From: Halobellus litoreus
GTDB lineage: Archaea; Halobacteriota; Halobacteria; Halobacteriales; Haloferacaceae
Direction: 5' to 3'
DNA length: 64,000 nt
Assembly: GCF_024464595.1 (NCBI RefSeq)
Contig: NZ_JANHAW010000001.1
Location: 744,001 to 808,000 of the forward strand
In this document: positions 1 through 64,000 of the stretch, piece by piece
Position numbering within the stretch: position 1 is the first letter of the stretch
How the letters are laid out: every line of letters begins with the position of its first letter
Translations under genes and position numbers: made by a program
The notes under the pieces: generated by a model
What the model was told of the DNA's origin: nothing
The model's database searches: none
Seen by the model: the letters and a program-made list of their open reading frames with translations, nothing else

Positions 1-1
1 G

Positions 2-124
2 ACGCACGAGGAGATCGTCGACGCGTTGAAAATCGCCGTCGTGATGGGCGGTGGCCCGGCGATGACCTATGCCGTCGAGGCCTACCGAACGCTCGAAGCG
101 CTCGAAGCGGAACGGGCCGAATAG
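2..124 (+). CDS. Carboxymuconolactone decarboxylase-family protein, C-terminal fragment
   Basis: Only the last 40 codons lie in the window; the reading frame enters from the left edge and stops at TAG 122-124. The visible tail contains EIVDALKIAVVMGGGPAM followed by a charged helix, which is the typical C-terminal end of small AhpD/carboxymuconolactone decarboxylase-like proteins. The catalytic Cys-x-x-Cys, if present, is outside the window, so a redox or decarboxylase role cannot be judged here. Assignment rests on recognition of this short tail. Confidence 0.65.
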   Translation, partial: THEEIVDALKIAVVMGGGPAMTYAVEAYRTLEALEAERAE

Positions 125-281
125 CCTCGAAGCCGATCGACAGCATATCGACAACGAATTTTCGGGACGCGTAGTAAGGCTCGGTGTCCCGCACGGTTTC
201 CGGGGTCCGACCGGCGTACCGCCGTACCGGTGTCGCGTCCGCGTTTTCGCGACTCCCGCGTCGCCGGCCGCCCGCGAGCAC

Positions 282-974
282 TCAGTCGCTGGCCCGTCCC
301 TCGAACCGCGACGGCGGCGGATACTGCGGGTCGCGCTCCTCGGCGCCCGTTCCCGGCGCCTCCGAGTCCGTCGCTGCCCCGTTCGCCCGCCCCGTTCCGG
401 CGTCGATCGGATCGGGCAGGACGCAGTGGTCGGCGCGACGGTTCACGTGCGCGTAGTCGCCCGGGGCGTTCGCGAGCGGGTGCGCGGGGTTCTCGCGGCC
501 GTCGATGCGGGCCGCGCGGAGTTCCTCGAAGCCGGCGATGCGGGCGCGGATGCCGCGCCAGTGCGATTCGCTGCCCGAGGGGACCCGCTGGCGGCCGTTC
601 GGTCGCCACTCGGTGTCGCCGCCCGACGCGGCGAGCACCTCGCCGTTCACCGCGGCCGCGAGGTGGTCGTGGTCGACGAGGACGCCGACGCGCGCGTTCG
701 CCGGCGTTCTGGCCGCGAGGACGTCGAGACCGAGGTGCAGCGCGCGATACTCCGCGACGTTGTTGTTCGGGGCGGCGTCGGGCACGGAGATGCGCGCGAC
801 GCGGGTGCCGTCCCGCGTTTCGATCACCGCGCCCAGTCCGCCGCCGTCGCGGCGATACGACCCGTCGGTCGCGACGTAGAAGTGTCGGTGGTGGGTGCGC
901 GGCGGGTGCGCGATGTGCGGCGTCGGCGAGTCGTCGAACAGGTCACGGAGCGTCGGACGGCCGTGAGCGGCCAT
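282..974 (-). CDS. rnhA: Ribonuclease HI-family protein
   Basis: A 230-residue protein predicted to cut the RNA strand of RNA-DNA hybrids during replication and repair. The RNase H fold begins near residue 32 with TDGSY (Asp37), followed by NNVAEYRAL (Glu75), an aspartate-rich VDHDHL segment (Asp101/Asp103) and a final NRRADH (Asp182). These match the spacing of the four carboxylates that bind the two metal ions. The acidic, Pro-rich tail after residue 190 is not part of the domain. ATG 974 lies about 25 bases from an A+T box, so the mRNA is probably leaderless. It is transcribed divergently from the CBS gene. Confidence 0.85.
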   Translation of the reverse strand: MAAHGRPTLRDLFDDSPTPHIAHPPRTHHRHFYVATDGSYRRDGGGLGAVIETRDGTRVARISVPDAAPNNNVAEYRALHLGLDVLAARTPANARVGVLVDHDHLAAAVNGEVLAASGGDTEWRPNGRQRVPSGSESHWRGIRARIAGFEELRAARIDGRENPAHPLANAPGDYAHVNRRADHCVLPDPIDAGTGRANGAATDSEAPGTGAEERDPQYPPPSRFEGRASD

Positions 975-995
975 ACCCCCGCTAGTTCGCGCGCG

Positions 996-1003
996 TTCTT
1001 AAA
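996..1003 (-). promoter_or_regulatory. TATA-like promoter box of the RNase HI gene
   Basis: On the minus strand this reads TTTAAGAA, an A+T island in G+C-rich sequence centred about 25 bases upstream of ATG 974. That spacing is what haloarchaeal leaderless transcripts show. Confidence 0.5.
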
Positions 1004-1088
1004 GATAACTCAGCCGACACCCCCGAAATACCGCCGCGTCCCCCATTCGGGCGGAATAATTAGACCGCCGGGCGACGAACCGACGCGT

Positions 1089-1610
1089 ATGGCCCGAATC
1101 CAGTCGCTGACGGCGCGGGAGTTGATGACGACTGACGTCGAGACCGTCTCGCCCGACGACGACGTGAGCGAGGTGCTCGGCCGGCTCGCCCGCGCGGACT
1201 TCAACGGCTTCCCCGTGGTCGACGAGGACGACGCGGTCGTCGGCATCGTCACCCAGCACGACCTCGTCGGTCTGTTCCAGACGAAGGATCGGACGCTGTG
1301 GATCCCCGTCGGCTTCCCGCCGTTCCTGGAGACGCTCACGTACGCGGTCGACATCTCCTGGGACGACCTGGACCTCGGGATCGACCTCCTGCGGAACACG
1401 AACCGGCCGATCCGGGAGGTGATGACCGAGGACGTCGTGACCGTCGCACCCGAGGCGTCGCTGGACGAGATTCTCGACCTCCTCGCCGACGAGGAGCGCG
1501 ACATCAACCGGCTGCCGGTCGTCGAGGACGGTGGACTCGTCGGCATCGTCGCCCGACAGGACGTCATCCGCGCGATCCGGGACGAGCGTCGGGAGGGCGG
1601 AGCGAGCTAG
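1089..1610 (+). CDS. CBS domain pair protein
   Basis: A 173-residue cytoplasmic protein made of two CBS motifs, roughly residues 8-60 and 108-170. Each opens with the typical L(M/R)xxxVxTVxPDxxVxE pattern and contains FPVVDEDD/LPVVEDGG followed by GIVTQHD/GIVARQD. CBS pairs usually bind adenosine nucleotides and regulate a partner. No catalytic domain is attached, so the partner is unknown. The open frame extends upstream to position 69, but codon use there is that of the antisense RNase HI gene; ATG 1089, about 30 bases after an ATAATTA box, is the sensible start. Confidence 0.85.
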   Translation: MARIQSLTARELMTTDVETVSPDDDVSEVLGRLARADFNGFPVVDEDDAVVGIVTQHDLVGLFQTKDRTLWIPVGFPPFLETLTYAVDISWDDLDLGIDLLRNTNRPIREVMTEDVVTVAPEASLDEILDLLADEERDINRLPVVEDGGLVGIVARQDVIRAIRDERREGGAS

Positions 1611-1828
1611 CGGATTCGGACTCGGATGACCATCACACAGGACCGATTCGTCCGGCCGCTCGGTGGTCGTGCCGTTCGCGGGTGAGGTGTCGTCCTGGAA
1701 GAGAGCGGGGGAGTCGGCCTCCGAAGAGGCAACAGTCGGCCTCAAAAAAGGTCGTGGCGTGCGCGCCGCGGACGGACAACCGTGTCGGCGAACGAAACGT
1801 TGAGGACACACGGGGCCACAGGTTCGCT

Positions 1829-2758
1829 GTGACCCGGTATCGAAACCTGCTCCTGTTCCTCCTCCTCGCCGCCGCGTGGGGCTCGGCCTTTATGGCGATC
1901 AAGGCCGGCCTGGCGTACATTCCGCCGGTGCTCTTCGCGGCGTTCCGCTACGACGTCGCCGGCGTGCTGATGCTCGCGTACGCGTTCTACGCCACAGACG
2001 ACCCGATCCCGCGGACGCGCGGGCAGTGGACGCTAGTCGCCATCGGGGCGACGCTCCTCATCGCCGGCTACCACACGCTCCTCTTCATCGGCGAGACCGA
2101 CCCGGCCGTCACCTCGGCAGCCGCGGCGGTCATCGTGAGCCTCAGTCCGGTGCTGACGACCGGCTTCGCGCGGCTGTTCCTCCCCACGGAGCGCCTCACG
2201 GCCGTCGGAATCGCGGGCTTGCTACTCGGGCTGGTCGGCGTGGTGATCCTCTCGAACCCCGATCCGGACAACCTCCTGACCGGTGGGGCGGTCGCGAAGC
2301 TTCTGATCTTCGGGGCCGCCGCGGCGTTCGCGCTCGGGTCGGTGTTGACCCGGCGGGTCGACGCCGAACTCCCGATCGAGACGATGGAAGCGTGGTCGAT
2401 GGTCGGCGGCGCGCTGATTATGCACGTCGTGAGTTTCGGGCTGGGCGAGTCGCTCGCGGACGTCGTCTGGACCGTCGAGTCGCTGGCGGCGCTCGCGTAC
2501 CTCTCGGTCGTCGCGAGCGCCCTCGGCTTCCTCATCTACTTCGACCTCTTAGAACGACTCGGGGCCATCGAGATCAACCTCGTCTCCTACGTCGCGCCGG
2601 TCTCCGCCGCGCTGGCGGGGTGGGCCGTCCTCGACGAGGTGCCGACCGTCCACACGGTGGTCGGTTTTATGGTGATTTTCGTCGGCTTCCTGCTCCTGAA
2701 GCGACGCGCAATCCGCGCGGAGGTGCCGCGGATCAGGAAGTTGGTGTCGCGCCCGTAG
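1829..2758 (+). CDS. DMT superfamily (EamA) transporter
   Basis: A 309-residue integral membrane protein with two EamA repeats and about ten hydrophobic segments, starting LLLFLLLAAAWGSAFMAIKAGL, a signature of the first EamA helix. Members export amino acids, nucleotides or other small metabolites; the substrate cannot be inferred here. I choose GTG 1829 because it places the first helix immediately after a short basic N terminus; the open frame continues upstream to 1298 but overlaps the CBS gene in another frame. It is monocistronic in appearance. Confidence 0.85.
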   Translation: MTRYRNLLLFLLLAAAWGSAFMAIKAGLAYIPPVLFAAFRYDVAGVLMLAYAFYATDDPIPRTRGQWTLVAIGATLLIAGYHTLLFIGETDPAVTSAAAAVIVSLSPVLTTGFARLFLPTERLTAVGIAGLLLGLVGVVILSNPDPDNLLTGGAVAKLLIFGAAAAFALGSVLTRRVDAELPIETMEAWSMVGGALIMHVVSFGLGESLADVVWTVESLAALAYLSVVASALGFLIYFDLLERLGAIEINLVSYVAPVSAALAGWAVLDEVPTVHTVVGFMVIFVGFLLLKRRAIRAEVPRIRKLVSRP

Positions 2759-2850
2759 CGGCGACGAGAAACGGCCGGTGAAGCGACCCAGCGGCCGCTC
2801 GGGAGCGGCGGTCGCTGCGACGAACGGCGGTCGGGGCGGCGAAGCGGCGA

Positions 2851-3465
2851 TTATAATTCGACGTCTTCGGTCGGGAAGGCGCCCTCGTCGACCTCCGGGT
2901 CGTACTCCTCGATCGCCGTGAGGACCATCTCCAGGGTCGCCTCCGGACTCCAGCGCGCGGTGTTGATCGAGAGGTCGTAGAAGGACTGATCGGAGACGTC
3001 GATGTCGTAGTACGACTTGTACCGCCCGGCTTCGCTGACCTCGCGGACGCGCATCTCCGCTTCCATCTCGTCGCGGTCACGCGTGCGGTCGACGCGGACC
3101 TCGTCCGGGGCGTCGAGCCAGATCCGGAGGTCGGCGCGGTTGCCGGCGAGCCAGCCGGCGAGCCGCGATTCGAGGACGAACGGCTTGTTCGCCGCGCCCC
3201 ACTTCTCCGCGATCGTCCGGAGGCGGCGGTCGAGCGCGCGGTCGATCTCGTCGGTCTCGTCGGTCTTCGCGATGAGTTGGGAGAGCGACATCTCCCGCTC
3301 CTCGGCGAGGTCGCGGAAGATGTCCCCGCCGGAGACGTACCCGCAGTCGAGGGCGGCCGAGAGCCCATCACAGAGCGTCGTCGCGCCGCAGCCTGGCGGT
3401 CCCGAGACGGTGATGAAGAGGTTGCTGTCGACCGACCGCGCCGTCGGGACGTCGTCGTCTGTCAT
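2851..3465 (-). CDS. Cytidylate kinase-like P-loop protein with altered Walker A
   Basis: A 204-residue protein resembling archaeal CMP kinase along its length: a P-loop region near residue 21, VSGGDIFR, DxAIDRxLDRRLR-type helix, VLESRLAGW, RIWLDAP and a YYDIDxSDxSFYDLSINT segment. The Walker A reads SGPPGCGATT, so the invariant lysine is alanine at residue 28. This suggests altered ATP handling or a non-kinase role. The frame is open to TTG 3495, but that stretch contains an A+T box (TTTGTATT) fitting the promoter, so ATG 3465 is chosen. Symbol left empty because true cmk activity is doubtful. Confidence 0.75.
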   Translation of the reverse strand: MTDDDVPTARSVDSNLFITVSGPPGCGATTLCDGLSAALDCGYVSGGDIFRDLAEEREMSLSQLIAKTDETDEIDRALDRRLRTIAEKWGAANKPFVLESRLAGWLAGNRADLRIWLDAPDEVRVDRTRDRDEMEAEMRVREVSEAGRYKSYYDIDVSDQSFYDLSINTARWSPEATLEMVLTAIEEYDPEVDEGAFPTEDVEL

Positions 3466-3659
3466 AGACGTTGAGGACTTACCACCGAAATACAAAAAGC
3501 CGCTGGACTGAGCGTCGCTTCGCCGGATGAGAGCAGTTCACGGACTATCGCATCGGGTGATCGCGGACCGCTTCAGGTGGGCGTGGGCAGCGGCCGGCGT
3601 ACGCGTTCGAGGCGGCGAAGAACCGTCAAACGTTACGGCGCGGCGCGCGTGGACCCGGT

Positions 3660-4232
3660 ATGACCGACGCCGAGTCCGGGTCGACAGACGAGGACTACGT
3701 TTCGGAACTCAGGACGAACCGCGAGGAGAAGGACGACTTTTTCGGCTCACACCCGCAGTCGCCGGTTCCGCCGGAGCACCGCGAGGAGTTCGACGGCCTG
3801 GAGTACTTCGCGCCCGCGCCCGAGTACCGCGTCGACGCCACCGTCGAAACGCACGCCGACCCGGAGCCGGTGCCGATGGAGACGACCGCCGGCAACGAGG
3901 TTCGGTACGTGCGCGTCGTCACCTTCGAATTCGACCTCGCCGACGAGACCCATCGGGTGCACGGCTACAAGCAGCGTCCGGACGACGACGAGGAGCCGGT
4001 CTTCGTCCCGTTCCGCGACAAGACCACCGGGCAGGAGACCTACCGCGGCGGCCGCTACCTCGAACTCCATCCGGCGGGCGAACTCGAAGACGGCGAGACG
4101 GTCCTCCTCGATTTCAACCTCGCGTACACGCCCTTTTGCGCGTTCAGCGAGACGTTCGAGTGTCCGCTGCCGCCCGAAGAGAACTGGCTGGAGACGGCCG
4201 TCCGCGCCGGCGAGAAAGAGTGGCAGCCGTAA
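3660..4232 (+). CDS. DUF1684 family protein
   Basis: A 190-residue acidic cytosolic protein of unknown biochemical function. It shows the family hallmarks: an N-terminal helix with LRTNREEKDDFF, a beta-rich middle with VHGYKQRP and VFVPFRDKTTGQETYRGGRYL, and a C-terminal DFNLAYTPFCAFSETFECPLPPEENWL. The FVPFxDxTxGxxTYxxGRYL and NxAYxPxCxxxxxxxCPxPPxxN patterns are strongly conserved in this family, which makes the assignment secure though not its role. It stands alone between the kinase-like gene and an HTH-10 regulator. Confidence 0.85.
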   Translation: MTDAESGSTDEDYVSELRTNREEKDDFFGSHPQSPVPPEHREEFDGLEYFAPAPEYRVDATVETHADPEPVPMETTAGNEVRYVRVVTFEFDLADETHRVHGYKQRPDDDEEPVFVPFRDKTTGQETYRGGRYLELHPAGELEDGETVLLDFNLAYTPFCAFSETFECPLPPEENWLETAVRAGEKEWQP

Positions 4233-4319
4233 GTCCGGACCCGATGTGAAATCCGTCGGAAGCGCGTCCTGCTACCGAAAATACATAACGTCGCTCGAAG
4301 TACTCCCGGTAGATCGTCG

Positions 4320-5018
4320 ATGGCTAACAACCCTCCCGCCGACCGAGACGCCCCGGTCTCCGAAATCGAGTTCGCTCTCCGGGGCTCGAAGTACCCGTTC
4401 GTCGCCCTTTCGGACGCCGAGAACTGCGCGGTCGAACTCGTCGGGATGCTCCCCCGCGAGGGCGACCGGTACGCGGAGTTTTTCAACGTGAACGGGGCGG
4501 ACCCCCAGCGCGTCCTCGCGCTCGTCGATGAGTACGAGACCGTCGAAGCCTCGCTGCTCAGCGCCTACGACGACATCGCTCTCTTCGAGTTTCTCGTCTC
4601 CGACGGCTGTCCAGCGCAGTATCTCGGGACGCTCGGCGGGCTCCCGCGGACGGCCAGAGCGACGGACGGCGAGGGTCGGATCGTTGCGGAGGTCCCGGCG
4701 CAGTACGACACCGGATCGATCGTCGACGACTTCCTCGACGCGTATCCGGACGCCGACTTGACGGGGAAGCGCGAGAAGGCGGGAATCGATCCGATGTTCA
4801 GCGGAGGAACGTACCGGCAACTGCTGTCGACGCAGTTGACCGACAAGCAGCGGGAGGTCGTCGAGACCGCTTTCGAGGCGGGGTATTACGAGTGGCCGCG
4901 GGAGGCGACCGGCGAGGAGGTCGCCGAGGAGCTCGGGATCGCGTCCGCGACGTTCTCCGAACAGATCCACGCCGCCGAGCGCAAACTCCTCGCGGCGCTG
5001 CTCGAGGACACGGAGTGA
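4320..5018 (+). CDS. HTH-10 (bacterio-opsin-activator-type) transcription regulator
   Basis: A 232-residue haloarchaeal regulator. The C-terminal 55 residues form the Bat-type HTH-10 domain: LTDKQREVVETAFEAGYYEWPREATGEEV followed by a recognition helix region SATFSEQIHAAERKLL. The N-terminal 150 residues form a mixed alpha/beta sensing module without a recognisable cofactor motif. Such proteins activate or repress single targets. An A+T stretch (AAAATACATAA, about 4277-4287) lies roughly 35 bases before ATG 4320. The convergent HalOD1 gene begins only eight bases past its stop. Confidence 0.85.
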   Translation: MANNPPADRDAPVSEIEFALRGSKYPFVALSDAENCAVELVGMLPREGDRYAEFFNVNGADPQRVLALVDEYETVEASLLSAYDDIALFEFLVSDGCPAQYLGTLGGLPRTARATDGEGRIVAEVPAQYDTGSIVDDFLDAYPDADLTGKREKAGIDPMFSGGTYRQLLSTQLTDKQREVVETAFEAGYYEWPREATGEEVAEELGIASATFSEQIHAAERKLLAALLEDTE

Positions 5019-5025
5019 GCGGCCC

Positions 5026-5376
5026 TCACCGAGGGGCAGACGTCGGCCGCGACGCAACCGTCCGACCGTCGGCGTAGACGGCCACCTGGCAGCCCTCGAA
5101 CTGAAAGTCGATACGGAGTTCGTCGGGGGCCTGGACCCGTTCGGAGCCGCCGTCGATCAGATCGTCGAGGGCGTCGGTGTCGATCACCTCGTACAGGGGA
5201 CGGAGCTCCGTCGGGTCCCGCTGGGTCGCTTCGGCGACCGCTTGGACGACGCTGTGGGCGGGCGATTCCCCATCCGAACGCCTGTAAACGACGGAGTCAG
5301 CGTCGGCCCCTTCGCTGTCGACTCCGGCGTCGGCGTCCGCGTCGTCGGGCGGCCGCGGGTCGGAATGATTTATCAT
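5026..5376 (-). CDS. HalOD1 output domain protein
   Basis: A 116-residue protein with a disordered acidic N terminus (about 35 residues rich in Asp) and a HalOD1 domain at about residues 40-110, recognisable by SVVQAVAEATQRDPTELRPLYEVIDTDALDDLI and a following beta strand RIDFQFEGCQVAVY. HalOD1 is a haloarchaeal output domain associated with two-component signalling; its mechanism is unknown. The frame is open up to TTG 5394, but ATG 5376 is the first standard start. Convergent with the HTH-10 gene; no kinase is directly attached. Confidence 0.8.
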   Translation of the reverse strand: MINHSDPRPPDDADADAGVDSEGADADSVVYRRSDGESPAHSVVQAVAEATQRDPTELRPLYEVIDTDALDDLIDGGSERVQAPDELRIDFQFEGCQVAVYADGRTVASRPTSAPR

Positions 5377-5518
5377 ATTAGAAACGATAAGCAAACCTTA
5401 GCACGGAAACGGTTTAGGAGACGTCCCTACACATCAAGGGACGGTGGGCGCGGAGCGGTCCGTCCCGCGGAGACGGGACGGGCGAAAGGCGTTTGGTCCG
5501 CACGGACGACCGTCCGGT

Positions 5519-6610
5519 ATGGACCCGCGAATACGCGAACACGCACGGACCATCGCCGACCACTCCACGGGAATCGAATCCGGGGACCGCGTCGTGATCA
5601 GCGCGCCGGCGGCGGCGGAAGACCTGGTGGTCGCACTCCACGAGGAGTGCGCCGAGCGCGGGGCGCACCCGGTCTCGCTCGACAGCGGTTCTCGGGCGAC
5701 GCGGGCGTTCCTCCGGAACCACGACGGCGACTTCGAGACGCCCGAACACCTGCTCGCGATGTACGAGGAGATGGACGTCTACATCGCCGTCCGCGGCGAC
5801 GTCAACGCCACCGAGACCTCGGACGTCGATCCCGAGCGGAACGCCGCTTACCGCCGCGCGATGAAGCCTGTGCTGCAGGAGCGCCTCTCGAAGACGTGGT
5901 GTCTCACGCAGTATCCCACCTCCGGCAACGCCCAGCTCGCGGGGATGAGCACGGAGGGCTACGAGGGCTTCGTCTGGGACGCCGTCGGCCTCGACTGGGA
6001 GGCCCAGCGCGAACACCAGGAACAGATGGTCGAGATCCTCGACGACGCCGACGAGATCCGGATCCGATCGGGCGAGGAGACCGACGTCACGATGAGCCTC
6101 GCGGGCAACAAGACGCTGAACGACTTCGGCGAGAAGAACCTGCCGGGCGGCGAAGTGTTCACCGCGCCCGTGCGAGAGGAAGTCGACGGCGAGGTCTACT
6201 TCGATATGCCGCTGTACCGGCAGGGCAGGGAGATCGAGGACGTGCGCGTCCGCTTCGAGGACGGGCGAGTCGCGTCCTACAGCGCCGGCCGCAACGAGGA
6301 CGTGCTCGACGGTATCTTCGAGACCGACGAGGGCGCGCGCTACCTCGGCGAACTCGGCATCGGGATGAACCGCGAGATCGACCGGTTCACGTACAACATG
6401 CTGTTCGACGAGAAGATGGGCGACACCGTCCACATGGCCGTTGGCTCGGCCTATCCCGACACGGTCGGCGAGGAGAACGAGCGAAACGAGAGCGCCGAGC
6501 ACGTCGATATGATCGTCGATATGAGCGAGGACTCGGTCATCGAGGTCGACGGCGAAGTGGTGCAGCGCAACGGGACGTTCGTCTTCGAGGACGGGTTCGA
6601 CCAGGCATAA
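5519..6610 (+). CDS. M29-family metal aminopeptidase
   Basis: A 363-residue aminopeptidase of the AmpS/aminopeptidase T family, expected to remove N-terminal residues from peptides in the cytoplasm using two metal ions. All expected ligands are visible: Glu212 in PGGEVFTAP, Glu278 in GELGIG, His305 in TVHMAVG, Tyr312, and His328/Asp330 in HVDMIV. Length is normal for the family. The open frame extends upstream to 5444, but ATG 5519 starts the conserved MDPRIREHA. It seems monocistronic. Confidence 0.9.
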   Translation: MDPRIREHARTIADHSTGIESGDRVVISAPAAAEDLVVALHEECAERGAHPVSLDSGSRATRAFLRNHDGDFETPEHLLAMYEEMDVYIAVRGDVNATETSDVDPERNAAYRRAMKPVLQERLSKTWCLTQYPTSGNAQLAGMSTEGYEGFVWDAVGLDWEAQREHQEQMVEILDDADEIRIRSGEETDVTMSLAGNKTLNDFGEKNLPGGEVFTAPVREEVDGEVYFDMPLYRQGREIEDVRVRFEDGRVASYSAGRNEDVLDGIFETDEGARYLGELGIGMNREIDRFTYNMLFDEKMGDTVHMAVGSAYPDTVGEENERNESAEHVDMIVDMSEDSVIEVDGEVVQRNGTFVFEDGFDQA

Positions 6611-6733
6611 GCCAGGCGGACCCAGCCGCGTACCCGGAAACCACGCCGTCGGGGGTTGAATTCGTCCGCCTCCGAGACTCAATGTTGATACTCGGGGCGA
6701 GAAGTCATAGGTACGTAGTCGCTCATCGCTCGT

Positions 6734-7945
6734 ATGGACGGGCTTCCCGAGGGGGTAGGCGACGACCGGTCGGGATTCGCCGGCGCGGTCCGGCAGACGG
6801 ACGCGTCGCAGTACGGCACCCTGTACGACATCGCTCTCGACACCTCGACGAGTCTGATGAGCGCCGAACCCGACGAGTTCGAGACGAAACTCCGCTGGGG
6901 GCTCGAAAGCGTGGGGTCGCACGTGGACGCCGATCGAGGGTACGTCTTCCAGTCGCGGAACGAGAGATTCGAGCGCACGGCCGGGTGGACGGACGAGGAA
7001 GTCGACCCCTGGGAGGTCCAGCACCTCGCGCTCGACGGATTCGAGTGGCTGGGCGGCCGCCTCAGGCAGTTCGAGAACGCGGTCGTCCCGAGCGTGAGGG
7101 ACCTCCCGACGACGTCGACTCTCCGGGAGGCGTTGCGCGCCGAAGAGGTCAAATCCGCCGTGTTCCTGCCGATGGTCGAAGACTGGTCACTCCAGGGGTT
7201 CGTCGGGTTCGATCTGGCCGAGTCGACGCGCCAGTGGGACGAGTCGGAGGTGGATATCCTCCGAAGCGTCGCCGATATGATCGCCCACTCGCTGTCTCGC
7301 GTTCGACGCGAGAAGCTGCTCAAGCAACAGAACGAGCGTCTCGAAACCTTCGCGAGCGTGATCTCTCACGACCTCCGGAACCCGCTCAACGTCGTGACCG
7401 GATCACTCGAACTCGCCGACGCGAGCGGCGGATCCGAGCACATCGACCGTGCGACGCGCGCCGCTGAGCGAATGGAGGACCTCATCGAACAGGTGTTGAC
7501 TCTCGCCCAGCAGGGCCGAGACATCGGCGACACCCGTCGGATACGACTCGGGACAGTCGTCGAGAGCGCGTGGGCGACGGTCGAGGCGCCGGCGGCCGAG
7601 ATCCGACTCGAATCCGACGCGACCGTGTACGCCGACCCGGACAGACTCCGGGAGGCGTTCGAGAACCTGTTCCGGAACGCGGTCGAGCACGGCGGCGACG
7701 ACGTGACGGTGCGCGCGGGGGCAGTGGAGAACGGGTTCTACATCGAGGACGACGGCGCGGGCATTCCGGAAGAACGGCGCGAGTCGGTGTTCGACCGGGG
7801 GTACACGACCGACGGTGGAACCGGGTTGGGACTGCCGATCGTTCGGAGCATCGTCGACGCCCACGGGTGGTCGATTCGAGCCCGTGACGGAGTTGCCGGC
7901 GGGGCGCGGTTCGAGATCACGGACGTCGAGTTCGCCGCCACATAG
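6734..7945 (+). CDS. GAF-domain sensor histidine kinase (soluble)
   Basis: A 403-residue cytosolic kinase without membrane segments. A GAF-like domain spans about residues 30-190 (AVFLPMVEDWSLQGFVGFD), then an H-box ISHDLRNPLN with phospho-acceptor His212, and a HATPase domain with N-box NLFRNAVEH (about 311-319), G1 DDGAGIP (339-345) and G2 GTGLGL (362-367). No receiver domain is fused and no response regulator lies nearby, so its partner is encoded elsewhere. The signal sensed by the GAF domain is unknown. Confidence 0.9.
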   Translation: MDGLPEGVGDDRSGFAGAVRQTDASQYGTLYDIALDTSTSLMSAEPDEFETKLRWGLESVGSHVDADRGYVFQSRNERFERTAGWTDEEVDPWEVQHLALDGFEWLGGRLRQFENAVVPSVRDLPTTSTLREALRAEEVKSAVFLPMVEDWSLQGFVGFDLAESTRQWDESEVDILRSVADMIAHSLSRVRREKLLKQQNERLETFASVISHDLRNPLNVVTGSLELADASGGSEHIDRATRAAERMEDLIEQVLTLAQQGRDIGDTRRIRLGTVVESAWATVEAPAAEIRLESDATVYADPDRLREAFENLFRNAVEHGGDDVTVRAGAVENGFYIEDDGAGIPEERRESVFDRGYTTDGGTGLGLPIVRSIVDAHGWSIRARDGVAGGARFEITDVEFAAT

Positions 7946-7999
7946 GGACCGTCGTCGCGAGCGGAGAGCGAAGTGTCTCTCCACCGTGACGCTCCGTCT

Positions 8000-9088
8000 T
8001 CAGTCGCCGTCGTACGAGAGCCCGACCGTATTCGACGGCGCGTCGAGCGGGCTCGTCGGCAACCCGGGAGCTACCTCCGGATCGTTGTATCCGCCGGGAG
8101 CGACGTCGTTCGGTCCGTCGGGGTAGAACAGGGACGCGAGCAACTGAATGTGGTCGCGGCCGACGCCGAGTTCGAACTGGCCGCCGCCGTAGAGCGCCAC
8201 GTCGCGCTTCTCCGCCCATTCGATCGTCTCGAAGAGCGATTCGACCGTCCCGAACCGCGAGGGCTTGATGTTCAGCCACTCCGGCTCGAACGGCAGATTC
8301 TCGACGGATTCGACGCCAGTGATCGGGTAGTCCCACGAGATCCGGCCCTCCTCGCCGTCGAAGAGCGGGCGCGTCTCGGGCGTCAGTCCCGGATCCTCGA
8401 TGACGGCGTCGGGGAACGCCGCCAGGATGCGTTCGTAGAGGTCCGGGTCCGGGTCGGCGTCGACCTCGGTGCCCTCGTACAGGCCCTTCAGATCGAGGAT
8501 CCGAACGGCATCCGTCGCTGCGGCCGCGTCCACGACCTCGTCGTCCCACTCGGGCGTCGGATCGAGTTTGAACTCGGTGTCCGGATAGGCGTCCAAGACC
8601 GCGTCGAGCCGGTCGGTCGTCGGCGGGTCGCCGAGTCGCATCGACGCGACGAAGCGGACCGGGTCGGGGTCGCGACCGACGGCGGTAGAGAGCGACAGGT
8701 CGTTCTGCCGGAGCGCCAGGTCCAGCGCCGCCGACTCGACGGCCCAGCGGCGGTAGTGCCGCGCCGTCTCGCGTTCGGGGTCCCGCGTCGGGAACAGGTC
8801 GACGTCGTCGAGGTGGGCCGAGAACTCGGCGAACGTGTACTCGCCCGCGAAGTCGAAGGCCGGTGCCTCCGCGAGCGCGTCGTGGTCCTCGGTGTCGTAG
8901 CTGACGTCCTCGCCGCGGCCGGTGTGAGCCGAGCCGCTCGCTTCGGCGTCCGGAGACGCCGGCCCCGAGAGGTGGAACGTGGTCGTCGTCCGGACGAAGC
9001 CGCTCGAGGTGTCGCGCTCGCGTCGCGTCCGCTCGCTCGATTCGACAGCGAGCGGGAGGTCGGCGACGGCGTCGAAGAGAGCACTCAT
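8000..9088 (-). CDS. Enolase-superfamily enzyme (mandelate racemase/OSBS-like)
   Basis: A 362-residue protein with the TIM-barrel metal motif series of the enolase superfamily: FKLDP (possible acid/base Lys), ILDLKG (Asp ligand), AVIEDPG (Glu ligand), ISWDYP (Asp ligand), NIKPSRFG (second Lys) and a terminal YGGGQFELGVGRDHIQLLA matching the barrel strand 8 loop. Such enzymes abstract an alpha proton from a carboxylate, as in o-succinylbenzoate synthase or dipeptide epimerase. Substrate cannot be told from context; the neighbours are a convergent kinase and a helicase. The acidic linker at residues 40-75 is unusual. Confidence 0.7.
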   Translation of the reverse strand: MSALFDAVADLPLAVESSERTRRERDTSSGFVRTTTTFHLSGPASPDAEASGSAHTGRGEDVSYDTEDHDALAEAPAFDFAGEYTFAEFSAHLDDVDLFPTRDPERETARHYRRWAVESAALDLALRQNDLSLSTAVGRDPDPVRFVASMRLGDPPTTDRLDAVLDAYPDTEFKLDPTPEWDDEVVDAAAATDAVRILDLKGLYEGTEVDADPDPDLYERILAAFPDAVIEDPGLTPETRPLFDGEEGRISWDYPITGVESVENLPFEPEWLNIKPSRFGTVESLFETIEWAEKRDVALYGGGQFELGVGRDHIQLLASLFYPDGPNDVAPGGYNDPEVAPGLPTSPLDAPSNTVGLSYDGD

Positions 9089-9177
9089 CGGGTGCTGTTT
9101 CGCGCGTCACAGGCAAAAGCGTCCCGTCGAGTGGTGCACGATCGACGGGTGCCGTCGTGCGGTGGTGGGGACAGCGC

Positions 9178-11235
9178 TCAGAACTCCTCTCGCAGTTCCA
9201 TCTCCGCCACCAGGTCGTACGGGTCCGTTCCGGTGCGGATCAGATCGAGGATGCGGAAGGCGTCCGATGGCGAGAGGAAGTGCCGGCAGACCGCTCGCCC
9301 CAACGGCGTCGGCTCGAAGCCGTCGATGAACTCCCACTGGAGGAGTTTGCCGAGAGCGTGCTTGGTTGGGACGTCACCGACCATCCGGTCGTTCAGCCGT
9401 TTCGCGCGCTTGCCCGCGACGACGACGTTCGCGAGCGTCTCCTCGGCGGCGGCGGTCTCGTCGTAGTGGGTCAGCACGTCCTCCATCTCGCCTTTCAGGA
9501 GTTTGAACGCCACCTCGTCCTCGGTCATCTCCATCGAGTTGTGGTAGACGCAGTCGGGTTCGACGAGCAGGTAGACTTTCCCCTGGTCGTGGTAGTCGGG
9601 GCGGCCGGCGCGGCCCAGCATCTGCTCGAACTCCTGGACGGAGAGCCACTCGATGCCCATCGCCAGCGAGTCGAAGATCACCTGCGAGGCGGGGAAGTCG
9701 ACGCCGGCGGCCAGGGCGGCGGTCGTGACGACCGCGGCGAGGTCCTGGTCGCCGAACTGCCGCTCGACGCGCTTCCGCTGGCCGTAGTCGAGGCCGGCGT
9801 GGTACGGTGCGGCGTCGTACTCCAGCTTCCTGGAGATTTCGTGACAGCGCCGCCGCGAGTTGGTGAAGACGATAGTCTGTCCGCGATAGCCCTTCGAGGA
9901 CTTCGAGTCGAACTCGCGTCTGACCAGTTTGTTGACGATGTCGGGCTTCTCCCGCCCGTCGGCGAACGTCACGTGCCGCTCGATCGGCACCGGGCGCTCC
10001 TCGAACTCGATGAGCGTCGCGCGGAGCCGCTCGGCCAGCGACTCGGGGTTGCCGACGGTCGCCGAGAGGTAGACGTACTGCGCGCCGTCGTACCCCTCTC
10101 GCCGCCTCGCCCGCTCCTCGTTGTAGTACTTCAGCCGGCTGATGAGGCCGTCGAGGCGGTGGCCGCGCTCCTCCTCTTTCAGGGTGTGGATCTCGTCGAT
10201 GACGACGGTGCCGACGTCGCCGAGGTCCTTTCCGGTCCGCAGCGCGTGGTCGATCCCCTCGTAGGTGCCGACGACGACGTCGGCGTTCGGATCGAAGCGG
10301 TTGCCGTCGTCGTTGATTCTCGACGCGCCGACGCGGATCGTCACGTCGAGGACGTCGCCGTAGCGCTCCTCGAAGTCCTCGTGCTTCTGATTCGCCAGCG
10401 CGACCAGCGGGACTAAGAAGAGCAGTTTGCCCTCCCCCTTCAGCGCCCGGTCGATCCCGGCGAGTTCGCCGACGAGCGTCTTTCCGGTCGCGGTCGCGCT
10501 CACGACGAGTTGGTCGCGCTCCTCGAAGAGTCCGTTGTCGACCGCGAGCGACTGGACCGGAAGCAGGGAATCGAACCGGTCCTCGACGCGGCGCTGGAGT
10601 TCGGGGTGGAGGTCCAGCGTCGACGTCTCGACGGGATCGACCTCGTCGGTGGTCGCGCTGACAGTGTCGAACTTCGTGAGGTCGGGGTCGAGACCGCCCG
10701 AGAGGAGGTTCGAGATCCGATCGAGGTCCTGCGTTTCGAGCAGCAGGTCTTCGAGTCGGTCCTGGGCCGCGCCGGTGAGCCGCCCCGACGCGGAGAAGTC
10801 GAGTTCGCGCTCTAACTCCCGCTTGGCGCAGTCCGGACAGATGTACTCTCTGTCGGTCTTGATCGCCGTGTCCTCGGTGATCGGCGAGTAGCGGCCGTCC
10901 GAAGCGCAGTAGCGACACGTCCGGACGACGAGCGCCTCCAGCTGGTAGCCGTCGAGCATCGCCTGTAGCTCGTTCCGGCGGTGCTTGGATGTCTGCTGGG
11001 AGATGCGGATCCGCGAGGCGCGGCGGGCGAGTTCGACGAACTGACTCGGGTCACGTGGCTCCTCGGAGGAGCCGCGTTTGACGCGGAACTTCGCGGGGCG
11101 AGGGCCGGCGTCCGTCTCCTTCAGTTCGAGCACCGCGCGGAAGACGCGCTCGCCGTCCCGCTCGACGACCACGAGGAAGTCGTCGCCGGACTCGTGGAGG
11201 AAGAGCGTGTCGACGCGGCCGACCTGTTTTGACAC
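9178..11235 (-). CDS. Zinc-ribbon DEAD/DEAH-box helicase, Ski2-like
   Basis: A 685-residue superfamily 2 helicase. An N-terminal domain of about 220 residues carries a zinc ribbon (Cys107, Cys110, Cys133, Cys136). The motor then shows motif I ATATGKT (247-253), DEIH (347-350), SAT (391-393), a TNSRRRCHEI strand and motif VI QMLGRAGRP (538-546), followed by a winged-helix-like C terminus. The DEIH box and GRAGRP place it near Hel308/Ski2 proteins, but the long zinc-binding N terminus is distinct. It probably remodels RNA or damaged DNA. ATG 11235 directly precedes MSKQVGRVDTLF. Confidence 0.85.
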   Translation of the reverse strand: MSKQVGRVDTLFLHESGDDFLVVVERDGERVFRAVLELKETDAGPRPAKFRVKRGSSEEPRDPSQFVELARRASRIRISQQTSKHRRNELQAMLDGYQLEALVVRTCRYCASDGRYSPITEDTAIKTDREYICPDCAKRELERELDFSASGRLTGAAQDRLEDLLLETQDLDRISNLLSGGLDPDLTKFDTVSATTDEVDPVETSTLDLHPELQRRVEDRFDSLLPVQSLAVDNGLFEERDQLVVSATATGKTLVGELAGIDRALKGEGKLLFLVPLVALANQKHEDFEERYGDVLDVTIRVGASRINDDGNRFDPNADVVVGTYEGIDHALRTGKDLGDVGTVVIDEIHTLKEEERGHRLDGLISRLKYYNEERARRREGYDGAQYVYLSATVGNPESLAERLRATLIEFEERPVPIERHVTFADGREKPDIVNKLVRREFDSKSSKGYRGQTIVFTNSRRRCHEISRKLEYDAAPYHAGLDYGQRKRVERQFGDQDLAAVVTTAALAAGVDFPASQVIFDSLAMGIEWLSVQEFEQMLGRAGRPDYHDQGKVYLLVEPDCVYHNSMEMTEDEVAFKLLKGEMEDVLTHYDETAAAEETLANVVVAGKRAKRLNDRMVGDVPTKHALGKLLQWEFIDGFEPTPLGRAVCRHFLSPSDAFRILDLIRTGTDPYDLVAEMELREEF

Positions 11236-11350
11236 GCTGGGGGATACGTCGAGGAGGTATTTCAGCGGTTCGTCTCCGACCGCCGCCCTCGGTCGGTCGG
11301 CGTCGCGCCAGCGACGACGGAACGGGGTTCCGCGGGCGGTGCCGCGGCTG

Positions 11351-11360
11351 GACTTAAGTC
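11351..11360 (+). promoter_or_regulatory. TATA-like box before the site-2 protease gene
   Basis: GACTTAAGTC, a palindromic A+T core in G+C-rich DNA, is centred about 27 bases before ATG 11383, the spacing expected for a leaderless haloarchaeal transcript. Confidence 0.45.
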
Positions 11361-11382
11361 CCGTGCCCGACTACGGCACGGT

Positions 11383-12558
11383 ATGCGAGGAATCCGCATC
11401 GGCAGCGCCTTCGGGATCCCGATCAAGCTCGATCTCACGTTCCTCATCGTTCTGCCGCTGTTCGCGTGGCTCATCGGCGCCGACGTCGGCCAACTCGCCG
11501 TCGTCGTCAACGACCTCTTCGGGTCGGCGATCGACGCCGGTCCGCTCACGACGGGCTCGATGCAGTGGATCCTGGGGGCGGCGGCGGCGATCGGGCTGTT
11601 CGTCTGCGTCCTGCTCCACGAGTTCGGCCACTCGCTGGTGGCGATGCGGTACGGCTACGAGATCGACTCGATCACGCTGTGGCTCTTCGGCGGCGTCGCG
11701 AGCTTCACCGAGATGCCCGAAGACTGGAAGCAGGAGCTTTGGATCGCCGTCGCGGGGCCGATCGTCAGCGTCGCGCTCGGGGTGCTCTCGTATCTCGTCT
11801 TCTTGGTTCTCCCAGCGGCGCTCGATCCCGTGAAGTTCGTCGTCGGCTACCTCGCGCTGACGAACGTCGTCCTCGCGGTGTTCAACATGCTCCCCGGGTT
11901 CCCGATGGACGGCGGTCGGGTCCTTCGTGCACTTCTCGCGCGGACGCGACCGCACGCGCGAGCGACCCAGATCGCCGCGGAGGTCGGCAAGGTGTTCGCG
12001 TTCCTGCTCGCCATCTTCGGGCTGTTCACCAACCTCTTTCTCATCGCACTCGCCTTCTTCATCTACATCGGCGCCTCCTCGGAGGCCCAGCAGACGGTGA
12101 TGAAGGCGGCGTTCCAGGACGTGACGGTCCGAGACGTGATGACGCCGCGGGAGGACTTAGACGTCGTGAGCGAGAACACGAGCGTCGCCGAACTGCTCGA
12201 ACGGATGTTCACGGAACGTCACACGGGCTATCCGGTGATGCAGAACGGCCGGCTCGTCGGGATGGTGACGCTCGACGACGCCCGGTCGATCAAGGAAGTC
12301 GAACGCGACGCCTACCGCGTCGGCGACGTGATGTCGAACGATCTCACGACGATTTCGCCCGACGCGGACGCGATGGCGGCCATCGAGACGATGCAAAAGA
12401 ACAACGTCGGTCGCCTCCCGGTCGTCGACGACGCCGGCGAGGTCGTCGGGCTCATCTCCCGCTCGGACCTCGTCACGGCCTTCAACATCATCCAGTCCCG
12501 CGGCGCGCTCTCCTCGATCACGCCGAGCGACCGGTCCAGCCTTCCGAACGCGCGCTGA
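11383..12558 (+). CDS. Site-2 protease family metalloprotease with CBS domains
   Basis: A 391-residue intramembrane zinc protease. Four to six hydrophobic segments fill residues 15-240; the zinc site is HEFGH (79-83) plus Asp176 in the NMLPGFPMDGGR motif. Residues about 250-365 hold two CBS motifs (VRDVMTPREDL, TGYPVMQNGRLVGMVTLDD; VMSNDLTTISPDADAM, GRLPVVDDAGEVVGLISRSD), which would make proteolysis responsive to adenine nucleotides. These proteases cut membrane-bound substrates such as anti-sigma-like or signalling proteins; the target is unknown. The architecture is common in haloarchaea. Confidence 0.92.
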   Translation: MRGIRIGSAFGIPIKLDLTFLIVLPLFAWLIGADVGQLAVVVNDLFGSAIDAGPLTTGSMQWILGAAAAIGLFVCVLLHEFGHSLVAMRYGYEIDSITLWLFGGVASFTEMPEDWKQELWIAVAGPIVSVALGVLSYLVFLVLPAALDPVKFVVGYLALTNVVLAVFNMLPGFPMDGGRVLRALLARTRPHARATQIAAEVGKVFAFLLAIFGLFTNLFLIALAFFIYIGASSEAQQTVMKAAFQDVTVRDVMTPREDLDVVSENTSVAELLERMFTERHTGYPVMQNGRLVGMVTLDDARSIKEVERDAYRVGDVMSNDLTTISPDADAMAAIETMQKNNVGRLPVVDDAGEVVGLISRSDLVTAFNIIQSRGALSSITPSDRSSLPNAR

Positions 12559-12630
12559 ACCGCCTCGACGCGCGAGTCGGGTACACGAAGTCCGCGGCCG
12601 CAGCGGGAATCGGAACCGATACCGGACGCT

Positions 12631-13401
12631 CTACCCGTCCGACCGGGGCGGTTCCGACTCGGTGGACTCGCCGCGCGACGCGTCGAGCGACACGTCGGCC
12701 GTCTCCCTGAGCCACGCGACCGCCTCGCCGAGAACGTCCTCGTCGTCGCCGGTGAGTTTGATTCGCGTCTCCTCGGCCGCGCGGTTCGGATAGCTCCCGA
12801 CGCGGACCCCGAAGCGGTCCGCGACCTCGCCGAGGTGTTCGGCGAGTGCGCCCTCGGGTTCGGGCGAGTACAGCGTCCGCGTGGCGACCGTCCCGTCGAA
12901 GTCGCCCGCGACGTTGCCGAAGACCGCCTCCATCTCGTCGGGGATGCCCGGGAGGACGTACACGTTCTCGACGACGCACCCCGGCGCGAGGCCCTCGGGG
13001 TTCGGGATCGGCGTCGCGCCCGCGGGCATCGAGGCGTACCACTCCGCCCGCAACTCGAAGTCGAGGTCGGGATTCTCCTCGAAGATGCGGTCCAGCGTGT
13101 CCTGGACGTCGGCCTCGGCGACGGGGTCGACCACCAGTTCCCTGTCCAGCCCGGCCGCGACGGCGGGCATCGTCACGTCGTCGGGCGTGCCGCCGAGGCC
13201 GCCGGTCACGACGACGGCGTCGAAGCGCTCGCTCCAGTCGCGGACGGTCTCCGCGACGACGCGCTCGTCGTCGGGGATCACGATGATCCGGACGACGTCG
13301 ACGCCGCGAGCGGTGAGTCGCTCGGAGAGCCACGTCGCGTTCGTGTTCTCGATGTCGCCCGCGAGGAGTTCGTTGCCCACGGTGACGATCGCCGCGTTCA
13401 T
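12631..13401 (-). CDS. CinA-like / MoaB-Mog domain protein
   Basis: A 256-residue protein of the COG1058 type. The first 170 residues form a molybdopterin-binding-like MoCF domain: AAIVTVGNELLAGDIENTNATWLSERL at the start and FDAVVVTGGLGGTPDDVT in the middle, with a PGIPDEM segment. Family members include CinA N domains acting on nicotinamide nucleotide derivatives, but the amidase domain of full CinA is absent. It is therefore a stand-alone domain whose substrate is uncertain. The box GCTTAAGC at 13425-13432 sits about 25 bases before its ATG. Confidence 0.8.
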   Translation of the reverse strand: MNAAIVTVGNELLAGDIENTNATWLSERLTARGVDVVRIIVIPDDERVVAETVRDWSERFDAVVVTGGLGGTPDDVTMPAVAAGLDRELVVDPVAEADVQDTLDRIFEENPDLDFELRAEWYASMPAGATPIPNPEGLAPGCVVENVYVLPGIPDEMEAVFGNVAGDFDGTVATRTLYSPEPEGALAEHLGEVADRFGVRVGSYPNRAAEETRIKLTGDDEDVLGEAVAWLRETADVSLDASRGESTESEPPRSDG

Positions 13402-13424
13402 ATCCGAACACTCGCGCCCCGACG

Positions 13425-13432
13425 GCTTAAGC
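13425..13432 (-). promoter_or_regulatory. TATA-like box before the CinA-like gene
   Basis: GCTTAAGC reads the same on both strands and lies about 24-31 bases upstream of ATG 13401, suggesting a leaderless transcript from the minus strand. Confidence 0.4.
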
Positions 13433-13517
13433 GCCGTCCCGGAGCGTCGGGGCGGGCCGCGCTCCGGCCCACGGCGAGAAACGGAAAGTCCATATTCCGC
13501 GGGGCGTAGACTCGACT

Positions 13518-13706
13518 ATGGGACTGATCGATAGCACTCGCGTGCTCGCGGGGATCGCGCTCATGATCGTCGGGTCGCTGCTACTCCTGCCGGCCGCCCT
13601 GCCGACCGCAACGGAGCTTTTCACCTACGCGCTCGTCCTGGGTTCGGGACTGCTCACGTACGGCACGTGGCTCGTCGGGACGTCCGAAGGCGCACCGGCG
13701 GTCTGA
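13518..13706 (+). CDS. Small two-helix membrane protein
   Basis: A 62-residue protein with two hydrophobic stretches, about residues 9-28 (LAGIALMIVGSLLLLP) and 34-53. No cytoplasmic domain or motif is visible and I do not recognise a family. An A+T-containing CATATTCC lies about 25 bases before ATG 13518, the GC-rich third codon positions agree with expression as a protein, and there is no competing frame. Function unknown. Confidence 0.55.
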   Translation: MGLIDSTRVLAGIALMIVGSLLLLPAALPTATELFTYALVLGSGLLTYGTWLVGTSEGAPAV

Positions 13707-13798
13707 AGCGGGACATCGTTTTCTGCGCGGTTGCGAACGATTTCGACTCGTCAGTAGTGGAATCGTAAAAAATGCCGAGCTGAGGTGCGTTCGCGGGA

Positions 13799-14230
13799 TT
13801 ACTCGGTCGGTGCGGTAGACTGACTCAGGGTCGCGGAAGTCTCGCCGTTCTGGGAAGTCCAGACAACGCGGATAGTTTCTCCACCCCAATCTTCACCATT
13901 TTCGAAGGTTCCACTGGAGCCTGCGGAAATTGTCTCATCATTAGGCCACGTTTGTGGACTATCTACTGAGAATCCACTCACGTTGACTTGATCACTGTTT
14001 AGTGAATCACCAGTTTCGTGGGTAATGGTGACGTTTCCGTTGCTGCTCGGAGTCGTATTGTAGTCGAAGCCGAAACTCGCTTGCGGTGCGCTCTGATTGA
14101 TTCCCTGACCGAGGTTCAGCACGAACGTGCCGATGACGGCTGCGAGGATGACCGTAATCGCGACCATTAGGATGACACCGATGACCGGTGAAACGGCCGA
14201 ATCGTCCGTGAACAGTTGTTTAAATTTCAT
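13799..14230 (-). CDS. Type IV pilin-like protein (third of a tandem set)
   Basis: A 143-residue pilin starting at MKFKQLF, the second of two adjacent ATGs (14233 and 14230). The N terminus has a short charged leader, then AVSPVIGVILMVAITVILAAVIG, the archaeal pilin-N hydrophobic domain processed by the prepilin peptidase. The first 50 residues and the last 20 (VVWTSQNGETSATLSQSTAP) are almost the same as in the two upstream genes, while residues 55-115 differ. It directly follows the second pilin by one to four bases and forms one operon with it. Confidence 0.88.
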   Translation of the reverse strand: MKFKQLFTDDSAVSPVIGVILMVAITVILAAVIGTFVLNLGQGINQSAPQASFGFDYNTTPSSNGNVTITHETGDSLNSDQVNVSGFSVDSPQTWPNDETISAGSSGTFENGEDWGGETIRVVWTSQNGETSATLSQSTAPTE

Positions 14231-14234
14231 CACT

Positions 14235-14657
14235 TTACGAATTATCGGGTGCGGTTGACTGACTCAGCGTCGCTGAGGTTTCGCCGTTCTGGGAAGTCCA
14301 GACGACGCGGAGGGTCTCGCTTTCCCAATTACCGTCGTTGTTGAACGTCTCACTATCGCCAGCAGAAACGGTCACGTCCCCACCCCACGGCTCTGGGTTT
14401 CCATCCGAGAACCCTGTGACGTTGAGCCGGTTACTGTCGATCGAGTCACCGGTCTGGTGCGTCACTATGACCTCAGTGGTATCGTTGTAGTCGAAACCAA
14501 AACTGGCCTGCGGTGAGCTCTGGTTGATCCCCTGACCGAGGTTCAGCACGAAGGTACCGATGACGGCCGCGAGGATGACCGTAATCGCGACCATCAGAAT
14601 GACGCCGATAACCGGTGAAACGGCGTCATCGTCAGTGAAGAATTCTTTGAGTCTCAT
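14235..14657 (-). CDS. Type IV pilin-like protein (second of a tandem set)
   Basis: A 140-residue pilin with the leader MRLKEFFTDDDAVSPVIGV, differing from its neighbours mainly in charge near the peptidase site. It keeps the pilin-N hydrophobic helix and the QASFGFDYN segment, has a variable central domain containing several N-x-S/T sequons (for example NVTG, NDTT) and the constant VVWTSQNGETSATLSQSTAP end. It is exported and assembled into surface filaments for adhesion in known relatives. It starts three bases after the first pilin gene. Confidence 0.88.
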   Translation of the reverse strand: MRLKEFFTDDDAVSPVIGVILMVAITVILAAVIGTFVLNLGQGINQSSPQASFGFDYNDTTEVIVTHQTGDSIDSNRLNVTGFSDGNPEPWGGDVTVSAGDSETFNNDGNWESETLRVVWTSQNGETSATLSQSTAPDNS

Positions 14658-14660
14658 ACG

Positions 14661-15092
14661 CTATGTTCCCCCCGGAGCGGTCGATTGACTCAAGGTTGCG
14701 GACGTTTCGCCGTTCTGGGAGGTCCAGACAACGCGGATCGTTTGTCCAGAGAACCCACTATCAGCATTTTTAGTTATCGCATCCCCGGCGCTGACCGTGT
14801 CGTAACTTGACCACACCTCAGAATTGCCGTCATTCCACCCAACGCCGGTTGTATTTAATTGGTTGGCCTCAATCGAGTCACCGGTTTGGTGTGTGATCGT
14901 GACGTTGCTCTCCGCGTCATCGTAGTCAAAGCCGAAACTGGCCTGCGGTGCGCTCTGGTTGATCCCCTGACCGAGGTTCAGCACGAAGGTACCGATGACG
15001 GCCGCGAGGATGACCGTAATCGCGACCATCAGGATGACACCGATGACCGGTGAAACAGCCGAATCGTCCGTGAACAGTTGTTTTAGTTTCAT
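14661..15092 (-). CDS. Type IV pilin-like protein (first of a tandem set)
   Basis: A 143-residue pilin with MKLKQLFTDDSAVSPVIGV at its start and the constant C terminus ending in TAPGGT. The open frame continues 49 codons upstream, but the conserved pilin leader begins at ATG 15092, and a TTTATTAG box on the minus strand at about 15213-15220 would give a leader of roughly 95 bases. N-linked sequons (NVTI, NTTG) sit in the variable middle part. This is the first gene of the three-pilin operon. Confidence 0.88.
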   Translation of the reverse strand: MKLKQLFTDDSAVSPVIGVILMVAITVILAAVIGTFVLNLGQGINQSAPQASFGFDYDDAESNVTITHQTGDSIEANQLNTTGVGWNDGNSEVWSSYDTVSAGDAITKNADSGFSGQTIRVVWTSQNGETSATLSQSTAPGGT

Positions 15093-15384
15093 ATTTGATC
15101 TTGGATGCCATCCCACGACAGGGCGGTTCGTTTCCCCTCCCCCCCAGTTCGCGTATCGCCCGGATTCGCGAGTTCGTCGTGAGACGCCTACTTCGCGATT
15201 ACCAGTTCCCTCTAATAAACCTACTGTCCTAATTATCAAATTCTATAACGTTAGATCGCCTCTCGCGGACGATTACGGGATCGCGGTCGGTCCGCTACGG
15301 ATCGCTACGTCGCCAGAATGGGCAGGTGTGCAAATAGCCGTCGACACGCGCCCGAGAAACCCCAGCGGAGTCAATCGCGTGCGC

Positions 15385-15699
15385 TCACTCGCCGTCGCTG
15401 CGGGCGGGTCGTCCGAGGTGCCTCTCGACGGCTTCGACCTTCTCTCCGGCCCGGGCGTCGCTCGCCCGCTTGTCGTCGATCTTCAGCACGGTGCTCACTC
15501 GGTCGGCGTCGACGGCCCGGTGGGCCGCTTCGGCGGCCGCGAAGAGTGTCCCGACGTCGTCGGCCTCGATCACGGTCCCCATCGGATTTGTCTCGTACTC
15601 GACGTCGAAGGCCTCCAAGACGTCGACGGCTTTGGCGACCTCCGCGGACATACTCCCCTCGATCACGGGCGCGACGCTCAGCAGTGCGACGACGGTCAT
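15385..15699 (-). CDS. MTH1187-family thiamine-binding protein
   Basis: A 104-residue ferredoxin-like-fold protein starting MTVVALLSVAPVIEGSMSAEVAKAV with YETNPMGTVIEADD and a VSTVLKIDDKR strand, all typical of the MTH1187/YkoF-type family that binds thiamine or related pyrimidines as a homotetramer. It may buffer or sense thiamine in the cytosol. The open frame begins at 15726, but ATG 15699 matches the family start. No thiamine transporter or biosynthetic gene adjoins it. Confidence 0.85.
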   Translation of the reverse strand: MTVVALLSVAPVIEGSMSAEVAKAVDVLEAFDVEYETNPMGTVIEADDVGTLFAAAEAAHRAVDADRVSTVLKIDDKRASDARAGEKVEAVERHLGRPARSDGE

Positions 15700-15819
15700 A
15701 CCCGCCGGTTCGACGTCCGGGCGCAAAACGTTTGCTCGGAGATCGGTGATTCGGCGGGAACGCGACGGACCGGTCCGTGACTCCGGGCAGGACGCGGCGA
15801 ACCGTTCCGCGGCTCCGAA

Positions 15820-16239
15820 TCAGTAGGCCGGTCGCTGGCCCCGGATGACCTCCGCGAGCTTCTGTTGCTCGTCGGCGAGCAGTTCGGTAAGGTCGTCGGC
15901 GGTGATGATACCGACGAGCGAATCCCCGTCCTGGACGGGCAACCGTCGGATCCCGTGTTCGCTCATCAGGTCGGCCGCCTCGTAGAACCCGGCGCCGCGA
16001 TCGATCAGACAGAGGTCTTCTGTCATCACGTCTGCGGCCGTCTGTCCTGCGGGGTCGATCCCGGCCCCCAGAACGCGCACCGTCAGATCTCGATCGGTGA
16101 CGATCCCCACCGGCGTGTCGCCGTCGGTGATCACGATGCTCCCGACCTCCTGATCCTCCATCGTGGTCGCGAGCGCGGCGACCGGTGTGTCAGTGTCGGC
16201 CGTTACGACGTCGCTGCGGGCGAGGTCTTCGATTGGCAT
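15820..16239 (-). CDS. CBS domain pair protein
   Basis: A 139-residue stand-alone CBS pair. Motif one covers about residues 5-58 (DLARSDVVTADTDTPVAALA, VGSIVITDGDTPVGIVTDRDL) and motif two residues 72-128 (VMTEDLCLIDRGAGFYEAADLM, IRRLPVQDGDSLVGIITADDL). The final helix, QKLAEVIRGQRPAY, is common in haloarchaeal stand-alone CBS proteins. It probably senses adenylates and modulates an unidentified partner. ATG 16239 is chosen over the longer frame to 16401, whose first 50 residues look like non-coding sequence. Confidence 0.85.
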   Translation of the reverse strand: MPIEDLARSDVVTADTDTPVAALATTMEDQEVGSIVITDGDTPVGIVTDRDLTVRVLGAGIDPAGQTAADVMTEDLCLIDRGAGFYEAADLMSEHGIRRLPVQDGDSLVGIITADDLTELLADEQQKLAEVIRGQRPAY

Positions 16240-16369
16240 TGGCTCCCACCGTATGTACCACCGGGCTCGGCGAGCTAATTTCCCGCCCGTTCTTCCTATA
16301 TGTTGAGAATTAGAAAAGAAACTATACCTCGGGGTGGGTACTGGGGTAGTCGAGTGAAGTCTCGCTCGT

Positions 16370-17533
16370 TCACAGTGGATCTCCGACGTCGTCACCGGCA
16401 CCCGGCGTTCCGCCCTCCTCTCCTGCGGCGGCCGCTTCGGGCTCTCGCCCGCTGTTCGCCCGCTGTGATGCGTTCGGTCGTTTCTCCGGGTCGAGGAGCG
16501 GAGGGAGCGCCGTGTCCGCGAACGTCAGTCCGATCACGAGGACGATGGGCGCGAAAAACAGCCCGTAGAAGCCGAGAACTACCGGGCCGAGGGTGTAAGC
16601 GAGCATCAACAGGCCGACGTGCGTCCGCTTGCCGGACAGCAGCGGTCGCAACACCAGATCGGGGATCGTGTCGACGACGACGACGGCGACGACGAAGAAC
16701 GCCCCGACGTACGCCAGGTTCGCGGGGTCGCCGCCGAGCACGATCGGGATCGCGGTGATCAGCGTCACCGGGACGTAGACGATCTTCATCCCGACGACGG
16801 GGATCAGGCTCGCGATACCGGTGAGCGCCCCTGCGAGGGCTGGATACGGGACTTCGGCGGCGGCGGGGACGAACGTGTTGTAGACGCTGAACGAGCCGAT
16901 AGCGATCAGCGAGACGGCGAGCACGTTCAGGAGGTTGCCGAACAGGACCGCCTCCAGTTCCTCGTCGACGGCGTCGAGGTACTCCCGAACGATGGCGTCC
17001 TCGCCGAATCCGTGCAGCCACGCTCTGATCCTGTCGCCGTCGACCAGCAGGTAGTACGTGACGATGACGACGATGAACATATTCAGGAAGAACCCCGAGA
17101 CGAGCGTCGTGAGGAACTCCGCGTGTTGGGTGGCGAAATCGATGAACGGTGCCAGATCGCCCGACTGGTACGCCTCGTAGAGCCCCTGAACGGTGAGTTC
17201 GGGGAGCCCGTTGACCCCGCCGAACCACTCGAGGTTCTCGTTCGCGACGTCGATCAGGGCGTAGTCTTCGATGAACTGCCGCGCCTCGATGATGAGGAGG
17301 ACTGTGGCGTAACTCACGAGGAGGAGCAACGGAACCGCGAGCGACGTCATCACGATGGCCGCCCGGACGTTCGCGGGAAGGTGGAACCGCCTGAGCGCCT
17401 GGTGGTACCGCCGGGTCGAATAGTACAGGAACACCGAGATGGTCAGCGGGGCGATGAACTGGTACGCGAGGAAGCCGATGACGACTGCGACGAGGAGACC
17501 GAAGAGGGCGACGGCGAAGCGGTTTCCGTTCAT
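16370..17533 (-). CDS. AI-2E family transporter (PerM-like)
   Basis: A 387-residue membrane protein with about eight hydrophobic segments and the family signature LIPVVGMKIVYVPVTLITAI in the third quarter. Between helices 3 and 4 is the usual periplasmic-type loop (about residues 90-150). The family includes exporters of autoinducer-2 in bacteria and Na+/H+ antiporters in haloalkaliphiles, so the substrate is open. The last 45 residues are hydrophilic and low in complexity. ATG 17533 (MNGNRFAVALFG) is preferred to the start at 17551. Confidence 0.85.
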   Translation of the reverse strand: MNGNRFAVALFGLLVAVVIGFLAYQFIAPLTISVFLYYSTRRYHQALRRFHLPANVRAAIVMTSLAVPLLLLVSYATVLLIIEARQFIEDYALIDVANENLEWFGGVNGLPELTVQGLYEAYQSGDLAPFIDFATQHAEFLTTLVSGFFLNMFIVVIVTYYLLVDGDRIRAWLHGFGEDAIVREYLDAVDEELEAVLFGNLLNVLAVSLIAIGSFSVYNTFVPAAAEVPYPALAGALTGIASLIPVVGMKIVYVPVTLITAIPIVLGGDPANLAYVGAFFVVAVVVVDTIPDLVLRPLLSGKRTHVGLLMLAYTLGPVVLGFYGLFFAPIVLVIGLTFADTALPPLLDPEKRPNASQRANSGREPEAAAAGEEGGTPGAGDDVGDPL

Positions 17534-17654
17534 ACGCGTTGACGTTTCCACGGTTCGGTACTAAAACGTAGCTCTGTAGAGCGCGACGAGTAACTGAGTC
17601 AGATTCGGAGGCGGAAAGACATTTACCAGTCATCCGACCCAACGCGTAGCCAAG

Positions 17655-18389
17655 ATGGTCTCCCTCGTTCGCCCCCTCCGACAGCTCGCCGTGTCGCCGA
17701 CGCGGTTCTTCGAGGAGCGTCCGCCGTCGGACACGCTTCCCGTCGCCGCGGGGTTGGTCGTCTTCTTCGCGGTCGCCCTCACCGCCGCGTTGCTCCTCGT
17801 CGGTTCGATGCTCGCCGGCGCGGTCGACGCCACGGTCACGATGGACAACCCGGACCGGCCGCCCGAGACCTTCTGCGAGCAGTACGAAGACGACCCGGAC
17901 TCGCCGTTCGGCGAGGGTTGCGACGAACCGGTGACGGTCGAACGGGACGCCGGGCAACTGCTCCGCGAGGCCGTCAACGACTACCTCTGGATCGGGGTTG
18001 TCAGCCCGTTCGTCCTGTGGTTCCTCGGGACCCTCGTCCTGTTCGCCGGCGGACAGCTCGCGGCCGGCGACCCCTCCTTCGCCGGCACGGCGGCGCTCGC
18101 GGGATGGGCGGCGCTCCCGGAGTTCCTACGGGTCGTCGCCGGCCTCGCAGGGCTCTGGTACGCCCTCCGGGATCTCACGATCACCGGTCCCGAACAGGGG
18201 GCCGCGGTTCTGGAGACGGCGCTCGCGGCCGTCGAACCGATCCTGCTGGTCGTTTCGCTTCTCACGCTCGGCTGGCAGTGGTCGATACTCTCCGCCGGAC
18301 TCAGCGAGGACGCGGACATCTCCCGCGGTGCCGCCGCCGTCGCCGTCGGCGTTCCGCTCGTGATCTTCTTCGTGGTAGGGGCGCTGTGA
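17655..18389 (+). CDS. Yip1-like membrane protein
   Basis: A 244-residue protein with five probable membrane helices. The N-terminal LVRPLRQLAVSPTRFFEE is the typical amphipathic start of Yip1-domain proteins, followed by helix 1 (about 28-55), an extracellular loop containing two cysteines (EQYEDD...GEGCDEP) and four further helices. Yip1-like proteins in archaea have no established function. It is transcribed divergently from the AI-2E transporter, with about 120 bases between them. Confidence 0.75.
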   Translation: MVSLVRPLRQLAVSPTRFFEERPPSDTLPVAAGLVVFFAVALTAALLLVGSMLAGAVDATVTMDNPDRPPETFCEQYEDDPDSPFGEGCDEPVTVERDAGQLLREAVNDYLWIGVVSPFVLWFLGTLVLFAGGQLAAGDPSFAGTAALAGWAALPEFLRVVAGLAGLWYALRDLTITGPEQGAAVLETALAAVEPILLVVSLLTLGWQWSILSAGLSEDADISRGAAAVAVGVPLVIFFVVGAL

Positions 18390-18453
18390 GCGTTCGGCGC
18401 GGAGACAAAACAGAGCAACGTTTGCTGACTGGACAACAATTCCAGAAGTAGTA

Positions 18454-18540
18454 CCGCGAGGCGAGCCGGGCGGGACCGGAGGTCCCGCTGGAAGCCGGCG
18501 CTCCGCGCCGGCGACGGTAGCGAGCCTCGCGGCTCTTTTT
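18454..18540 (+). repeat. Three-stem palindromic element with trailing T run
   Basis: An outer stem CCGCGAGGC (18454-18462) pairs with GCCTCGCGG (18524-18532). Inside are two perfect 8-bp hairpins: GCGGGACC/GGTCCCGC (18470-18488, loop GGA) and GCCGGCGC/GCGCCGGC (18494-18512, loop TCC). Together they would fold as a three-way junction. A T5 run follows at 18536-18540, so it could act as a terminator for the Yip1-like gene or be a structured RNA or DNA element. Confidence 0.6.
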
Positions 18541-18550
18541 CCCTCCAGGT

Positions 18551-18592
18551 TTTTGCGCCGAGTGGTTCGCGAAGCGAACCCGAGGCGGAAAA
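18551..18592 (+). repeat. Long hairpin element
   Basis: The inner stem GGTTCGC/GCGAACC (18564-18580, loop GAA) is perfect. It is enclosed by TTTTGCGCC (18551-18559) and GGCGGAAAA (18584-18592), which pair at eight of nine positions. It follows the three-stem element by ten bases and is preceded by CCAGG, as is a second hairpin in this window at 59458. Confidence 0.55.
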
Positions 18593-18602
18593 CGGTGGAA
18601 GT

Positions 18603-18704
18603 GCGCTGGCGGGGATTGTGAACCGAACCGAGACGGTCCTGCTCGCTCACTTCGCTCGCTGCGCGGGCTGCGACTCGTCGGGGTCAAATCCCCGCGTGCC
18701 GCCA
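18603..18704 (+). repeat. Palindrome with tRNA T-arm-like ends; possible attachment-site remnant
   Basis: The left end, GCGCTGGCGGGGATTGTGAACC (18603-18624), matches the complement of the tRNA-Gly 3' end at 22424 with one mismatch and one inserted base. The right end (18680-18704, GGGGTCAAATCCCCGCGTGC then CGCCA) also looks like a T-arm and acceptor strand, in opposite orientation, and pairs in part with the left end. Between them is GCTCGCTCACTTCGCTCGCT, a motif also found next to tRNA-Val at 56951-56972. Confidence 0.45.
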
Positions 18705-19183
18705 CACTGAATCCGACGTGGCGAGCGACACGCAGGGCGGTCGCTCTCCGTGTGGAATTCAGAGAAATGCACTGGCTGGGCCACACCAAGAGTTTCACAT
18801 CGCAGTCCGACTCCAAGTGGTTTAACGTATCGAGCGGGGGTTAACTCCCAGTTGGACAAACGACTCGATGCGGTAAAACACTGAAAGGATTATCCAGGTC
18901 GACGGCGACCGCCTCGAGGACGTACAACTCCGGTTACGACATACGAACCGATCAGACCACCGACCAAATATACAGCCACCTCGTCCCGAGGTGAAAACAA
19001 ATCGCGTCGTCGAACTCAATCGCCATTTTCAGAGGGTGTTTTAATTTCTAAAAGTGTAGATTCGGATTTTTTTCACTCATCTGATATAATTTCTTCGGTG
19101 GGACTCAATAAGATGGGTTACCATTCTACCGAAGTACGGCAGAACCTCCTCGTCAATCAAATCAAGCTGTGAATTTTTGACGG

Positions 19184-20113
19184 CTATTTATATCCCAAAC
19201 TTTCCAACCGGTCCTCAACGTTACGGTTAGTGTGATTAACTGTCTCCGCTGGATAATAATTCCTATGATCCACACCAGTTATCTCAACCCAAGGAACCAT
19301 CCGAACGGCAGCGGTTTGACAGCCGGCGGGGTGACGGTAGACCCCACTCTCCCCAAATCCGTTACCATGGTCAGCCGTAATCACGGCTTTGTCGGCGTCA
19401 TAGTTTGATATTAGTGTCCTAACGCTATCCAGCACAACGCGGCAGTTCTCCCGATAAGCGTACCACGCTTCCTCGTGCGTTAGCTCTCCATTTTTAAGAC
19501 GCTTGAATACATCTGTACTCCCGCCTTCACCGAATTGATCTATGTCGATACCAGTATTGAGGTCAACAGGTATGCTCGGATAGTGAGGCTGCATATAGTG
19601 GACAATTAGTTTTTTAGGGGCATCACGACGTCCGACAGTTATTGCACGGTCAGTAAGAGGTTCAGGTGGGATGGTTCCCAACTCGTCTGACCACCCCGTC
19701 TGCCAAACCTCGTGTAGCTGAGCGAATGCTTCGGTATTTACTTCGTCGTAAGATGTATACACGTTTCCAGTAACATATACCGTCTGGCTCATTTGATCAG
19801 AGTACTTGTCGACAAAATTCGTATTCATAAATTCGAGCGATTGCGCAGCGTTAGAGCGACGTATTGGAATGTCTGACGGCAAGAAATCAAAGTCGGAAGC
19901 ACACTCAGTGAGGACGTCTGGGCGACACGCATCTAATATGATCAGAAGGTCCCATTTGTCGTCCCAGATAGACCGTTCAGGTCCGGTTACAATGTCGTGG
20001 TATATTTTGGCCGCGTCGTGGGTTCTAACGGTTCTGGCTCTATTCCTTACGAATTGATAAGCCTCAGTCGGGTTTCGAAGCCCTTTTTTTATTTTCTTGA
20101 TCACTTCCTTCAC
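19184..20113 (-). CDS. Alkaline phosphatase/sulfatase-superfamily protein
   Basis: A 309-residue protein of the alkaline phosphatase fold. It shows LLIILDACRPDV near residues 57-67, with Asp61 as probable metal ligand and Cys63 in the nucleophile position, VHYMQPHYPS (171-180), ITADHGNGFGESG (245-257) and a following His261. Such haloarchaeal proteins are often found in cell-surface glycan loci and may transfer or cleave sulfate or phosphate esters. No signal peptide is seen. It starts at GTG 20113, which overlaps the stop of the preceding small gene (GTGA). The DNA is AT-richer than its surroundings, suggesting transfer. Confidence 0.75.
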   Translation of the reverse strand: MKEVIKKIKKGLRNPTEAYQFVRNRARTVRTHDAAKIYHDIVTGPERSIWDDKWDLLIILDACRPDVLTECASDFDFLPSDIPIRRSNAAQSLEFMNTNFVDKYSDQMSQTVYVTGNVYTSYDEVNTEAFAQLHEVWQTGWSDELGTIPPEPLTDRAITVGRRDAPKKLIVHYMQPHYPSIPVDLNTGIDIDQFGEGGSTDVFKRLKNGELTHEEAWYAYRENCRVVLDSVRTLISNYDADKAVITADHGNGFGESGVYRHPAGCQTAAVRMVPWVEITGVDHRNYYPAETVNHTNRNVEDRLESLGYK

Positions 20114-20289
20114 CCCTTAACGCTCTCATATGAGTAGATGATGACAAGAGGGAAAAACGAATGTATCAAAACCAACATATTTCCAAACCCGCCCAGAAAC
20201 GGTAACACCCGCTTGTCGGGCCGAAAATCGGCGAGGACGGTGTCCTGTACGTTCTTGACGTCCCGCTAGAGGTCGGTTAGTCGTTTCAT
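20110..20289 (-). pseudogene. Small membrane-protein gene with amber codon at position 8
   Basis: A 59-residue frame runs from ATG 20289 to TGA 20110-20112 if one TAG (20266-20268, codon 8) is read through. Its ATG overlaps the stop of the upstream gene (ATGA) and its stop overlaps the GTG of the downstream gene (GTGA), which is strong evidence that it was a real gene in a translationally coupled series. The product would be MKRLTDL-(stop)-RDVKNVQDTVLADF, then one hydrophobic helix (about residues 38-52). TAG probably replaced TGG. No family recognised. Confidence 0.5.
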
Positions 20290-20810
20290 AGCTGAATCAC
20301 CTCATACTGTCCGACACCCGCCTCGCCTATCGCCTGAGCGACCGCCTCGGCGCGCTCGTCGAGATCAAGAGGCGGGGCGTCGGGGCGGTCTATCCCGGCG
20401 CGGTCGGCGTACTCCTCGCGGAGAGACTGATACGCCTCGAGGTGATCGCGATAGTACGACAGAGTATTTTCACAGAGCTCCTCGTCGACCGCTGGAACAC
20501 CACCCGGCCGGGCGAAAGGGTCGAGGGGGGAATCGGCCGCTTCGGGCGGGCGGATAATGGCTAAGAACTCGTCGAGCGTGACGTCGAGATACTCCTCGGC
20601 GAAGATACGCCACCCATGAAAGTCTGTGTAGAAATTGACGAGCGTTTTCGCGAGAGACATTTCAGCCTTCGCCAAGCGCGAGGGAATACGGTCTATCTCC
20701 ATCTGTCGGCCAGCCTCCTTTGATCGCTGGTTGTAGGAAACGAACTCGCAGTCCTCGATGAGTCGGAAGTGCGCACCGACGATGAGTTCGCCAATCTGTG
20801 TCTGAATCAT
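20286..20810 (-). CDS. Hypothetical protein of the integrated element
   Basis: A 174-residue acidic protein of unknown function. The N-terminal part, GELIVGAHFRLIEDCEFVSY then NQRSKEAGRQMEIDRI, has an E...E-x-D arrangement that loosely recalls PD-(D/E)xK nuclease-like proteins, but the rest does not continue such a fold and I do not assign one. The middle (SLAKTLVNFYTDFHGWRIFAEEYL) is helical, and the tail is Asp/Glu-rich. A palindrome and an ATAATATTTTG box lie just upstream. It is the first gene of a coupled minus-strand series. Confidence 0.6.
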   Translation of the reverse strand: MIQTQIGELIVGAHFRLIEDCEFVSYNQRSKEAGRQMEIDRIPSRLAKAEMSLAKTLVNFYTDFHGWRIFAEEYLDVTLDEFLAIIRPPEAADSPLDPFARPGGVPAVDEELCENTLSYYRDHLEAYQSLREEYADRAGIDRPDAPPLDLDERAEAVAQAIGEAGVGQYEVIQL

Positions 20811-20835
20811 CGGTGACAGAATATCAACGGGTCAA

Positions 20836-20862
20836 CAAAATATTATGGTGGGTTCACCCACC
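20836..20862 (-). promoter_or_regulatory. Promoter box with adjoining perfect palindrome
   Basis: GGTGGGTTCACCCACC (20847-20862) is a perfect inverted repeat with a 2-base centre. It abuts an A+T box (20836-20846, ATAATATTTTG on the minus strand) about 25-35 bases before ATG 20810. A near copy, GTGGTTGAACCCAC, occurs at 20907-20920 inside the next small gene. The position over the BRE/TATA site suggests a repressor operator for the element's gene series. Confidence 0.45.
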
Positions 20863-20872
20863 GGATAGCAGT

Positions 20873-21031
20873 TTAGCCGAACAGTTCTTCGGTGTCAACT
20901 TCCGTAGTGGTTGAACCCACCCCGAAGGGTTCGGCCTGCCGGAGCTCGTCAAGCATCCGCTCGTTCTCGACGATACTGCGTTCGATTCGGAGCGCAAGCG
21001 TGTCAAGTTCGGCGTGAATGTCTCCTGCCAT
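20873..21031 (-). CDS. Small acidic hypothetical protein (52 residues)
   Basis: ATG 21031 to TAA 20873 encodes 52 residues: a heptad-like helix (residues 1-34, IHAELDTLALRIERSIVENE) and an acidic Thr/Gly-rich tail ending in TEELFG. The composition is haloarchaeal and codon third positions are G/C-rich, unlike the other frames here. It lies between the integrase and the hypothetical gene on the same strand, a usual place for small element-encoded accessory or regulatory proteins. Function unknown. Confidence 0.55.
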   Translation of the reverse strand: MAGDIHAELDTLALRIERSIVENERMLDELRQAEPFGVGSTTTEVDTEELFG

Positions 21032-21167
21032 CCAACCGATCGTCTACCGTAGCTGGTCTTACGTGTAGCGGTCAGCCCAGGTTCACGGCGTTGGTTCCAG
21101 ACCCCTCGATGTGGGGGGATGGTGGAGTGTAACAATACGTTTTACGCGAGACTCGTCACCCGTTTCG

Positions 21168-22288
21168 CTACCATTTCGAGTTCACCTTGTTGTGGCGACT
21201 CTCCGCCCGCGAGGGCGCGTACCCGAGCGTTGTTTCGACCTTCTTGTGCCGGAACTGTTCGCGGGCATCGTGGACGTTCTCCTCATCGACCCATACAGTC
21301 GCGCACCCGTGGCGAATCGAGTACCAAGATAGGTCGCGGCCGGCCGGTTTGATGCTCCCACGCTCGATGAGTTGATTCAGCAGATAATTCAGCGAGGTCG
21401 AACCGTAGGGGTTGCCCTTCCCGTTCAACTAGAGTTCATCGCGTCCGTTGTACACTTCGTAGCTCGAACGCTCGTCAAGCCACGTCCGTAGCGCACGCAC
21501 GCTCTTATTCGAGAGGACACACTTCCAGTTGTCCTCGTTCTTGCTGGATTCCTCACGAGGAATATCGAGGGTATTGTCCTCGAAATTCACCCAATCGACC
21601 TTTGCTCGCCCGACCTCGACGGGACGGGGTCCACAGTCGAGCGAGACTGAGACGATGGAGGGCATCTTCATCGAGTTCGCCTTCTGGAAATCTTCCGGCC
21701 CAACCTGTTCCTTAGCTTTCTCAAGACGCTGTGCGAGGTGGGCTTTCAGTTCGTCTCGTTCGTCGGGTTCACAAGCGTTGTAGTGTTTGACCGTGCCGTG
21801 AGCGAGCGCGGCTCCGTATAGGAACCGGAACTCCCCTTTCTTGAAGTAGTCGCGGTTCGGTGAGCGTGAGACCACACTCCCACTCGATGTTCGTGCCCTT
21901 CTCGTGGTTGTAGTAGGAGAACAGTCGCTTGATTGTCTTCACGGAGTTGTTGAGGTTCGAGTCGGTGTACTCGGTGTAGCGACCGAGTTCCCGCATCAGT
22001 TGGTCGGCATCCTCCGGCGAGAGTTCCGTAGTGTACCCGCGCTGGTTCCACAGCCACCGCATAATCTGGTCAATCTTGTAGATGGTGTTCCGGAGGGTGT
22101 CTTCGGAGTACCCCGCGTAGTCGGTCGGGGTCTTTGCCTTCCACGGAGAGCCATTCGAAGAGATCGCGCTTCCACGTCTCGTAGTCACTCCGTGCGCGTG
22201 CGTGCTGTTCGTCAAGCTCTTCGATGGTTTCCTGTGCGACGAGTGGGAAATCGAAGGAAGCACTACGCGCTCCCCGCTCAAAGTTCAT
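21168..22288 (-). pseudogene. Tyrosine recombinase (integrase), inactivated
   Basis: Three pieces together make one phage-type integrase of about 370 residues. Piece one (22288 to about 22115) has MNFERGARSASFDF and an SAM-like N-terminal start. Piece two (about 22110 to 21875) has GYSEDTLRNTIYKIDQIMRW. Piece three holds the catalytic domain: Arg in DCGPRPVEVGRAKVDW, YSIRHGCATVW, RHKKVETTLGY with the nucleophile Tyr. Lesions are an extra C in the cccc run at 22111-22114, a shift near 21855-21875 and an in-frame TAG at 21429-21431 before NGKGNPYG. It lies beside tRNA-Gly, its likely target. Confidence 0.85.
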
Positions 22289-22390
22289 TCCCGGGCCTCC
22301 TGCGTGTATTTTTCAGCCCCTATACGGCCGAAACATTGTAGTCGAATCGAGGGAATCATCGTTGTCTTCTTTCAGGTTTGAAGACAACGG

Positions 22391-22395
22391 AAAAA
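22391..22395 (-). terminator. T5 run after tRNA-Gly
   Basis: Five T residues on the minus strand (AAAAA on the given strand) about 28 bases past the tRNA 3' end, the usual archaeal terminator form. Confidence 0.4.
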
Positions 22396-22422
22396 GGCGT
22401 AAACGCCGCGTAGCAGCGATTA

Positions 22423-22493
22423 TGCGCTGGCTGGGATTTGAACCCAGGTTGTGACCATGGCAAGGTCACGTGATACCACTACACTACCAGCGC
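22423..22493 (-). tRNA. tRNA-Gly (anticodon GCC)
   Basis: The minus strand folds as a complete 71-base cloverleaf: acceptor GCGCTGG/CCAGCGC, D-arm GTGTAGTGGTATCAC, anticodon arm TGACC-TTGCCAT-GGTCA with anticodon GCC, and T-arm CTGGG-TTCAAAT-CCCAG, with discriminator A. It reads GGC and GGU codons. No intron and no encoded CCA. Its 3' end faces the broken integrase, so it is the probable attachment site of the 18.6-22.4 kb element. Confidence 0.95.
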
Positions 22494-22725
22494 GTGTGTG
22501 GTCTGCGTCTGCATTCCTGAGAAGACGGGATTCGTAAATAAGACTTGCGAAACCGGGAGCAAAACCGCCGGATGGCGTGGGGAAATCTACCACGGGTCGA
22601 CGGACCACGAAACCGCCGTTGACGGCCGTGTGAACGGCTCACAGCCCCCGCTAGCTTTCGCTACTCTTTTACGGGCCGCTCCGGTATCGGAGATACAGTC
22701 TAGACGTGACGCTGAAGGGACCGGT

Positions 22726-23559
22726 ATGACGCTGACCGTACTCGTGCCGTCCTCTCTCGTCCGGGAGGCCGAAGACAAACGCGAGGCAACTCGCAAACTC
22801 GGCTACGTCGCCCGCGCGGCGACGGTGTTCCGGGCGGATCGGCTCGCCGTCTTCCCCGACCGGGAAGGCGAGCGACGCTGGGGGGGCGAGTTCGTCGAAA
22901 CGGTGCTGCGGTACGCCGCCACGCCCCCACACCTCCGAAAGGATCTGTGGGGTCGACGCGACGAACTCGAGTACGTCGGCGTCCTCCCGCCCCTCCGCGT
23001 CCCGTCTATGACCGGCTCCGAATCAGACGGTTCGGGGTCGTTAACACAGGGAATCGTGACCGAGGTCGGACCTGACGGCCGCGTTCGGGTCAATTGCGAA
23101 CTGCAACACCCGGTCTCGCTGCTCGTGCCTCCGTCGATGGAGGTCGAGGAGGGGACGCGCGTCGCCATCAGGATCTCTTCGCGAGAACCGGTCCGTGCGC
23201 GGATCGTCGACGAGCCCGTTCCGGGCTTCGACGTGTCCCGCACGGACCTCGAGGAAGCACTCGGCCGCGCCGACGCGGGCGTCGCGATCGCGACGTCCCG
23301 CCACGGCGAAGCGCTGACCACCTCGTGGCTGCCGCAGCTCGCCTCGCGTATCGAGCGCGAGGGCGCGACAGTCGCGTTCGGGTCGCCCGGTCGTGGGCTT
23401 CCGGCAATCCTCGGCGTCGACGTCGAGGATGCGGTCGAACCCGTGGACGGTCCGGGGTTCGATCTCTGGCTGAATACGATTCCGCGACAGGGCAGCGAGG
23501 TGGTGCGAACCGAGGAAGCGATGTTCGCCTCCCTCTCGCCCCTGACACTCACGGAGTGA
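22726..23559 (+). CDS. SPOUT-type RNA methyltransferase-like protein (DUF171)
   Basis: A 277-residue protein of the PF02598 family, which in eukaryotes (SPOUT1/C9orf114) and archaea is a putative RNA methyltransferase. Visible features are LTVLVPSSLVREAEDKREAT at the N terminus, RAATVFRADRLAVFPD, an inserted OB-like segment (about residues 105-165) and a knot-like C-terminal half with TVAFGSPGRGLPAIL and NTIPRQGSEVVRTEEA. Placement directly upstream of rpl3 is conserved in haloarchaea and supports a ribosome-related job. ATG 22726 starts the conserved region; the longer frame upstream has no support. Confidence 0.8.
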   Translation: MTLTVLVPSSLVREAEDKREATRKLGYVARAATVFRADRLAVFPDREGERRWGGEFVETVLRYAATPPHLRKDLWGRRDELEYVGVLPPLRVPSMTGSESDGSGSLTQGIVTEVGPDGRVRVNCELQHPVSLLVPPSMEVEEGTRVAIRISSREPVRARIVDEPVPGFDVSRTDLEEALGRADAGVAIATSRHGEALTTSWLPQLASRIEREGATVAFGSPGRGLPAILGVDVEDAVEPVDGPGFDLWLNTIPRQGSEVVRTEEAMFASLSPLTLTE

Positions 23560-23563
23560 TCAT

Positions 23564-24580
23564 ATGCCACAACCAAGCAGACCACGAAAAGGTTCGATGG
23601 GCTTCAGCCCGCGTAAGCGTGCGGCCAAGGAGGTCCCACGCATCCGGTCGTGGCCCGACGACGACGGGTCCCCGGGAATCCAGGGTTTCGCCGGCTACAA
23701 GGCCGGAATGACCCAGGTGATGATGGTCAACGACGAGGCCAACTCCCCCCGCGAAGGGATGGAGGAGGCCGTGCCGGTGACCGTCGTCGAGACGCCGCCG
23801 ATGCGCGCCGTCGCCCTTCGAGCCTACGAAGACACGCCGTACGGAGCAAAGCCGCTCACCGAGGTGTGGGGCAGCGAGTTCGAGGAGCACCTCGACCGCA
23901 CCCTCGACCTCCCGAACGAGGACACGTTCGAGAACGACGCCGACGACCTTCGCTCGGCCCTCGAGGCCGGCGAAATCGACGACGTCCGCCTCATCACCCA
24001 CACCGTTCCGAGCGAGATGCAGAACGTCCCCAAGAAGAAGCCCGACGTGATGGAGACTCGCGTCGGCGGCGGCTCCGTCGAGGAGCGCGTCGACTTCGCG
24101 CTCGACCTCGTCGGCGACGGCGGCGAGCACGAGATCTCCGACGTCTTCCGCGCCGGCGAGTACCTCGACGTCGCGGGCGTCACGAAGGGGAAAGGGACCC
24201 AAGGTCCCGTCAAGCGGTGGGGCGTCCAGAAGCGGAAGGGCAAACACGCCCGCCAGGGATGGCGGCGCCGGATCGGCAACCTCGGTCCGTGGAACCCCTC
24301 CCGCGTGCGCTCGACCGTCCCCCAGCAGGGGCAGACGGGCTACCACCAGCGAACCGAACTGAACAAGCGCCTCATCGACATCGGTGAGGGAAGTGAACCG
24401 ACCGTCGACGGCGGCTTCGTCGGCTACGGCGAGGTCGACGGACCGTACGCGCTCGTCAAGGGCTCCCTCCCGGGGCCGGACAAGCGCCTCCTGCGGTTCC
24501 GTCCCGCCGTCCGCCCCGGCGACCAGCCGCGTCTCGACCCCGAGGTGCGCTACGTGTCGACGGAATCGAACCAGGGATAA
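23564..24580 (+). CDS. rpl3: Ribosomal protein uL3
   Basis: A 338-residue large-subunit protein, the usual archaeal length, beginning MPQPSRPRKGSMGFSPRKRA. It contains the uL3 core (GFAGYKAGMTQVMM) and the extended loop that reaches the peptidyl transferase centre (KGKGTQGPVKRWGVQKRKGK, then WNPSRVRSTVPQQGQTGYHQRTELNKR). It helps early 50S assembly. It is the first ribosomal gene of the cluster, starting five bases after the methyltransferase-like gene ends. Confidence 0.97.
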   Translation: MPQPSRPRKGSMGFSPRKRAAKEVPRIRSWPDDDGSPGIQGFAGYKAGMTQVMMVNDEANSPREGMEEAVPVTVVETPPMRAVALRAYEDTPYGAKPLTEVWGSEFEEHLDRTLDLPNEDTFENDADDLRSALEAGEIDDVRLITHTVPSEMQNVPKKKPDVMETRVGGGSVEERVDFALDLVGDGGEHEISDVFRAGEYLDVAGVTKGKGTQGPVKRWGVQKRKGKHARQGWRRRIGNLGPWNPSRVRSTVPQQGQTGYHQRTELNKRLIDIGEGSEPTVDGGFVGYGEVDGPYALVKGSLPGPDKRLLRFRPAVRPGDQPRLDPEVRYVSTESNQG

Positions 24581-24583
24581 CCA

Positions 24584-25330
24584 ATGAAGGCAACAATTCG
24601 CGACCTGAACGGCGACGACGCCGGCACGCTCGACCTCCCGGAGGTCTTCGAGACGGTCTACCGTCCGGACCTCATCGAGCGCGCCGTGGTCGCCGCGCAG
24701 GCCAATCGAAAACAGGCGTACGGTGCCGACCCCTACGCGGGGCTGCGAACTCCGGCCGAATCGTTCGGCAGCGGCCGCGGGATGGCGCACGTCCCACGCG
24801 AGAACGGGCGCGCCCGACGCGTTCCGCACGCGATCAAGGGCCGGAAGGCGCACCCGCCGAAGGCGGAGAAAGACCAGGGCAAGGAGATCAACGACAAGGA
24901 GCGGAAACTCGCCGTGCGCTCGGCGATCGCCGCCACCACCGACGCGGAACTCGCCCGCGAGCGCGGTCATCGGTTCGACGACGACGTCGAACTGCCGCTC
25001 GTCGTCTCCGACGACTTCGAGGACCTCGTGAAGACCCGCGAGGTCGTCGACCTGCTCGAATCGCTCGGCGTCCACGCCGACGTCGAGCACTCCGACGAGA
25101 ACAAGAAGGTGAAGGCCGGCCGCGGGAAGACCCGCGGACGGAAGTACACGCGGCCGAAGTCGATCCTCTTCGTCACGAGCGAGGAGCCCTCGAAGGCGGC
25201 GCGGAACCTTCCCGGTGCCGACGTGGTCACTGCGGCCAACGTGGGCGCAGAGGACCTCGCCCCCGGCACGCAGGCCGGTCGGCTCACGCTGTTCACCGAG
25301 AGCGCGGTCGCGGAGGTGGCCGACCGATGA
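24584..25330 (+). CDS. rpl4: Ribosomal protein uL4
   Basis: A 248-residue protein whose long loop lines the exit tunnel. The conserved core RTPAESFGSGRGMAHVPREN followed by AHPPKAEKD and EINDKERKLAVRSAIAAT is clearly visible, as is GRKYTRPKSILFVT near residue 185. Length and content are typical for haloarchaea. It begins three bases after uL3 and its stop overlaps the uL23 start by four bases (ATGA), consistent with coupled translation. Confidence 0.97.
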   Translation: MKATIRDLNGDDAGTLDLPEVFETVYRPDLIERAVVAAQANRKQAYGADPYAGLRTPAESFGSGRGMAHVPRENGRARRVPHAIKGRKAHPPKAEKDQGKEINDKERKLAVRSAIAATTDAELARERGHRFDDDVELPLVVSDDFEDLVKTREVVDLLESLGVHADVEHSDENKKVKAGRGKTRGRKYTRPKSILFVTSEEPSKAARNLPGADVVTAANVGAEDLAPGTQAGRLTLFTESAVAEVADR

Positions 25331-25581
25331 GTTCGCTCATCGAGCACCCGCTCGTCACCGAGAAGGCGATGGACGAGATGGACTACAGTAACAAGCTCCA
25401 GTTCATCGTCGACCTCGACGCCACGAAGGCGGAGATCCAAGACGAGATCGAATCTCGCTACGAGGTGTCGGTCGTGAACGTGAACACGCAGGTGACACCG
25501 AGAGCGGAGAAGAAGGCGACCGTCCGACTCCACGAGGACGACGACGCGCAGGAAGTCGCTTCGCGGATCGGGGTGTTCTGA
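25327..25581 (+). CDS. rpl23: Ribosomal protein uL23
   Basis: An 84-residue protein located at the tunnel exit, where signal recognition particle and other factors dock. It shows the compact archaeal form: IEHPLVTEKAMDEMD, KLQFIVDLDATKAEIQDEIE and VNTQVTPRAEKKATVRL. No N-terminal extension. It overlaps uL4 by four bases and is followed two bases later by uL2. Confidence 0.97.
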   Translation: MSSLIEHPLVTEKAMDEMDYSNKLQFIVDLDATKAEIQDEIESRYEVSVVNVNTQVTPRAEKKATVRLHEDDDAQEVASRIGVF

Positions 25582-25583
25582 AC

Positions 25584-26318
25584 ATGGGACGACGAATTCA
25601 GGGCCAGCGTCGCGGGCGCGGCACGTCCACGTTCCGGGCGCCGTCGCACCGCTACAAGGCCGAGCTCTCGCACAAGAAGGACGAATCGAGCGACACCATC
25701 TCCGGGACGGTCGTCGACATCGAGCACGACCCCGCCCGCAGCGCGCCGGTCGTCGCCGTCGAGTTCGAGGACGGCGACCAGCGACTCGTCCTCGCGCCCG
25801 AGGGCGTCGCCGTCGGCGACACGATTCAGGTCGGCGTCAGCGCGGAGATCAAACCCGGTAACACGCTCCCGCTCTCGGAGATCCCCGAGGGAGTTCCCGT
25901 CTGTAACGTCGAGCGCCAGCCCGGCGACGGCGGGAAGTTCGCTCGCGCCTCCGGGACGAGCGCACAGCTGATGACCCACGACCGCCACGTCGCGGTCGTG
26001 AAGCTCCCCTCCGGGGAGGTCAAGCGGCTGAACCCGCAGTGCCGCGCCACCGTCGGCGTCGTCGCCGGCGGCGGTCGGACGGAGAAGCCGTTCGTGAAGG
26101 CCGGCAAGAAGCACCACAAGATGAAAGCGCGCGGCATCAAGTGGCCGCGCGTCCGCGGTGTCGCGATGAACGCCGTCGACCACCCGTTCGGTGGCGGCGG
26201 CCGACAGCACCCCGGGCAGCCGAAGTCCGTCTCGCGGGACGCCCCGCCGGGACGGAAGGTCGGCGACATCGCCTCGAAGCGCACCGGTCGCGGTGGCAAA
26301 GGAGGCAAGGATAACTAA
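25584..26318 (+). CDS. rpl2: Ribosomal protein uL2
   Basis: A 244-residue protein essential for subunit association and peptidyl transfer. It begins [20 protein letters not shown] and carries the highly conserved [19 protein letters not shown] loop near residue 200, where the histidine close to the active centre lies. The RNA-binding OB-like and SH3-like domains are complete. Its stop overlaps the uS19 start by one base (TAATG). Confidence 0.97.
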
Positions 26319-26740
26319 TGAGTTCGGAATACCGCACCGGCCGCGAGGGTGAGTTCACCTACCGCGGTCACACGCTCGACGAGCTGCAGGAGCTGTCGCT
26401 CGACGAGGTCGCAGAACTGCTCCCCGCCCGACAGCGGCGAACCATCGAACGAGGACTCTCGGTCCAACAGGAGAAACTGCTGGAGACGGCCCGCGAGGCC
26501 GGCGTCCAGGAGACGGCCAACGATCCGATCCGGACCCACCTCAGGGATATGCCCGTCCTGCCCGAATTCGTCGAGAAGACGTTCGAGGTCTACACGGGGC
26601 AGTCCTTCGAGCGCGTCCGCGTCGAGCCCGAGATGATCGGGCACTACCTGGGCGAGTTCCAGCTGACACGCACGTCGGTCGAACACGGTCAGGCCGGCAT
26701 CGGCGCGACCCGGTCCTCGAAGTTCGTGCCGCTCAAATAA
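26318..26740 (+). CDS. rps19: Ribosomal protein uS19
   Basis: A 140-residue small-subunit protein in the head of the 30S, forming a pair with uS13 and touching the A-site tRNA region. The family core is visible in [41 protein letters not shown] and the C-terminal [14 protein letters not shown]. The first 55 residues are the archaeal N-terminal extension. Three bases separate it from uL22. Confidence 0.97.
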
Positions 26741-26743
26741 ACC

Positions 26744-27214
26744 ATGGGTATCAACTACAGCGTCGAGGCCGACCCGGAGACCACCGCCAAGGGGATGCTC
26801 CGCGATCGGCCCATCAGCCTGAAGCACAGCAAGGCCATCTCGCGCGAAATCAAGGGCCGCACCGTCGCGGACGCGGAGGACTACCTCCAGGACGTCGTCG
26901 ACGAGAAGCGCTCGGTCCCGTTCAAACAGCACAACACCGGCGTCGGACACCGCTCCGACATCGACGGCTGGGACGCGGGGCGCTACCCCGAGAAGGCCTC
27001 GAAGGCGTTCCTCGAACTCCTCGAGAACGTCTCGTCGAACGCCGACGAGCAGGGGTTCGACGCCGAAGAGATGACGATCAAACACGTCGCCGCCCACAAG
27101 GTCGGCGAACGACAGGGCCGGAAGCCCCGCGCGTTCGGCAGCGCCGATCCGTGGAACACGCCGGTCTGTGACGTCGAACTCATCGTCGAAGAACCCGAGG
27201 AGGTCGAAGCCTAA
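26744..27214 (+). CDS. rpl22: Ribosomal protein uL22
   Basis: A 156-residue protein with a long beta hairpin that lines the exit tunnel. Conserved parts include [53 protein letters not shown] and, near the end, [22 protein letters not shown]. The last base of its TAA stop is shared with the uS3 ATG. Normal length for haloarchaea. Confidence 0.97.
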
Positions 27215-28143
27215 TGGCCGACGAACACCAGTTCATCGAGGACGGACTGCAGCGCTCTCAGATCGACGAGTTCTTCGCCGACGAACTCGGTCGCGCCGGC
27301 TACGGCGGGATGGACGTCGCGAAGACGCCGATGGGCACCCAGATCGTCCTGAAGGCCGAAAAGCCCGGGATGGTCATCGGCAAGGGCGGGAAGAACATCC
27401 GGAAGGTCACCCGCGAACTCGAGGAGCGCTTCAACCTCGACGACCCCCAGATCGACGTGCAGGAGGTCGACGAACCCGACCTGAACGCGCGCATCGTCGC
27501 GGACCGACTGGCCAACGCTCTCGAACGCGGCTGGTACTTCCGCAAGGCGGGCCACACCACGATCGACCGCATTATGGAGTCCGGCGCGCTCGGCGCCGAG
27601 ATCGTCCTGAGCGGGAAGGTCACGGGTGCGCGCTCGCGCGTCGAGAAGTTCAACCGCGGCTACATCAAGCACAACGGCGAACCCGCCCAGGAGATCGTCG
27701 ACGAGGGCCAGGGCGTCGCCGTGATGAAACTCGGCACGATCGGCGTGACCGTGAAGATCATCCCGCCGGGCGCGGAGCTGCCCGACGACTTCGAGATTCA
27801 CGAGGACGTCGACGTCGAGCCCGTCGAGCAGGTCGCCGAGAGCGAGGGCGTCGAATCGCTCCTCGAAGAGGAGCCCGAGGAGGTTCCCGACGTCGGCGAG
27901 GCCGACGAGGAGGTCGAAGTCCCCGACGAGGCCCCCGAAGAGGTCATCGACGAGGACGTCGTCGAGGAAGTCATCGACGAGACCGAGGAGGAGCCCGTCG
28001 AGACGGGCGACGCCGAGGACGAGGCCGTCGAGGAGGAACTCGACGAACTCGACGAGGAGGTCGAGGCGGAAGCCGAGGAGCTCCTCGACGAGATGGAAGA
28101 AGCCGACGAGTCGGACGACGCCGACGAAGAGGAGGAGGAGTAA
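27214..28143 (+). CDS. rps3: Ribosomal protein uS3 with long acidic tail
   Basis: A 309-residue protein at the mRNA entry site. The N-terminal KH domain has the [13 protein letters not shown] loop (GKGG at 56-59); the C-terminal uS3 domain contains [18 protein letters not shown] and [17 protein letters not shown]. From about residue 188 the protein becomes a roughly 120-residue tail made almost entirely of Glu, Asp and Val, a halophile-type extension that is longer than the domains require. It is followed three bases later by uL29. Confidence 0.97.
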
Positions 28144-28146
28144 CCG

Positions 28147-28353
28147 ATGGCGATCCTCTACCCCGAAGAGATCCGCGACATGACGGCCGCAGAGCGCGAG
28201 GCCGAGCTCGAAGAGCTCGAGACCGAACTGCTCAACACGAAGGCCGTGCAGGCCGCCGGCGGCGCCCCGGAGAACCCGGGTCGCGTCGGCGAACTCAAGC
28301 GGACTATCGCGCGGATCAAGACGATCCAGGCCGAAGAAGGCGACCTCGAATAG
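28147..28353 (+). CDS. rpl29: Ribosomal protein uL29
   Basis: A 68-residue two-helix protein near the tunnel exit. It has [20 protein letters not shown] at the N terminus, the [20 protein letters not shown] turn and the terminal [16 protein letters not shown] helix. Typical length. Four bases separate it from the RNase P component gene. Confidence 0.96.
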
Positions 28354-28357
28354 ACCA

Positions 28358-28909
28358 ATGGCACTGACACCCGAGACGCTGACGCGACACGAACTCAACG
28401 GCCTCCGCGTGGCCGTCGTCGACGCGCCCAACCCCGACCTCGTCGGGATCGAGGGGCGCGTCGTCGTCGAGACGATGCGGACGCTCCACGTGGACGTCAG
28501 CGAGTGCGAGGCGGTCGACGTCGAGAGCGACGCGACCGCCGACACCGACGCGGTCGCTGTCGGAAGCGACGCCGACCCGACCGAGGCGCGTCGCGCTCGG
28601 GTGAAACAGGTGCCGAAGGGAGGCACGACGTTCGAGTTCGCGCTCCCCACCCGGGATGAAAGGCCCGGACGCACAGATGAAGCCGCCGACGCCGCGAAGG
28701 CGTCGGGGACCGCGTCCAAACTTCGATCGGAAACTGCCGGCGGATTCGATGCCGGTCAGTCTGGTCGGCCCGCTGCGGACACCGCGGCGGCTTCTCGGCG
28801 TTCCGCCGGGAATTGCGAGGACGTGGCCTACGTTACGGTGGATGGCACACGACTGCTCTCACGACCCGCCTTGCGGACCGAGAAGGCAGGTGACACATTA
28901 TGGCGATAG
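28358..28909 (+). CDS. rnp1: Ribonuclease P protein component 1 (Rpp29/Pop4 family), enlarged
   Basis: A 183-residue protein component of archaeal RNase P, which matures tRNA 5' ends. The start [20 protein letters not shown], the [20 protein letters not shown] strand pair, [14 protein letters not shown] and the terminal [16 protein letters not shown] are conserved. Two low-complexity insertions, about residues 50-80 and 98-153, rich in Ala, Asp and Ser, enlarge it well beyond the family core of about 95 residues. Its last ten bases overlap uS17, which keeps both genes coupled. The gene position between uL29 and uS17 is classical. Confidence 0.9.
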
Positions 28910-29226
28910 GACTGAACGTAGAAGAACCGGAGGAGACCTGCTCCGACGAGAACTGTCCCTTCCACGGAACGCTTTCCGTACGCGGACAGACGCTCGAAGG
29001 AACGGTCGCCTCCACCGACATGGAGAAAACCGTCATCGTGGAGCGTGAATACGACGTTCACGTTCCCAAGTACGACCGCTATATGAAGCGGCGTAGTCGT
29101 ATTCCGGCCCACGCACCACCGTGCGTGGACCTCGAGGAAGGCGACACGGTGCGTATCGCAGAGACCCGACCGCTGTCGAAGACCAAGGCGCACGTCGTGG
29201 TCGAGACCCTCGGAGGTGAGGCGTGA
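28900..29226 (+). CDS. rps17: Ribosomal protein uS17
   Basis: A 108-residue 16S rRNA-binding protein with an OB fold. It shows the archaeal form: an N-terminal [16 protein letters not shown] with two Cys, then [40 protein letters not shown] and [20 protein letters not shown]. It starts inside the last codons of rnp1 (ten-base overlap) and its stop shares a base with the uL14 ATG. Confidence 0.96.
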
Positions 29227-29624
29227 TGGAGGCCCTGAAAGCCGACGTCACGAAAGGCCTCGAACGGGGCTCGCTCATCACGTGTGCCGACAACACTGGC
29301 GCGCGCCAGTTGAAGGTCATCAGCGTGAAGGGTTCCTCAGGAACCAAGAACCGACACCCCAAGGCGGGCATCGGCGACCAGATCACCGTTTCGGTGACGA
29401 AAGGGACGCCGGAGATGCGCCGCCAGGTGCTGCAGGCCGTCATCGTCCGCCAGCGGAAGCCGATCCGCCGGCCGGACGGGACGCGCGTGAAATTCGAGGA
29501 CAACGCCGCCGTCATCATCGACGAGATGGACGAGCCTCGCGGGACCGAAATCAAGGGTCCCATCGCGCGCGAAGTGGCCGAGCGCTTCGGGAGCATCGCC
29601 TCGACGGCGACGATGATCGTTTGA
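29226..29624 (+). CDS. rpl14: Ribosomal protein uL14
   Basis: A 132-residue protein at the subunit interface, near the binding site of translational GTPases. Conserved pieces: [55 protein letters not shown] and [17 protein letters not shown] lies one codon earlier (29223), but ATG 29226, overlapping the uS17 stop by one base, is the likely start. Confidence 0.96.
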
Positions 29625-29628
29625 ATCA

Positions 29629-29991
29629 ATGACCGAACAACCACGCAAACAGCGAACACGGACGCAGAACGCGCCCCTGCACGAACGGCAGAACCAGGTC
29701 CGCGCGACGCTGTCCGACGACCTCCGCGAGGAGTACGGACAGCGGAACGTTCGCGTCAACGCGGGCGACACCGTCGAGGTGCTCCGCGGCGACTACGCCG
29801 GCACGGAAGCCGAAGTCGTCGAGGTGGACCTCCGCGACACGGTCGTGCACGTCGAAGACGTGACGGTCGAGAAGGCCGACGGCGAGGAAGTGCCTCGTCC
29901 GCTCGACGCCTCGAATCTCCGCGTGACCGAACTGGATCTGGAAGACGACCGCCGCGAGGCGCGACTGCGAGCGACGGAGGACGAAGAATGA
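29629..29991 (+). CDS. rpl24: Ribosomal protein uL24
   Basis: A 120-residue protein that initiates 50S assembly near the tunnel exit. The KOW motif is visible in [20 protein letters not shown], after an N-terminal helical extension ([20 protein letters not shown]). A charged, acidic C-terminal tail ends in TEDEE. The stop overlaps the eS4 start by four bases (ATGA). Confidence 0.96.
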
Positions 29992-30749
29992 CCCGACACC
30001 AGAAGCGACTTTCGGCCCCGAACGCCTGGCCCGTCGAGCGGAAGACGGGCACGTTCACGGTCAAGGCCGGCGCGGGTCCGCACGGAGAGGCGGGGGTTCC
30101 CCTGCTCATCCTCCTGCGGGACGTGCTCGGCTACGTCGACTCGAAGAAGGAGGCGCGCTACGCCCTGAACGAGGGCTCGGTCCTCGTCAACGGCGACGCC
30201 GTCTCCGACGAGCAGCGCCCGGTGGGGATGTTCGACATCCTCGCGTTCACCGAGCGCGAAGAGTACTACCGCGTGTTCCCCGAGGAGGGCGGACGCCTGG
30301 CGCTGACGCCCATCGACGCCGACGCGGCAGACGGTCGACTCGGCAAGATCGTCAACAAGCAGGACGTCAGCGGCGGCGACACGCAACTGACGCTGCACGA
30401 CGGCTCGAACCTCCGCGTCGACGACGCGAGCGAGTACGCCACGAAGGACTCGCTCGTCGTCGACAACGAGACGAAGGACATCGTCGCCCACTTCTCCTAC
30501 GAGGAGGGCGCCCTGGTCACGGCCGTCGACGGCTCGCACTCGGGCGAGATCGGCGAGATCGACGAGATCGTCGTGACGGCCGGTAGCGGCAACAACACCG
30601 TCGTCGTCGACGGCGACGAGGGCTCCTTCGAGACGATCGAGGAGTACGTCGTCGTCATCGACGAGCAGTTCGTCGACGACGAGGACGCCGCCGCCGACAC
30701 CGAAGCGGACGCCGACGAGGGGTCCGCCGACGGGGGTGACGACGAATGA
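29988..30749 (+). CDS. rps4e: Ribosomal protein eS4
   Basis: A 253-residue archaeal/eukaryotic small-subunit protein. It starts [20 protein letters not shown], followed by an S4-like RNA-binding segment ([20 protein letters not shown], residues about 43-65), the central domain, and a KOW segment with [15 protein letters not shown]. The last 25 residues are an Asp/Glu/Ala tail. It overlaps uL24 and uL5 by four bases on each side. Confidence 0.96.
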
Positions 30750-31270
30750 GCGACGCGGAGTTCCACGAGATGCGCGAACCGCAGATCGAGAAGGTCGTCG
30801 TCCACATGGGCGTCGGCGAGGGCGGTCGCGAACTCGCGAACGCCGAGGAGATCCTCGAAGAGATCGCCGGCCAGGAGGCCGTTCGGACGCAGGCGACCCG
30901 CGCGGCGACCCAGTTCGGGTCCCGCGTCGGCGACCCGGTCGGTGCGAAAGTAACCCTTCGCGGCGAGGCCGCGGAGGCGTTCCTGGAGAAGTCGCTGCCG
31001 ATCGCCGACCTCAAAGAGCGGCAGTTCGACGAGACGGGGAACTTCAGCTTCGGTGTCGAAGAACACACCGACTTCCCCTCTCAGGAGTACGACCCGCAGA
31101 TCGGGATCTACGGACTGGACGTGACGGTCAACCTCGTCCGTCCCGGCTACCGGGTGAAAAAGCGCGACAAGGCGTCGCAGTCGATCCCGAACCGACACCG
31201 ACTGACGCCCGAGGACGCGATCGTCTTCGTCGAAGACGCCTTCGACGTCGACGTGGAGGTCACAGACTAA
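30746..31270 (+). CDS. rpl5: Ribosomal protein uL5
   Basis: A 174-residue protein that binds 5S rRNA and contacts P-site tRNA. Signature parts are [42 protein letters not shown] and [22 protein letters not shown]. It has the compact archaeal length. One base separates it from the short uS14 gene. Confidence 0.97.
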
Positions 31271-31271
31271 A

Positions 31272-31448
31272 ATGAGCGAATCAGAGACCGAACAGACGGG
31301 CGAACACGCGAGCCGGCGCACGGGCCAGAGCCACGAGTGCCGCCGCTGCGGTCGTAACCAGGGACTCGTCGGTAAGTACGAGATCTACCTGTGCCGACAG
31401 TGCTTCCGCGAGGTCGCCCGCGAGATGGGATTCAAGAAGTACCGATAA
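31272..31448 (+). CDS. rps14: Ribosomal protein uS14, zinc-binding form
   Basis: A 58-residue zinc-ribbon protein of the 30S head. Cys23, Cys26, Cys41 and Cys44 form the zinc site within [20 protein letters not shown] and CRQCFRE, ending in GFKKYR. The N-terminal 20 residues are a polar extension. It begins at ATG 31272, one base past the uL5 stop, and ends two bases before uS8. Confidence 0.96.
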
Positions 31449-31450
31449 CT

Positions 31451-31843
31451 ATGGCAGGAAACGATCCACTCGCCAACGCGCTCGCCGGCGTCGACAACGC
31501 CGAGAGCGTCGGGCACCTGTCCCACGAGATACAGCCCGCCTCCAACGTCATCGGCTCCGTCCTCGAGGTCTTCTACGACCGCGGGTACATCGACGGCTTC
31601 GAGTTCGTCGACGACGGCAAGGCCGGACGCTTCGAGGTCGAACTGAGCGGCGCAATCAACGAATGTGGTGCCGTCAAGCCCCGCTACTCCGCGGGCGCAG
31701 ACGAGTTCGAGAAGTGGGAGAAGCGATACCTCCCCGCCCGTGACTACGGGACGCTCATCGTCACGACGAGCCACGGCGTCATGAGCCACTACGAGGCCCG
31801 CGAAGCGGGAATCGGTGGCCAAGTAATCGCCTACGTGTACTGA
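31451..31843 (+). CDS. rps8: Ribosomal protein uS8
   Basis: A 130-residue primary 16S rRNA-binding protein. It begins [20 protein letters not shown] and holds the family C-terminal strand region [20 protein letters not shown] and [14 protein letters not shown]. An upstream extension of the frame exists but belongs to the uS14 gene in another frame; ATG 31451 lies two bases after uS14. Confidence 0.97.
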
Positions 31844-31847
31844 GACC

Positions 31848-32384
31848 ATGACCAGAGTAGAAATCGAAATTCCGGACGAGGTCTCCGCCGAGGTGTCCAA
31901 CCTCGATCTGACGGTCGAGGGACCAGAGGGCAGCGTCACCCGGACGCTGTGGTACCCCTCCGTCAGCGTGAGCGTTGAGGACGATCAGGTCGTCATCGCC
32001 TCCGAGGAGGCGGACGCCAAGACGAACGCCACCGTCGGGACCTTCGAGAGCCACGTGTCGAACATGATCCACGGGGTCTCCGAAGGCTGGACGTACGAGA
32101 TGGAAGTCTACTACGCCCACTTCCCGATGCAGGTCGACGTCGAGGACGACGAAGTCGTCATCACGAACTTCCTCGGCGAGAAGTCCTCGCGACGGACGCC
32201 GATCCGCGGAGACACAGAGGTACAGATCGACGGCGAAGTGGTCACCCTGACGGGTCCCTCGAAAGAGGATGTCGGGCAGACCGCCGCCGACATCGAACAG
32301 CTCACTCGCGTGACGGACAAGGACACGCGCGTCTTCCAGGACGGCGTCTACATCACGCAGAAGCCGCAGACCGGAGGTGCCTGA
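31848..32384 (+). CDS. rpl6: Ribosomal protein uL6
   Basis: A 178-residue protein with two similar alpha/beta domains near the sarcin-ricin loop, where elongation factors bind. It has [40 protein letters not shown] and the second domain [20 protein letters not shown] with [20 protein letters not shown]. Normal length. It ends one base before eL32. Confidence 0.97.
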
Positions 32385-32385
32385 G

Positions 32386-33090
32386 ATGGCTGACGAAGAC
32401 GACATCGAAACACTCGAAGACATCAGCGGCGTCGGTCCCTCGAAGGCGGACGCGCTCCGAGAGGCCGGCTACGAGTCGGTCGACGACGTCAAGGCGGCCA
32501 GCCAGTCGGAACTCGCCGAGGTCGACGGCGTCGGGAACGCGCTCGCGGCCCGTATCAAGGCCGACGTGGGCGGACTCGAGGTCTCCGAAGAGACCGAGGC
32601 CGAAGTCGAAGACGAGACCGAGGAAGAGGAGGCCGACGAGGACGTCGAGACCGAACTCCGTCCCCGCGGCCACGCCGACAAGACGCCCGAACTCGACGAC
32701 GAGACCGCGCGCGCCCTCGGACAGAAGCACCGAGAGGGCAAGCCCGCGTTCCGTCGGCAGAAGTACCACGCGAAGAAGCGCGTGCCCGAATCCTGGCGGA
32801 AGCCCCGCGGCAACCTCTCGAAGCAGCGCCGCGGCATCAAAGGAAAGGGCGATATGGTCGAGGCGGGCTTCCGCTCGCCGAAGGCCGCACGCGGCCTGCA
32901 CCCCTCGGGCTTCGAGGAGGTTCGCGTCCACAACGTCGACGATCTCGACGGCGTCGACGGGGACACCCAGGCCGTTCGCATCGCCTCGAAAGTCGGCGCG
33001 CGCAAGCGCGAACGAATCGAGGAAGTGGCTGAGGACCGCGAGATCCGCGTCCTCAACCCGACCTACGTCGAAGTGGAGGTCGAAGAATAA
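32386..33090 (+). CDS. rpl32e: Ribosomal protein eL32 with helix-hairpin-helix extension
   Basis: A 234-residue protein. The C-terminal 130 residues are eL32 ([56 protein letters not shown]). The N-terminal 60 residues form a helix-hairpin-helix repeat ([20 protein letters not shown] and [15 protein letters not shown]) like that of DNA repair proteins, joined by an acidic linker. This extension occurs in other haloarchaeal eL32 proteins; its purpose is not known. ATG 32386 is chosen over an upstream non-standard start. Confidence 0.95.
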
Positions 33091-33092
33091 CG

Positions 33093-33548
33093 ATGACGGA
33101 TCTGAGAGCACAGAAGCGTATGGCGGCCGACGTCCTCGACGTCGGCAAAAGCCGCGTCTGGTTCGATCCAGACGAACAGTCCGAGATTGCGGAGGCCATC
33201 ACCCGCGAGGACATCCGTGACCTGGTCGATCAGGGGACCATTCGCGCGACAGACGCGAAGGGCAACTCCAAGGGTCGCGCCCGCGAACGCGCCGAGAAGC
33301 GCGCGTACGGCCACCGCAAGGGCCCCGGTTCCCGCAAGGGGAAGTCCGGCGGTCGGAAGAACTCGAAAGACGAATGGGTCAGCCGAATCCGCGCACAGCG
33401 TCGTCGCCTGAAGGAACTGCGCGACGACGGCCCGCTCACCGCGACGCAGTACCGCGAAGTGTACAACAAGGCGTCGGGTGGCGAGTTCGACGACGTGGCA
33501 CGGCTCGAAGCATACATTCGGAACAACTACGACGTGGAGATAGAATAA
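33093..33548 (+). CDS. rpl19e: Ribosomal protein eL19
   Basis: A 151-residue helical protein of archaeal and eukaryotic large subunits. Conserved: LRAQKRMAADVLDVGKSRVW, ITREDIRDLVDQGTIRA, the Arg/Lys-rich RAEKRAYGHRKGPGSRKGKS and WVSRIRAQRRRLKELRDDG. The last base of its TAA is the first of the uL18 ATG. Confidence 0.97.
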   Translation: MTDLRAQKRMAADVLDVGKSRVWFDPDEQSEIAEAITREDIRDLVDQGTIRATDAKGNSKGRARERAEKRAYGHRKGPGSRKGKSGGRKNSKDEWVSRIRAQRRRLKELRDDGPLTATQYREVYNKASGGEFDDVARLEAYIRNNYDVEIE

Positions 33549-34102
33549 TGGCAACAGGACCACGGTACAAGGTGCCGATGCGGCGTCGCCGCGAGGTCCG
33601 GACGGACTACCACCAGAGGTTGCGCCTGCTGAAATCGGGCAAGCCCCGCCTCGTTGCTCGCACGAGCAACAAGCACGTCAGGGCGCAGCTGATCACCCCC
33701 GGACCCGACGGAGACGAAACGCACGCGGCCGCGTCCTCCGAGGACCTCGCCGAGTACGGCTGGGAGGCTCCCACTGGGAACCTGCCGAGCGCGTACCTGA
33801 CGGGATTCCTCGCCGGAACGCGAGCCGTCGAGGCCGGTCTCGAAGAGGCCGTCCTCGACATCGGACTGAACACTGCGACGCCCGGTAACAAGGTGTTCGC
33901 GGTGCAGGAAGGAGCAATAGACGCTGGCCTCGAGATCCCGCACAGCGAGTCGGTTCTCGCGGACTGGTCGCGCAACCGCGGCGAGCACATCGCCGAGTAC
34001 GCCGAGCAGCTCGACGAGCCCCTCTATTCGGGGGATTTCGACGCCACGAAACTCCCTGAGCACTTCGACGAAGTGCTCGAGCAACTACAGGAGGACGCAT
34101 GA
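33548..34102 (+). CDS. rpl18: Ribosomal protein uL18
   Basis: A 184-residue 5S rRNA-binding protein that forms the central protuberance together with uL5. It shows [55 protein letters not shown] and [20 protein letters not shown]. The open frame begins further upstream at 33374 inside eL19, but ATG 33548 gives the conserved N terminus. It overlaps uS5 by four bases. Confidence 0.96.
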
Positions 34103-34749
34103 GCCAACGCAACGATGGCTGGACGCCGCGCACGCGGCTCGGCCGAATGGTACAGGACGGCGACATCACGACGATGGAGCAGGCCCTCGAATCCGGGCTG
34201 CCGCTCAAAGAGCCGGAACTCGTCGATCAGCTCCTCCCGGGGCTGGACGACGAGGTGCTGGACATCAATATGGTCCAGCGGATGACCGACTCCGGCCGTC
34301 GGGTGAAGTTCCGCTGCGTCGTCGCGATCGGTAACCGCGACGGCTTCCTCGGCTACGCCGAGGGACGGGACGACCAGGTCGGATCGGCGATCCAAAAGGC
34401 GATCGACGTCGCGAAGCTCAACATCATCTCGGTGGACCGCGGCTCCGGTTCGTGGGAAGACTCCGCCGGCGGCCTCAACTCCCTCACGCGGAAGGCAGAG
34501 GGCAAGGCCGGGTCGGTGACCGTCGAAGTGATGCCCGCGCCGCAGGGCCTCGGCCTCGCGGCCGCGCCGACCGTCCGCAACATCCTCGAACTGGCGGGCG
34601 TCCAGGACGCCTGGACCCGCTCGAACGGGAACACGCGGACGACGGTGAACCTCGCGAAGGCGACGTACAACGCGCTGCGGAACGCGTCGCAGTCGCGGAC
34701 GCCGCGCCGCGCCGCCGCCAAGCAGCGTGAGCAAGAGGTGAGCGAGTGA
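34099..34749 (+). CDS. rps5: Ribosomal protein uS5
   Basis: A 216-residue protein at the mRNA entrance, involved in decoding accuracy. It contains [36 protein letters not shown] and [20 protein letters not shown] of the double-stranded RNA-binding-like domain, and the C-terminal [20 protein letters not shown] domain. The TGA stop shares a base with the uL30 ATG. Confidence 0.97.
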
Positions 34750-35213
34750 TGCAGGCGGTCGTTCAGCTCCGCGGCGACGTTAATATGAGCACGGGCGTCC
34801 ACGACACGCTCAAGATGCTCAACATCCACCACGTGAACCACTGCGCGTTCGTCCCGGAGACGGAGACGTACCGCGGGATGATCACGAAGGTCAACGACTA
34901 CGTCGCGCACGGCGAGCCGAGCGTCGACGCCGTCGAGACGGTGCTCCGGACGCGCGCCGAACCCGCCGAGGGCGACGCCGACGTCGACGAGGCGTGGCTG
35001 TCCGAGCACACCGATTACGACGACTTCGGCGCGCTGGCGTCGGCGCTCGTCGACGAGGAGACGACGCTGCGCGAGCAGGGTCTCTCGCCGGTGCTTCGAC
35101 TGCACCCGCCGCGCGGCGGTCACCGCGGTCAGAAGCACCCGACGACCGAGGGCGGTCAGATCGGCAAGCACCAGACCGAAGACATCGACGAACTCCTGGA
35201 GGATATGCGATGA
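34749..35213 (+). CDS. rpl30: Ribosomal protein uL30
   Basis: A 154-residue protein of the long archaeal type. [38 protein letters not shown] and YRGMITKVNDYVAHGEPS form the ferredoxin-like core; the C-terminal extension contains LRLHPPRGGHRGQKHPTTEG. A GTG one codon upstream (34746) is possible, but ATG 34749 is the standard start. Its stop overlaps uL15 by four bases. Confidence 0.96.
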   Translation: MQAVVQLRGDVNMSTGVHDTLKMLNIHHVNHCAFVPETETYRGMITKVNDYVAHGEPSVDAVETVLRTRAEPAEGDADVDEAWLSEHTDYDDFGALASALVDEETTLREQGLSPVLRLHPPRGGHRGQKHPTTEGGQIGKHQTEDIDELLEDMR

Positions 35214-35710
35214 CGTCGAAGAAGCGACGCCAGCGCGGTTCCCGGACCCACGGCGGCGGCACACACAAGAACCGGCGCGGTGCCGGTCACCGCGGCGGCC
35301 GCGGTCGCGCGGGTCGGGACAAACACGAGTTCCACAACTACGAACCGATCGGCAAACACGGCTTCAAGCGTCCCGAGGACGCACAGCGAACTGTCTCCGA
35401 GGTCAACGTCCGGACGCTGGACGAGGACGCGGCGCTCCTCGCGGCGGACGGTCTCGCCGAAACCGAGGGCGACGCCTACCACATCGACGTGCGTGACGTC
35501 GCCGAGGACGGCGAGGACGCCGACCTCGTGAAGGTGCTCGGCGGCGGGCAGGTCCGACAGGAACTGCACGTCGTCGCCGACGCCTTCTCCGAGGGCGCCG
35601 TCGAACTCATCGAGGACGCCGGCGGCAGCGTCGAACTCACCGAGCGCGGCGAGGAACTCCTCGCCGAGGCCGAAGCCGACGAAGCAGACGAAGACGACGA
35701 CGAGGAGTAA
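35210..35710 (+). CDS. rpl15: Ribosomal protein uL15
   Basis: A 166-residue protein that binds 23S rRNA during late 50S assembly. It starts TSKKRRQRGSRTHGGGTHKN with GAGHRGGRGRAGRDKHEF, continues with GKHGFKRP and the globular part LVKVLGGGQVRQELHVVADA, and ends in an acidic Glu/Asp tail. It is followed three bases later by secY, the conserved order. Confidence 0.96.
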   Translation: MTSKKRRQRGSRTHGGGTHKNRRGAGHRGGRGRAGRDKHEFHNYEPIGKHGFKRPEDAQRTVSEVNVRTLDEDAALLAADGLAETEGDAYHIDVRDVAEDGEDADLVKVLGGGQVRQELHVVADAFSEGAVELIEDAGGSVELTERGEELLAEAEADEADEDDDEE

Positions 35711-35713
35711 TCT

Positions 35714-37183
35714 ATGGGATGGAAGGAGGCCGCCGAACCGGTGCTGACGCGGATGCCGTCAGTCGCGCGTCCGGAGGGGCACGTCCCGTTCCGCCGGAAG
35801 CTCGGCTGGACTGCTGGGATTCTCGTGCTGTATTTCTTCCTGACGAACGTGACGATGTTCGGTCTGCAGACGGGCGGTGCGGGCGGTGACTTCTACGGGC
35901 AGTTCCGTAGCATCCTCGCGGGTGCGCAGGGTTCGATCCTCCAGTTGGGGATCGGCCCGATCGTCACCGCGAGCATCGTGCTGCAGTTGCTCGGCGGTGC
36001 GGATCTGCTCGGGTTAGACACCAACGACCCTCGCGACCAGATCCTGTATCAGGGCCTCCAGAAGCTCCTGGTGGTCGTGATGATCTGCCTGACGGGGCTT
36101 CCGATGGTGTTCGCCGGCAACTTCCTTCCGGCGAGTGAGGCGCTCGGGCAGTCGCTCGGGATCGGCACCACCGGCGTCAAGGGCATCATCTTCGCACAGA
36201 TGTTCGTCGGCGGCGTCCTCATCCTGTTCATGGACGAGATCGTGAGCAAGTGGGGCGTCGGCTCCGGTGTCGGGCTGTTCATCATCGCCGGCGTGAGCCA
36301 GCAGCTCGTCGCCGGGCTGTTCAGCTGGCAGAGCCTCGGCGGACAGAGCGGCTTCTTCCCCACCTGGATCGGAATCGTCACCGGCGCGGTCGAGATCGGC
36401 TCGCCGCTGACGCCCGGGGGTCTCTCGGACCTCTTCCTCGGCCAGGGACAGATCCTCGCGCTGATCACGACGCTTCTCATCTTCGGGATCGTCGTCTACG
36501 CCGAGAGCGTCCGGGTCGAGATCCCACTCTCGCACGCCAACGTGAAGGGCGCCCGCGGGCGCTTCCCCGTGAAGCTCATCTACGCGAGCGTCCTGCCGAT
36601 GATCCTCGTTCGCGCGCTGCAGGCGAACCTCCAGTTCCTCGGGCAGATCCTGAACAACTGGTGGGCGGGGATGCCGGCCTGGCTCGGGCAGTATACCCAG
36701 GGACAGGTCACCGGCGGCCTGTTCTGGTACCTCGCGCCGATCCAGTCCCGACAGGACTGGATGTGGTTCCTCGGGTTCACCTCCCAGGAGCCGGCGGCGA
36801 TCGCCGCCCGGGTCGCGATCGACCTGATCTTTATGATCATCGGCGGTGCGATCTTCGCGATCTTCTGGGTCGAAACGACGGGGATGGGCCCCGAAGCGAC
36901 GGCCAAGCAGATCCAGAACTCGGGGATGCAGATCCCCGGCTTCCGGCGGAACCCGCAGGTGATCGAGAAGGTGATGGAACGGTACATCCCGCAGGTGACC
37001 GTCATCGGCGGTGCCTTGGTCGGCCTGCTGGCCGTCTTGGCGAATATGCTCGGCACTATCGGCGGCGTCTCCGGAACGGGGCTGCTGCTTACGGTCTCTA
37101 TCACGTACAAGCTGTACGAGGAGATCGCAGAGGAGCAGCTGATGGAGATGCACCCGATGATGCGCGAGATGTTCAACAACTAA
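35714..37183 (+). CDS. secY: Protein translocase subunit SecY
   Basis: The 489-residue channel subunit of the Sec translocon in the cytoplasmic membrane. Ten hydrophobic segments are visible; the plug region follows the first helix, and the conserved cytosolic loop ESVRVEIPLSHANVKGARGR precedes helix 6. The C terminus has YIPQVTVIGGALVGLLAVLA and LLLTVSITYKLYEEIAEEQL. It is the last gene of the ribosomal cluster; the usual downstream adenylate kinase gene of many haloarchaea is not present here, and a T-rich stretch follows. Confidence 0.97.
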   Translation: MGWKEAAEPVLTRMPSVARPEGHVPFRRKLGWTAGILVLYFFLTNVTMFGLQTGGAGGDFYGQFRSILAGAQGSILQLGIGPIVTASIVLQLLGGADLLGLDTNDPRDQILYQGLQKLLVVVMICLTGLPMVFAGNFLPASEALGQSLGIGTTGVKGIIFAQMFVGGVLILFMDEIVSKWGVGSGVGLFIIAGVSQQLVAGLFSWQSLGGQSGFFPTWIGIVTGAVEIGSPLTPGGLSDLFLGQGQILALITTLLIFGIVVYAESVRVEIPLSHANVKGARGRFPVKLIYASVLPMILVRALQANLQFLGQILNNWWAGMPAWLGQYTQGQVTGGLFWYLAPIQSRQDWMWFLGFTSQEPAAIAARVAIDLIFMIIGGAIFAIFWVETTGMGPEATAKQIQNSGMQIPGFRRNPQVIEKVMERYIPQVTVIGGALVGLLAVLANMLGTIGGVSGTGLLLTVSITYKLYEEIAEEQLMEMHPMMREMFNN

Positions 37184-37642
37184 TCTCGGCGCTACACTTC
37201 TTTATATTCCTTATAAGCCTCCAGCGGCTGCTCCGTCTTCAACTACTCAATCGTATACGCTGTTGTGGTTTTCCACCGAGTAGTAACACGTCATCTGCAA
37301 CACCGAAAACGGCGATGTCGTCTATCACTGCCGCACCGACGGCCAATTTGTGCTTCCCATCCGAGGGCGCGCTGACTGTCCATACCTTCACACTGTCGCA
37401 TCGTCGGTTACAGAACCTCAAAAGCACCCCCGAGTTCAGTCATGAGAGTGGTCTCCAGATGTAATCGACGTACGAGGGTGTCATCGGACGGTGAGCCTCT
37501 ATTACGATGAGAAGTATGGGAACCGTTCTATGATCCCCTCTAGAAAATTAAAATACGAAAAGAACAAGTCAATTGAAAAGAATTTCAAGATCAATGAACC
37601 GGCGAACGTCAACTATGACCGTAGTCGAAGCGAGGTGACTGC
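37184..37642 (+). other. Intergenic stretch after secY, with propeller-like fragment
   Basis: A T-rich segment (about 37196-37215) may terminate the ribosomal transcription unit. On the minus strand, 37239-37427 encodes a 62-residue frame containing VWTVSAPSDGKHKLAVGAAV followed by IDDIAVFGVADDVLLLGG, whose last part resembles one blade of a PQQ-like repeat. It has no obvious promoter and is probably a gene remnant. The remainder is AT-rich and holds no gene that I can support. Confidence 0.4.
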
Positions 37643-38079
37643 GTGAGCCACGTCCCCGTAAACCGTCGGAAGCTGCTGAAAACGGTCGCTGGAGGGGCCG
37701 TACTTACCGGGACGGCGTCTGGTGCGACTCCGGACTCCGACAGCGTCGCGACAGAAAAAACGGTCTACTTCGGGGCAGGGGAGAGGGTGTATGCGGTCGA
37801 CGCCGCCACGGGGGAGTCGGTGTGGACATTCAGCCCCGAGGGAGAGTCCAGAGCCGGGGTGACGAGCAGAGAATGACGCCGTCGTTCGAACACTTTTCGG
37901 AGGGTGGTGGGATCATTCTGTTCGATGCCGACAGTCCCGGATCGATCACGGTCGAGTACGTGCTCGAGGTCGCTCCGGATGCGGAGCCCGGCGAATATTC
38001 GTTCGAACCCGACGCAATCGCCATTAACGAGCAAATGGTTCCGGTCGAGGGCATCGGTCAAGTCGTGGTGGAACGATGA
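37643..38079 (+). pseudogene. Remnant of a Tat-exported PQQ-type propeller protein
   Basis: Two short frames look like the two ends of one gene. The first (37643-37876, GTG start) has a twin-arginine signal NRRKLLKTVAGGAVLTG and one propeller repeat, TVYFGAGERVYAVDAATGES followed by VWTFSPEG, then stops. The second (37873-38079) has GSITVEYVLEVAPDAEPGEY, a beta-sandwich-like strand series. They overlap by ATGA, but the lack of any other blades suggests internal deletion plus frameshift. It may alternatively be two tiny coupled genes. Its end overlaps the next gene by four bases. Confidence 0.5.
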
Positions 38080-40451
38080 GTGAGTTTCCAATGAACCGTC
38101 GTGATTTGCTCCAGGCGACGGGCGCAGGGGTACTCGGAACTGCCGGGTTGAGCCAAGTGGATGTTGCTGAGGCATCTTCGGGTGGCGACAAAGTCTGGGA
38201 GTTCGAGGCCAACGATGTGGTAAGAGGCTCGCCAACCGTCGTCGGCGAGACAGTCTTTGCTGGAAGCGACGACGAAAATCTGTATGCAATAAATACCGCG
38301 GACGGTACAAAACGATGGTCGTACAGTACGAGCTCAAGCATTATGGCACAGATTAGAGCGGCACCGGCGGTCGTTGATGATACGGTGTATTTCGGTACCG
38401 ATATGCGCGGGTTCGGTCGTGTCTACGCCGTAGACGCCACTGATGGATCGAAAGAATGGCGATACAAGACTGGCGCTCGTGTTCGGACGTCGCCGACAGT
38501 CGTTGATGAGACAGTGTTCGTCTGTAACCACGGCGGCACCCCGAATGATCCTTCTCCGAATCTCTATGCTTTAGATGCGGATGATGGATCCAAAATATGG
38601 CAGTTTCAGACCAATGGTAATATCCAATCGTCTCCGACTGTAGTTGACGGGACGGTCTACGTCGGTTCTGACGATAGTAGCGTGTACGCAGTGAGTGCAA
38701 CCGACGGTACAGAACAGTGGTCTACCAGTCTCAGCCAGTATATGAGCGTCAGATCCTCGCCAACAGTCGTTAACGAAACCGTGTATGTCGGCCTTGCCGA
38801 ACGCGATGGAGACAGTCTCTACGCGCTGGATGCCAAGACCGGTTCAGTTCAGTGGAAAGTCAACAAGGGCGGTATTGACTCTTCTCCAACTGTGATCGAC
38901 GGAACTCTCTATATCGGTAGCTTCCTACCAGGACGAATCTATGCAGTGGATATAGACGACGGCTCCAGCCAATGGACGTACGAAACGAACGGGAGAAGGG
39001 TCTCATCGCCTACCGTCGCCGGTGATGTGGTCTACATAGGTAGTACGGATGGCGTCTTGTATGCGTTAGATAGGAGCGATGGATCAAAACTATGGACATA
39101 CGACACAGAGACTAGTTATCTTTCCTCGCCGATCGTTTCTGACGGTACGCTCTACGTCGGGAGCGGGATAGGTCGATGCTGCGAACCGGGCGATGGAGAG
39201 GGCACAGTGTATGCACTGAACGCTGGTATTGATGGCTCGAGTGAGGGCTCACGCGTCTCCCTCGGTACGCTGGGCCACCACCACACGTTCGCCGACAGAG
39301 AGCCGCCCGAACCGGACGACCCCGACGCCCCGGACCCCGATCCGGACGGCGAACTGACCGGTACGGTTAGGGACGTAGACGGGCGTCCGCGCGAGGGAGC
39401 GGCCGTCTCGATCTACGACGCGAGCGGGGACGCGGACGCGGTGCTCGCTCGCACGACGGCGGACGACGGGGAGGACGCCGGGACGTACGCGTTCCCGGAC
39501 CTCGAAACAGACGACGGGAAGACACCCGACCGGGTCCTGCTCGTCGCTCGCGAGGGAAAGTGGTTCGGCTCGGTCGAAATAGACGGATTCGCCGACCAGC
39601 TACCCTTGGAGTACGACATCGAACTGGACGGCCAGCTGCTGTTCGGTCCCGAGATCGCCGCCGATGGCCGAGAACTGAGCGTGCTGACCTGCTGGCGCCG
39701 CATCATCGAGCCGCGGCGTCAGACCGTCTTCGTCGAGGCGGTGAACGTCGCCCAGCGCGGAGCGCGACACGAGATCACGGCCGACGCCACCGATCTGACC
39801 GGCGGCGCTTTTGCCGCGACGGTGCTCGCGGACGACGTCTGGATAAACTTCGGTAGCCAAAGCGACGTCGAGGGGACGGTTCCGGGAAGCGTCGAGGTCG
39901 TCGGCCTCGATACGTCGACGGATAACGCCGAACTCGGGGACTGGCATCCGGTTCGGACGGGGGTTCCGCTGTATCCGATCGGCGGCGAGGTCGGTGCGGC
40001 GTTCGAGCGAATCTCGACCGCCGACGCCGACGTGGCCGACAGAATTGACGAGGGATTCGGAGCGATAGCGGGGATCATCCCCGGTGTCTCAGAACTCCTA
40101 ACGTGGCTGGACACGGTCGAGTGGGCGTTCGGCGAGCGCCTCGAATCCGAGGCGAGGGTGGGCGCGGACTCGGTGAGTTTCCCCGATCCGAACGACCCGT
40201 CCGCGACCCAGACACGGGTCGATCCGAACGACCACACGACTGCACAGCTCGCCTGGCGGTCGGATAACGAGACGCCCGGCGACGAAGAGGGTGCGGTGGT
40301 TATGGCCGTGCCCCTTGAATTCCAGTACGAGAAGGAACGGACGACTGTCGTGACCGTGGAGGCGGAGTGGACGCATCCGAACGCTCACGCCTCCTTCGGC
40401 GGATCCTTCGAGATCGGACCGGTCGGCGGACGAAACGGCGAGGAGGGCTGA
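38076..40451 (+). CDS. Tat-exported PQQ-type beta-propeller protein with CnaB-like and novel C-terminal domain
   Basis: A 791-residue secreted protein. Residues 1-32 are a twin-arginine signal (MNRRDLLQATGAGVLGTAGL). Residues about 34-390 contain eight repeats of the S-P-T-V-V-x-x-T-V-Y-x-G...LYALDxxDGSxxW type, so a complete eight-bladed propeller. An Asp/Pro linker (about 410-428) leads to a CnaB-like domain (GTVRDVDGRPREGAAVSIYD, about 430-515). A C-terminal domain of about 275 residues (LLFGPEIAADG, VLTCWRRI, GDWHPVRTGVPLYPIG) is unknown to me and recurs in the next gene. The propeller DNA is AT-richer than the rest, pointing to a fusion. Confidence 0.8.
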   Translation: MSEFPMNRRDLLQATGAGVLGTAGLSQVDVAEASSGGDKVWEFEANDVVRGSPTVVGETVFAGSDDENLYAINTADGTKRWSYSTSSSIMAQIRAAPAVVDDTVYFGTDMRGFGRVYAVDATDGSKEWRYKTGARVRTSPTVVDETVFVCNHGGTPNDPSPNLYALDADDGSKIWQFQTNGNIQSSPTVVDGTVYVGSDDSSVYAVSATDGTEQWSTSLSQYMSVRSSPTVVNETVYVGLAERDGDSLYALDAKTGSVQWKVNKGGIDSSPTVIDGTLYIGSFLPGRIYAVDIDDGSSQWTYETNGRRVSSPTVAGDVVYIGSTDGVLYALDRSDGSKLWTYDTETSYLSSPIVSDGTLYVGSGIGRCCEPGDGEGTVYALNAGIDGSSEGSRVSLGTLGHHHTFADREPPEPDDPDAPDPDPDGELTGTVRDVDGRPREGAAVSIYDASGDADAVLARTTADDGEDAGTYAFPDLETDDGKTPDRVLLVAREGKWFGSVEIDGFADQLPLEYDIELDGQLLFGPEIAADGRELSVLTCWRRIIEPRRQTVFVEAVNVAQRGARHEITADATDLTGGAFAATVLADDVWINFGSQSDVEGTVPGSVEVVGLDTSTDNAELGDWHPVRTGVPLYPIGGEVGAAFERISTADADVADRIDEGFGAIAGIIPGVSELLTWLDTVEWAFGERLESEARVGADSVSFPDPNDPSATQTRVDPNDHTTAQLAWRSDNETPGDEEGAVVMAVPLEFQYEKERTTVVTVEAEWTHPNAHASFGGSFEIGPVGGRNGEEG

Positions 40452-40464
40452 CTACCACAGAACT

Positions 40465-41829
40465 ATGTCGAGTGAATCCGGCGAAAGTCGTACGATGGTT
40501 TCGGGACGCGTCACCGATCCCGACGGGGAAGGGGTGGCTGGCGTCACCCTCGAACTCTATCCGTTCGGCAACGGAGCCGATGCCGAGCCGCTCCAAACTC
40601 GGACGGAATCGGACGGTACGTTCCGATTCGAGGCGTTGGCCGAGGCGGCCGCGCGCGAAGAGTACGTTGTCGAACCGGACGAGACGGTGTTGATCGCCCG
40701 CGATGGTGACTGGTTTTGGACAACTTCCGGAGACTTCGAGTCGGCGTCGACGTCGGCGCTCGAAATCACGCTCCGGAATCAACTTCTGTTCGGCCCCGAA
40801 GTCGCAGCGGACGGGAACGACCAACGGGACGAACTGAGCCTGATGACGTGCTGGCGACAGATCGACGGTACGGGGATAGAGACGCTCTTTCTCGAAGTGA
40901 CGAACGTCCGGGGAGCCGTGGACCGCGAGCCGTTCGAGATTCTCACGGACTCGACAGATCTTGACACGGGGGCGTTTTCGGTTACCGTTCCCCGCGGTGA
41001 GGTCCGGATCAATTTCGGGCCACAGACGGAGTTCGACGACGACAGCCCGCCGGCGAAGGTACTCGCACTCGAAACCGGCTCCGAGAACCCCGAACTCGCC
41101 GATTGGCATCCGATTCGAACCGGAGTTCCGCTTTTTGGAATCGGATCGGGTTACCTCGACGTATCGAGTTCCGACCCCAGCGCGGACAGTGGTCCCGAAA
41201 CGGTCGTCGAAGGCGTCGGGCGAATCGTGCACGGCCTTCCCGGAATCGGGACGGTGCTCTCGGTCGTCGACACCGTCGGGTTCGCCGTCGGGAAACAGCT
41301 CCGGAGGGAGGCGTCGTTGGGCGACGCAGACGTGGGATTCCCCGATCCGACGGACCCGGACGAGCTGGCAACGGTCGCGGATCCGAACACCCACACGTCG
41401 GCGTTGCTCGGCTGGAACGCCCCCGAGGAGACCCTCTCGAATACCGGAGCTGGGTCGGTCGTTATGATGGTTCCGATGGCGCTCAAAGGTGACGGCAGTC
41501 CCCGGGCGGCCGCGCACGCCGAGTGGTTACACACCACTGGGCGAGTGACTTTCGGCGAGGTCTTCGAGCTGACCCCGGCTAGACCCGACGGCACCTCGGT
41601 CGACGAGTCGGTAAGCACCGCCGAGGAGGGCGAGTCGGTAAGCACCGCCGAGGAGGGCGAGTCAGCGAACGGCGACAGGGCGACAGTCGACGACTACGCC
41701 GGGGAGGATGGTGTCGTCGACACCGGCGGACTGTTCGATGCAGCGGAGGACTTCGGAGCCGGGGAGATAGGTGCCGAAACGCTGGTCGAGGTGGCGACGT
41801 CGTACCGTCCGAGCCTCCCCTTCGGCTGA
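40465..41829 (+). CDS. Protein with CnaB-like and the same novel C-terminal domain, without signal peptide
   Basis: A 454-residue protein whose residues 10-105 resemble a carboxypeptidase-regulatory/CnaB beta-sandwich (VSGRVTDPDGEGVAGVTLEL), and whose residues 105-370 align with the C-terminal part of the preceding protein (LLFGPEVAADG, LMTCWRQI, RINFGPQTEF, LADWHPIRTGVPLFGIG). The tail contains a tandem 9-residue repeat ESVSTAEEG. No Tat or Sec signal is visible, so it appears cytosolic. It starts 13 bases after the propeller gene, so both are likely co-transcribed. Function unknown. Confidence 0.65.
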   Translation: MSSESGESRTMVSGRVTDPDGEGVAGVTLELYPFGNGADAEPLQTRTESDGTFRFEALAEAAAREEYVVEPDETVLIARDGDWFWTTSGDFESASTSALEITLRNQLLFGPEVAADGNDQRDELSLMTCWRQIDGTGIETLFLEVTNVRGAVDREPFEILTDSTDLDTGAFSVTVPRGEVRINFGPQTEFDDDSPPAKVLALETGSENPELADWHPIRTGVPLFGIGSGYLDVSSSDPSADSGPETVVEGVGRIVHGLPGIGTVLSVVDTVGFAVGKQLRREASLGDADVGFPDPTDPDELATVADPNTHTSALLGWNAPEETLSNTGAGSVVMMVPMALKGDGSPRAAAHAEWLHTTGRVTFGEVFELTPARPDGTSVDESVSTAEEGESVSTAEEGESANGDRATVDDYAGEDGVVDTGGLFDAAEDFGAGEIGAETLVEVATSYRPSLPFG

Positions 41830-42236
41830 CCCTCCACGGAGCACCGCGTGAGCGTGGTCGGTGGGCGAGCGCCAACCGCCGTCGGACGCATCGTCCGCTC
41901 TCGGGCCAGGAACGAACAGCGAGCCGATCCGGCCGGTGAGAATACTTCGATTCGACGAACCAATAGTGACAAGTAAACGATATTAGGTACGAACCATCGG
42001 CAGGATCCCGCTTTATATAGAATCAAGGAGAATACCCGCGGCTTGAGCCGCAGGATGAATCCGACAACTTGGAATCACAACAGATGGGCCGATACGGGCT
42101 CGTTGGAATATACGACATTCCTGACCGGTGTCGAGGGAGCCGACGTCGAAATCGGGGAGGACACGCGGAACATCTCCACGTGCATCCGAGAACCGTCGTG
42201 TTTTTGCCCGCGGATCCGGTATACTGCACCGACTGA
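41830..42236 (+). other. Intergenic stretch before the methylthiotransferase gene
   Basis: No protein gene is supported. The left half is AT-richer from about 41940 to 42030. At 42031-42060 lies a hairpin segment resembling an IS200/IS605 right end, described separately. The right part (42060-42236) is of normal composition and contains GGATCCGGTATACTGCACC about 25 bases before ATG 42237, with TATACT as the probable promoter box. Confidence 0.45.
42031..42058 (+). repeat. Hairpin resembling an IS200/IS605 (TnpB) right-end remnant
   Basis: GAATACCCGCGGCTTGAGCC then GCAGGATGAAT: the stem GCGGCT/AGCCGC (42038-42051) has a two-base loop. The haloarchaeal IS200/IS605 elements I know carry a similar sequence, GCGGCTTGAGCCGC followed by GGATG, at the end of the tnpB gene, where it forms the guide RNA 3' hairpin. 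No tnpA or tnpB gene remains next to it, so it would be a solo end. Confidence 0.4.
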
Positions 42237-43490
42237 ATGGCCCGATACCACATCGAGACGTACGGTTGTACCTCCAACCGCGGTGAGAGCCGGCAGATCG
42301 AGAGCGCGCTCCGCGACGCCGGCCACTACCCCGTCGACGGTCCGGAGGCGGCCGACGTCGCCATTATGAACACCTGTACGGTGGTCGAGAAGACGGAGCG
42401 CAATATGCTCCGTCGGGCCAAAGAACTGGAGTCGGAGACGGCTGACCTCATCATCACGGGCTGTATGGCGCTCGCACAGGGCGAGGAGTTCCGCGAGGAG
42501 GGCGTCGACGCGCAGATCCTCCACTGGGACGACGTTCCCACAGCGGTCACGAACGGCGAGTGTCCGAATCCCGGGCCGGGAACCGAACCCGTCCTCGACG
42601 GCGTCGTCGGTATCCTTCCGATCGCTCGCGGGTGTCTGTCGAACTGCTCGTACTGCATCACGAAGTTCGCGACCGGCCGCGTCGACTCCCCGCCCGTCGA
42701 GGAGAACGTCGAGAAGGCCCGCGCGCTGGTCCACGCCGGCGCGAAGGAACTCCGGATCACCGGCCAGGATACGGGCGTCTACGGCTGGGATACGGGCGAT
42801 CGAAAGCTACCGGAGCTGCTCGATCGGATCTGCACGGAGATCGACGGCGACTTTCGGGTTCGGCTGGGGATGGCCAACCCCGGCGGGATCCACGGGATCC
42901 GCGAGGAGCTCGCCGACGTCTTCGATCGGCACGAGAAGCTGTACAACTTCATCCACCTCCCGGTACAGTCGGGGTCCGACACCGTCCTAGAGGATATGCG
43001 GCGGCAACACCGCGTCGAGAAGTTCGTCGAGATCGTCGAGACGTTCGATTCGAAACTCGACTACTGGACGCTCTCGACGGACTTTATCGTCGGCTTCCCG
43101 ACCGAGACCGACGACGACCACGCCCAGAGTATGGCGTTGTTCCGGGAGGTCCGACCTGAAAAGGTGAACGTCACCCGGTTCTCGAAACGGCCCGGCACCG
43201 ACGCCGCGGAGATGAAGGGCCTTGGCGGCACGGTGAAGAAGGAGCGTTCGAAGGAGATGTCCGAACTGAAACGGGACGTCGTCGCCGAGGCCTACGAGTC
43301 GATGATCGGTGAGACGCACCGCGTGATGGCCGTCCGTGAGGGGACGGGCGACTCGATGAAGTGCCGAGACGAGGCCTACCGGCAGATCATCGTCCGCGAC
43401 GCCGCGGAGCGGGGGATCGAACCGGGCGACTTCCTCGACGTCGAGGTGACGAGCCACCAGACGGTCTACGCGTTCGGCGAACCGGTCTGA
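42237..43490 (+). CDS. tRNA (t6A37) methylthiotransferase, MtaB/CDKAL1-type
   Basis: A 417-residue radical SAM enzyme that adds a methylthio group to N6-threonylcarbamoyl-adenosine 37 of ANN-decoding tRNAs. The N-terminal domain carries Cys11 (ETYGCTSNRGE), Cys47 (NTCTVVEKTE) and Cys76 (TGCMA), which bind the auxiliary iron-sulfur cluster. The radical SAM triad is Cys133, Cys137, Cys140 (GCLSNCSYC). A TRAM domain occupies the last 65 residues. Normal length; the absence of an archaeal-specific insertion supports the e-MtaB class. TATA-like TATACT precedes ATG 42237. Confidence 0.92.
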   Translation: MARYHIETYGCTSNRGESRQIESALRDAGHYPVDGPEAADVAIMNTCTVVEKTERNMLRRAKELESETADLIITGCMALAQGEEFREEGVDAQILHWDDVPTAVTNGECPNPGPGTEPVLDGVVGILPIARGCLSNCSYCITKFATGRVDSPPVEENVEKARALVHAGAKELRITGQDTGVYGWDTGDRKLPELLDRICTEIDGDFRVRLGMANPGGIHGIREELADVFDRHEKLYNFIHLPVQSGSDTVLEDMRRQHRVEKFVEIVETFDSKLDYWTLSTDFIVGFPTETDDDHAQSMALFREVRPEKVNVTRFSKRPGTDAAEMKGLGGTVKKERSKEMSELKRDVVAEAYESMIGETHRVMAVREGTGDSMKCRDEAYRQIIVRDAAERGIEPGDFLDVEVTSHQTVYAFGEPV

Positions 43491-43530
43491 TCGGCGCTCT
43501 CGCTGCCGCTCGATTCGTTCGTTGCTGCCG

Positions 43531-44562
43531 CTATCCACTGTTCTCGCCGCCGCCCTCGGACAGCTCATCGCCATCGACGATGCTGTACCCTTCGCCACCG
43601 TCGGCGCCTCCGCCGGTGATCGTCCCGTCGTTCCCGCGAGCGATCGCCGTTCCGACGAGCCGGTCCGCTTCGGCGTCTTCCTTCCACTCGCCGAGTTCCT
43701 TCGGATCGACGTGGACGAACACGTCGTCGACCTCCGGCATCGCGCGAATCGATTCGACGACGGCCGATTCGATGTCGTGGGCCTCGAAGAGCGTCATATG
43801 GCCCTCGACCTCGATGTGGAGGCTCACGTCGACTTCCGGGCCGACGTAGTGGGCAACGACGTCGTGCGCGCCCCGAACCTGTGGGTGTTCGAGCGCGCGC
43901 TCGAGGATCTCACGGCGGAGTTCCTCGGGCGGGGCCGCGCCGACGAGGTAGTTCACGTTGTCGCGGACGATCTCGTAACCCGTGTAGAAGATGCCGAGCG
44001 AGACGACGCCGGCGGCGATCGGATCGAGGACGGGCGCGCCGAACGACGCCCCGAGCACGCCGACGAGCGCCGCGCCCGCGGTGAGGATGTCGTTTCGGTT
44101 GTCGAGCGCGGCGGCGACGACCGCCGGCGAGTGGCGCTCCTCGCCGACGCGGAGGCAGTAGCGATAGAGCCCGTACTTCGCGCCGGCGGTCCCGAGCAGC
44201 ACGGCGACGCCCGCCGTCCCGGCCTCGACGCCGTAGGTGCCGTTCAGCACCGACGTGGTGGCGTTCCAGAGCACGGCCCCGCCGGCGGCGAAGACGCCGA
44301 CGGCGACGAACAGCGAGACGAACGGCTCGATGCGCTCGTGGCCGTGGGGATGTTCGAAGTCCGGCGGTTGGGTGGTCAGGTACAGCCCCGCGACGATGAC
44401 GAGGCTGTAGACGCTGTCTGCGAGGCTGTTGACGGCCTCCGAGCCGACGGCGAGGCTGCCGGTGAGCCCCCAGACGCCGCCCTTCGCGAGCACGAGAGCG
44501 AGGTTCACCGCGAGGACGACCAGTCCCACGCGGCGGACGACGCGCCTCCGGTCGTCGCTCAT
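43531..44562 (-). CDS. Cation diffusion facilitator (CDF) transporter
   Basis: A 343-residue proton-coupled metal exporter of the cytoplasmic membrane. Six hydrophobic segments occupy residues 12-205; the metal-site helices contain SEAVNSLADSVYS and ALDNRNDILT, with DFEHPHGHERIEPF between them, and residues 215-295 form the cytosolic ferredoxin-like dimerisation domain (VDVSLHIEVEGHMTLFEAHD). A Gly/Asp-rich tail ends the protein. The DxxxD-type residues fit iron, zinc or manganese; the metal cannot be fixed from sequence alone. Confidence 0.9.
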   Translation of the reverse strand: MSDDRRRVVRRVGLVVLAVNLALVLAKGGVWGLTGSLAVGSEAVNSLADSVYSLVIVAGLYLTTQPPDFEHPHGHERIEPFVSLFVAVGVFAAGGAVLWNATTSVLNGTYGVEAGTAGVAVLLGTAGAKYGLYRYCLRVGEERHSPAVVAAALDNRNDILTAGAALVGVLGASFGAPVLDPIAAGVVSLGIFYTGYEIVRDNVNYLVGAAPPEELRREILERALEHPQVRGAHDVVAHYVGPEVDVSLHIEVEGHMTLFEAHDIESAVVESIRAMPEVDDVFVHVDPKELGEWKEDAEADRLVGTAIARGNDGTITGGGADGGEGYSIVDGDELSEGGGENSG

Positions 44563-44733
44563 CGTCCGAGCGTACTCATCGCGGGGCTAAGTCGCTTCGG
44601 TCGAGGGTGCGACTTCCGACCGAGAGTGGACACAGTCGTTCGACCGGAAGCGTCTTCGGCGCTCTCGGCTGCACGATCGGCCGGTCGGGCGGTCCTCTCA
44701 GGGACGCCGATCCAATCAGTCCTGTTCCAGGGC

Positions 44734-44949
44734 TCAGAACTCGGCGCGTTTGATCCACTCGATGGCGACCAGCACGAACCAGACCATCCACGTCACGAAA
44801 ACAAAGAGCGACGCGGTGTAGTATCCGATCCTCGTGTCGACGACCATCGCGACGCCGAGCACCGCGATTACGAAACCGGCGGCTCCGAGATTACGACGCC
44901 GGTCGCGCAGCGCCGCGACGAGCGCGGTGGTTCCGGTGTGGTCCGACAT
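44734..44949 (-). CDS. Small two-helix membrane protein
   Basis: A 71-residue protein with a basic N terminus (ALRDRRRNLG) and two hydrophobic segments, about residues 24-39 and 43-64 (YYTASLFVFVTWMVWFVLVA). The long open frame upstream to 45156 is a shadow of the HIT gene in another frame; ATG 44949 is the sensible start. No function can be assigned. It lies on the same strand, about 70 bases after the HIT gene. Confidence 0.6.
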   Translation of the reverse strand: MSDHTGTTALVAALRDRRRNLGAAGFVIAVLGVAMVVDTRIGYYTASLFVFVTWMVWFVLVAIEWIKRAEF

Positions 44950-45019
44950 ACGTGGTCTCCTCTGACCGCGGAACGTGCTTTTCGAGACGTCGTGCGAGGG
45001 GACCGCTCGTGCCGATACC

Positions 45020-45607
45020 TCACTCCTCGAAGTCGAGTCTGACGGCGCGGGTCGGTTCGTCGGTTTCGCCGTCGGTCTCGTGCTCGCTCTCGGCCTCGCC
45101 CGTCGCCGCCGGCAGCGACGCGAACGCCTCGTGCAGGCGGTCGTAGGTCTCCTCAAGCGCCTCGACGATCACCTTCGTCTCGCCGATCACGGGCATAAAG
45201 TTCGTGTCGCCGCTCCAGCGCGGCACGAGATGCGTGTGGACGTGGTCCTCGATCGACCCGCCGGCGGCGTCGCCGCCGAGGTTCTCGCCCGCGTTCACGC
45301 CGTCGGGGTGAAACGCCTCGTCGAGGGCGTCGATGGCCGCGACCTTCAGCCGCGCGTGATCGAGTAGTTCGGCGTCCGTGAGGTCGCCCCACTCGCCGGT
45401 GTGGCGGTACGGGACGATCATCACGTGGCCGGGGTTGTACGGGTAGTTGTTCAGGATGACGAACGCGTGCTCGCTGCGGGCGACGATCCGGCTCGCTCGG
45501 TCTTCCTCGCGCTCGGGCAGCACGCAGAACGGACAGCCCTCGACGTTCTTTTCTTCGGAGTCGCGTTCGACCCAGTCGATCCGCCAGGGGGCGAAGACCT
45601 GCTCCAT
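45020..45607 (-). CDS. HIT family nucleotide hydrolase/transferase
   Basis: A 195-residue histidine triad protein, active on nucleoside phosphoramidates or dinucleoside polyphosphates. The triad is His122, His124 and His126 in EDHVHTHLVPRW. The N-terminal CPFC (Cys25, Cys28) suggests a zinc site as in GalT-like HIT proteins. The last 35 residues are an acidic tail. Its ATG is 11 bases after the methionine aminopeptidase stop; an upstream GTG at 45622 overlapping that stop (GTGA) is an alternative start. The two genes are co-transcribed. Confidence 0.88.
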   Translation of the reverse strand: MEQVFAPWRIDWVERDSEEKNVEGCPFCVLPEREEDRASRIVARSEHAFVILNNYPYNPGHVMIVPYRHTGEWGDLTDAELLDHARLKVAAIDALDEAFHPDGVNAGENLGGDAAGGSIEDHVHTHLVPRWSGDTNFMPVIGETKVIVEALEETYDRLHEAFASLPAATGEAESEHETDGETDEPTRAVRLDFEE

Positions 45608-45618
45608 CGTTCGCTCGC

Positions 45619-46509
45619 TCACGCGGTCAGGATCTCGCAGCCGTCTTCGGTGACGACGACGGTGTGTTCGGCCTGGCTGACGAGTTCGCCGTCGTCCTCT
45701 TTCAGGACGGGGTACCCGTGGAAGACGCCCTGCTGTTCCAACCGCTGGATGGCCATCTCCGCGCGCGGTTCGTCGAGCCACCGGGCGGCGAAGGGCAGGG
45801 TCCTGTACTCGTCTTTGACCTGTTCGAGGATCTGCCGGGCAGTCCTGTTCCGAACCGACCGGTCGCGTTCGAGGCTGTAGATCTCCTCTTTGGACCCCTC
45901 GGAGACTTTCCCGCGCCCGGTCGTCGCGAAGGGCTCGATGGCGACGACGTCGCCGACTTCGAGTTCGATGCCGCGGTCGGTCCCGCGGTTCGGGATCGTC
46001 GGCCCGGTGTGGGCGTCCCACTGCGCGACGCCGTGGCCCGAGAGGTTCAGCACGGGCGTGTAGCCGTAGCCGCGGATGACGTCCTCGATCTCCGCGCCGA
46101 CCTCGCCCGTCTCGACGCCCGGTGCGACCGCGTCGAGCGCGGCGTCGAGCGCCTCTTCGGCGGCCTCGACGAGTTCGGGAGTCCCCGACAGATCGACCGT
46201 CACCGCGGCGTCGGCGATGTAGCCGTCGACGTGGACGCCGCAGTCCAGACAGACCATCTCCTCGCCGAACTCGGTGTCGTCGTCGCGTCCCGGCGAGGCG
46301 TGGGAGGCCTCCTCGTCGACGCTGATGTTCGCGGGGAACGCGCAGCCGTCGGCGCGCTCTCGGATCTCCGCTTCGGCGAACTCGGCCACTTCGAGCTGTG
46401 TGACGCCCGGCTCGATCATCTCGGCGGCCTCGTCGAGCACGTCCCGAAGCACCGTTCCGGCCTCCCTGTACTTTGTCAGCGTCTCCTCGTCGAGGGGTCC
46501 GTCGCTCAT
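45619..46509 (-). CDS. map: Type II methionine aminopeptidase
   Basis: A 296-residue enzyme that removes the initiator methionine from nascent proteins. The two-metal ligands are visible: Asp89 and Asp100 (CLDCGVHVDGYIADAAVTV), His159 (LSGHGV), Glu192 (IEPFATTG) and Glu281 (QAEHTVVV). The type II insertion after the fourth ligand (about residues 205-265) is present. ATG 46509 (MSDGPLDEET) is preferred to the longer frame at 46536. It leads a two-gene operon with the HIT protein. Confidence 0.93.
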   Translation of the reverse strand: MSDGPLDEETLTKYREAGTVLRDVLDEAAEMIEPGVTQLEVAEFAEAEIRERADGCAFPANISVDEEASHASPGRDDDTEFGEEMVCLDCGVHVDGYIADAAVTVDLSGTPELVEAAEEALDAALDAVAPGVETGEVGAEIEDVIRGYGYTPVLNLSGHGVAQWDAHTGPTIPNRGTDRGIELEVGDVVAIEPFATTGRGKVSEGSKEEIYSLERDRSVRNRTARQILEQVKDEYRTLPFAARWLDEPRAEMAIQRLEQQGVFHGYPVLKEDDGELVSQAEHTVVVTEDGCEILTA

Positions 46510-46637
46510 ACCGGAGTCATCGGACGAGCGACCCAAAGAGGTTCCGAAGCCGACGCTGGTGGGAATTCACGGGAGTGGATGAAACGGGCGTCTCAGTTAC
46601 ACGTACCTACTTACGCCCGGAGCGGGTCGTCCGCCGT

Positions 46638-46943
46638 ATGCCCTCCGCGGTCACCGAAGCGTTGTTCAGCGAGCCCTCCGGCCGCCGTCACGCGCTCGTG
46701 ATGTTCGCCGGGGTGGCCATCTTCACGAGCGTCTACGTGTACTACGGGGTTCTCCGCGATTCCGCCGCGGTCGGGTGGCTGCTCGTTATGGTCGTCGGCT
46801 CCGCGCTGTCGGGGATCGCCGAGTCCCTTCCGAAGGATCGGCGGCGGATCGCCGGAGCGCTACGTATAACGGCGATTCTCGTCTTGCTGGGTGTCCTGGC
46901 GCTCACCGTATTCGTTCCCGAAGTCGTCGTCAGGTCAGGGTGA
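46638..46943 (+). CDS. Small three-helix membrane protein
   Basis: A 101-residue protein with hydrophobic stretches at about residues 18-37, 44-61 and 73-95 (RITAILVLLGVLALTVFVP). ATG 46638 is chosen; the longer upstream frame is rich in Arg and lacks the bias of coding DNA. It is divergent from map, and a box CTTACG-type A+T stretch is weak. I recognise no family; function unknown. Confidence 0.6.
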   Translation: MPSAVTEALFSEPSGRRHALVMFAGVAIFTSVYVYYGVLRDSAAVGWLLVMVVGSALSGIAESLPKDRRRIAGALRITAILVLLGVLALTVFVPEVVVRSG

Positions 46944-46976
46944 TCTCACTCGATTCGGCCGCACCGGCGCGGTCCG

Positions 46977-47657
46977 TCACCCGACGACGGACGCGACGAG
47001 GTCGTCGAGGTATGCGATCTCCTCTTCGAAGATGCCGTGGCCGCGGCCCTCGTAGCGGTCGAAGCGGACGTCGGCGTTCAGGCGCTCGAAGACCGCGACG
47101 GTCTCCTCGGCGCGCGACATCGGGATGTGGGGGTCGTCGTCGCTGACGCCCAGGAAGAAGGGCATTCTCTCGACGTCGCCCGTGTGGTCGAACTCGGTCC
47201 CCTCCTCGCCGATCAGGCCGCCCGAGAGGAGGACGAGGCCGCCGTAGCGTTTCGGCTCGCGCGCGACGAACTCCGAGACGAGACACGCCCCCTGCGAGAA
47301 GCCGACGAGGACGACCCTCTCGGTCGGGAGCCCCCCGGACTGGGCTTCCTCGACCGCTCGCCGGAGGTGAGCCAGCGCCGAATCGAGGTGCGGCTGGTTC
47401 CGCTCGATCGGCGCGAGGAAGCGGTTGGGATACCAGGTCCCTCGCTGGGCCTGCGGGGCGACGTAGTGCAGCCCCTCCCGGCCGAACTCCCGGGCGAACT
47501 GGAGCATCCCGTCGGCCCGCGCGCCCCGCCCGTGCACGAGGACGACCGCGGCGTCGGCGTCTTCGGGCGATGCGCCGGCGGTTCGGATCGGCTGCTCGGC
47601 GTGCGGGCCCGCGTCGATGTTCGGATCCTCGTCGCCGTTCGGGGTGCGTCGGTTCAT
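46977..47657 (-). CDS. Phospholipase/carboxylesterase-type alpha/beta hydrolase
   Basis: A 226-residue hydrolase. The catalytic triad is visible: Ser121 in VLVGFSQGACL, Asp174 in VSDDDPHIPM and His207 in GRGHGIF, with an oxyanion loop at VHGRGARADGM. It resembles bacterial MhqD-type and PF02230 esterases. Its ATG overlaps the stop of the dioxygenase gene (ATGA region at 47654-47657), so the two are translationally coupled. In bacteria this pair is induced by quinones and catechols, which supports a detoxification role. Confidence 0.88.
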   Translation of the reverse strand: MNRRTPNGDEDPNIDAGPHAEQPIRTAGASPEDADAAVVLVHGRGARADGMLQFAREFGREGLHYVAPQAQRGTWYPNRFLAPIERNQPHLDSALAHLRRAVEEAQSGGLPTERVVLVGFSQGACLVSEFVAREPKRYGGLVLLSGGLIGEEGTEFDHTGDVERMPFFLGVSDDDPHIPMSRAEETVAVFERLNADVRFDRYEGRGHGIFEEEIAYLDDLVASVVG

Positions 47658-48685
47658 TCGCTCGCCCCTCCGTCCGCCGGGGCCTTTTCGCTTTCCGCTG
47701 GGGCCGTCGCCTTCGTCTCTCCGGAGGGGAAGCCGTCGTCGGGAACGTCCAGCGGCGGCAACGCCGACTCGATCTCCTCGCGCTCGTCCGCCAGCCACGG
47801 GGGGAGTTTGAGTTCCGAGCCCAACGCTTCGACGGGCTCGTCGAGCGTGAAGCCGGGTCCGTCGGTCGCGATCTCGAAGAGGATGCCGCCGGGTTCGCGG
47901 AAGTAGATCGACCGGAAGTACTGGCGGTCCTTCTGCGGCGTCACGAACTGTCCGGCGTCGGAAAGCCGCTCGCGCCAGGCCAGTTGCTCGTCCTCGTCGG
48001 CGGCGCGGAACGCGACGTGGTGGACGGTCCCGACGCCGGGGCGGCCACGCGGCGGTCCGCGATGGAGCACGTCGACGACCGTCGCGCGATCGCCCGCCGC
48101 GGCGTAGCGGACGCGCTCGGCTCCGTCGTCGGGGTCGGTCTCGGCTCCGACGCGTTCGAAGCCGAGCAGGTCCAAGACGTTCGCCGTGGCGTCGGGTTCG
48201 GCGGAGTGCAGCGTGACACCGAAGAACCCTCGGATCGCGTGCTCGTCGGGGACGGGACCGCCGTTCCACGGCTCGATCGGCGAGTCCGAGAGATCCGTCT
48301 CGACGAGTTCGAGCGGTTGTCCGTCGAGGTCCGCAAGGGGGAGAACGTCCGCGCCGAAGCGCGTGCGGCGCTCGTCGACGGACGCGTCGGCGTCGCCGAG
48401 TCGGTCCGCCCAGTAGTCGAGGCTGCCCTCGGGAACGGCGAAGGCCGTGGCGACTGCCTGTCCGCGGCCGGGACGGCCCGGTCGCGCACCCTCGAAGGGG
48501 AAGAAGGTGAGCGCCGTGCCGGGAGCGCCCGTCTCGTCGCCGTAGTAGAGGTGATAGGTCGTCCTGTCGTCGAAATTGACCGTCCGCTTGACCAGCCGCA
48601 GTCCGAGGACCGCCGTGTAGAACCGGAGGTTCTCCTGCGGATCGCCCGCGACGGCCGTGACGTGGTGGATACCGTTCGTTTGCAT
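47654..48685 (-). CDS. Ring-cleaving dioxygenase-like protein (VOC family, MhqO-type)
   Basis: A 343-residue protein of two glyoxalase/dioxygenase modules, residues about 4-135 and 150-285. The metal site is predicted from His8 (GIHHVTAV), His222/223 (VGTVHHVAF) and Glu271 (GILFEIATD). The pattern and length match MhqO-type proteins, which cleave hydroquinone or related aromatics. The last 45 residues are a disordered acidic tail. It heads a two-gene unit and is divergent from the HxlR regulator. Confidence 0.88.
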   Translation of the reverse strand: MQTNGIHHVTAVAGDPQENLRFYTAVLGLRLVKRTVNFDDRTTYHLYYGDETGAPGTALTFFPFEGARPGRPGRGQAVATAFAVPEGSLDYWADRLGDADASVDERRTRFGADVLPLADLDGQPLELVETDLSDSPIEPWNGGPVPDEHAIRGFFGVTLHSAEPDATANVLDLLGFERVGAETDPDDGAERVRYAAAGDRATVVDVLHRGPPRGRPGVGTVHHVAFRAADEDEQLAWRERLSDAGQFVTPQKDRQYFRSIYFREPGGILFEIATDGPGFTLDEPVEALGSELKLPPWLADEREEIESALPPLDVPDDGFPSGETKATAPAESEKAPADGGASE

Positions 48686-48822
48686 AGTCTGGGTCTCCTC
48701 GCGGGTCCCGGAGGGAGTCGCGGGAAGCGGATCGTCCGCGTCCCCGTCCCAATCCGGTATCGCTCTGTTACCTACTAAAGAAGCGAAACCATTTGTATCT
48801 TCGCGGACGAAGGGGTGACCAG
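48686..48822. promoter_or_regulatory. Divergent promoter region between the dioxygenase and HxlR regulator genes
   Basis: Two A+T islands sit near the centre: CTACTAAAGAAG (about 48772-48783), giving a minus-strand TTTAGTAG box for the dioxygenase gene, and CATTTGTATC (about 48790-48799), about 25 bases before GTG 48823 for the regulator. They are so close that one bound regulator dimer could control both. I see no perfect palindrome. Confidence 0.5.
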
Positions 48823-49260
48823 GTGACGCCTGTGTCCCCAGACTCCCAGGACAAATACGACGAGGACGCGTGCTCGGTGATCGACTCGCTCGAACAGATC
48901 GGCTCGCAGTGGCGACTCATCGTCCTGCACGACCTCCAGGAGGGCGAGAAACGCTTCAACGAGCTCAAGCGCTCGACGGACGCCAGTTCTCGGACGCTCT
49001 CTCGCGTCCTCGACGACCTCCAGGAGCTGGGGTTCGTCAACCGGCGGCTGGAGGAGGACGCGCCGGTGGCGACGTACTACTCGCTGACGCCGAAGGGTCG
49101 GTCGCTGTGTCCGGTGTTCGACGAGATCGAGGCGTGGGCCGACGAGTGGCTGCACGCGACGCCGACCGGCGAGGATCCCGCGACCGTGGCGGCCGACGGC
49201 GGTTCGACCGACGAGGGGGCCGCGGACGGCGAGGCGACGGAATCCGAAGCGGCCGAGTGA
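48823..49260 (+). CDS. HxlR-family (DUF24) winged-helix regulator with two cysteines
   Basis: A 145-residue regulator (GTG start; GTG 48832 is an alternative). The winged helix covers residues about 14-110: CSVIDSLEQIGSQWRLIVLH, FNELKRSTDASSRTLSRVLD, VATYYSLTPKGRSL. Cys17, at the position of the redox-active cysteine of YodB/HypR-type DUF24 sensors, and Cys96 could form a disulfide or bind quinones. The acidic tail is disordered. Being divergent to the dioxygenase-esterase pair, it probably represses them until electrophiles appear. Confidence 0.88.
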   Translation: MTPVSPDSQDKYDEDACSVIDSLEQIGSQWRLIVLHDLQEGEKRFNELKRSTDASSRTLSRVLDDLQELGFVNRRLEEDAPVATYYSLTPKGRSLCPVFDEIEAWADEWLHATPTGEDPATVAADGGSTDEGAADGEATESEAAE

Positions 49261-49279
49261 TTCGGCCGATCCGGCCGCT

Positions 49280-49939
49280 TCAGGCGCCTTCGACGAGTCG
49301 TTTGAGTTGTTCCGGCGGCACGGCTCCGCGGGCGGCGTGGCCCTCGTAGGCGAACGTCGGAACGCCGGTGATACCCTGCTGTTGAGCCTCGCGGAACTGC
49401 GCTTCGAGGGCCGAGCGGCGTTCCTCGTCGTCGAGCACCTCGCGGACGAAGTCGGCGTCGACGCCGACCGCAGTCGCGATGTCGACGAGGACGTCCGCCG
49501 AGCCGATGTCGCGTCCGTCGTGCCACAGCGCCTCGAAGACGCGCTCGTCGAAGTCGAGCCACGTCTCGTAGTCGGACTGGTCCCGGACCGCGACGGAGAC
49601 GAGCTGTGCGGGCAGCGAGTCGACGTCGGTCGCCAACTCGACCTCCATCTGGTCGGCCCCGTACTTCTCGCGGAGCTTTCGGACGTTGGTTTTGGCCTGT
49701 TCGTAGTAGGCGTCGTCCTTGCCGTCGTCGGCGTCGTGGTCGATCGTTCCGTCGGGGTTCCGCTTGCCCGAGCGAAGGTCGAAGGGCCGCCAGTCTATCT
49801 CCAGTCGCTCCTCGCGTTCGGACTGGTACTCCGACAGCGACCGTCGCCCGAGGTAGCAGAACGGGCAGACGTAGTCCGAGTAGACGGTGATTCGGTCGTC
49901 TGTCGTCGCCGTTTCGGATCCGGTGGTGGCGTCTGACAT
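49280..49939 (-). CDS. DsbA/FrnE-like oxidoreductase
   Basis: A 219-residue thioredoxin-fold protein. The active-site CPFC (Cys25-Cys28) is in DYVCPFCYLGRR, with a cis-proline in GVPTFAYEG near residue 195. FrnE proteins are cytosolic DsbA relatives linked to polyketide biosynthesis and oxidative stress. There is no signal peptide, so it acts inside the cell. It is convergent with the HxlR gene (20 bases apart) and fits a thiol/electrophile stress cluster. ATG 49939 is chosen over the frame to 50029. Confidence 0.87.
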   Translation of the reverse strand: MSDATTGSETATTDDRITVYSDYVCPFCYLGRRSLSEYQSEREERLEIDWRPFDLRSGKRNPDGTIDHDADDGKDDAYYEQAKTNVRKLREKYGADQMEVELATDVDSLPAQLVSVAVRDQSDYETWLDFDERVFEALWHDGRDIGSADVLVDIATAVGVDADFVREVLDDEERRSALEAQFREAQQQGITGVPTFAYEGHAARGAVPPEQLKRLVEGA

Positions 49940-50109
49940 CGCTCGGAGGGAGGCGCGTCGCACATAAGAAGCCGTCCCGTCTGTGCGCGGCGGTACACGC
50001 GGGGAGCCGTTCCGGGTATCGCCGAGCAAGACGCGCAGTACCGGCTCTCGCGCGAAGGTGTCGAGAAACAGTACACATACGGTGCCGGAGTCACAACCGG
50101 GGACCGGTG

Positions 50110-50970
50110 ATGAAAGCGCAGGACTTCCTCGAATCAGATTGGGATTACTGTCTGGTCCTCGATGCGTGCCGCTACGACGTGTTCTGTGACGTCTACGACG
50201 AGTATCTCGACGGAACGGTCGAAAAGCGACGGAGCGTGGGGTCGTCGACGCCCGAGTGGGCCTCCCGGACGTTCACCGACCACCACGACATCGCGTACTT
50301 CTCCGGGAACCCCTTCATCAACGACCTGGGAATCCCGCTGAACGAACTCAAGTGGGGCGCGAGCTGCGACTACGAGTGGACGGCGAACGAACACATCAGC
50401 GACGTCGTCGACGTCTGGAAACACGGCTGGGACGACGACCTCGGCACGGTCCCCCCAGAGAGCCTCGAAGCGTCGCTGACGGAACGATTCGACCTCGTCG
50501 AGCGGAACGAGCGGACGGTCCTCCACTATATGCAACCGCACGCGCCGTATCTCTCTCGTGGTGCGGGACAGAAGCTCAAGCAGATCCAGAAGGGGATCCG
50601 CAGACAGGAAGACAGCCAGGAGGCGGCCGCGGACGGCGGCGGGGCCATCGCCGCGCTCGGACAGACCGTCAGGCCGCGGATCGAAAGCGCGCTCGAAGGC
50701 AGCGAACTCGCCCAGAAGGCGGGGTTGTGGCTCGAACTCGACCCCGTCGACCTCGTCCAGAACGGGACGCGGGAGACCGCCTTCGAACTCCACGAGGAGA
50801 ACCTGCGCATCGCGCTCGAATCGATCGCCGACCTGATTCCCAAGCTCGACGGCACGGTGGTCGTCACCGCCGATCACGGCGAGGCGTTCGGCGAGGAGGG
50901 CGTCTGGGAGCACCACATCGAGACGCACATCCCGCCGCTCGTCGACGTTCCGTGGCTCGTCGTCGAGTAA
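50110..50970 (+). CDS. Alkaline phosphatase/sulfatase-superfamily protein
   Basis: A 286-residue protein related to the gene at 19184. It shows YCLVLDACRYDVF (Asp18, Cys20), LHYMQPHAPY, VVTADHGEAFGEEGVWEHH and a final PWLVV. The Asp-Ala-Cys-Arg start and the Asp-His-Gly set match the metal and nucleophile sites of the fold. No signal peptide. The residues 150-195 insert (QKLKQIQKGIRRQEDSQEAA) is variable. GTG 50107 is directly followed by ATG 50110, the chosen start. Role unknown; relatives occur in glycosylation loci. Confidence 0.75.
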   Translation: MKAQDFLESDWDYCLVLDACRYDVFCDVYDEYLDGTVEKRRSVGSSTPEWASRTFTDHHDIAYFSGNPFINDLGIPLNELKWGASCDYEWTANEHISDVVDVWKHGWDDDLGTVPPESLEASLTERFDLVERNERTVLHYMQPHAPYLSRGAGQKLKQIQKGIRRQEDSQEAAADGGGAIAALGQTVRPRIESALEGSELAQKAGLWLELDPVDLVQNGTRETAFELHEENLRIALESIADLIPKLDGTVVVTADHGEAFGEEGVWEHHIETHIPPLVDVPWLVVE

Positions 50971-51057
50971 TTGCTAGACGGACTCACACGAGCAGTTTCG
51001 AGCGTCGCAGCGATAACGGCAGTAATTTACGCACGGTGCGGAAAGAGCCGGATGTTT

Positions 51058-52320
51058 ATGAGCTACGACCAGATCGAGGTCCCCGATTCCGGGGAGAAGA
51101 TCACGCTCGCCGACGAGGAGACCGGGGAACTGAACGTTCCGGACACGCCGATCATCCCGATCATCCACGGCGACGGGATCGGAACCGACGTCGGACCGGC
51201 GGCGCAGAAGGTCCTCGACGCCGCCGCGGAGGCAACCGGCCGCTCCGTGGAGTGGATGCGCGTCTACGCCGGCGAGTCCGCCCGCGAGAAGTACGGCGAG
51301 AACCTGCCCGACGACACGGTGAACGCGATCCGCGATCACCGCGTCGCGATCAAGGGCCCGCTGACGACGCCCGTCGGCGCGGGCTACCGCTCGCTGAACG
51401 TCGCGCTCCGGCAGAAGCTCGACCTCTACGCGAACGTCCGCCCGACCTACCACATCGACGGCGTCCCCTCGCCCGTCAAGAACCCCGAGGAGATGGATAT
51501 GATCACGTTCCGGGAGAACACCGAGGACGTGTACGCCGGCATCGAGTGGGAGGCCGGCACCGACGAGGTCGAGCAGGTGAAGGCCTTCGTCGAGGACGAG
51601 ATGGGCTACGACGAGATGATGCACGACGGTCCGATCGGCATCGGCATCAAGCCCATCACGGAGTTCGGCACGAAGCGGCTGGTCCGCGAGGCCATCGACT
51701 ACGCCCTTGAGAACGACCGCGACACTGTCACGCTGGTCCACAAGGGCAACATAATGAAGTTCACCGAGGGCGCGTTCCGCGACTGGGGCTACGAGGTCGC
51801 CGAGGAGGAGTACGGCGCGGACGTCATCACCGAGGACGAACTCTGGGAGGAGCACGACGGCGAGGCGCCCGAGGGGACGCTGGTCGTCAACGACCGAATC
51901 GCGGACAACATGCTCCAGCAGCTCCTCACCCGGACGGACGAGTACGAGGTCATCGCGACGATGAACCTCAACGGGGACTATATGTCCGACGCCGCCGGCG
52001 CACAGATCGGCGGGCTCGGCATCGCGCCGGGCGCGAACTTCGGTGAGGGCCTCTGTCTCGCCGAACCGGTTCACGGCTCCGCGCCCAAGTACGCCGGGCA
52101 GGACAAGGTGAACCCGACCGCGATGATCCTCTCGGGTCGCGAGATGTTCGAGTATATGGGCTGGAAGGACGCCGGGCAACTAATCCGCGACGCCGTCGAG
52201 AAGACCATCTCCGCGGGCGACGTTACCTACGACCTCGAACGGCAGATCGAGGGCGGCAACAAGCTCGCGACGAGCGAGTTCGCCGAGGCGGTCGTCGAGA
52301 ACATCCACGACCTCGCCTGA
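51058..52320 (+). CDS. icd: Isocitrate dehydrogenase (NADP type)
   Basis: A 420-residue enzyme of the TCA cycle that converts isocitrate to 2-oxoglutarate, making NADPH. Conserved parts: PIIPIIHGDGIGTDVGPAAQ (31-50), VAIKGPLTTPVGAGYRSLNV, MDMITFRENTEDVYAGIEW, LVHKGNIMKFTEGAF, MNLNGDYMSDAAGAQIGG and GSAPKYAGQDKVNPTAMILS. ATG 51058 gives the usual haloarchaeal start MSYDQIEVP; ATG 51052 two codons upstream is possible. It is monocistronic. Confidence 0.95.
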   Translation: MSYDQIEVPDSGEKITLADEETGELNVPDTPIIPIIHGDGIGTDVGPAAQKVLDAAAEATGRSVEWMRVYAGESAREKYGENLPDDTVNAIRDHRVAIKGPLTTPVGAGYRSLNVALRQKLDLYANVRPTYHIDGVPSPVKNPEEMDMITFRENTEDVYAGIEWEAGTDEVEQVKAFVEDEMGYDEMMHDGPIGIGIKPITEFGTKRLVREAIDYALENDRDTVTLVHKGNIMKFTEGAFRDWGYEVAEEEYGADVITEDELWEEHDGEAPEGTLVVNDRIADNMLQQLLTRTDEYEVIATMNLNGDYMSDAAGAQIGGLGIAPGANFGEGLCLAEPVHGSAPKYAGQDKVNPTAMILSGREMFEYMGWKDAGQLIRDAVEKTISAGDVTYDLERQIEGGNKLATSEFAEAVVENIHDLA

Positions 52321-52394
52321 GACGACCGTTCGAGTCTCTTTTAGTTCACTCCCGAGCCGAAGGTTCAAATCCGGTAGCGGAGTAAGGGAGAGAT

Positions 52395-52934
52395 ATGTAC
52401 GCCGTCGTCGGCTGCACCGACTGCGAGCACCTCTGGATCCTGAAGGATCCGCGGGCAGCGGAGACCGCGATGTGTCCGCGCTGCGGCCGGACGCATCGGA
52501 CGAAGCAGCTCAGACGCTTCGTCGAGGACGAGAACCGGGAGGCCGCCAGGCAGGGGCGCGCGGCGCTGCTCGCGAAGCGCGGCGGCAACAGCGAGGCGTT
52601 CGCGGAGACGGCCCACGTCGCGGAGATGGAACGCGAGATCGACGAGCGCGGGGCGGCGGTCGACGACCGCGAGTACCTCGACGGCTCCGGCCTCGACGCC
52701 GAGGAGGTCGCGGCCGCCGGCGAACGAGCGGAGCGGGGGTCGGGGGAGTCCGCCGGCAGCCGTATCGACGTCGTCCGCGAGGCGCTCCGCGAGGGCGATG
52801 CCCCGACCGCCGACGACGTCGCGAGCTACGCCGCGGATCGCGGCGTGCCGGCCGAAAAGGCCCGCGAGATACTGACGAAACTGTCCCGACGCGGCGAGGT
52901 GACGGAGTCGGGCGGCACGTACCGCCTGCTCTGA
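52395..52934 (+). CDS. DUF5817 zinc-ribbon protein with winged-helix C terminus
   Basis: A 179-residue haloarchaeal protein. The N-terminal zinc ribbon has Cys7, Cys10, Cys27 and Cys30 (VVGCTDCEHLWIL, AMCPRCGR). A charged middle part is followed by a C-terminal winged-helix-like domain (SRIDVVREALREGDAPTADD, REILTKLSRRGEVTES). The combination suggests nucleic acid binding, but the function is unknown. A TAGCGGAGTAAGG-type stretch precedes ATG 52395. The next gene starts six bases later. Confidence 0.8.
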   Translation: MYAVVGCTDCEHLWILKDPRAAETAMCPRCGRTHRTKQLRRFVEDENREAARQGRAALLAKRGGNSEAFAETAHVAEMEREIDERGAAVDDREYLDGSGLDAEEVAAAGERAERGSGESAGSRIDVVREALREGDAPTADDVASYAADRGVPAEKAREILTKLSRRGEVTESGGTYRLL

Positions 52935-52940
52935 GTGTCG

Positions 52941-53324
52941 ATGTCGGGTGCGTCTGGGACCGGAATCGTCGGCTGGATCGCCCGCGGCGTCGTCGCCCTC
53001 TGCTTCGTCGGCGGCGCGGTCCTGGCGGTCACGGGTCGACTCGTCGTCGCCGGCGTCGCGTTCCTCGTCGGCCACACGTTCCTCGCCACGGCGGCGATGG
53101 TGCAGCGACAGCGACGCCGCGGTGCCGGCCTGTCGCTGTCGGGCGTCGGGTGGTTCGCGCTCTCGGTCGGTCTCGGGGCAGGCGGGACGTCTGCGGGCGG
53201 CACCACCGTTCCCGAAACGCCGCTTCTCGCCGTCGGAATCGCGCTCGTCACCGTGGGAACCCTTCTGGTGGTCGGGGCGCTCGGCGGGGGCGACCCCGAG
53301 CCGCCGGTCGAGGCGGAGAAGTAG
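52941..53324 (+). CDS. Small multi-helix membrane protein
   Basis: A 127-residue protein with four hydrophobic segments, at about residues 10-30, 33-50, 65-80 and 95-113. ATG 52941 is chosen; GTG 52935 is an alternative. It begins six bases after the zinc-ribbon gene and may be co-transcribed with it. No conserved functional motif is seen and I do not recognise its family. Confidence 0.6.
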   Translation: MSGASGTGIVGWIARGVVALCFVGGAVLAVTGRLVVAGVAFLVGHTFLATAAMVQRQRRRGAGLSLSGVGWFALSVGLGAGGTSAGGTTVPETPLLAVGIALVTVGTLLVVGALGGGDPEPPVEAEK

Positions 53325-53355
53325 TCCCTCGCGCCGACCGGGAGCCGTCTGCGGC

Positions 53356-54582
53356 CTATCGACCCAACTCGGCGTGCGCGCTGGAGAGGTGTCGCGAGGC
53401 GAGCGCCGACAGGAGCGACAGTTCGCCGGCGAGCGCGCCGACGGCGATGTACTCGGCGAGCGCGTCGGCGTTGGATCCGGCCGGATCGCCGCCGCCGCGG
53501 ACGCCCAGGACGTCGAGTCCCTCCGCCTGCGTGGGGAGTTTGGTGCCGCCGCCGACGGTGCCGACTTCCAGCGACGCCAGCGAGACCGAGAGGTAGAGGT
53601 CATCTTCCCGCACTTCGGCGGTCGTGATCGCGTTCGCGCCCTCGACGACCTGCGCCTCGTCCTGCCCGGTCGCGAGGAACATCGCGGCGACGACGTTCGC
53701 GACGTGGGCGTTGAAACCGAGACTGCCCGCTTTCGCCGACCCGACGAGGTTCTTCCGGGTGTTGAGCTCCGCGATGTCCTCGGGCGTCGTGTGCAACCGC
53801 TCTTCGACGACCTCGCGGGGAATCGTCACGTCCGCCGTGACGGAGCGGCCGCGCCCCTCGATGGCGTTGATCGCGGCGGGCTTTTTGTCCGTACAGAGGT
53901 TGCCAGAGAGCGCGACGAGGTCCGCCTCGGTCTCCTCCTCGACGACGTCGCAGGCGGCCTCTGTCGCGATAGTGGCCATATTCATCCCCATCGCGTCCTT
54001 CGTATCGTAGCGGAACCGGAGGTAGACGGAGTTGCCGACGACGTACGGGGTCACGTCCAGGAGTTCGCCGTGGCTCGTCGTCGACTCGGCCGCCTCGATC
54101 AGTCGGTCGGTGTTGTCGCGGACCCACGAGACGAGCGCTTCGGCCTCGATCACGTCCGCGACGCGGAACACGGGTGCGCGAGTCATCCCGGACTTGAGTA
54201 CCCGCGCGTTCGCGCCGCCCGCGGCGGAGAGCGCCGAACAGCCGCGGTTGACGCTCGCCAGCAGCGCGCCCTCGGTCGTCGCCAGCGGGAGGTACGCGCC
54301 CTCGTCGCCGTCGCCGCCGTCCGCGGCGCCACCGTCGACGGGCACCGGCCCGGCGACGCCCATCGGCACCTGGACCGCCCCGAGCATGTTCTCGATGTTC
54401 GACTCCGCGCGCTCGGCCGGGAAGCCGTAGTCGCCGACGGCGGAAAGCGTCGCGCCGGTCTCCGATTCGACGAGCAGTCGACGCGCCGCGGCGGCGACGT
54501 CGGCGTCGGCGTGATCGTCCAGTTCGTGAAGCCGGAGGTCGCCCTCGCGGACGCGCGCGGCGAGGTCGGCGGCGTCTGTCAT
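53356..54582 (-). CDS. hmgA: Hydroxymethylglutaryl-CoA reductase (class I)
   Basis: A 408-residue enzyme of the mevalonate pathway, making mevalonate for archaeal isoprenoid lipids. The class I signature is clear: ENMLGAVQVPMGVAGP, TTEGALLASVNRG with catalytic Glu104, GMNMATIATEA, TDKKPAAINAIEGRG (Lys233/234), ATGQDEAQ (Asp308) and His398 in SRHLSSAH. Length is typical; the short acidic loop at residues 83-95 is a local insertion. Target of statins in haloarchaea. Monocistronic. Confidence 0.96.
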   Translation of the reverse strand: MTDAADLAARVREGDLRLHELDDHADADVAAAARRLLVESETGATLSAVGDYGFPAERAESNIENMLGAVQVPMGVAGPVPVDGGAADGGDGDEGAYLPLATTEGALLASVNRGCSALSAAGGANARVLKSGMTRAPVFRVADVIEAEALVSWVRDNTDRLIEAAESTTSHGELLDVTPYVVGNSVYLRFRYDTKDAMGMNMATIATEAACDVVEEETEADLVALSGNLCTDKKPAAINAIEGRGRSVTADVTIPREVVEERLHTTPEDIAELNTRKNLVGSAKAGSLGFNAHVANVVAAMFLATGQDEAQVVEGANAITTAEVREDDLYLSVSLASLEVGTVGGGTKLPTQAEGLDVLGVRGGGDPAGSNADALAEYIAVGALAGELSLLSALASRHLSSAHAELGR

Positions 54583-54733
54583 ACCGCCCCATTTCCCGGG
54601 ACGACCCTAACGGTTTCCGGTTTTCCCGACGCGGGCCGGATGGGGCGCGCCGAGGGTCGGTGTCGCAGCCCGGGGACGGAGGGCCCGCGCCCGGAAGGGA
54701 AACCTACTCGTCCCCCCGCGGGGAGCATCGACT

Positions 54734-55543
54734 ATGACCGCACCGTTCTTCGAGCGACTCGGCGACCGCATCGAACGGGTCGACAGCGTCGTCTCCGTCG
54801 GTCTCGACGCCGACCGCTCGCGACTCCCCGAGCACCTCCTCGAAAAGGACCTCCCGCAGTGGGCGTTCAACCGCCGGATCATCGACGCGACGCACGAACA
54901 CGCCGCCTGCTACAAGCCGAACGCGGCGTTCTACGAGAGCGAGGAGGGGTGGCGGTCGCTCCGGGAGACCATCGCCTACGCCGACGGCAAGGACGTGCCC
55001 GTCCTCTTGGACGCCAAGCGCGCCGACATCGGCAACACCACCCGGCAGTACGCGAAGCTGCTCGACGACGTCGACGCGATCACGGTCAACCCGTATATGG
55101 GCTGGGACTCCCTCCAGCCGTTTCTCGATCGATCCGAGAAGGGCGTCTTCGTGCTCTGTCGGACCTCGAACCCCGGCGGTGCCGACCTCCAGGACCTCGA
55201 ACTGGAATCCGGCGAGACCGTCTACGAGCGGGTCGCCGCGCTCGCGGACCTCTGGAACGAACACGGCAACGTGGGCCTCGTCGTCGGCGCGACCGCGCCC
55301 GACGAACTCGAATCGATCCGCGAACAGGTGCCGGACCTCCCGTTCCTCGTCCCGGGCATCGGCGCGCAGGGCGGCGACGCCGAAGCCGCCGTCGAGAACG
55401 GACTGGCCCACGGAGTCGGCCTCGTCAACTCCTCCCGCGGGATCATCTTCGCCGGCGAGGATCAGGGCGAGGCGTTCGCGAAGGCCGCCGGCGACGCGGC
55501 GCGGCGACTGAAGCGGCGGCTGAACCAGTACCGCGACGCGTAG
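54734..55543 (+). CDS. pyrF: Orotidine 5'-phosphate decarboxylase
   Basis: A 269-residue enzyme that makes UMP from OMP, the last step of de novo pyrimidine synthesis. The catalytic set is Lys61 (CYKPNAAFYE), Asp93-Lys95-Asp98 (LLDAKRADIGNT) and the phosphate-binding VPGIGAQGGD. Length and motifs match the long (MtPyrF-like group 2) form. It is divergent from hmgA. The product is cytosolic. Confidence 0.95.
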   Translation: MTAPFFERLGDRIERVDSVVSVGLDADRSRLPEHLLEKDLPQWAFNRRIIDATHEHAACYKPNAAFYESEEGWRSLRETIAYADGKDVPVLLDAKRADIGNTTRQYAKLLDDVDAITVNPYMGWDSLQPFLDRSEKGVFVLCRTSNPGGADLQDLELESGETVYERVAALADLWNEHGNVGLVVGATAPDELESIREQVPDLPFLVPGIGAQGGDAEAAVENGLAHGVGLVNSSRGIIFAGEDQGEAFAKAAGDAARRLKRRLNQYRDA

Positions 55544-55585
55544 GTCGCTTCGTCGTCCCGGACCCGGTCGAGCCCGAACCGGCGG

Positions 55586-55780
55586 CTACCGGAACTCCGG
55601 CACCTCGCCCTCGGCGTCGCTCTCGGCGAAGACGTCCTCGCGCCCCTCGGGATCCGCACAGTGGACGCAGACGCCCTGCTCGGTTTCGAAGTGAACCGAG
55701 CAGACGGCCGCCCCGCAGCGGTGGCAGGCGTACTCGGCCTCGCGGCGCTCGCACACCTGACAGACACCCGTCACGCTCAT
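55586..55780 (-). CDS. Small zinc-finger protein with eight ligands
   Basis: A 64-residue protein whose first 41 residues hold Cys7, Cys10, Cys19, Cys22, Cys27, His30, Cys38 and Cys41. This C2-C2-CH-C2 order would bind two zinc ions in a cross-brace, as in HIT-type and B-box fingers. An acidic tail follows. The ATG 55780 is chosen; a GTG two codons earlier is possible. It may be an adaptor in nucleic acid or protein binding. No family assigned with certainty. Confidence 0.65.
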   Translation of the reverse strand: MSVTGVCQVCERREAEYACHRCGAAVCSVHFETEQGVCVHCADPEGREDVFAESDAEGEVPEFR

Positions 55781-55931
55781 ACTCACGTGTACGCGCGGCC
55801 GCCACTTCAGTCAGGGGGTCGTGTTGGTAATCAAGTCGCTCGCCCGATCGATCCGTTCCGGCGGGCGCGTCGCCCGAACGGCGGGCGATCGACGAGCAAC
55901 GCTCTTTGCCCCGGCGCTCCCAACGACGCGT

Positions 55932-56177
55932 ATGAGCATCACGTTGTACGCGCTCGACGGGTGTCCGTACTGCGAGGCCGTCCACGACGCGCTCGAGGAA
56001 CACGGTATCGACTACGAGACCGTCTGGGTCGACGGCTTGCACTCCGAGCGCGACGAGGTCAAGCGCGTGAGCGGCCAGCGCGCCGTGCCCGTGCTGGTCG
56101 ACGACGAGCGCGGCGTCACGATGAACGAGAGCGAGAACATCCTGACGTACGTCGGGACGACGCTCGCGGCGCAATGA
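55932..56177 (+). CDS. Glutaredoxin-like protein
   Basis: An 81-residue thioredoxin-fold protein starting SITLYALDGCPYCEAVHDAL with a CPYC active site (Cys11, Cys14), cis-proline in AVPVLVDDER and a C-terminal helix SENILTYVG. Haloarchaea use gamma-glutamylcysteine rather than glutathione, so it may work with that thiol. The stop overlaps the adenosyltransferase ATG by four bases (ATGA), so the two are translated together. ATG 55932 begins the conserved part. Confidence 0.88.
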   Translation: MSITLYALDGCPYCEAVHDALEEHGIDYETVWVDGLHSERDEVKRVSGQRAVPVLVDDERGVTMNESENILTYVGTTLAAQ

Positions 56178-56707
56178 AGATCTACACCGGCCGCGGCGAC
56201 GAGGGGATGACGGACCTGCGGGACATGTCGCGGGTCTCGAAGACGAGCGCCCGGATCGAGGCCTACGGGACGGTCGACGAGGCGAACGCCCTCGTCGGGA
56301 CCGCGCGTCCGACGGGGTACGACGACATCGACGAGACGCTCGAACGGATCCAGAACCACCTCCACATCGTGCAGGCGGACTTCGCGAATCCCGCTCCGGA
56401 CGACGACGATCCGGTCGTGACCGAGGCTCACGTCGAGGAACTGGAGGACGCCATCGACGAGGCCGACGCGGAACTCGACCCGCTGACGTCGTTCATTCTT
56501 CCGGGCGGGAGCGAGGCGGGGGCGACGCTGCACCACGCGCGGGCGGTCGTCCGGCGGGCGGAACGCCGCGCGGTCGACCTCGCGGCCGACGAACCAGTTA
56601 ATGCGGAAGCGATCCGGTATCTCAACCGGCTCTCCGACGCGCTGTTCGTCCTCGGGCGACTGGTGAACGCCCGCGACGGCGTCCCCGAGGAGTCGCCGTC
56701 GTACTGA
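56174..56707 (+). CDS. Cob(I)alamin adenosyltransferase, PduO type
   Basis: A 177-residue enzyme that transfers the adenosyl group from ATP to cob(I)alamin (or cob(I)yrinic acid diamide) to form coenzyme B12. The ATP-binding N terminus KIYTGRGDEGMTDLRDMSRV, the AYGTVDEANALVG helix, and FILPGGSEAGATLHHARAVV, RRAERRAVDL, NRLSDALFVLGRL are all conserved. It follows the glutaredoxin by a four-base overlap. The pairing may supply reducing thiols; this is inference. Confidence 0.93.
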   Translation: MKIYTGRGDEGMTDLRDMSRVSKTSARIEAYGTVDEANALVGTARPTGYDDIDETLERIQNHLHIVQADFANPAPDDDDPVVTEAHVEELEDAIDEADAELDPLTSFILPGGSEAGATLHHARAVVRRAERRAVDLAADEPVNAEAIRYLNRLSDALFVLGRLVNARDGVPEESPSY

Positions 56708-56757
56708 CTGCTCGTCCGGTCGCATCGCCGGGCGGGACTGACGCGCCGAAGAAGAAC

Positions 56758-56764
56758 GCTTAAG
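56758..56764 (+). promoter_or_regulatory. TATA-like box before tRNA-Val
   Basis: GCTTAAG lies about 28-34 bases upstream of the first tRNA base (56792), the spacing expected for an archaeal tRNA promoter. Confidence 0.5.
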
Positions 56765-56791
56765 TCCGGCGACGGGGAATCATCGGTGCGC

Positions 56792-56866
56792 GGGTCGGTG
56801 GTCTAGTCCGGTTATGACGGCTCCTTCACACGGAGCAGGCCGGCGGTTCGAATCCGCCCCGACCCA
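56792..56866 (+). tRNA. tRNA-Val (anticodon CAC)
   Basis: A complete 75-base cloverleaf: acceptor GGGTCGG/CCGACCC with discriminator A, D-arm GGTCTAGTCCGGTTATGACG, anticodon arm GCTCC-TTCACAC-GGAGC with anticodon CAC, and T-arm GGCGG-TTCGAAT-CCGCC. No intron and no encoded CCA. It reads GUG codons. Its 3' end is repeated imperfectly about 140 bases downstream. Confidence 0.95.
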
Positions 56867-56924
56867 TTTCTGACGAACCGAAACGACGAACGGCAGTGAG
56901 GAGTCCGTTCGTCGAAGTGGACAC

Positions 56925-57007
56925 GCGGATTCGAGCCAGGGAGGTCGCGCGCAGCGAACGAAGTGAGTGAGCACGTCCGACCGAGGTTCGGAATCCGCCC
57001 CGACCCA
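56925..57007 (+). repeat. tRNA-derived palindromic repeat downstream of tRNA-Val
   Basis: GCGGATTCGAGCC (56925-56937) and GGTTCGGAATCCGC (56985-56998) form an imperfect inverted repeat. The right arm continues into CCGACCCA, so that 56985-57007 repeats the tRNA-Val 3' end (56845-56866) with one inserted base. The centre GCAGCGAACGAAGTGAGTGA is the complement of the core of the repeat at 18603. It may be an attachment-site scar. Confidence 0.5.
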
Positions 57008-57128
57008 TACGCGGTTCGTACGGTCTCTAATTCGCCGTACGTCTCCAGCACCGACTCGCCCGCAAAGCAAAGGTAGTGAACTCGAAACCTGGAATCAGTT
57101 TAACTGTTTGTAGGCCTACGGTAATCGT

Positions 57129-57899
57129 ATGAATGACGGCGATGCCTCGTCACTTGAGTCTTTCATTCAGAGGCATTCCTCGTCGGAGTTGTCGGGGCAG
57201 GTGATCAATTCGACGCAACCGGACCCGATCGAAAGAATGACCAAGCAACTGTTCGGGAGTATGTCGGTTGAGGTCTCGAAAGCCCGGCAGAGCAGCGAGG
57301 TCGAGGATATGTTCGTGCTGGTGGACGACGGGACAGTCATCGCGTCGACGCCTATGAGGAGGATCCGAGAGGCGTTGCTGATGGTCAACACCGATCTGTA
57401 CCGGACGGGACTCAATCCGCTTGAGGATGTTACCGTCCCTGAGATACTGAAGGAGTTGTCCGAGACGATATTCGAGCTTGCCGGCTATCCGGACTCGAAT
57501 ACGGAGAAGCTGGTCCTGACGTTGATGGCACGCTACATTGAAAAGCAGGCGTGGCATCACGAAACCGGCGTCATTCGCGCGTCCTTTCAGCGTCTATCGC
57601 GTCTGTACGACGAGAAGGGCACCCGGAGGGTATATGAGCGCCTCGGGGGACTGCCCGACCTCGATGTCCACGCATATGGCGCTCCCGATCGGGACCCACC
57701 GGAGGACTTCCCCGTAACCATTCACGGACTCCGAAATGACGAACTGCGTCAGAGTTGGTTCGTCGTTCACCGCACGAACGACGGAGAGAGTGTCGGGATG
57801 CTCGCTCGGGAGCGGAGCCCCAACGAATGGGAGGGGTTTTGGACGTTCGATACCGACGAGACCGACGCGCTCAACGAGTACATCAGGCGCTCGTTCTGA
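57129..57899 (+). CDS. DICT sensory domain protein
   Basis: A 256-residue soluble protein. The N-terminal segment (SLESFIQRHSSSELSGQVIN) and the mid region PMRRIREALLMVNTDLYRTG match haloarchaeal DICT-domain proteins, which occur with diguanylate cyclases and two-component systems in bacteria and alone in haloarchaea. The C-terminal 90 residues (DFPVTIHGLRNDELRQSWFV, VGMLARERSPNEWEGFWTFD) form the DICT-associated beta-rich part. Third positions are less G+C-rich than in housekeeping genes. Signal unknown; the neighbours are small sensory genes. Confidence 0.75.
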   Translation: MNDGDASSLESFIQRHSSSELSGQVINSTQPDPIERMTKQLFGSMSVEVSKARQSSEVEDMFVLVDDGTVIASTPMRRIREALLMVNTDLYRTGLNPLEDVTVPEILKELSETIFELAGYPDSNTEKLVLTLMARYIEKQAWHHETGVIRASFQRLSRLYDEKGTRRVYERLGGLPDLDVHAYGAPDRDPPEDFPVTIHGLRNDELRQSWFVVHRTNDGESVGMLARERSPNEWEGFWTFDTDETDALNEYIRRSF

Positions 57900-58043
57900 T
57901 AGCGTGGTGCTCGGCGTCAGGAATGAATCGATCGAGGCCTCGTCCGTCGTGCGCACGTCCTATTCGGCCGTGCGAAGCTTTCTATGAGACCCCTCGCTCC
58001 AGAATAGTCGAACCGGCGGCTGGGGTATCGACACGACTCGGTG

Positions 58044-58289
58044 CTACACTGATCGCTCAGAGCGATAAAATTCCCCATCGACGAGCACCCGCGAGTCGTG
58101 ACCGATCGTGATCTGGTGGTCCCCGTACTGAAACGTAAACCGCCACTCGTGTTCGTTCTTCATTCCGTCCAATTTGTTCAACACGTCGGGGTCGATGTAG
58201 TCGTGCAGCGGCTCGATTTGTCCCGGCGCTACCCCCTCCGCAGCGGCCACTGCTTTGACGACTTCGGTGAGGAGATCAGTTCGCGTCAT
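58044..58289 (-). CDS. HalOD1 output domain protein
   Basis: An 81-residue single-domain protein: LTEVVKAVAAAEGVAPGQIE, PLHDYIDPDVLNKLD, then a strand pair WRFTFQYGDHQITIGHDS. This is the HalOD1 pattern. ATG 58289 overlaps the stop of the upstream winged-helix gene (ATGA), so the two form a coupled pair. It probably acts as a signalling output or dimerisation unit; mechanism unknown. Confidence 0.78.
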   Translation of the reverse strand: MTRTDLLTEVVKAVAAAEGVAPGQIEPLHDYIDPDVLNKLDGMKNEHEWRFTFQYGDHQITIGHDSRVLVDGEFYRSERSV

Positions 58290-58669
58290 CCCTCCACGCT
58301 CCCAATGACGACACATTCGTTCCGCAAGCGTTCCGGATATTCCCGGTCCGACTCGATCATTTCGCTCACGACGAATCCGGGTTCCTCGAAATGTGGGCCA
58401 CGCCGGACACGGAACGGATCACTCTCCCAGCGGATGTATCCCGAATCAGCGAGCTTGGGGAGGTGATGATGTCGCAAGTGAATGCACGGATCCTGGGAAT
58501 CCATCGGTTGCATCGGTGAGTCCGCGGCATCGGGCAACGAGAGCCACTCGTCTTCGGGTGCCTTCAGTAGCGAAAAGATGATCGTCCGACGTGGTTGGGC
58601 CGCCAGCGCTTCGTACAACTGGTCCCATCTTTCGGTGCACTCACCACTTCCGGTGGCGTCGGTAGCCAT
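58286..58669 (-). CDS. Winged-helix (DUF7344-like) regulator
   Basis: A 127-residue protein with a winged-helix start ERWDQLYEALAAQPRRTIIF followed by a segment HLRHHHLPKLADSGYIRWES typical of haloarchaeal DUF7344-type wHTH proteins. The C terminus after residue 85 (GPHFEEPGFVVSEMIESDRE) carries a short helical tail. It probably binds DNA as a dimer. It is coupled by a four-base overlap to the HalOD1 gene downstream. Confidence 0.7.
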   Translation of the reverse strand: MATDATGSGECTERWDQLYEALAAQPRRTIIFSLLKAPEDEWLSLPDAADSPMQPMDSQDPCIHLRHHHLPKLADSGYIRWESDPFRVRRGPHFEEPGFVVSEMIESDREYPERLRNECVVIGSVEG

Positions 58670-58872
58670 AGGGGCACGTATGATTTTGATGCGTAAATTA
58701 TTGTGTCCCCACCCACGTCGGAGACGTTCACGAAACCCGACTCATCGCGACGTACGTCGGCTACTCCTGTCGATCCGTGCCTGCGGCTGTCATCGAGGTC
58801 CGACGTCGTCTGCTCGCGCTTCAGCCGAGGCCCTACCGCGAATCGCTCACTCCGGCGGATTCGCTGGAGGGC

Positions 58873-59103
58873 CTACCGCTCGTTGACGGTTACGGTCCCC
58901 GCTTCCACCACGACCTCGTACGTTAAATACCGAAACTCGATACGCGCGCCTTCCGTCTGTGCTAATCGCTCAACTGCGTCGATGTCGACTGCCTCACTGA
59001 GGGGTGGCAAGTCAATCGCGTCTTCGCCTTCCACCTGTGCGACTTTCTGTACGATCTCGACCGCGAGTGACGTTGGTTCTCCAGTACCCAACGTAGATTC
59101 CAT
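58873..59103 (-). CDS. HalOD1 output domain protein
   Basis: A 76-residue protein with SLAVEIVQKVAQVEGEDAID, LPPLSEAVDIDAVERLAQ and a strand IEFRYLTYEVVVEAGTVTV, the single HalOD1 domain. It lies about 200 bases upstream of the winged-helix gene on the same strand. ATG 59103 is the first standard start. Upstream DNA (59110-59220) is AT-rich and contains AATAATAG, a probable promoter. Confidence 0.75.
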   Translation of the reverse strand: MESTLGTGEPTSLAVEIVQKVAQVEGEDAIDLPPLSEAVDIDAVERLAQTEGARIEFRYLTYEVVVEAGTVTVNER

Positions 59104-60188
59104 AGGCAATTTCCGACAAAGGTTCTAATAATAGTGGGGAAACTCTTGTCAACTTATCTGGAGTTTACGGCGGAATAGACTCGAAATGATATAAATAAAT
59201 TGGAATTTTGGAGAGTATCATAGACGGGTTCACACACCCAACAGGGACCACGCAGTAGAGGGTTTCTATCGAACAATCTACGGATCCAACGTTCGGCGAC
59301 CGGGTGGTCCGAAGGACCCAGACGGCCGCCGGGTGACTCCCTTCGGTCGTCCCCCGAGCCTTTGCTCGCTACCGCTCGCCAAAACGCCGATTCGCTCGCC
59401 GATGGCGAGGCCAAGAGCCGGCCAGCGGGAGGCTCGTATGCTTTTGCCCCAGGTTTTGGCCAGCGCGAGACGGATTTATCGTCTCGCTGGCCGTACGGCG
59501 CGCTGGGCGCGTCGTAGACGAGGGCTGCCCCGGCAGCCCACGGCCCAAACGGTGGTTCGAAGCAACCGGTTTACGTGGAGCGAGAGTTGGTCGGCAGTCG
59601 AGCCACCGAGTCGGCTGACCTGGCGGGGGAAAGACGATACTCCGGTCCAGTCTGACCCCGCGCCGTCCGAACAAGACTGATCGACTCCGATTCCCGAGGT
59701 TCTCGGTGCACTGCAGTATCGACGTGTCTCTCGTCTTCCGATACGCGGATGTTCCTCGGCCTCTCGGGTGACCATCCGTCCCGGCCCAGAGACGTCGAAC
59801 GCGAGCGTTCCATCGAATCGGACGCACGTCGAGCACTGTGGGCTTTTGCAGTAGTCGTACTCTGTGTCTCTGCTCGGCCCGAGAAGCGCGTTCAGTACTT
59901 CTACAGCGAGACGTTCGCCATTTCGGCCTTCGAAAGCACAGTCTCTATCGAAATCCGCAGCCGGCGACGCGAACGGCCTGTCACACAGAGCGTGTACGGT
60001 GGTGTATATTCCCGCCACACGGAGACGGGGCCATCGAACTCTTGTCACGGTATTTATTATACGAGGTCACGATCGCGAGGACTTGCGTGCGCATTGGATA
60101 TGCGAGTCGGCTACCGCCCCGATATGCACTACTCACTGACAAAATATTTTATGTCAGTTCTTCAGAGACATAGATCAGAGATCGTTTG
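59104..60188. other. Gene-poor stretch
   Basis: AT-rich at 59104-59225, then G+C-rich. It contains a 13-bp hairpin at 59458-59492 and inverted segments around it. On the minus strand, 59476-60048 has an open frame of 190 codons whose first part (GERLAVEVLNALL, DYCKSPQCSTC) looks slightly protein-like, but its end is Arg-rich shadow sequence and I cannot support a gene. The right end (60040-60185) is AT-rich and probably holds the histidine kinase promoter (ACAAAATATTTTATG, about 60138-60152). Confidence 0.45.
59458..59492 (+). repeat. 13-bp hairpin
   Basis: GGCCAGCGCGAGACG pairs with CGTCTCGCTGGCC around the loop GATTTAT, leaving a two-base bulge on the left arm. It is preceded by CCAGGTTTT, the same sequence that precedes the hairpin at 18551, so the two may belong to one dispersed repeat family. 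Confidence 0.5.
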
Positions 60189-61103
60189 ATGGACGACCAG
60201 AGTCGGATTCCGCGACTGCCGGCCCGTCGGATCGTGGCTATCTATTTGCTCTTTGGCGTGGTTTGGATACTGGTCTCGGATCAGCTCGTCGCCATCGTCG
60301 CCAACCCTGATCCAGCCTCGACTCTCATTCAATCAGTCAAGGGTGGTGTATTCGTTCTTCTCTCTGGGAGTCTCGTGTACGTGCTCTTGCGGTACCGCGA
60401 GCGGCAACTGGTGGAAACGCGAAACAAGATGGAGACCAAGTCGCAGGAAAGTCAGGTGTTACAGCGGATTCTGAGACACAATATCCGGAACGACCTGAAC
60501 ATCATCTCCGGTAACCTCGAACTGGCGGACGAGTCGATTACGGATACAGAGGCCACGGAACGGTTGCGTACGGCCCAAGAAACGGCGGCTGATTTGCTCG
60601 TAATGAGCGAGAAAGTGCGAACTCTGGAAGGGATCCAGTTGGACGAGACGGTCCCCGAACCGGTGGACGTGGTCCCACTCGTGAACAGTGCTATCGACCA
60701 GATCACGGAGGAGTATCCGTCTATTTCGATCGAGACGGACATTCCCGAGCGATGTATGGCTATGGCAGGTCCCTCTCTGAAATATGCGTGTACCGAGGTG
60801 TTGGAGAATTCCGTAGAACATTACGATGAAGCCTTGGAGACGCTGGAAATAACCATCGTCGTTGACGAGAGCGAGGAGGTGCACATCGAAATCCGGGATA
60901 ACGGCCCCGGAATTCCCGAGGACGAACTCGACGCGTTGGAGCGCGGACAGGAAACGCCGTTGGCGCACGGGAGCGGGATCGGCCTCTGGTTGGTCAAGTG
61001 GGTCTGTGCCCAGTATCACGGGGCGTCATCGTTCGACGCTGAATCAGGCGTCGGTTCGACTGTCGTACTCGCTCTGGAACAACCCAATTCGGTACGCGTG
61101 TGA
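60189..61103 (+). CDS. Membrane sensor histidine kinase
   Basis: A 304-residue kinase with two N-terminal membrane helices (about residues 15-37 and 48-67) and a very short external loop, so sensing within the membrane is likely. The H-box LRHNIRNDLN has His97. The HATPase domain has the N-box CTEVLENSVEHYDE, G1 DNGPGIPEDE and G2 GSGIGLWLVKW. No receiver or PAS domain. It starts at ATG 60189 after an AT-rich region. No response regulator nearby. Confidence 0.88.
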   Translation: MDDQSRIPRLPARRIVAIYLLFGVVWILVSDQLVAIVANPDPASTLIQSVKGGVFVLLSGSLVYVLLRYRERQLVETRNKMETKSQESQVLQRILRHNIRNDLNIISGNLELADESITDTEATERLRTAQETAADLLVMSEKVRTLEGIQLDETVPEPVDVVPLVNSAIDQITEEYPSISIETDIPERCMAMAGPSLKYACTEVLENSVEHYDEALETLEITIVVDESEEVHIEIRDNGPGIPEDELDALERGQETPLAHGSGIGLWLVKWVCAQYHGASSFDAESGVGSTVVLALEQPNSVRV

Positions 61104-61287
61104 ACAGCCCGATACGCAGGATTACTGTGTTGATACTCCCGATTCGAATGCGGACGAGATTCGGCGAGGACTGGTGAGGAGTGCGTTTCCGCCTCGTTCC
61201 GTTGTGACTCTACGGAGCGCGGCTGCGGAACCGTCCGATGATGTTTGGGGGTGAGAATAAAATGGCCGAAACGCGTAGTCACAGGCG

Positions 61288-61737
61288 ATGGTTTCGGTCA
61301 GCGAGTCGATCTGGATCGATTCCCCAGTCGAACCCGTCTTCGAATACCTCGACGACCCGTACAACCACGCCGAAGTCACCCCGAGCGTGACGAACGTCCG
61401 GAACGTCGAAGGGCTCGACAACGGCGGCAAGCGGTTGGACTGCACGTACACGATGGCGGGGGTCGGCTTGAAGACGGAACTCGAACAGACGGTTCACGAA
61501 CCGAACAGGCGGATGGTCTTCGATATGCGCAGCGGCATCGACGGTGAGCTGGAACTCCGGTTTGCGGATGTAAACGGCGGTACCGAGGTGACGTACAGCG
61601 CCGAATACGACATCCCCGGCCGCGTTATGAGTAAGGTGGTCAAACCGTTCGCCGTCAAGTACAACGAACGAGAGCTCCGCGCCGCCTTGGAGAATCTGAA
61701 GCAGCGATTGGAACTCGAAGCCGAGAGCGAGACGTAA
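61288..61737 (+). CDS. SRPBCC (START-like) family protein
   Basis: A 149-residue protein with the START/polyketide-cyclase fold, starting VSVSESIWIDSPVEPVFEYL, with the DPYNHAEVTPSVTNVRNVEG loop and a C-terminal helix (ERELRAALENLKQRLELE). The hydrophobic cavity of these proteins binds lipids or aromatic compounds. The ligand is unknown. It stands alone, about 185 bases after the kinase gene. Confidence 0.82.
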   Translation: MVSVSESIWIDSPVEPVFEYLDDPYNHAEVTPSVTNVRNVEGLDNGGKRLDCTYTMAGVGLKTELEQTVHEPNRRMVFDMRSGIDGELELRFADVNGGTEVTYSAEYDIPGRVMSKVVKPFAVKYNERELRAALENLKQRLELEAESET

Positions 61738-62002
61738 CTGAGACGAGCGGTGTGATATGCTTCGATCGTCGTTTGCAGCGGACTGAATCGGTCCCGGTGC
61801 CGTCTCAGTCTGCTGTCATAGGCTCTCACGAGTCTCGTCGAGAGAGCGTGGTATTGCCGAAATCCCGAGCGAAGAGACTGCAGAAGTAGCGTACTGCGTC
61901 CGCCCCCGACTTATACTGTTCCAGACGGCCGTGAGGGGGTCAAAGCCGTTCAGACGGCCCCGACCCATCGTGGCACCCCTCGCTTTCTCGGTCTCAGCCG
62001 CC

Positions 62003-62161
62003 TCAGATATCGACTACGGCGATCAGAACGAGGGTCGTCCCGAGAATACCGAGCACGAATGCGACGAGATCGAACGGAGACACGCCGCCAAACAGCGTTC
62101 CGAGGAGCACGCCGACGAGCGTGACCTGAATCCCGAGCATCCCGTTCTGGGTGGTGTTCAT
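62003..62161 (-). CDS. Small two-helix membrane protein (52 residues)
   Basis: ATG 62161 gives MNTTQNGMLGIQVTLVGVLL followed by GTLFGGVSPFDLV and a second hydrophobic stretch ending in VVDI. The longer open frame upstream to 62344 is antisense to nothing but lacks protein-like composition. Small two-helix proteins of this kind are common in haloarchaeal genomes; no function is known. Confidence 0.55.
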   Translation of the reverse strand: MNTTQNGMLGIQVTLVGVLLGTLFGGVSPFDLVAFVLGILGTTLVLIAVVDI

Positions 62162-62256
62162 ATAGCCGAGTCGATGGCGAAGAACCACTTCAACCCGGGT
62201 GAAAGAGAACTGTGTTCCGACATCGGGAGCCAGCGGCAGCGGGACGTCTCCTTCCG

Positions 62257-62667
62257 TCAGCCCGACTGCAGGAGGAATTTGATGTTTTGTGAGTCGTCCA
62301 CAACGATCCAGAGCGGAGCACGCTCGACTGTCGGATCCGTCCACTCGAACGTTTCACTCGGTCCGTTCTCGATCGCCACCGCAACCGTATAGTCGGTATT
62401 CGTCGGGAGTTTCGAGTCGTTCACCGGATCGATCTGCTCGTGTGGGGCCAGTTCGAGCGTCCGTGCCGTGTGGGGCTCGTCGGCGTCACTCGGCGTGATG
62501 CTGACCTCGACCGTTTTCGCCTCACTGGCAGCGTTGTGGACGATGACGTCCGTTGCACCCGTTTGATCCCACAGCGTCGAACACCCGGCGAGGGCTGCAG
62601 TCCCAGCCGTCGCGATCATCGAGAGGGCCTGCCGGCGTCGCAAGCGCGCTGAAGCACGTTCGACCAT
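62257..62667 (-). CDS. Twin-arginine lipoprotein
   Basis: A 136-residue exported lipoprotein. RRRQALSMIATAGTAALAGC is a Tat signal ending in a lipobox with Cys29 as the lipidated residue. The mature part is beta-rich (ATDVIVHNAASEAKTVEVSI, HTARTLELAPHEQI, TDYTVAVAIENG), similar to immunoglobulin-like haloarchaeal surface proteins. ATG 62667 is chosen; ATG 62709 (MQIT) would add a hydrophobic start. Function unknown. Confidence 0.72.
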   Translation of the reverse strand: MVERASARLRRRQALSMIATAGTAALAGCSTLWDQTGATDVIVHNAASEAKTVEVSITPSDADEPHTARTLELAPHEQIDPVNDSKLPTNTDYTVAVAIENGPSETFEWTDPTVERAPLWIVVDDSQNIKFLLQSG

Positions 62668-62940
62668 CCGGTGCCCGAGTAGCACCGGTATGGGGATAGT
62701 AATTTGCATCAGTCTCCCGGCCAGCGGGGAAGCGAGCGACCAGTTCCGCGGGGGAAAGTTCGATTCCGAGGAAGGCTCGAATCGGGGACGCGACGGCCAC
62801 AGTCCCACGCGGACAGGCAGGCGAACTGAGTCGGTCGGGGGTTGATACCCTCGGTGTCTCACCTCGCAGTGGGGAGGCCACGAGCACGCGGTCGGCGTCC
62901 GACGGAAGCGTAATCCGCCGGAGGCGTGTACACACAGTCG

Positions 62941-63153
62941 ATGACCGAGCCGGTGGTGCTGCTGTTGGTCGGCGCCCTGCTCGTCCAGCTTCCGCTCGGT
63001 GTCGTGATGTATTTCGACGCGAAACGACTCAACCTGAAAGATCCCGAACTGTACTGGCTCGGCGTCGTCGTCCCCACAGCTGGCTTCGTCGTGATTCTGT
63101 ACTACTTCTCGAAGCGACGGGACCTTCCGAAGGAGTGCGAAACGGACTCGTAG
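62941..63153 (+). CDS. Small two-helix membrane protein
   Basis: A 70-residue protein with hydrophobic stretches at about residues 5-24 (VVLLLVGALLVQLPLGVVMY) and 38-56 (LYWLGVVVPTAGFVVILYYF), ending in a charged SKRRDLPKECETDS. ATG 62941 is chosen; a GTG 15 bases earlier is possible. The arrangement resembles PLDc_N-like or short channel proteins, but no assignment is made. Confidence 0.6.
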   Translation: MTEPVVLLLVGALLVQLPLGVVMYFDAKRLNLKDPELYWLGVVVPTAGFVVILYYFSKRRDLPKECETDS

Positions 63154-63383
63154 ACCGGATCAATTCGACAGTCCCGGTCCGGGCGAAAAGGCCCAAGTCG
63201 ACTTCCGACGGTCTCGAAATCGACATCCCGTTTGCGGGCTCGAACGGCAAGGTCGGCGCGGCGGCACCGCCGACCCGCTCGCCGGCCGTTCAGCGGAGAA
63301 GAACCCCGTCCGCGGCCCGCCCGCAGTCCGACATCACCGCACGCGGCCAGAACTGATAGGTCGATACGATCACACACGTCGGT

Positions 63384-63857
63384 ATGCAGCTCTTGCAGGT
63401 GTCCGCTCCGTTGGCCGTCCCGTCGCTGTTTCTGATCGGGATCGGCGCTGGCATCGTCGCGACGCTCGTGATGGACGTCGTGATGGCACGCATCGACGAG
63501 GGCGAGACGCCCCCGAAAATCGCCAGCGGAGTGTTGACCGACACGCGGCCCGACCGGGCGCCGGAGCGACTGGCGGCGGTCGTCCACTACGTCGCCGGGA
63601 CGCTCACCGGCCCGCTGTTCGTCTGGCTGTACCTCACGGCGTCCGTCCCTCTCGGCGCGGGTGCCGTCGCGGTCGTCGCTGCCGCCGTCGCCTGCTACCC
63701 GCTGATGGTCGGATTCTTCGCGCTGGTCGTCCTCCCGCGCTCTCGGGGGCTGTCCCGCCAGCGACTGTCCGCGATCCGGCGCGCCTGGAGCGTCGAGGCG
63801 GCGGTTTACCTGCTCGTGCTCGCCCCGCTCGTCGGCGGTTCGGCGACGCTCCTGTGA
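63384..63857 (+). CDS. Four-helix membrane protein
   Basis: A 157-residue protein with hydrophobic segments at about residues 12-33, 64-85, 92-115 and 138-157. The loop after helix 1 (VVMARIDEGETPPKIASGVL) and the VVHYVAGTLTGPLFVWLYL helix are conserved-looking, but I do not recognise the family. GTCGATACGATCACAC upstream offers only a weak promoter. Likely a transporter-like or scaffold protein of unknown function. Confidence 0.65.
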   Translation: MQLLQVSAPLAVPSLFLIGIGAGIVATLVMDVVMARIDEGETPPKIASGVLTDTRPDRAPERLAAVVHYVAGTLTGPLFVWLYLTASVPLGAGAVAVVAAAVACYPLMVGFFALVVLPRSRGLSRQRLSAIRRAWSVEAAVYLLVLAPLVGGSATLL

Positions 63858-63966
63858 ACGATCACCGCGGGACCTGAGCGGTGCTTCGTCGTCCGTCGCG
63901 TGACGTTGCGTGTCTGTCTCAGGCAGAAGACCGTTATGCGTCCGTCACTGTACCGTCTGATCGAAG

Positions 63967-64000
63967 ATGGGACGATCCATCGAGATATCTGGCAAGTCAG
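63967..64000 (+). CDS. Possible start of a gene cut by the window edge
   Basis: ATG 63967 opens a frame MGRSIEISGKS that leaves the window after 11 codons. An A+T stretch (CCGTTATGCG) about 30 bases upstream could be the promoter. Too short to assign. Confidence 0.3.
   Translation, partial: MGRSIEISGKS

Follow-up and report, generated by a model that had tools for sequence, protein, structure and literature searches.

A probable accessory surface-protein locus beside secY in Halobellus litoreus, with two copies of an apparently undescribed haloarchaeal module

Beside secY in the genome of Halobellus litoreus lies a pair of genes that is probably an accessory haloarchaeal surface-protein locus, made up of an exported chimera (gene 1) and a signal-less paralogue (gene 2) that is likely a severed leftover. 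In the window, i.e. the 64,000-nucleotide stretch of DNA that we analyzed, gene 1 (38076-40451, 791 aa) and gene 2 (40465-41829, 454 aa) are both open, and the second begins 13 bases after the first, as an earlier note on this DNA had reported. Gene 1 encodes, in order, a Tat signal, an eight-blade BamB-like propeller, a CnaB-like domain and a module of ∼260 residues; gene 2 carries a CnaB-like domain, the same module and a C-terminal tail (Table 1).

Table 1. Features of the locus, with positions in the window
Feature	Position	Strand	Basis
Relic-like ORF A: Tat start and one PQQ blade, 77 aa	37643..37876	+	PF01011, 22 bits, under cut-off
Relic-like ORF B, 68 aa	37873..38079	+	ATGA overlap with ORF A and with gene 1 start
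Gene 1, twin-arginine (Tat) signal region, MSEFPMNRRDLLQATGAGVLGTAG	38076..38180	+	Sequence; alignment with Tat start of L043:3634-6321
Gene 1, eight-bladed BamB/PQQ-like propeller, GC3 ∼0.54	38181..39245	+	PF13360; structure model; BamB superposition; GC3
Gene 1, linker with DGSSEGSRV.LGTLGHH motif; GC3 step, fusion point	39246..39341	+	GC3; similar motif in other propellers
Gene 1, CnaB-like / carboxypeptidase-regulatory-like domain	39342..39617	+	PF13620, weak, E=9e-4; alignment
Gene 1, copy of ∼260-aa module	39618..40433	+	Sequence comparison
Gene 2, CnaB-like domain, no signal ahead	40465..40764	+	PF13620, E=4e-7; no upstream start codon
Gene 2, copy of ∼260-aa module	40765..41586	+	Sequence comparison
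Gene 2, C-terminal tail YAGEDGVVDTGGLFDAAEDFGAGEIGAETLVEVATSYR, dockerin-like	about 41674..41826	+	Recurs at ends of other haloarchaeal proteins

Architecture and origin of the two genes

The case for export of gene 1 begins at its N-terminus, where the twin-arginine start MNRRDLLQATGAG is found and where a twin-arginine motif followed by a hydrophobic stretch (NRRDLLQATGAGVLG) can be read directly; the match to TIGR01409 is weak, its 13.4 bits falling just under the cut-off of 16.7. Here and for all other proteins discussed, Tat and Sec signals were called by eye. The propeller matches PF13360 with E=1e-58, and a model predicted from the single sequence, with no alignment, has a mean pLDDT of 85 and 32 strands arranged as eight four-stranded blades that superpose on BamB, the closest solved fold (TM 0.82 to E. 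coli BamB). Both the signal and the complete propeller that the earlier note had described are thus present. The scores against the curated models for BamB (TIGR03300, 187 bits versus a cut-off of 285) and for PQQ-dependent alcohol dehydrogenase (TIGR03075, 108 bits versus 480) are so far under their cut-offs that we consider the propeller to be BamB-like in fold, not BamB. Archaea are not known to have an outer membrane or a BAM complex.

Downstream of the propeller, gene 1 resembles gene 2, with 38% identity over 375 residues (E=5e-64) and 44% in the module alone, and the short motifs that had been picked out as common to the two proteins are indeed there. The two genes form a sister pair in the tree with support of 100/99, on branches of 1.05 for gene 2 versus 0.63 for gene 1. 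At the third bases of conserved fourfold codons, the copies are 0.35 identical versus 0.32 expected, which is saturation, and their amino-acid identity is 0.40; such retention of some 40% of residues in the face of synonymous saturation shows that constraint on both proteins persisted long after the genes had duplicated. Judged from sequence, the genes are sister paralogues of an old duplication, as had been proposed; the pair is missing from the other species of the genus, which makes its arrival in this genome as a pair the likeliest route.

The make-up of gene 1 is itself chimeric. GC3 is ∼0.54-0.55 in the propeller and ∼0.8-0.85 in the CnaB-like domain and module (0.81 overall), and the step, at codon ∼390, coincides with the DGSSEGSRV.LGTLGHH linker, identical or similar versions of which end the propellers of Halapricum, Natronorubrum, Natrinema and Haloplanus. 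The Tat-propeller part (residues 1-413) matches at 40% the direct neighbor (L043:3634-6321) of a module gene in another haloarchaeal genome, G252. Because of this step and of the separate close relatives of the propeller, the domain fusion suggested earlier is borne out, and gene 1 seems to have arisen when a propeller from a lower-GC source was joined to a resident-like CnaB-module part. The composition step had been overlooked in the earlier note, as had the relic-like ORFs and the gene 2 tail, to which we now turn.

Gene 2 has no signal of its own, in agreement with the first reading of this DNA: its frame stays open for 37 codons ahead of the ATG, and none of these is an ATG, GTG or TTG. 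The final 50 residues are matched by the C-termini of seven other haloarchaeal proteins; judged by eye, one of these has an N-terminal membrane segment and the other six have Tat- or Sec-like N-termini. The tail has a presumed likeness to dockerins; a search of it against Pfam gave no family and no dockerin match. We also considered whether the two genes could be a single gene split by a frameshift; the frame of gene 2 is open from 40354, but the stretch ahead of its start is non-coding-like and rich in R, S and P, and the idea was rejected.

A domain family found so far in haloarchaea

The CnaB-like domain that had been claimed for both genes is plausible, albeit weak, with PF13620 (CarboxypepD_reg / CnaB) scores of 30.8 bits for gene 2 and 19.9 for gene 1 against a gathering score of 32.3. 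In the homologue G133A, the same family reaches 54.8 bits, with the best stretch in the same place as the CnaB-like domain of the window genes, and a CnaB-like stretch stands before every module copy, in distant members by alignment only. The module itself, which the earlier note could not recognize, has no match in Pfam, NCBIfam, PHROGs, PADLOC or PDB sequences. Profile searches of whole genomes added seven copies, spread over six other genomes of haloarchaea, for a total of nine copies in seven genomes (two here, two in G133, and one each in G083, G252, G271, G784 and G055). Detection was restricted to Halobacteriales, the order of the window, and was patchy there, with the module in 5 of 392 sampled genomes of the order and 4 of 170 of the family, and in none of 16 other species of the genus by profile search; outside the order, the sole match of a phylum-wide search was to the CnaB part. 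The genome search was a loose first pass after which a few candidates were scored, such that very distant members may be missed. Protein scans of genome and viral contigs, a phage scan, and plasmid scans with gene 2 and two of three homologues returned no relative with a name; the one module match of the plasmid search is in Halobaculum limi (G271), on a 429-kb plasmid. In other words, the module is a real and apparently undescribed domain family, so far found in haloarchaea alone.

What might this module do? Its contexts are informative. Twin-arginine starts are seen on gene 1, G083, G133A, G133B, G252, G271 and G784, that of G784 with a lipobox-like TAGC, and the G055 protein, whose start is off-contig, ends in a PGF-CTERM-like C-terminus (10.3 bits versus a cut-off of 18.8). 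The propeller precedes the module in gene 1 and follows it in G252 and G784, and other partners include a PPC-like domain in G083 and LamG-like and CARDB-like domains in G133B (both by eye), NEW3 in G271, PKD in G055, and further CnaB-like and lectin-like parts in G133A. The company that the module keeps is that of exported surface proteins. Across the nine module sequences, near-invariance is limited to a Gly, a Pro, a Trp-Arg and a late Trp, and the middle of the module holds, by eye, a conserved amphipathic or hydrophobic helical part. Given that no catalytic set is conserved across the nine, a non-enzymatic surface domain with a binding or structural role is the likeliest reading. Structure prediction of the CnaB-module part from the two window copies gave a low pLDDT of 36. 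That the module is instead an enzyme domain, from a hydrolase or lyase that is secreted and belongs to an undescribed family, we consider very unlikely: the closest six sequences do have invariant H-P, T, N, R and E columns (HP.RTG.P, DPN) that could form an active site, but the three most distant members keep the overall pattern without most of these columns, and enzyme families in Pfam, NCBIfam and PDB sequences gave no match.

Two further observations concern this set of genes. A Tat protein encoded close to the module gene of G784 (L056:14693-16099) is 49% like the LamG-like N-terminus of G133B, and its C-terminus recalls the module layout by eye, with no match to the module profile. A search for a defence system at the window locus gave no PADLOC match.

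A variable site beside secY

The junction between secY and a MiaB-like gene (TIGR01578), at 37184-42236 in the window, is a hot spot for insertions throughout the genus. In three relatives (G005, G009, G011) the gap is 195, 195 and 66 bp, in G013, G014 and G015 it holds an ABC transporter set, and in G002 and G004 other cargo, all of it unrelated; overall, the spot is either empty or filled with one of at least four cargo types. Another relative in the genus has an additional copy of secY, which is partial (residues 275-488, 93%; G010:C1:59011-59652). In the window, the cargo consists of two short relic-like ORFs, gene 1 and gene 2, in that order. ORF B has no match in Pfam or PDB, and together ORFs A and B (37643-38079) are probably what a deletion left of a surface-protein gene. 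A mobile surface-protein locus is our best reading of the whole.

The role of gene 2

In the explanation that we favor, the gene 1 product would be exported folded by Tat, with its BamB-like propeller joined via the CnaB-like spacer to the haloarchaea-restricted, non-enzymatic module; on the outside of the cell, the module would bind a ligand or partner, with the propeller as a scaffold or as a second platform for binding. Gene 2 would be the sister paralogue, with CnaB-like domain, module and exported-type tail, whose export signal was lost or never present; most likely it would be a downstream piece cut off from a protein that used to be exported, and its product may no longer reach its workplace. 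A precedent supports this severed-piece interpretation. The gene beside the G252 module gene (L043:3634-6321) encodes an intact Tat-propeller-PKD-CARDB protein, and in Natrinema sp. SYSU A 869 (L123:4381-7121) a frameshift after the LGTLGHH linker splits its counterpart into a Tat-propeller gene and, overlapping it, a PKD gene with no signal, which shows that pairs of a propeller and a signal-less protein can be products of breakage. Against a mere leftover, gene 2 has kept its open frame and module motifs, so that selection must have acted on it during most of its past, and it may still be functional.

An alternative that we regard as doubtful is that gene 2 is a Tat hitchhiker, i.e. that its product, once folded, binds that of gene 1 in the cytosol, perhaps through the two modules, crosses the membrane together with it and then works outside via module and tail. 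Hitchhiking on Tat is established for other complexes, as described in PMC4273604. Such a route would fit a gene whose domains are elsewhere mostly on exported proteins and which sits, with its frame kept, directly behind a Tat-exported relative. An analogous pair exists in Haloplanus sp. GDY1, in which a Tat-propeller gene and its signal-less partner overlap, the partner encoding a NEW3 domain and a gene 2-like tail, and this pair may leave room for real partner proteins. These are, however, two cases only; most of the other propeller genes examined, on plasmids, are without a signal-less partner, the Natrinema pair is a frameshift product, and binding between gene 1 and gene 2 is putative. 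Separately, two tandem genes, with matches at 932668-936059 of contig C1 in G006 (L079), each encode an exported propeller, a membrane segment and a serine/threonine-kinase-like domain, in the reverse of the domain order of Streptomyces kinase-propeller proteins. A more elaborate version of co-export, in which the module is a new extracellular haloarchaeal domain family, the signal-less paralogue leaves folded with its Tat-borne sister and the tail docks the complex to another surface protein, strikes us as unlikely.

The earlier note had proposed a surface/cytosol pair, with the same module on both sides of the membrane and gene 2 at work in the cytosol, and this idea is now improbable: gene 2 does lack a signal and an upstream start codon, and both copies were long constrained, but every other homologue with a readable N-terminus looks exported, a cytosolic partner is at odds with a module and tail otherwise mainly on exported proteins, and in no other genome were two module genes found side by side (the two of G133 lie ∼40 kb apart), so adjacency, which the note itself had proposed as a check, is not conserved; by that check the idea of a pair falls, and that of an unrecognized module holds up.

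Implications and comparison with known systems

If co-export were true, the locus would be an archaeal Tat hitchhiker outside of the redox enzymes; otherwise, we are looking at ordinary accessory surface-protein evolution. In either case, an apparently undescribed domain family is mixed freely with propellers and with Ig-like and lectin-like domains on exported proteins, and the locus offers a view of how such surface proteins are assembled, with DNA of differing composition fused and dropped into a variable site beside secY.

Several known systems can be compared with this locus. Eight-bladed BamB/PQQ-like propellers (PF13360; the haloarchaeal "PQQ-binding-like beta-propeller repeat protein") match gene 1 over residues ∼35-390, and the haloarchaeal Tat-propellers of Halapricum (45%), Natronorubrum and Haloplanus share 40-46% identity with its propeller; whereas these known proteins have PGF-CTERM-like, PKD, kinase or helical C-termini, gene 1 has a CnaB-like domain and the module instead. 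The CnaB / carboxypeptidase regulatory-like domain (PF13620) gives weak matches, located where expected, in both genes and several homologues, but here it precedes an unrecognized module, and both window proteins stay under the Pfam gathering score. The "NEW3 domain-containing protein" of Halobaculum limi (WP_277556230.1) has the same module, on which its annotation is silent, but different N-terminal domains, and this module carrier belongs to the class of modular haloarchaeal surface proteins built with NEW3/CARDB, PKD and PGF-CTERM parts.

Follow-up and report, generated by a model that had tools for sequence, protein, structure and literature searches.

The window, i.e. the whole stretch of 64 kb of Halobellus litoreus DNA that was analysed, contains a regulator gene which is divergent from a gene pair predicted to encode a dioxygenase and an esterase, and a gene for a FrnE-like DsbA oxidoreductase which lies convergently behind the regulator gene. 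All four genes were found at the coordinates given in an earlier note on this DNA. Together with the predicted elements of the intergenic region, the features of the locus are as follows:

46977-47657, minus strand: "MhqD-like" esterase of the Abhydrolase_2 family, encoded by the pair's second gene, 226 aa
47654-48685, minus strand: MhqO-type two-domain VOC ring-cleaving dioxygenase, 343 aa
48756-48772, no strand assigned: predicted operator GGTATCGCTCTGTTACC, 18.3 bits, from a de novo palindromic motif
48774-48790, no strand assigned: possible second, weak site ACTAAAGAAGCGAAACC, tentative, 9.9 bits, 18 bp on
48791-48797, perhaps bidirectional: putative TATA-like element in the promoter of the dioxygenase gene, AT-rich (ATTTGTA / TACAAAT)
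48823-49260, plus strand: HxlR/DUF24 winged-helix regulator, GTG start
49280-49939, minus strand: FrnE-like DsbA oxidoreductase (PF01323), CPFC

The best solved relative of the dioxygenase is MhqO of Bacillus subtilis (3oaj; E 3.6e-85, residues 2-315), and a match was also obtained to the catabolic 2,6-dichloro-p-hydroquinone 1,2-dioxygenase (4huz; E 1.8e-46). The protein retains both HH motifs (at 7 and 222) and the FEI(A) glutamate motif (FE within 269-275), which presumably provide the ligands of the 2-His-1-Glu metal site of VOC enzymes; the full-length homology and the metal-site motifs place it with MhqO. The start codon of the esterase gene overlaps the stop codon of the dioxygenase gene (ATGA). 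The MhqO/MhqD pair of the earlier note was retained with regard to the overlap and the dioxygenase, but not with regard to MhqD: the esterase belongs to the Pfam family Abhydrolase_2 (E 1.5e-21), has 4h0c as its nearest solved chain (E 3.3e-48) and reaches 22.2 bits against the NCBIfam MhqD equivalog NF047577, whose cut-off is 325. Judged by these scores, the label "MhqD" is good at the superfamily level only. The fourth protein possesses a DSBA domain (PF01323, E 3.7e-34) with cysteines 25 and 28 forming the CxxC motif and is similar to FrnE (5cnw, E 5.1e-15), as expected for the FrnE/DsbA group.

The regulator matches the HxlR model PF01638 with 77.4 bits (cut-off 20.8) and YodB (5hs7) with E 4.4e-14. 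Its predicted structure, with a core pLDDT of about 90, adopts the winged-helix fold and resembles HxlR bound to formaldehyde and DNA most closely (Z 14.9), besides HypR (14.1), YodB (13.4) and QsrR (13.2). The sequence and the PF01638 match corroborate the previously proposed HxlR/DUF24 regulator that is divergent from the gene pair and carries Cys17 and Cys96, its only two cysteines. Residue conservation was assessed in 80 named loci, the best 80 of 440 regulator relatives by similarity, which share descent, so that the counts do not represent independent events. Position 17 is a cysteine in all of these best 80 of 440 and aligns with Cys14 of HypR and with the cysteine of HxlR. Cys96, although present in the regulator of the window, is found in 63 of the best 80 of 440 and does not appear to be conserved. 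A conserved N-terminal cysteine as in YodB, CatR and QsrR is thus present, but it is not discriminating: two HxlR paralogs of the same genome also carry a counterpart, and for this reason Cys17 alone is weak evidence of redox sensing. In other DUF24 members the conserved cysteine has been described to sense electrophiles or oxidants (excerpt of PMC7835342).

The regulator belongs to the core genes of its class: matches of E 1e-18 or better were detected in 109 of 116 Halobacteria genomes, usually with one strong copy per genome. Over the 113 columns compared it is identical to the regulator of Halobellus rarus. The arrangement of dioxygenase, esterase and regulator genes recurs in Halobellus loci with proteins that are 76-96% identical, and the alignment of Halobellus promoters revealed a nearly invariant palindromic block between the dioxygenase and the regulator genes. 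Based on this recurrence and on the conserved palindrome in the intergenic DNA, the arrangement is beyond chance.

The neighbours of the regulator were counted by profile searches of all open frames, since the heuristic small-gene finder had missed genes including the esterase of the window. Among the best 80 of 440 loci the immediate divergent partner is DoxX in 33 cases, MhqO in 19, an esterase in ten, a small single-domain VOC protein in four and a flavin reductase in one. Hence 67 of these 80 loci have an immediate divergent partner from five families, and 13, chiefly of Haloferax and Natronomonas, lack such a partner; within 2.6 kb of the regulator, 69 of the same best 80 of 440 contain a member of at least one of these families. 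The partners rotate within one theme, quinone/catechol detoxification, and the earlier expectation that a DUF24 regulator bearing the cysteine of its family is associated with detoxification genes of the quinone type was borne out. In a tree of the regulators, which is built from few columns and has many weak forks, the partner changes at least 19 times, where five changes would suffice for six labels, so that the link between regulator and partner seems to have been rebuilt repeatedly.

Expectation-maximisation on 53 upstream regions, thinned from 81, yielded the 17-bp motif GGTWWCRYnRYGWWACC with a score of 309, compared to 60-65 in shuffles. The predicted operator at 48756-48772 is the best-scoring site of the whole window and lies within 48,686-48,822, the interval that had been named for regulator binding and that indeed holds this conserved site. 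Of the best 80 of 440 loci, 66 possess a site of at least 14 bits before the regulator gene; elsewhere in these loci, seven such sites occur in 917 kb, some of which are the true site displaced by coordinates. A motif trained exclusively on DoxX-linked loci exceeded the 1% null at 12 of 12 promoters linked to MhqO, at 6 of 8 linked to the esterase and at 12 of 16 of the remaining ones. For a motif trained on MhqO promoters the corresponding numbers were 17 of 20 (DoxX), 7 of 8 (esterase) and 12 of 16 (remaining ones). The promoters of quinone-detoxification genes thus carry computed, predicted operators as is typical of the YodB/CatR/QsrR group. The distance of 18 bp between the operator and the tentative second site is also the step of tandem sites in three Halorientalis loci (L126, L132, L142). 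At its fixed positions the operator is symmetric, one half preferring TT and the other half AA; against expectation, its arms do not covary (dyad covariation test, shuffle p 0.998). Altogether we regard the DNA evidence for the putative switch as strong.

On the minus strand the putative TATA-like element TACAAAT starts 25 bp before the operator. The same geometry is seen at DoxX promoters that are unlinked to the regulator, where the distance from the beginning of a TATA-like box to the operator is likewise about 25 bp. With the box at this distance, the operator would cover the expected transcription start.

The FrnE-like gene adjoins the regulator gene as had been noted, but its proposed membership in the switch operon was rejected: it is convergent, FrnE occurs within 2.6 kb of the regulator in only eight of the best 80 of 440 loci, and its own upstream region lacks the operator (top score 3.2 bits). 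The FrnE-like DsbA is probably a neighbour and not part of the unit.

A scan of the 116 genomes with the exact pattern detected 17 sites versus none for the reversed control. By comparison of coordinates ten of them are located at the regulator; two precede unlinked DoxX genes, three precede NmrA-like genes and two lie elsewhere. Among 30 DoxX matches with loci, 14 are unlinked, and four of these have a site, two of them already known from the pattern scan. Beyond these loci, 38 DoxX genes whose coordinates indicated no linkage to the regulator were scored, a few of which are close to HxlR paralogs; this set excludes most matches of low identity (about 38-44%) as well as the other regulator-linked ones. 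Sites of at least 14 bits precede 16 of the 38, compared to 20 of 20000 control windows (0.1%) and to 2 of 682 upstream regions of other genes, and the other 22 have no site of that strength. With a motif learned from MhqO promoters only, 25 of the 38 pass the 1% and 13 the 0.1% threshold, and 24 of the 25 sites are situated 77-131 bp before the gene. The unlinked DoxX gene of H. litoreus itself, scored apart from the 38, has a site of 16.2 bits. It differs from the pattern at three positions and is not listed by a search of the same genome with up to two mismatches, a search that was rejected as too loose (50 places versus 25 in the reversed control). Sites were also found at 5 of 18 NmrA-like genes (5 of 9 among those with at least 70% identity); three of the five were found by the pattern itself, and these genes are kept as a lead. 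By inference from these sites, the operator works in trans.

The absence of the regulator coincides with the absence of DoxX, which is missing from all seven regulator-less genomes and from 18 of the 116 overall (Fisher 6.8e-7), and MhqO is present in two of the seven regulator-less versus 82 of the 109 regulator-bearing genomes (p 0.017); the genomes compared are related, one genus contributing two of the seven. The operator is absent from 18 of 19 unlinked MhqO copies and present at one, and the second MhqO-esterase pair of the H. litoreus genome was rejected as a target as it lacks a site. Since most unlinked MhqO genes, this second pair and 22 of the 38 unlinked DoxX genes are without a strong site, the regulon differs between lineages. 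A further candidate target in the same genome, a site of 17.4 bits near an amidohydrolase, was rejected as it was not seen in the congener loci L197-L203.

The simplest account of these data is a dimeric DUF24 repressor which occupies the transcription start of genes for detoxification until it is freed by modification of Cys17. The regulator would be the Halobellus copy of a class-wide haloarchaeal repressor whose dimer binds the 17-bp operator. Bound over the start site, about 25 bp downstream of the TATA-like box, it would block the polymerase at the mhqO-like/esterase pair of the locus and, in trans, at a gene for a DoxX membrane protein elsewhere in the genome. The repressor may be released by quinones or related electrophiles that modify the invariant Cys17, which lies where helix 1 begins. 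The dioxygenase would then open the ring of a (hydro)quinone or thiol adduct, the esterase would presumably handle its product, and DoxX may act at the membrane redox side. The ortholog distribution, the invariance of Cys17 and the rotating partners are computed, as are the operator, the position it takes in promoters and its presence in trans, and operator, regulon and repressor geometry are well supported by computation. Knowledge of the family (excerpts of PMC8063818 and PMC7835342) suggests that the regulator itself binds the operator, represses and senses electrophiles through Cys17. Taking repressor, operator, detoxification regulon and electrophile release by Cys17 together, we consider this account reasonably probable.

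The same repressor and regulon could also respond to a reversibly bound aromatic ligand from aromatic catabolism, held in a MarR-like or MhqR-like pocket, with Cys17 being merely structural. The relationship of the dioxygenase to the catabolic 2,6-dichloro-p-hydroquinone enzyme and the poor conservation of Cys96 would fit such a ligand, as would MhqR, which is suggested to sense without a thiol switch (excerpt of PMC6798810). A further point in its favour is the amidohydrolase / CoA-ligase / ABC-transporter cluster close to the amidohydrolase site, whose aromatic-catabolism type was judged by eye, but the site was not detected next to five congeneric orthologs of 87-96% identity. Taking furthermore into account that Cys17 occurs in 80 of the best 80 of 440 loci and that the partners are detoxification classes and not whole catabolic pathways, a reversible aromatic inducer seems unlikely.

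Alternatively, the operator might belong to a different haloarchaeal regulator controlling the DUF24 gene together with the DoxX and MhqO genes. The paralog L001 of the same genome has a site of 14.0 bits about 100 bp upstream as well, and related proteins may share sites. However, the site tracks the promoter of the regulator itself in 8 of the 13 loci without an adjacent partner (among the best 80 of 440), and regulator and DoxX are both absent from all seven genomes mentioned above, which makes control by another protein improbable. Even less probable appears a sensor of formaldehyde or another aldehyde of the HxlR type, in which Cys17 would be crosslinked and the VOC protein and the esterase would detoxify aldehydes. 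VOC and esterase folds are also found in aldehyde detoxification, and the structure model has its nearest match in HxlR with formaldehyde and DNA. In HxlR, Lys13 pairs with Cys11 in the response to formaldehyde, which activates the protein as an activator (excerpt of PMC7835342), whereas the operator described here lies over a predicted start site and the position of Lys13 (position 19 of the regulator) is valine in 65, isoleucine in 14 and leucine in one of the best 80 of 440 loci. The Cys-x-Lys motif in helix 1 of HxlR, the name-giver of the family, is accordingly missing.

Similar to CatR and YodB of B. subtilis and QsrR of Staphylococcus aureus, the regulator has a DUF24 fold and, in the corresponding region, an N-terminal cysteine; genes for DoxX and for VOC dioxygenases are likewise linked to it, and the promoters of its putative targets contain a predicted operator. 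It differs from them in its archaeal promoters, in partners which include MhqO and a non-MhqD esterase, and in that sensing by Cys17 is presumed from the family. Unlike the 2-Cys protein YodB (Cys6-Cys101'), it is without a conserved C-terminal partner cysteine, as Cys96 varies among the best 80 of 440 loci. The second redox cysteine of HypR (YybR) of B. subtilis is Cys49, which aligns with position 52 of the regulator, a threonine in 80 of the best 80 of 440. Because Thr52 replaces the partner cysteine, a HypR-type disulfide cannot form despite the aligned Cys14 and the similar fold.

The operons of the MhqR regulon are named mhqNOP and mhqED. The locus resembles this regulon in its MhqO homologue, whereas its regulator is of the DUF24 and not of the MhqR type. 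The view that the same combination exists in Bacillus could not be upheld: there, genes of the mhqE/mhqD type are under the MarR-type MhqR and the DUF24 proteins YodB, CatR and QsrR control other detoxification genes, with YodB, CatR and MhqR jointly controlling ring-cleavage dioxygenases in B. subtilis (excerpt of PMC6798810). The wiring of the haloarchaeal locus is rather a re-combination. With respect to DoxX, MhqP and CatD of B. subtilis belong to this family (excerpt of PMC7189620), and CatR and YodB repress catDE (excerpt of PMC6212828).

The archaeal thiol-based transcription factors OxsR, MsvR and SurR, each with a key cysteine (excerpt of PMC9426492), belong to the TrmB and ArsR families and not to the family of the regulator described here. 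DUF24 quinone repressors are already known in Firmicutes. In the open-licence literature searched, we found no description of a quinone regulon of haloarchaea that is controlled by an HxlR/DUF24 protein. We lean slightly towards a class-wide, one-cysteine DUF24 thiol-switch regulon for quinones or electrophiles, in which a core repressor with an operator of its own across the transcription start would control DoxX, an MhqO-type dioxygenase, an esterase, a flavin reductase and an NmrA-like protein in changing combinations. If this holds true, the regulator would represent the archaeal counterpart of YodB, CatR and QsrR that a 2022 paper on OxsR found to be missing, in a rewired form in which a DUF24 protein controls MhqO. 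For this candidate, which is present in 109 of the 116 sampled Halobacteria genomes, the cysteine, the 17-bp operator and a set of putative target genes can be named.

Among the targets in trans within the window's own genome (G000), the clearest is a DoxX gene unlinked to the regulator locus, whose target status is predicted from a 16.2-bit putative operator located approximately 35 bp upstream of the match start. The features of this genome are as follows.

G000:C2:26499-26897, minus strand: unlinked DoxX gene, predicted operator at L252:1433-1449
G000:C3:446551 (L159:1552): operator-like site of 17.4 bits, flanked by genes for an ABC substrate-binding protein and an amidohydrolase
L001:1361-1377: 14.0-bit site with the operator motif, upstream of the own gene of another HxlR paralog
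G000:C3:404570-405502 (L164): second MhqO-esterase pair, genes overlapping as in the first pair

The 17.4-bit site was not detected in the loci of the congeners. No operator was detected at the second MhqO-esterase pair, the MhqO protein of which shows 51% identity.

In the congeneric loci L253 (G048) and L254 (G030) only a fragment or diverged remnant of the MhqO gene was found, despite the retention of the operator, the regulator, the esterase and FrnE.

Of the 80 loci representing the best 80 of 440 relatives, 11 (L077, L082, L088, L089, L093-L095, L100, L110, L114 and L121) carry a BKACE gene (beta-keto acid cleavage enzyme, PF05853) downstream of the regulator. NmrA-like NAD(P)-binding proteins are possible members of the regulon, and predicted operators were located 82-97 bp upstream of their genes in L234, L235, L237, L239 and L242.

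Three or four operator-like sites precede the regulator gene in L126, L132, L142 and L102. Since these sites stand in tandem, mostly in 18-bp steps, their arrangement suggests a cooperative or multimeric binding in Halorientalis. Based on the 14.0-bit site, cross-talk between the regulator and the HxlR paralog of L001 may also occur.
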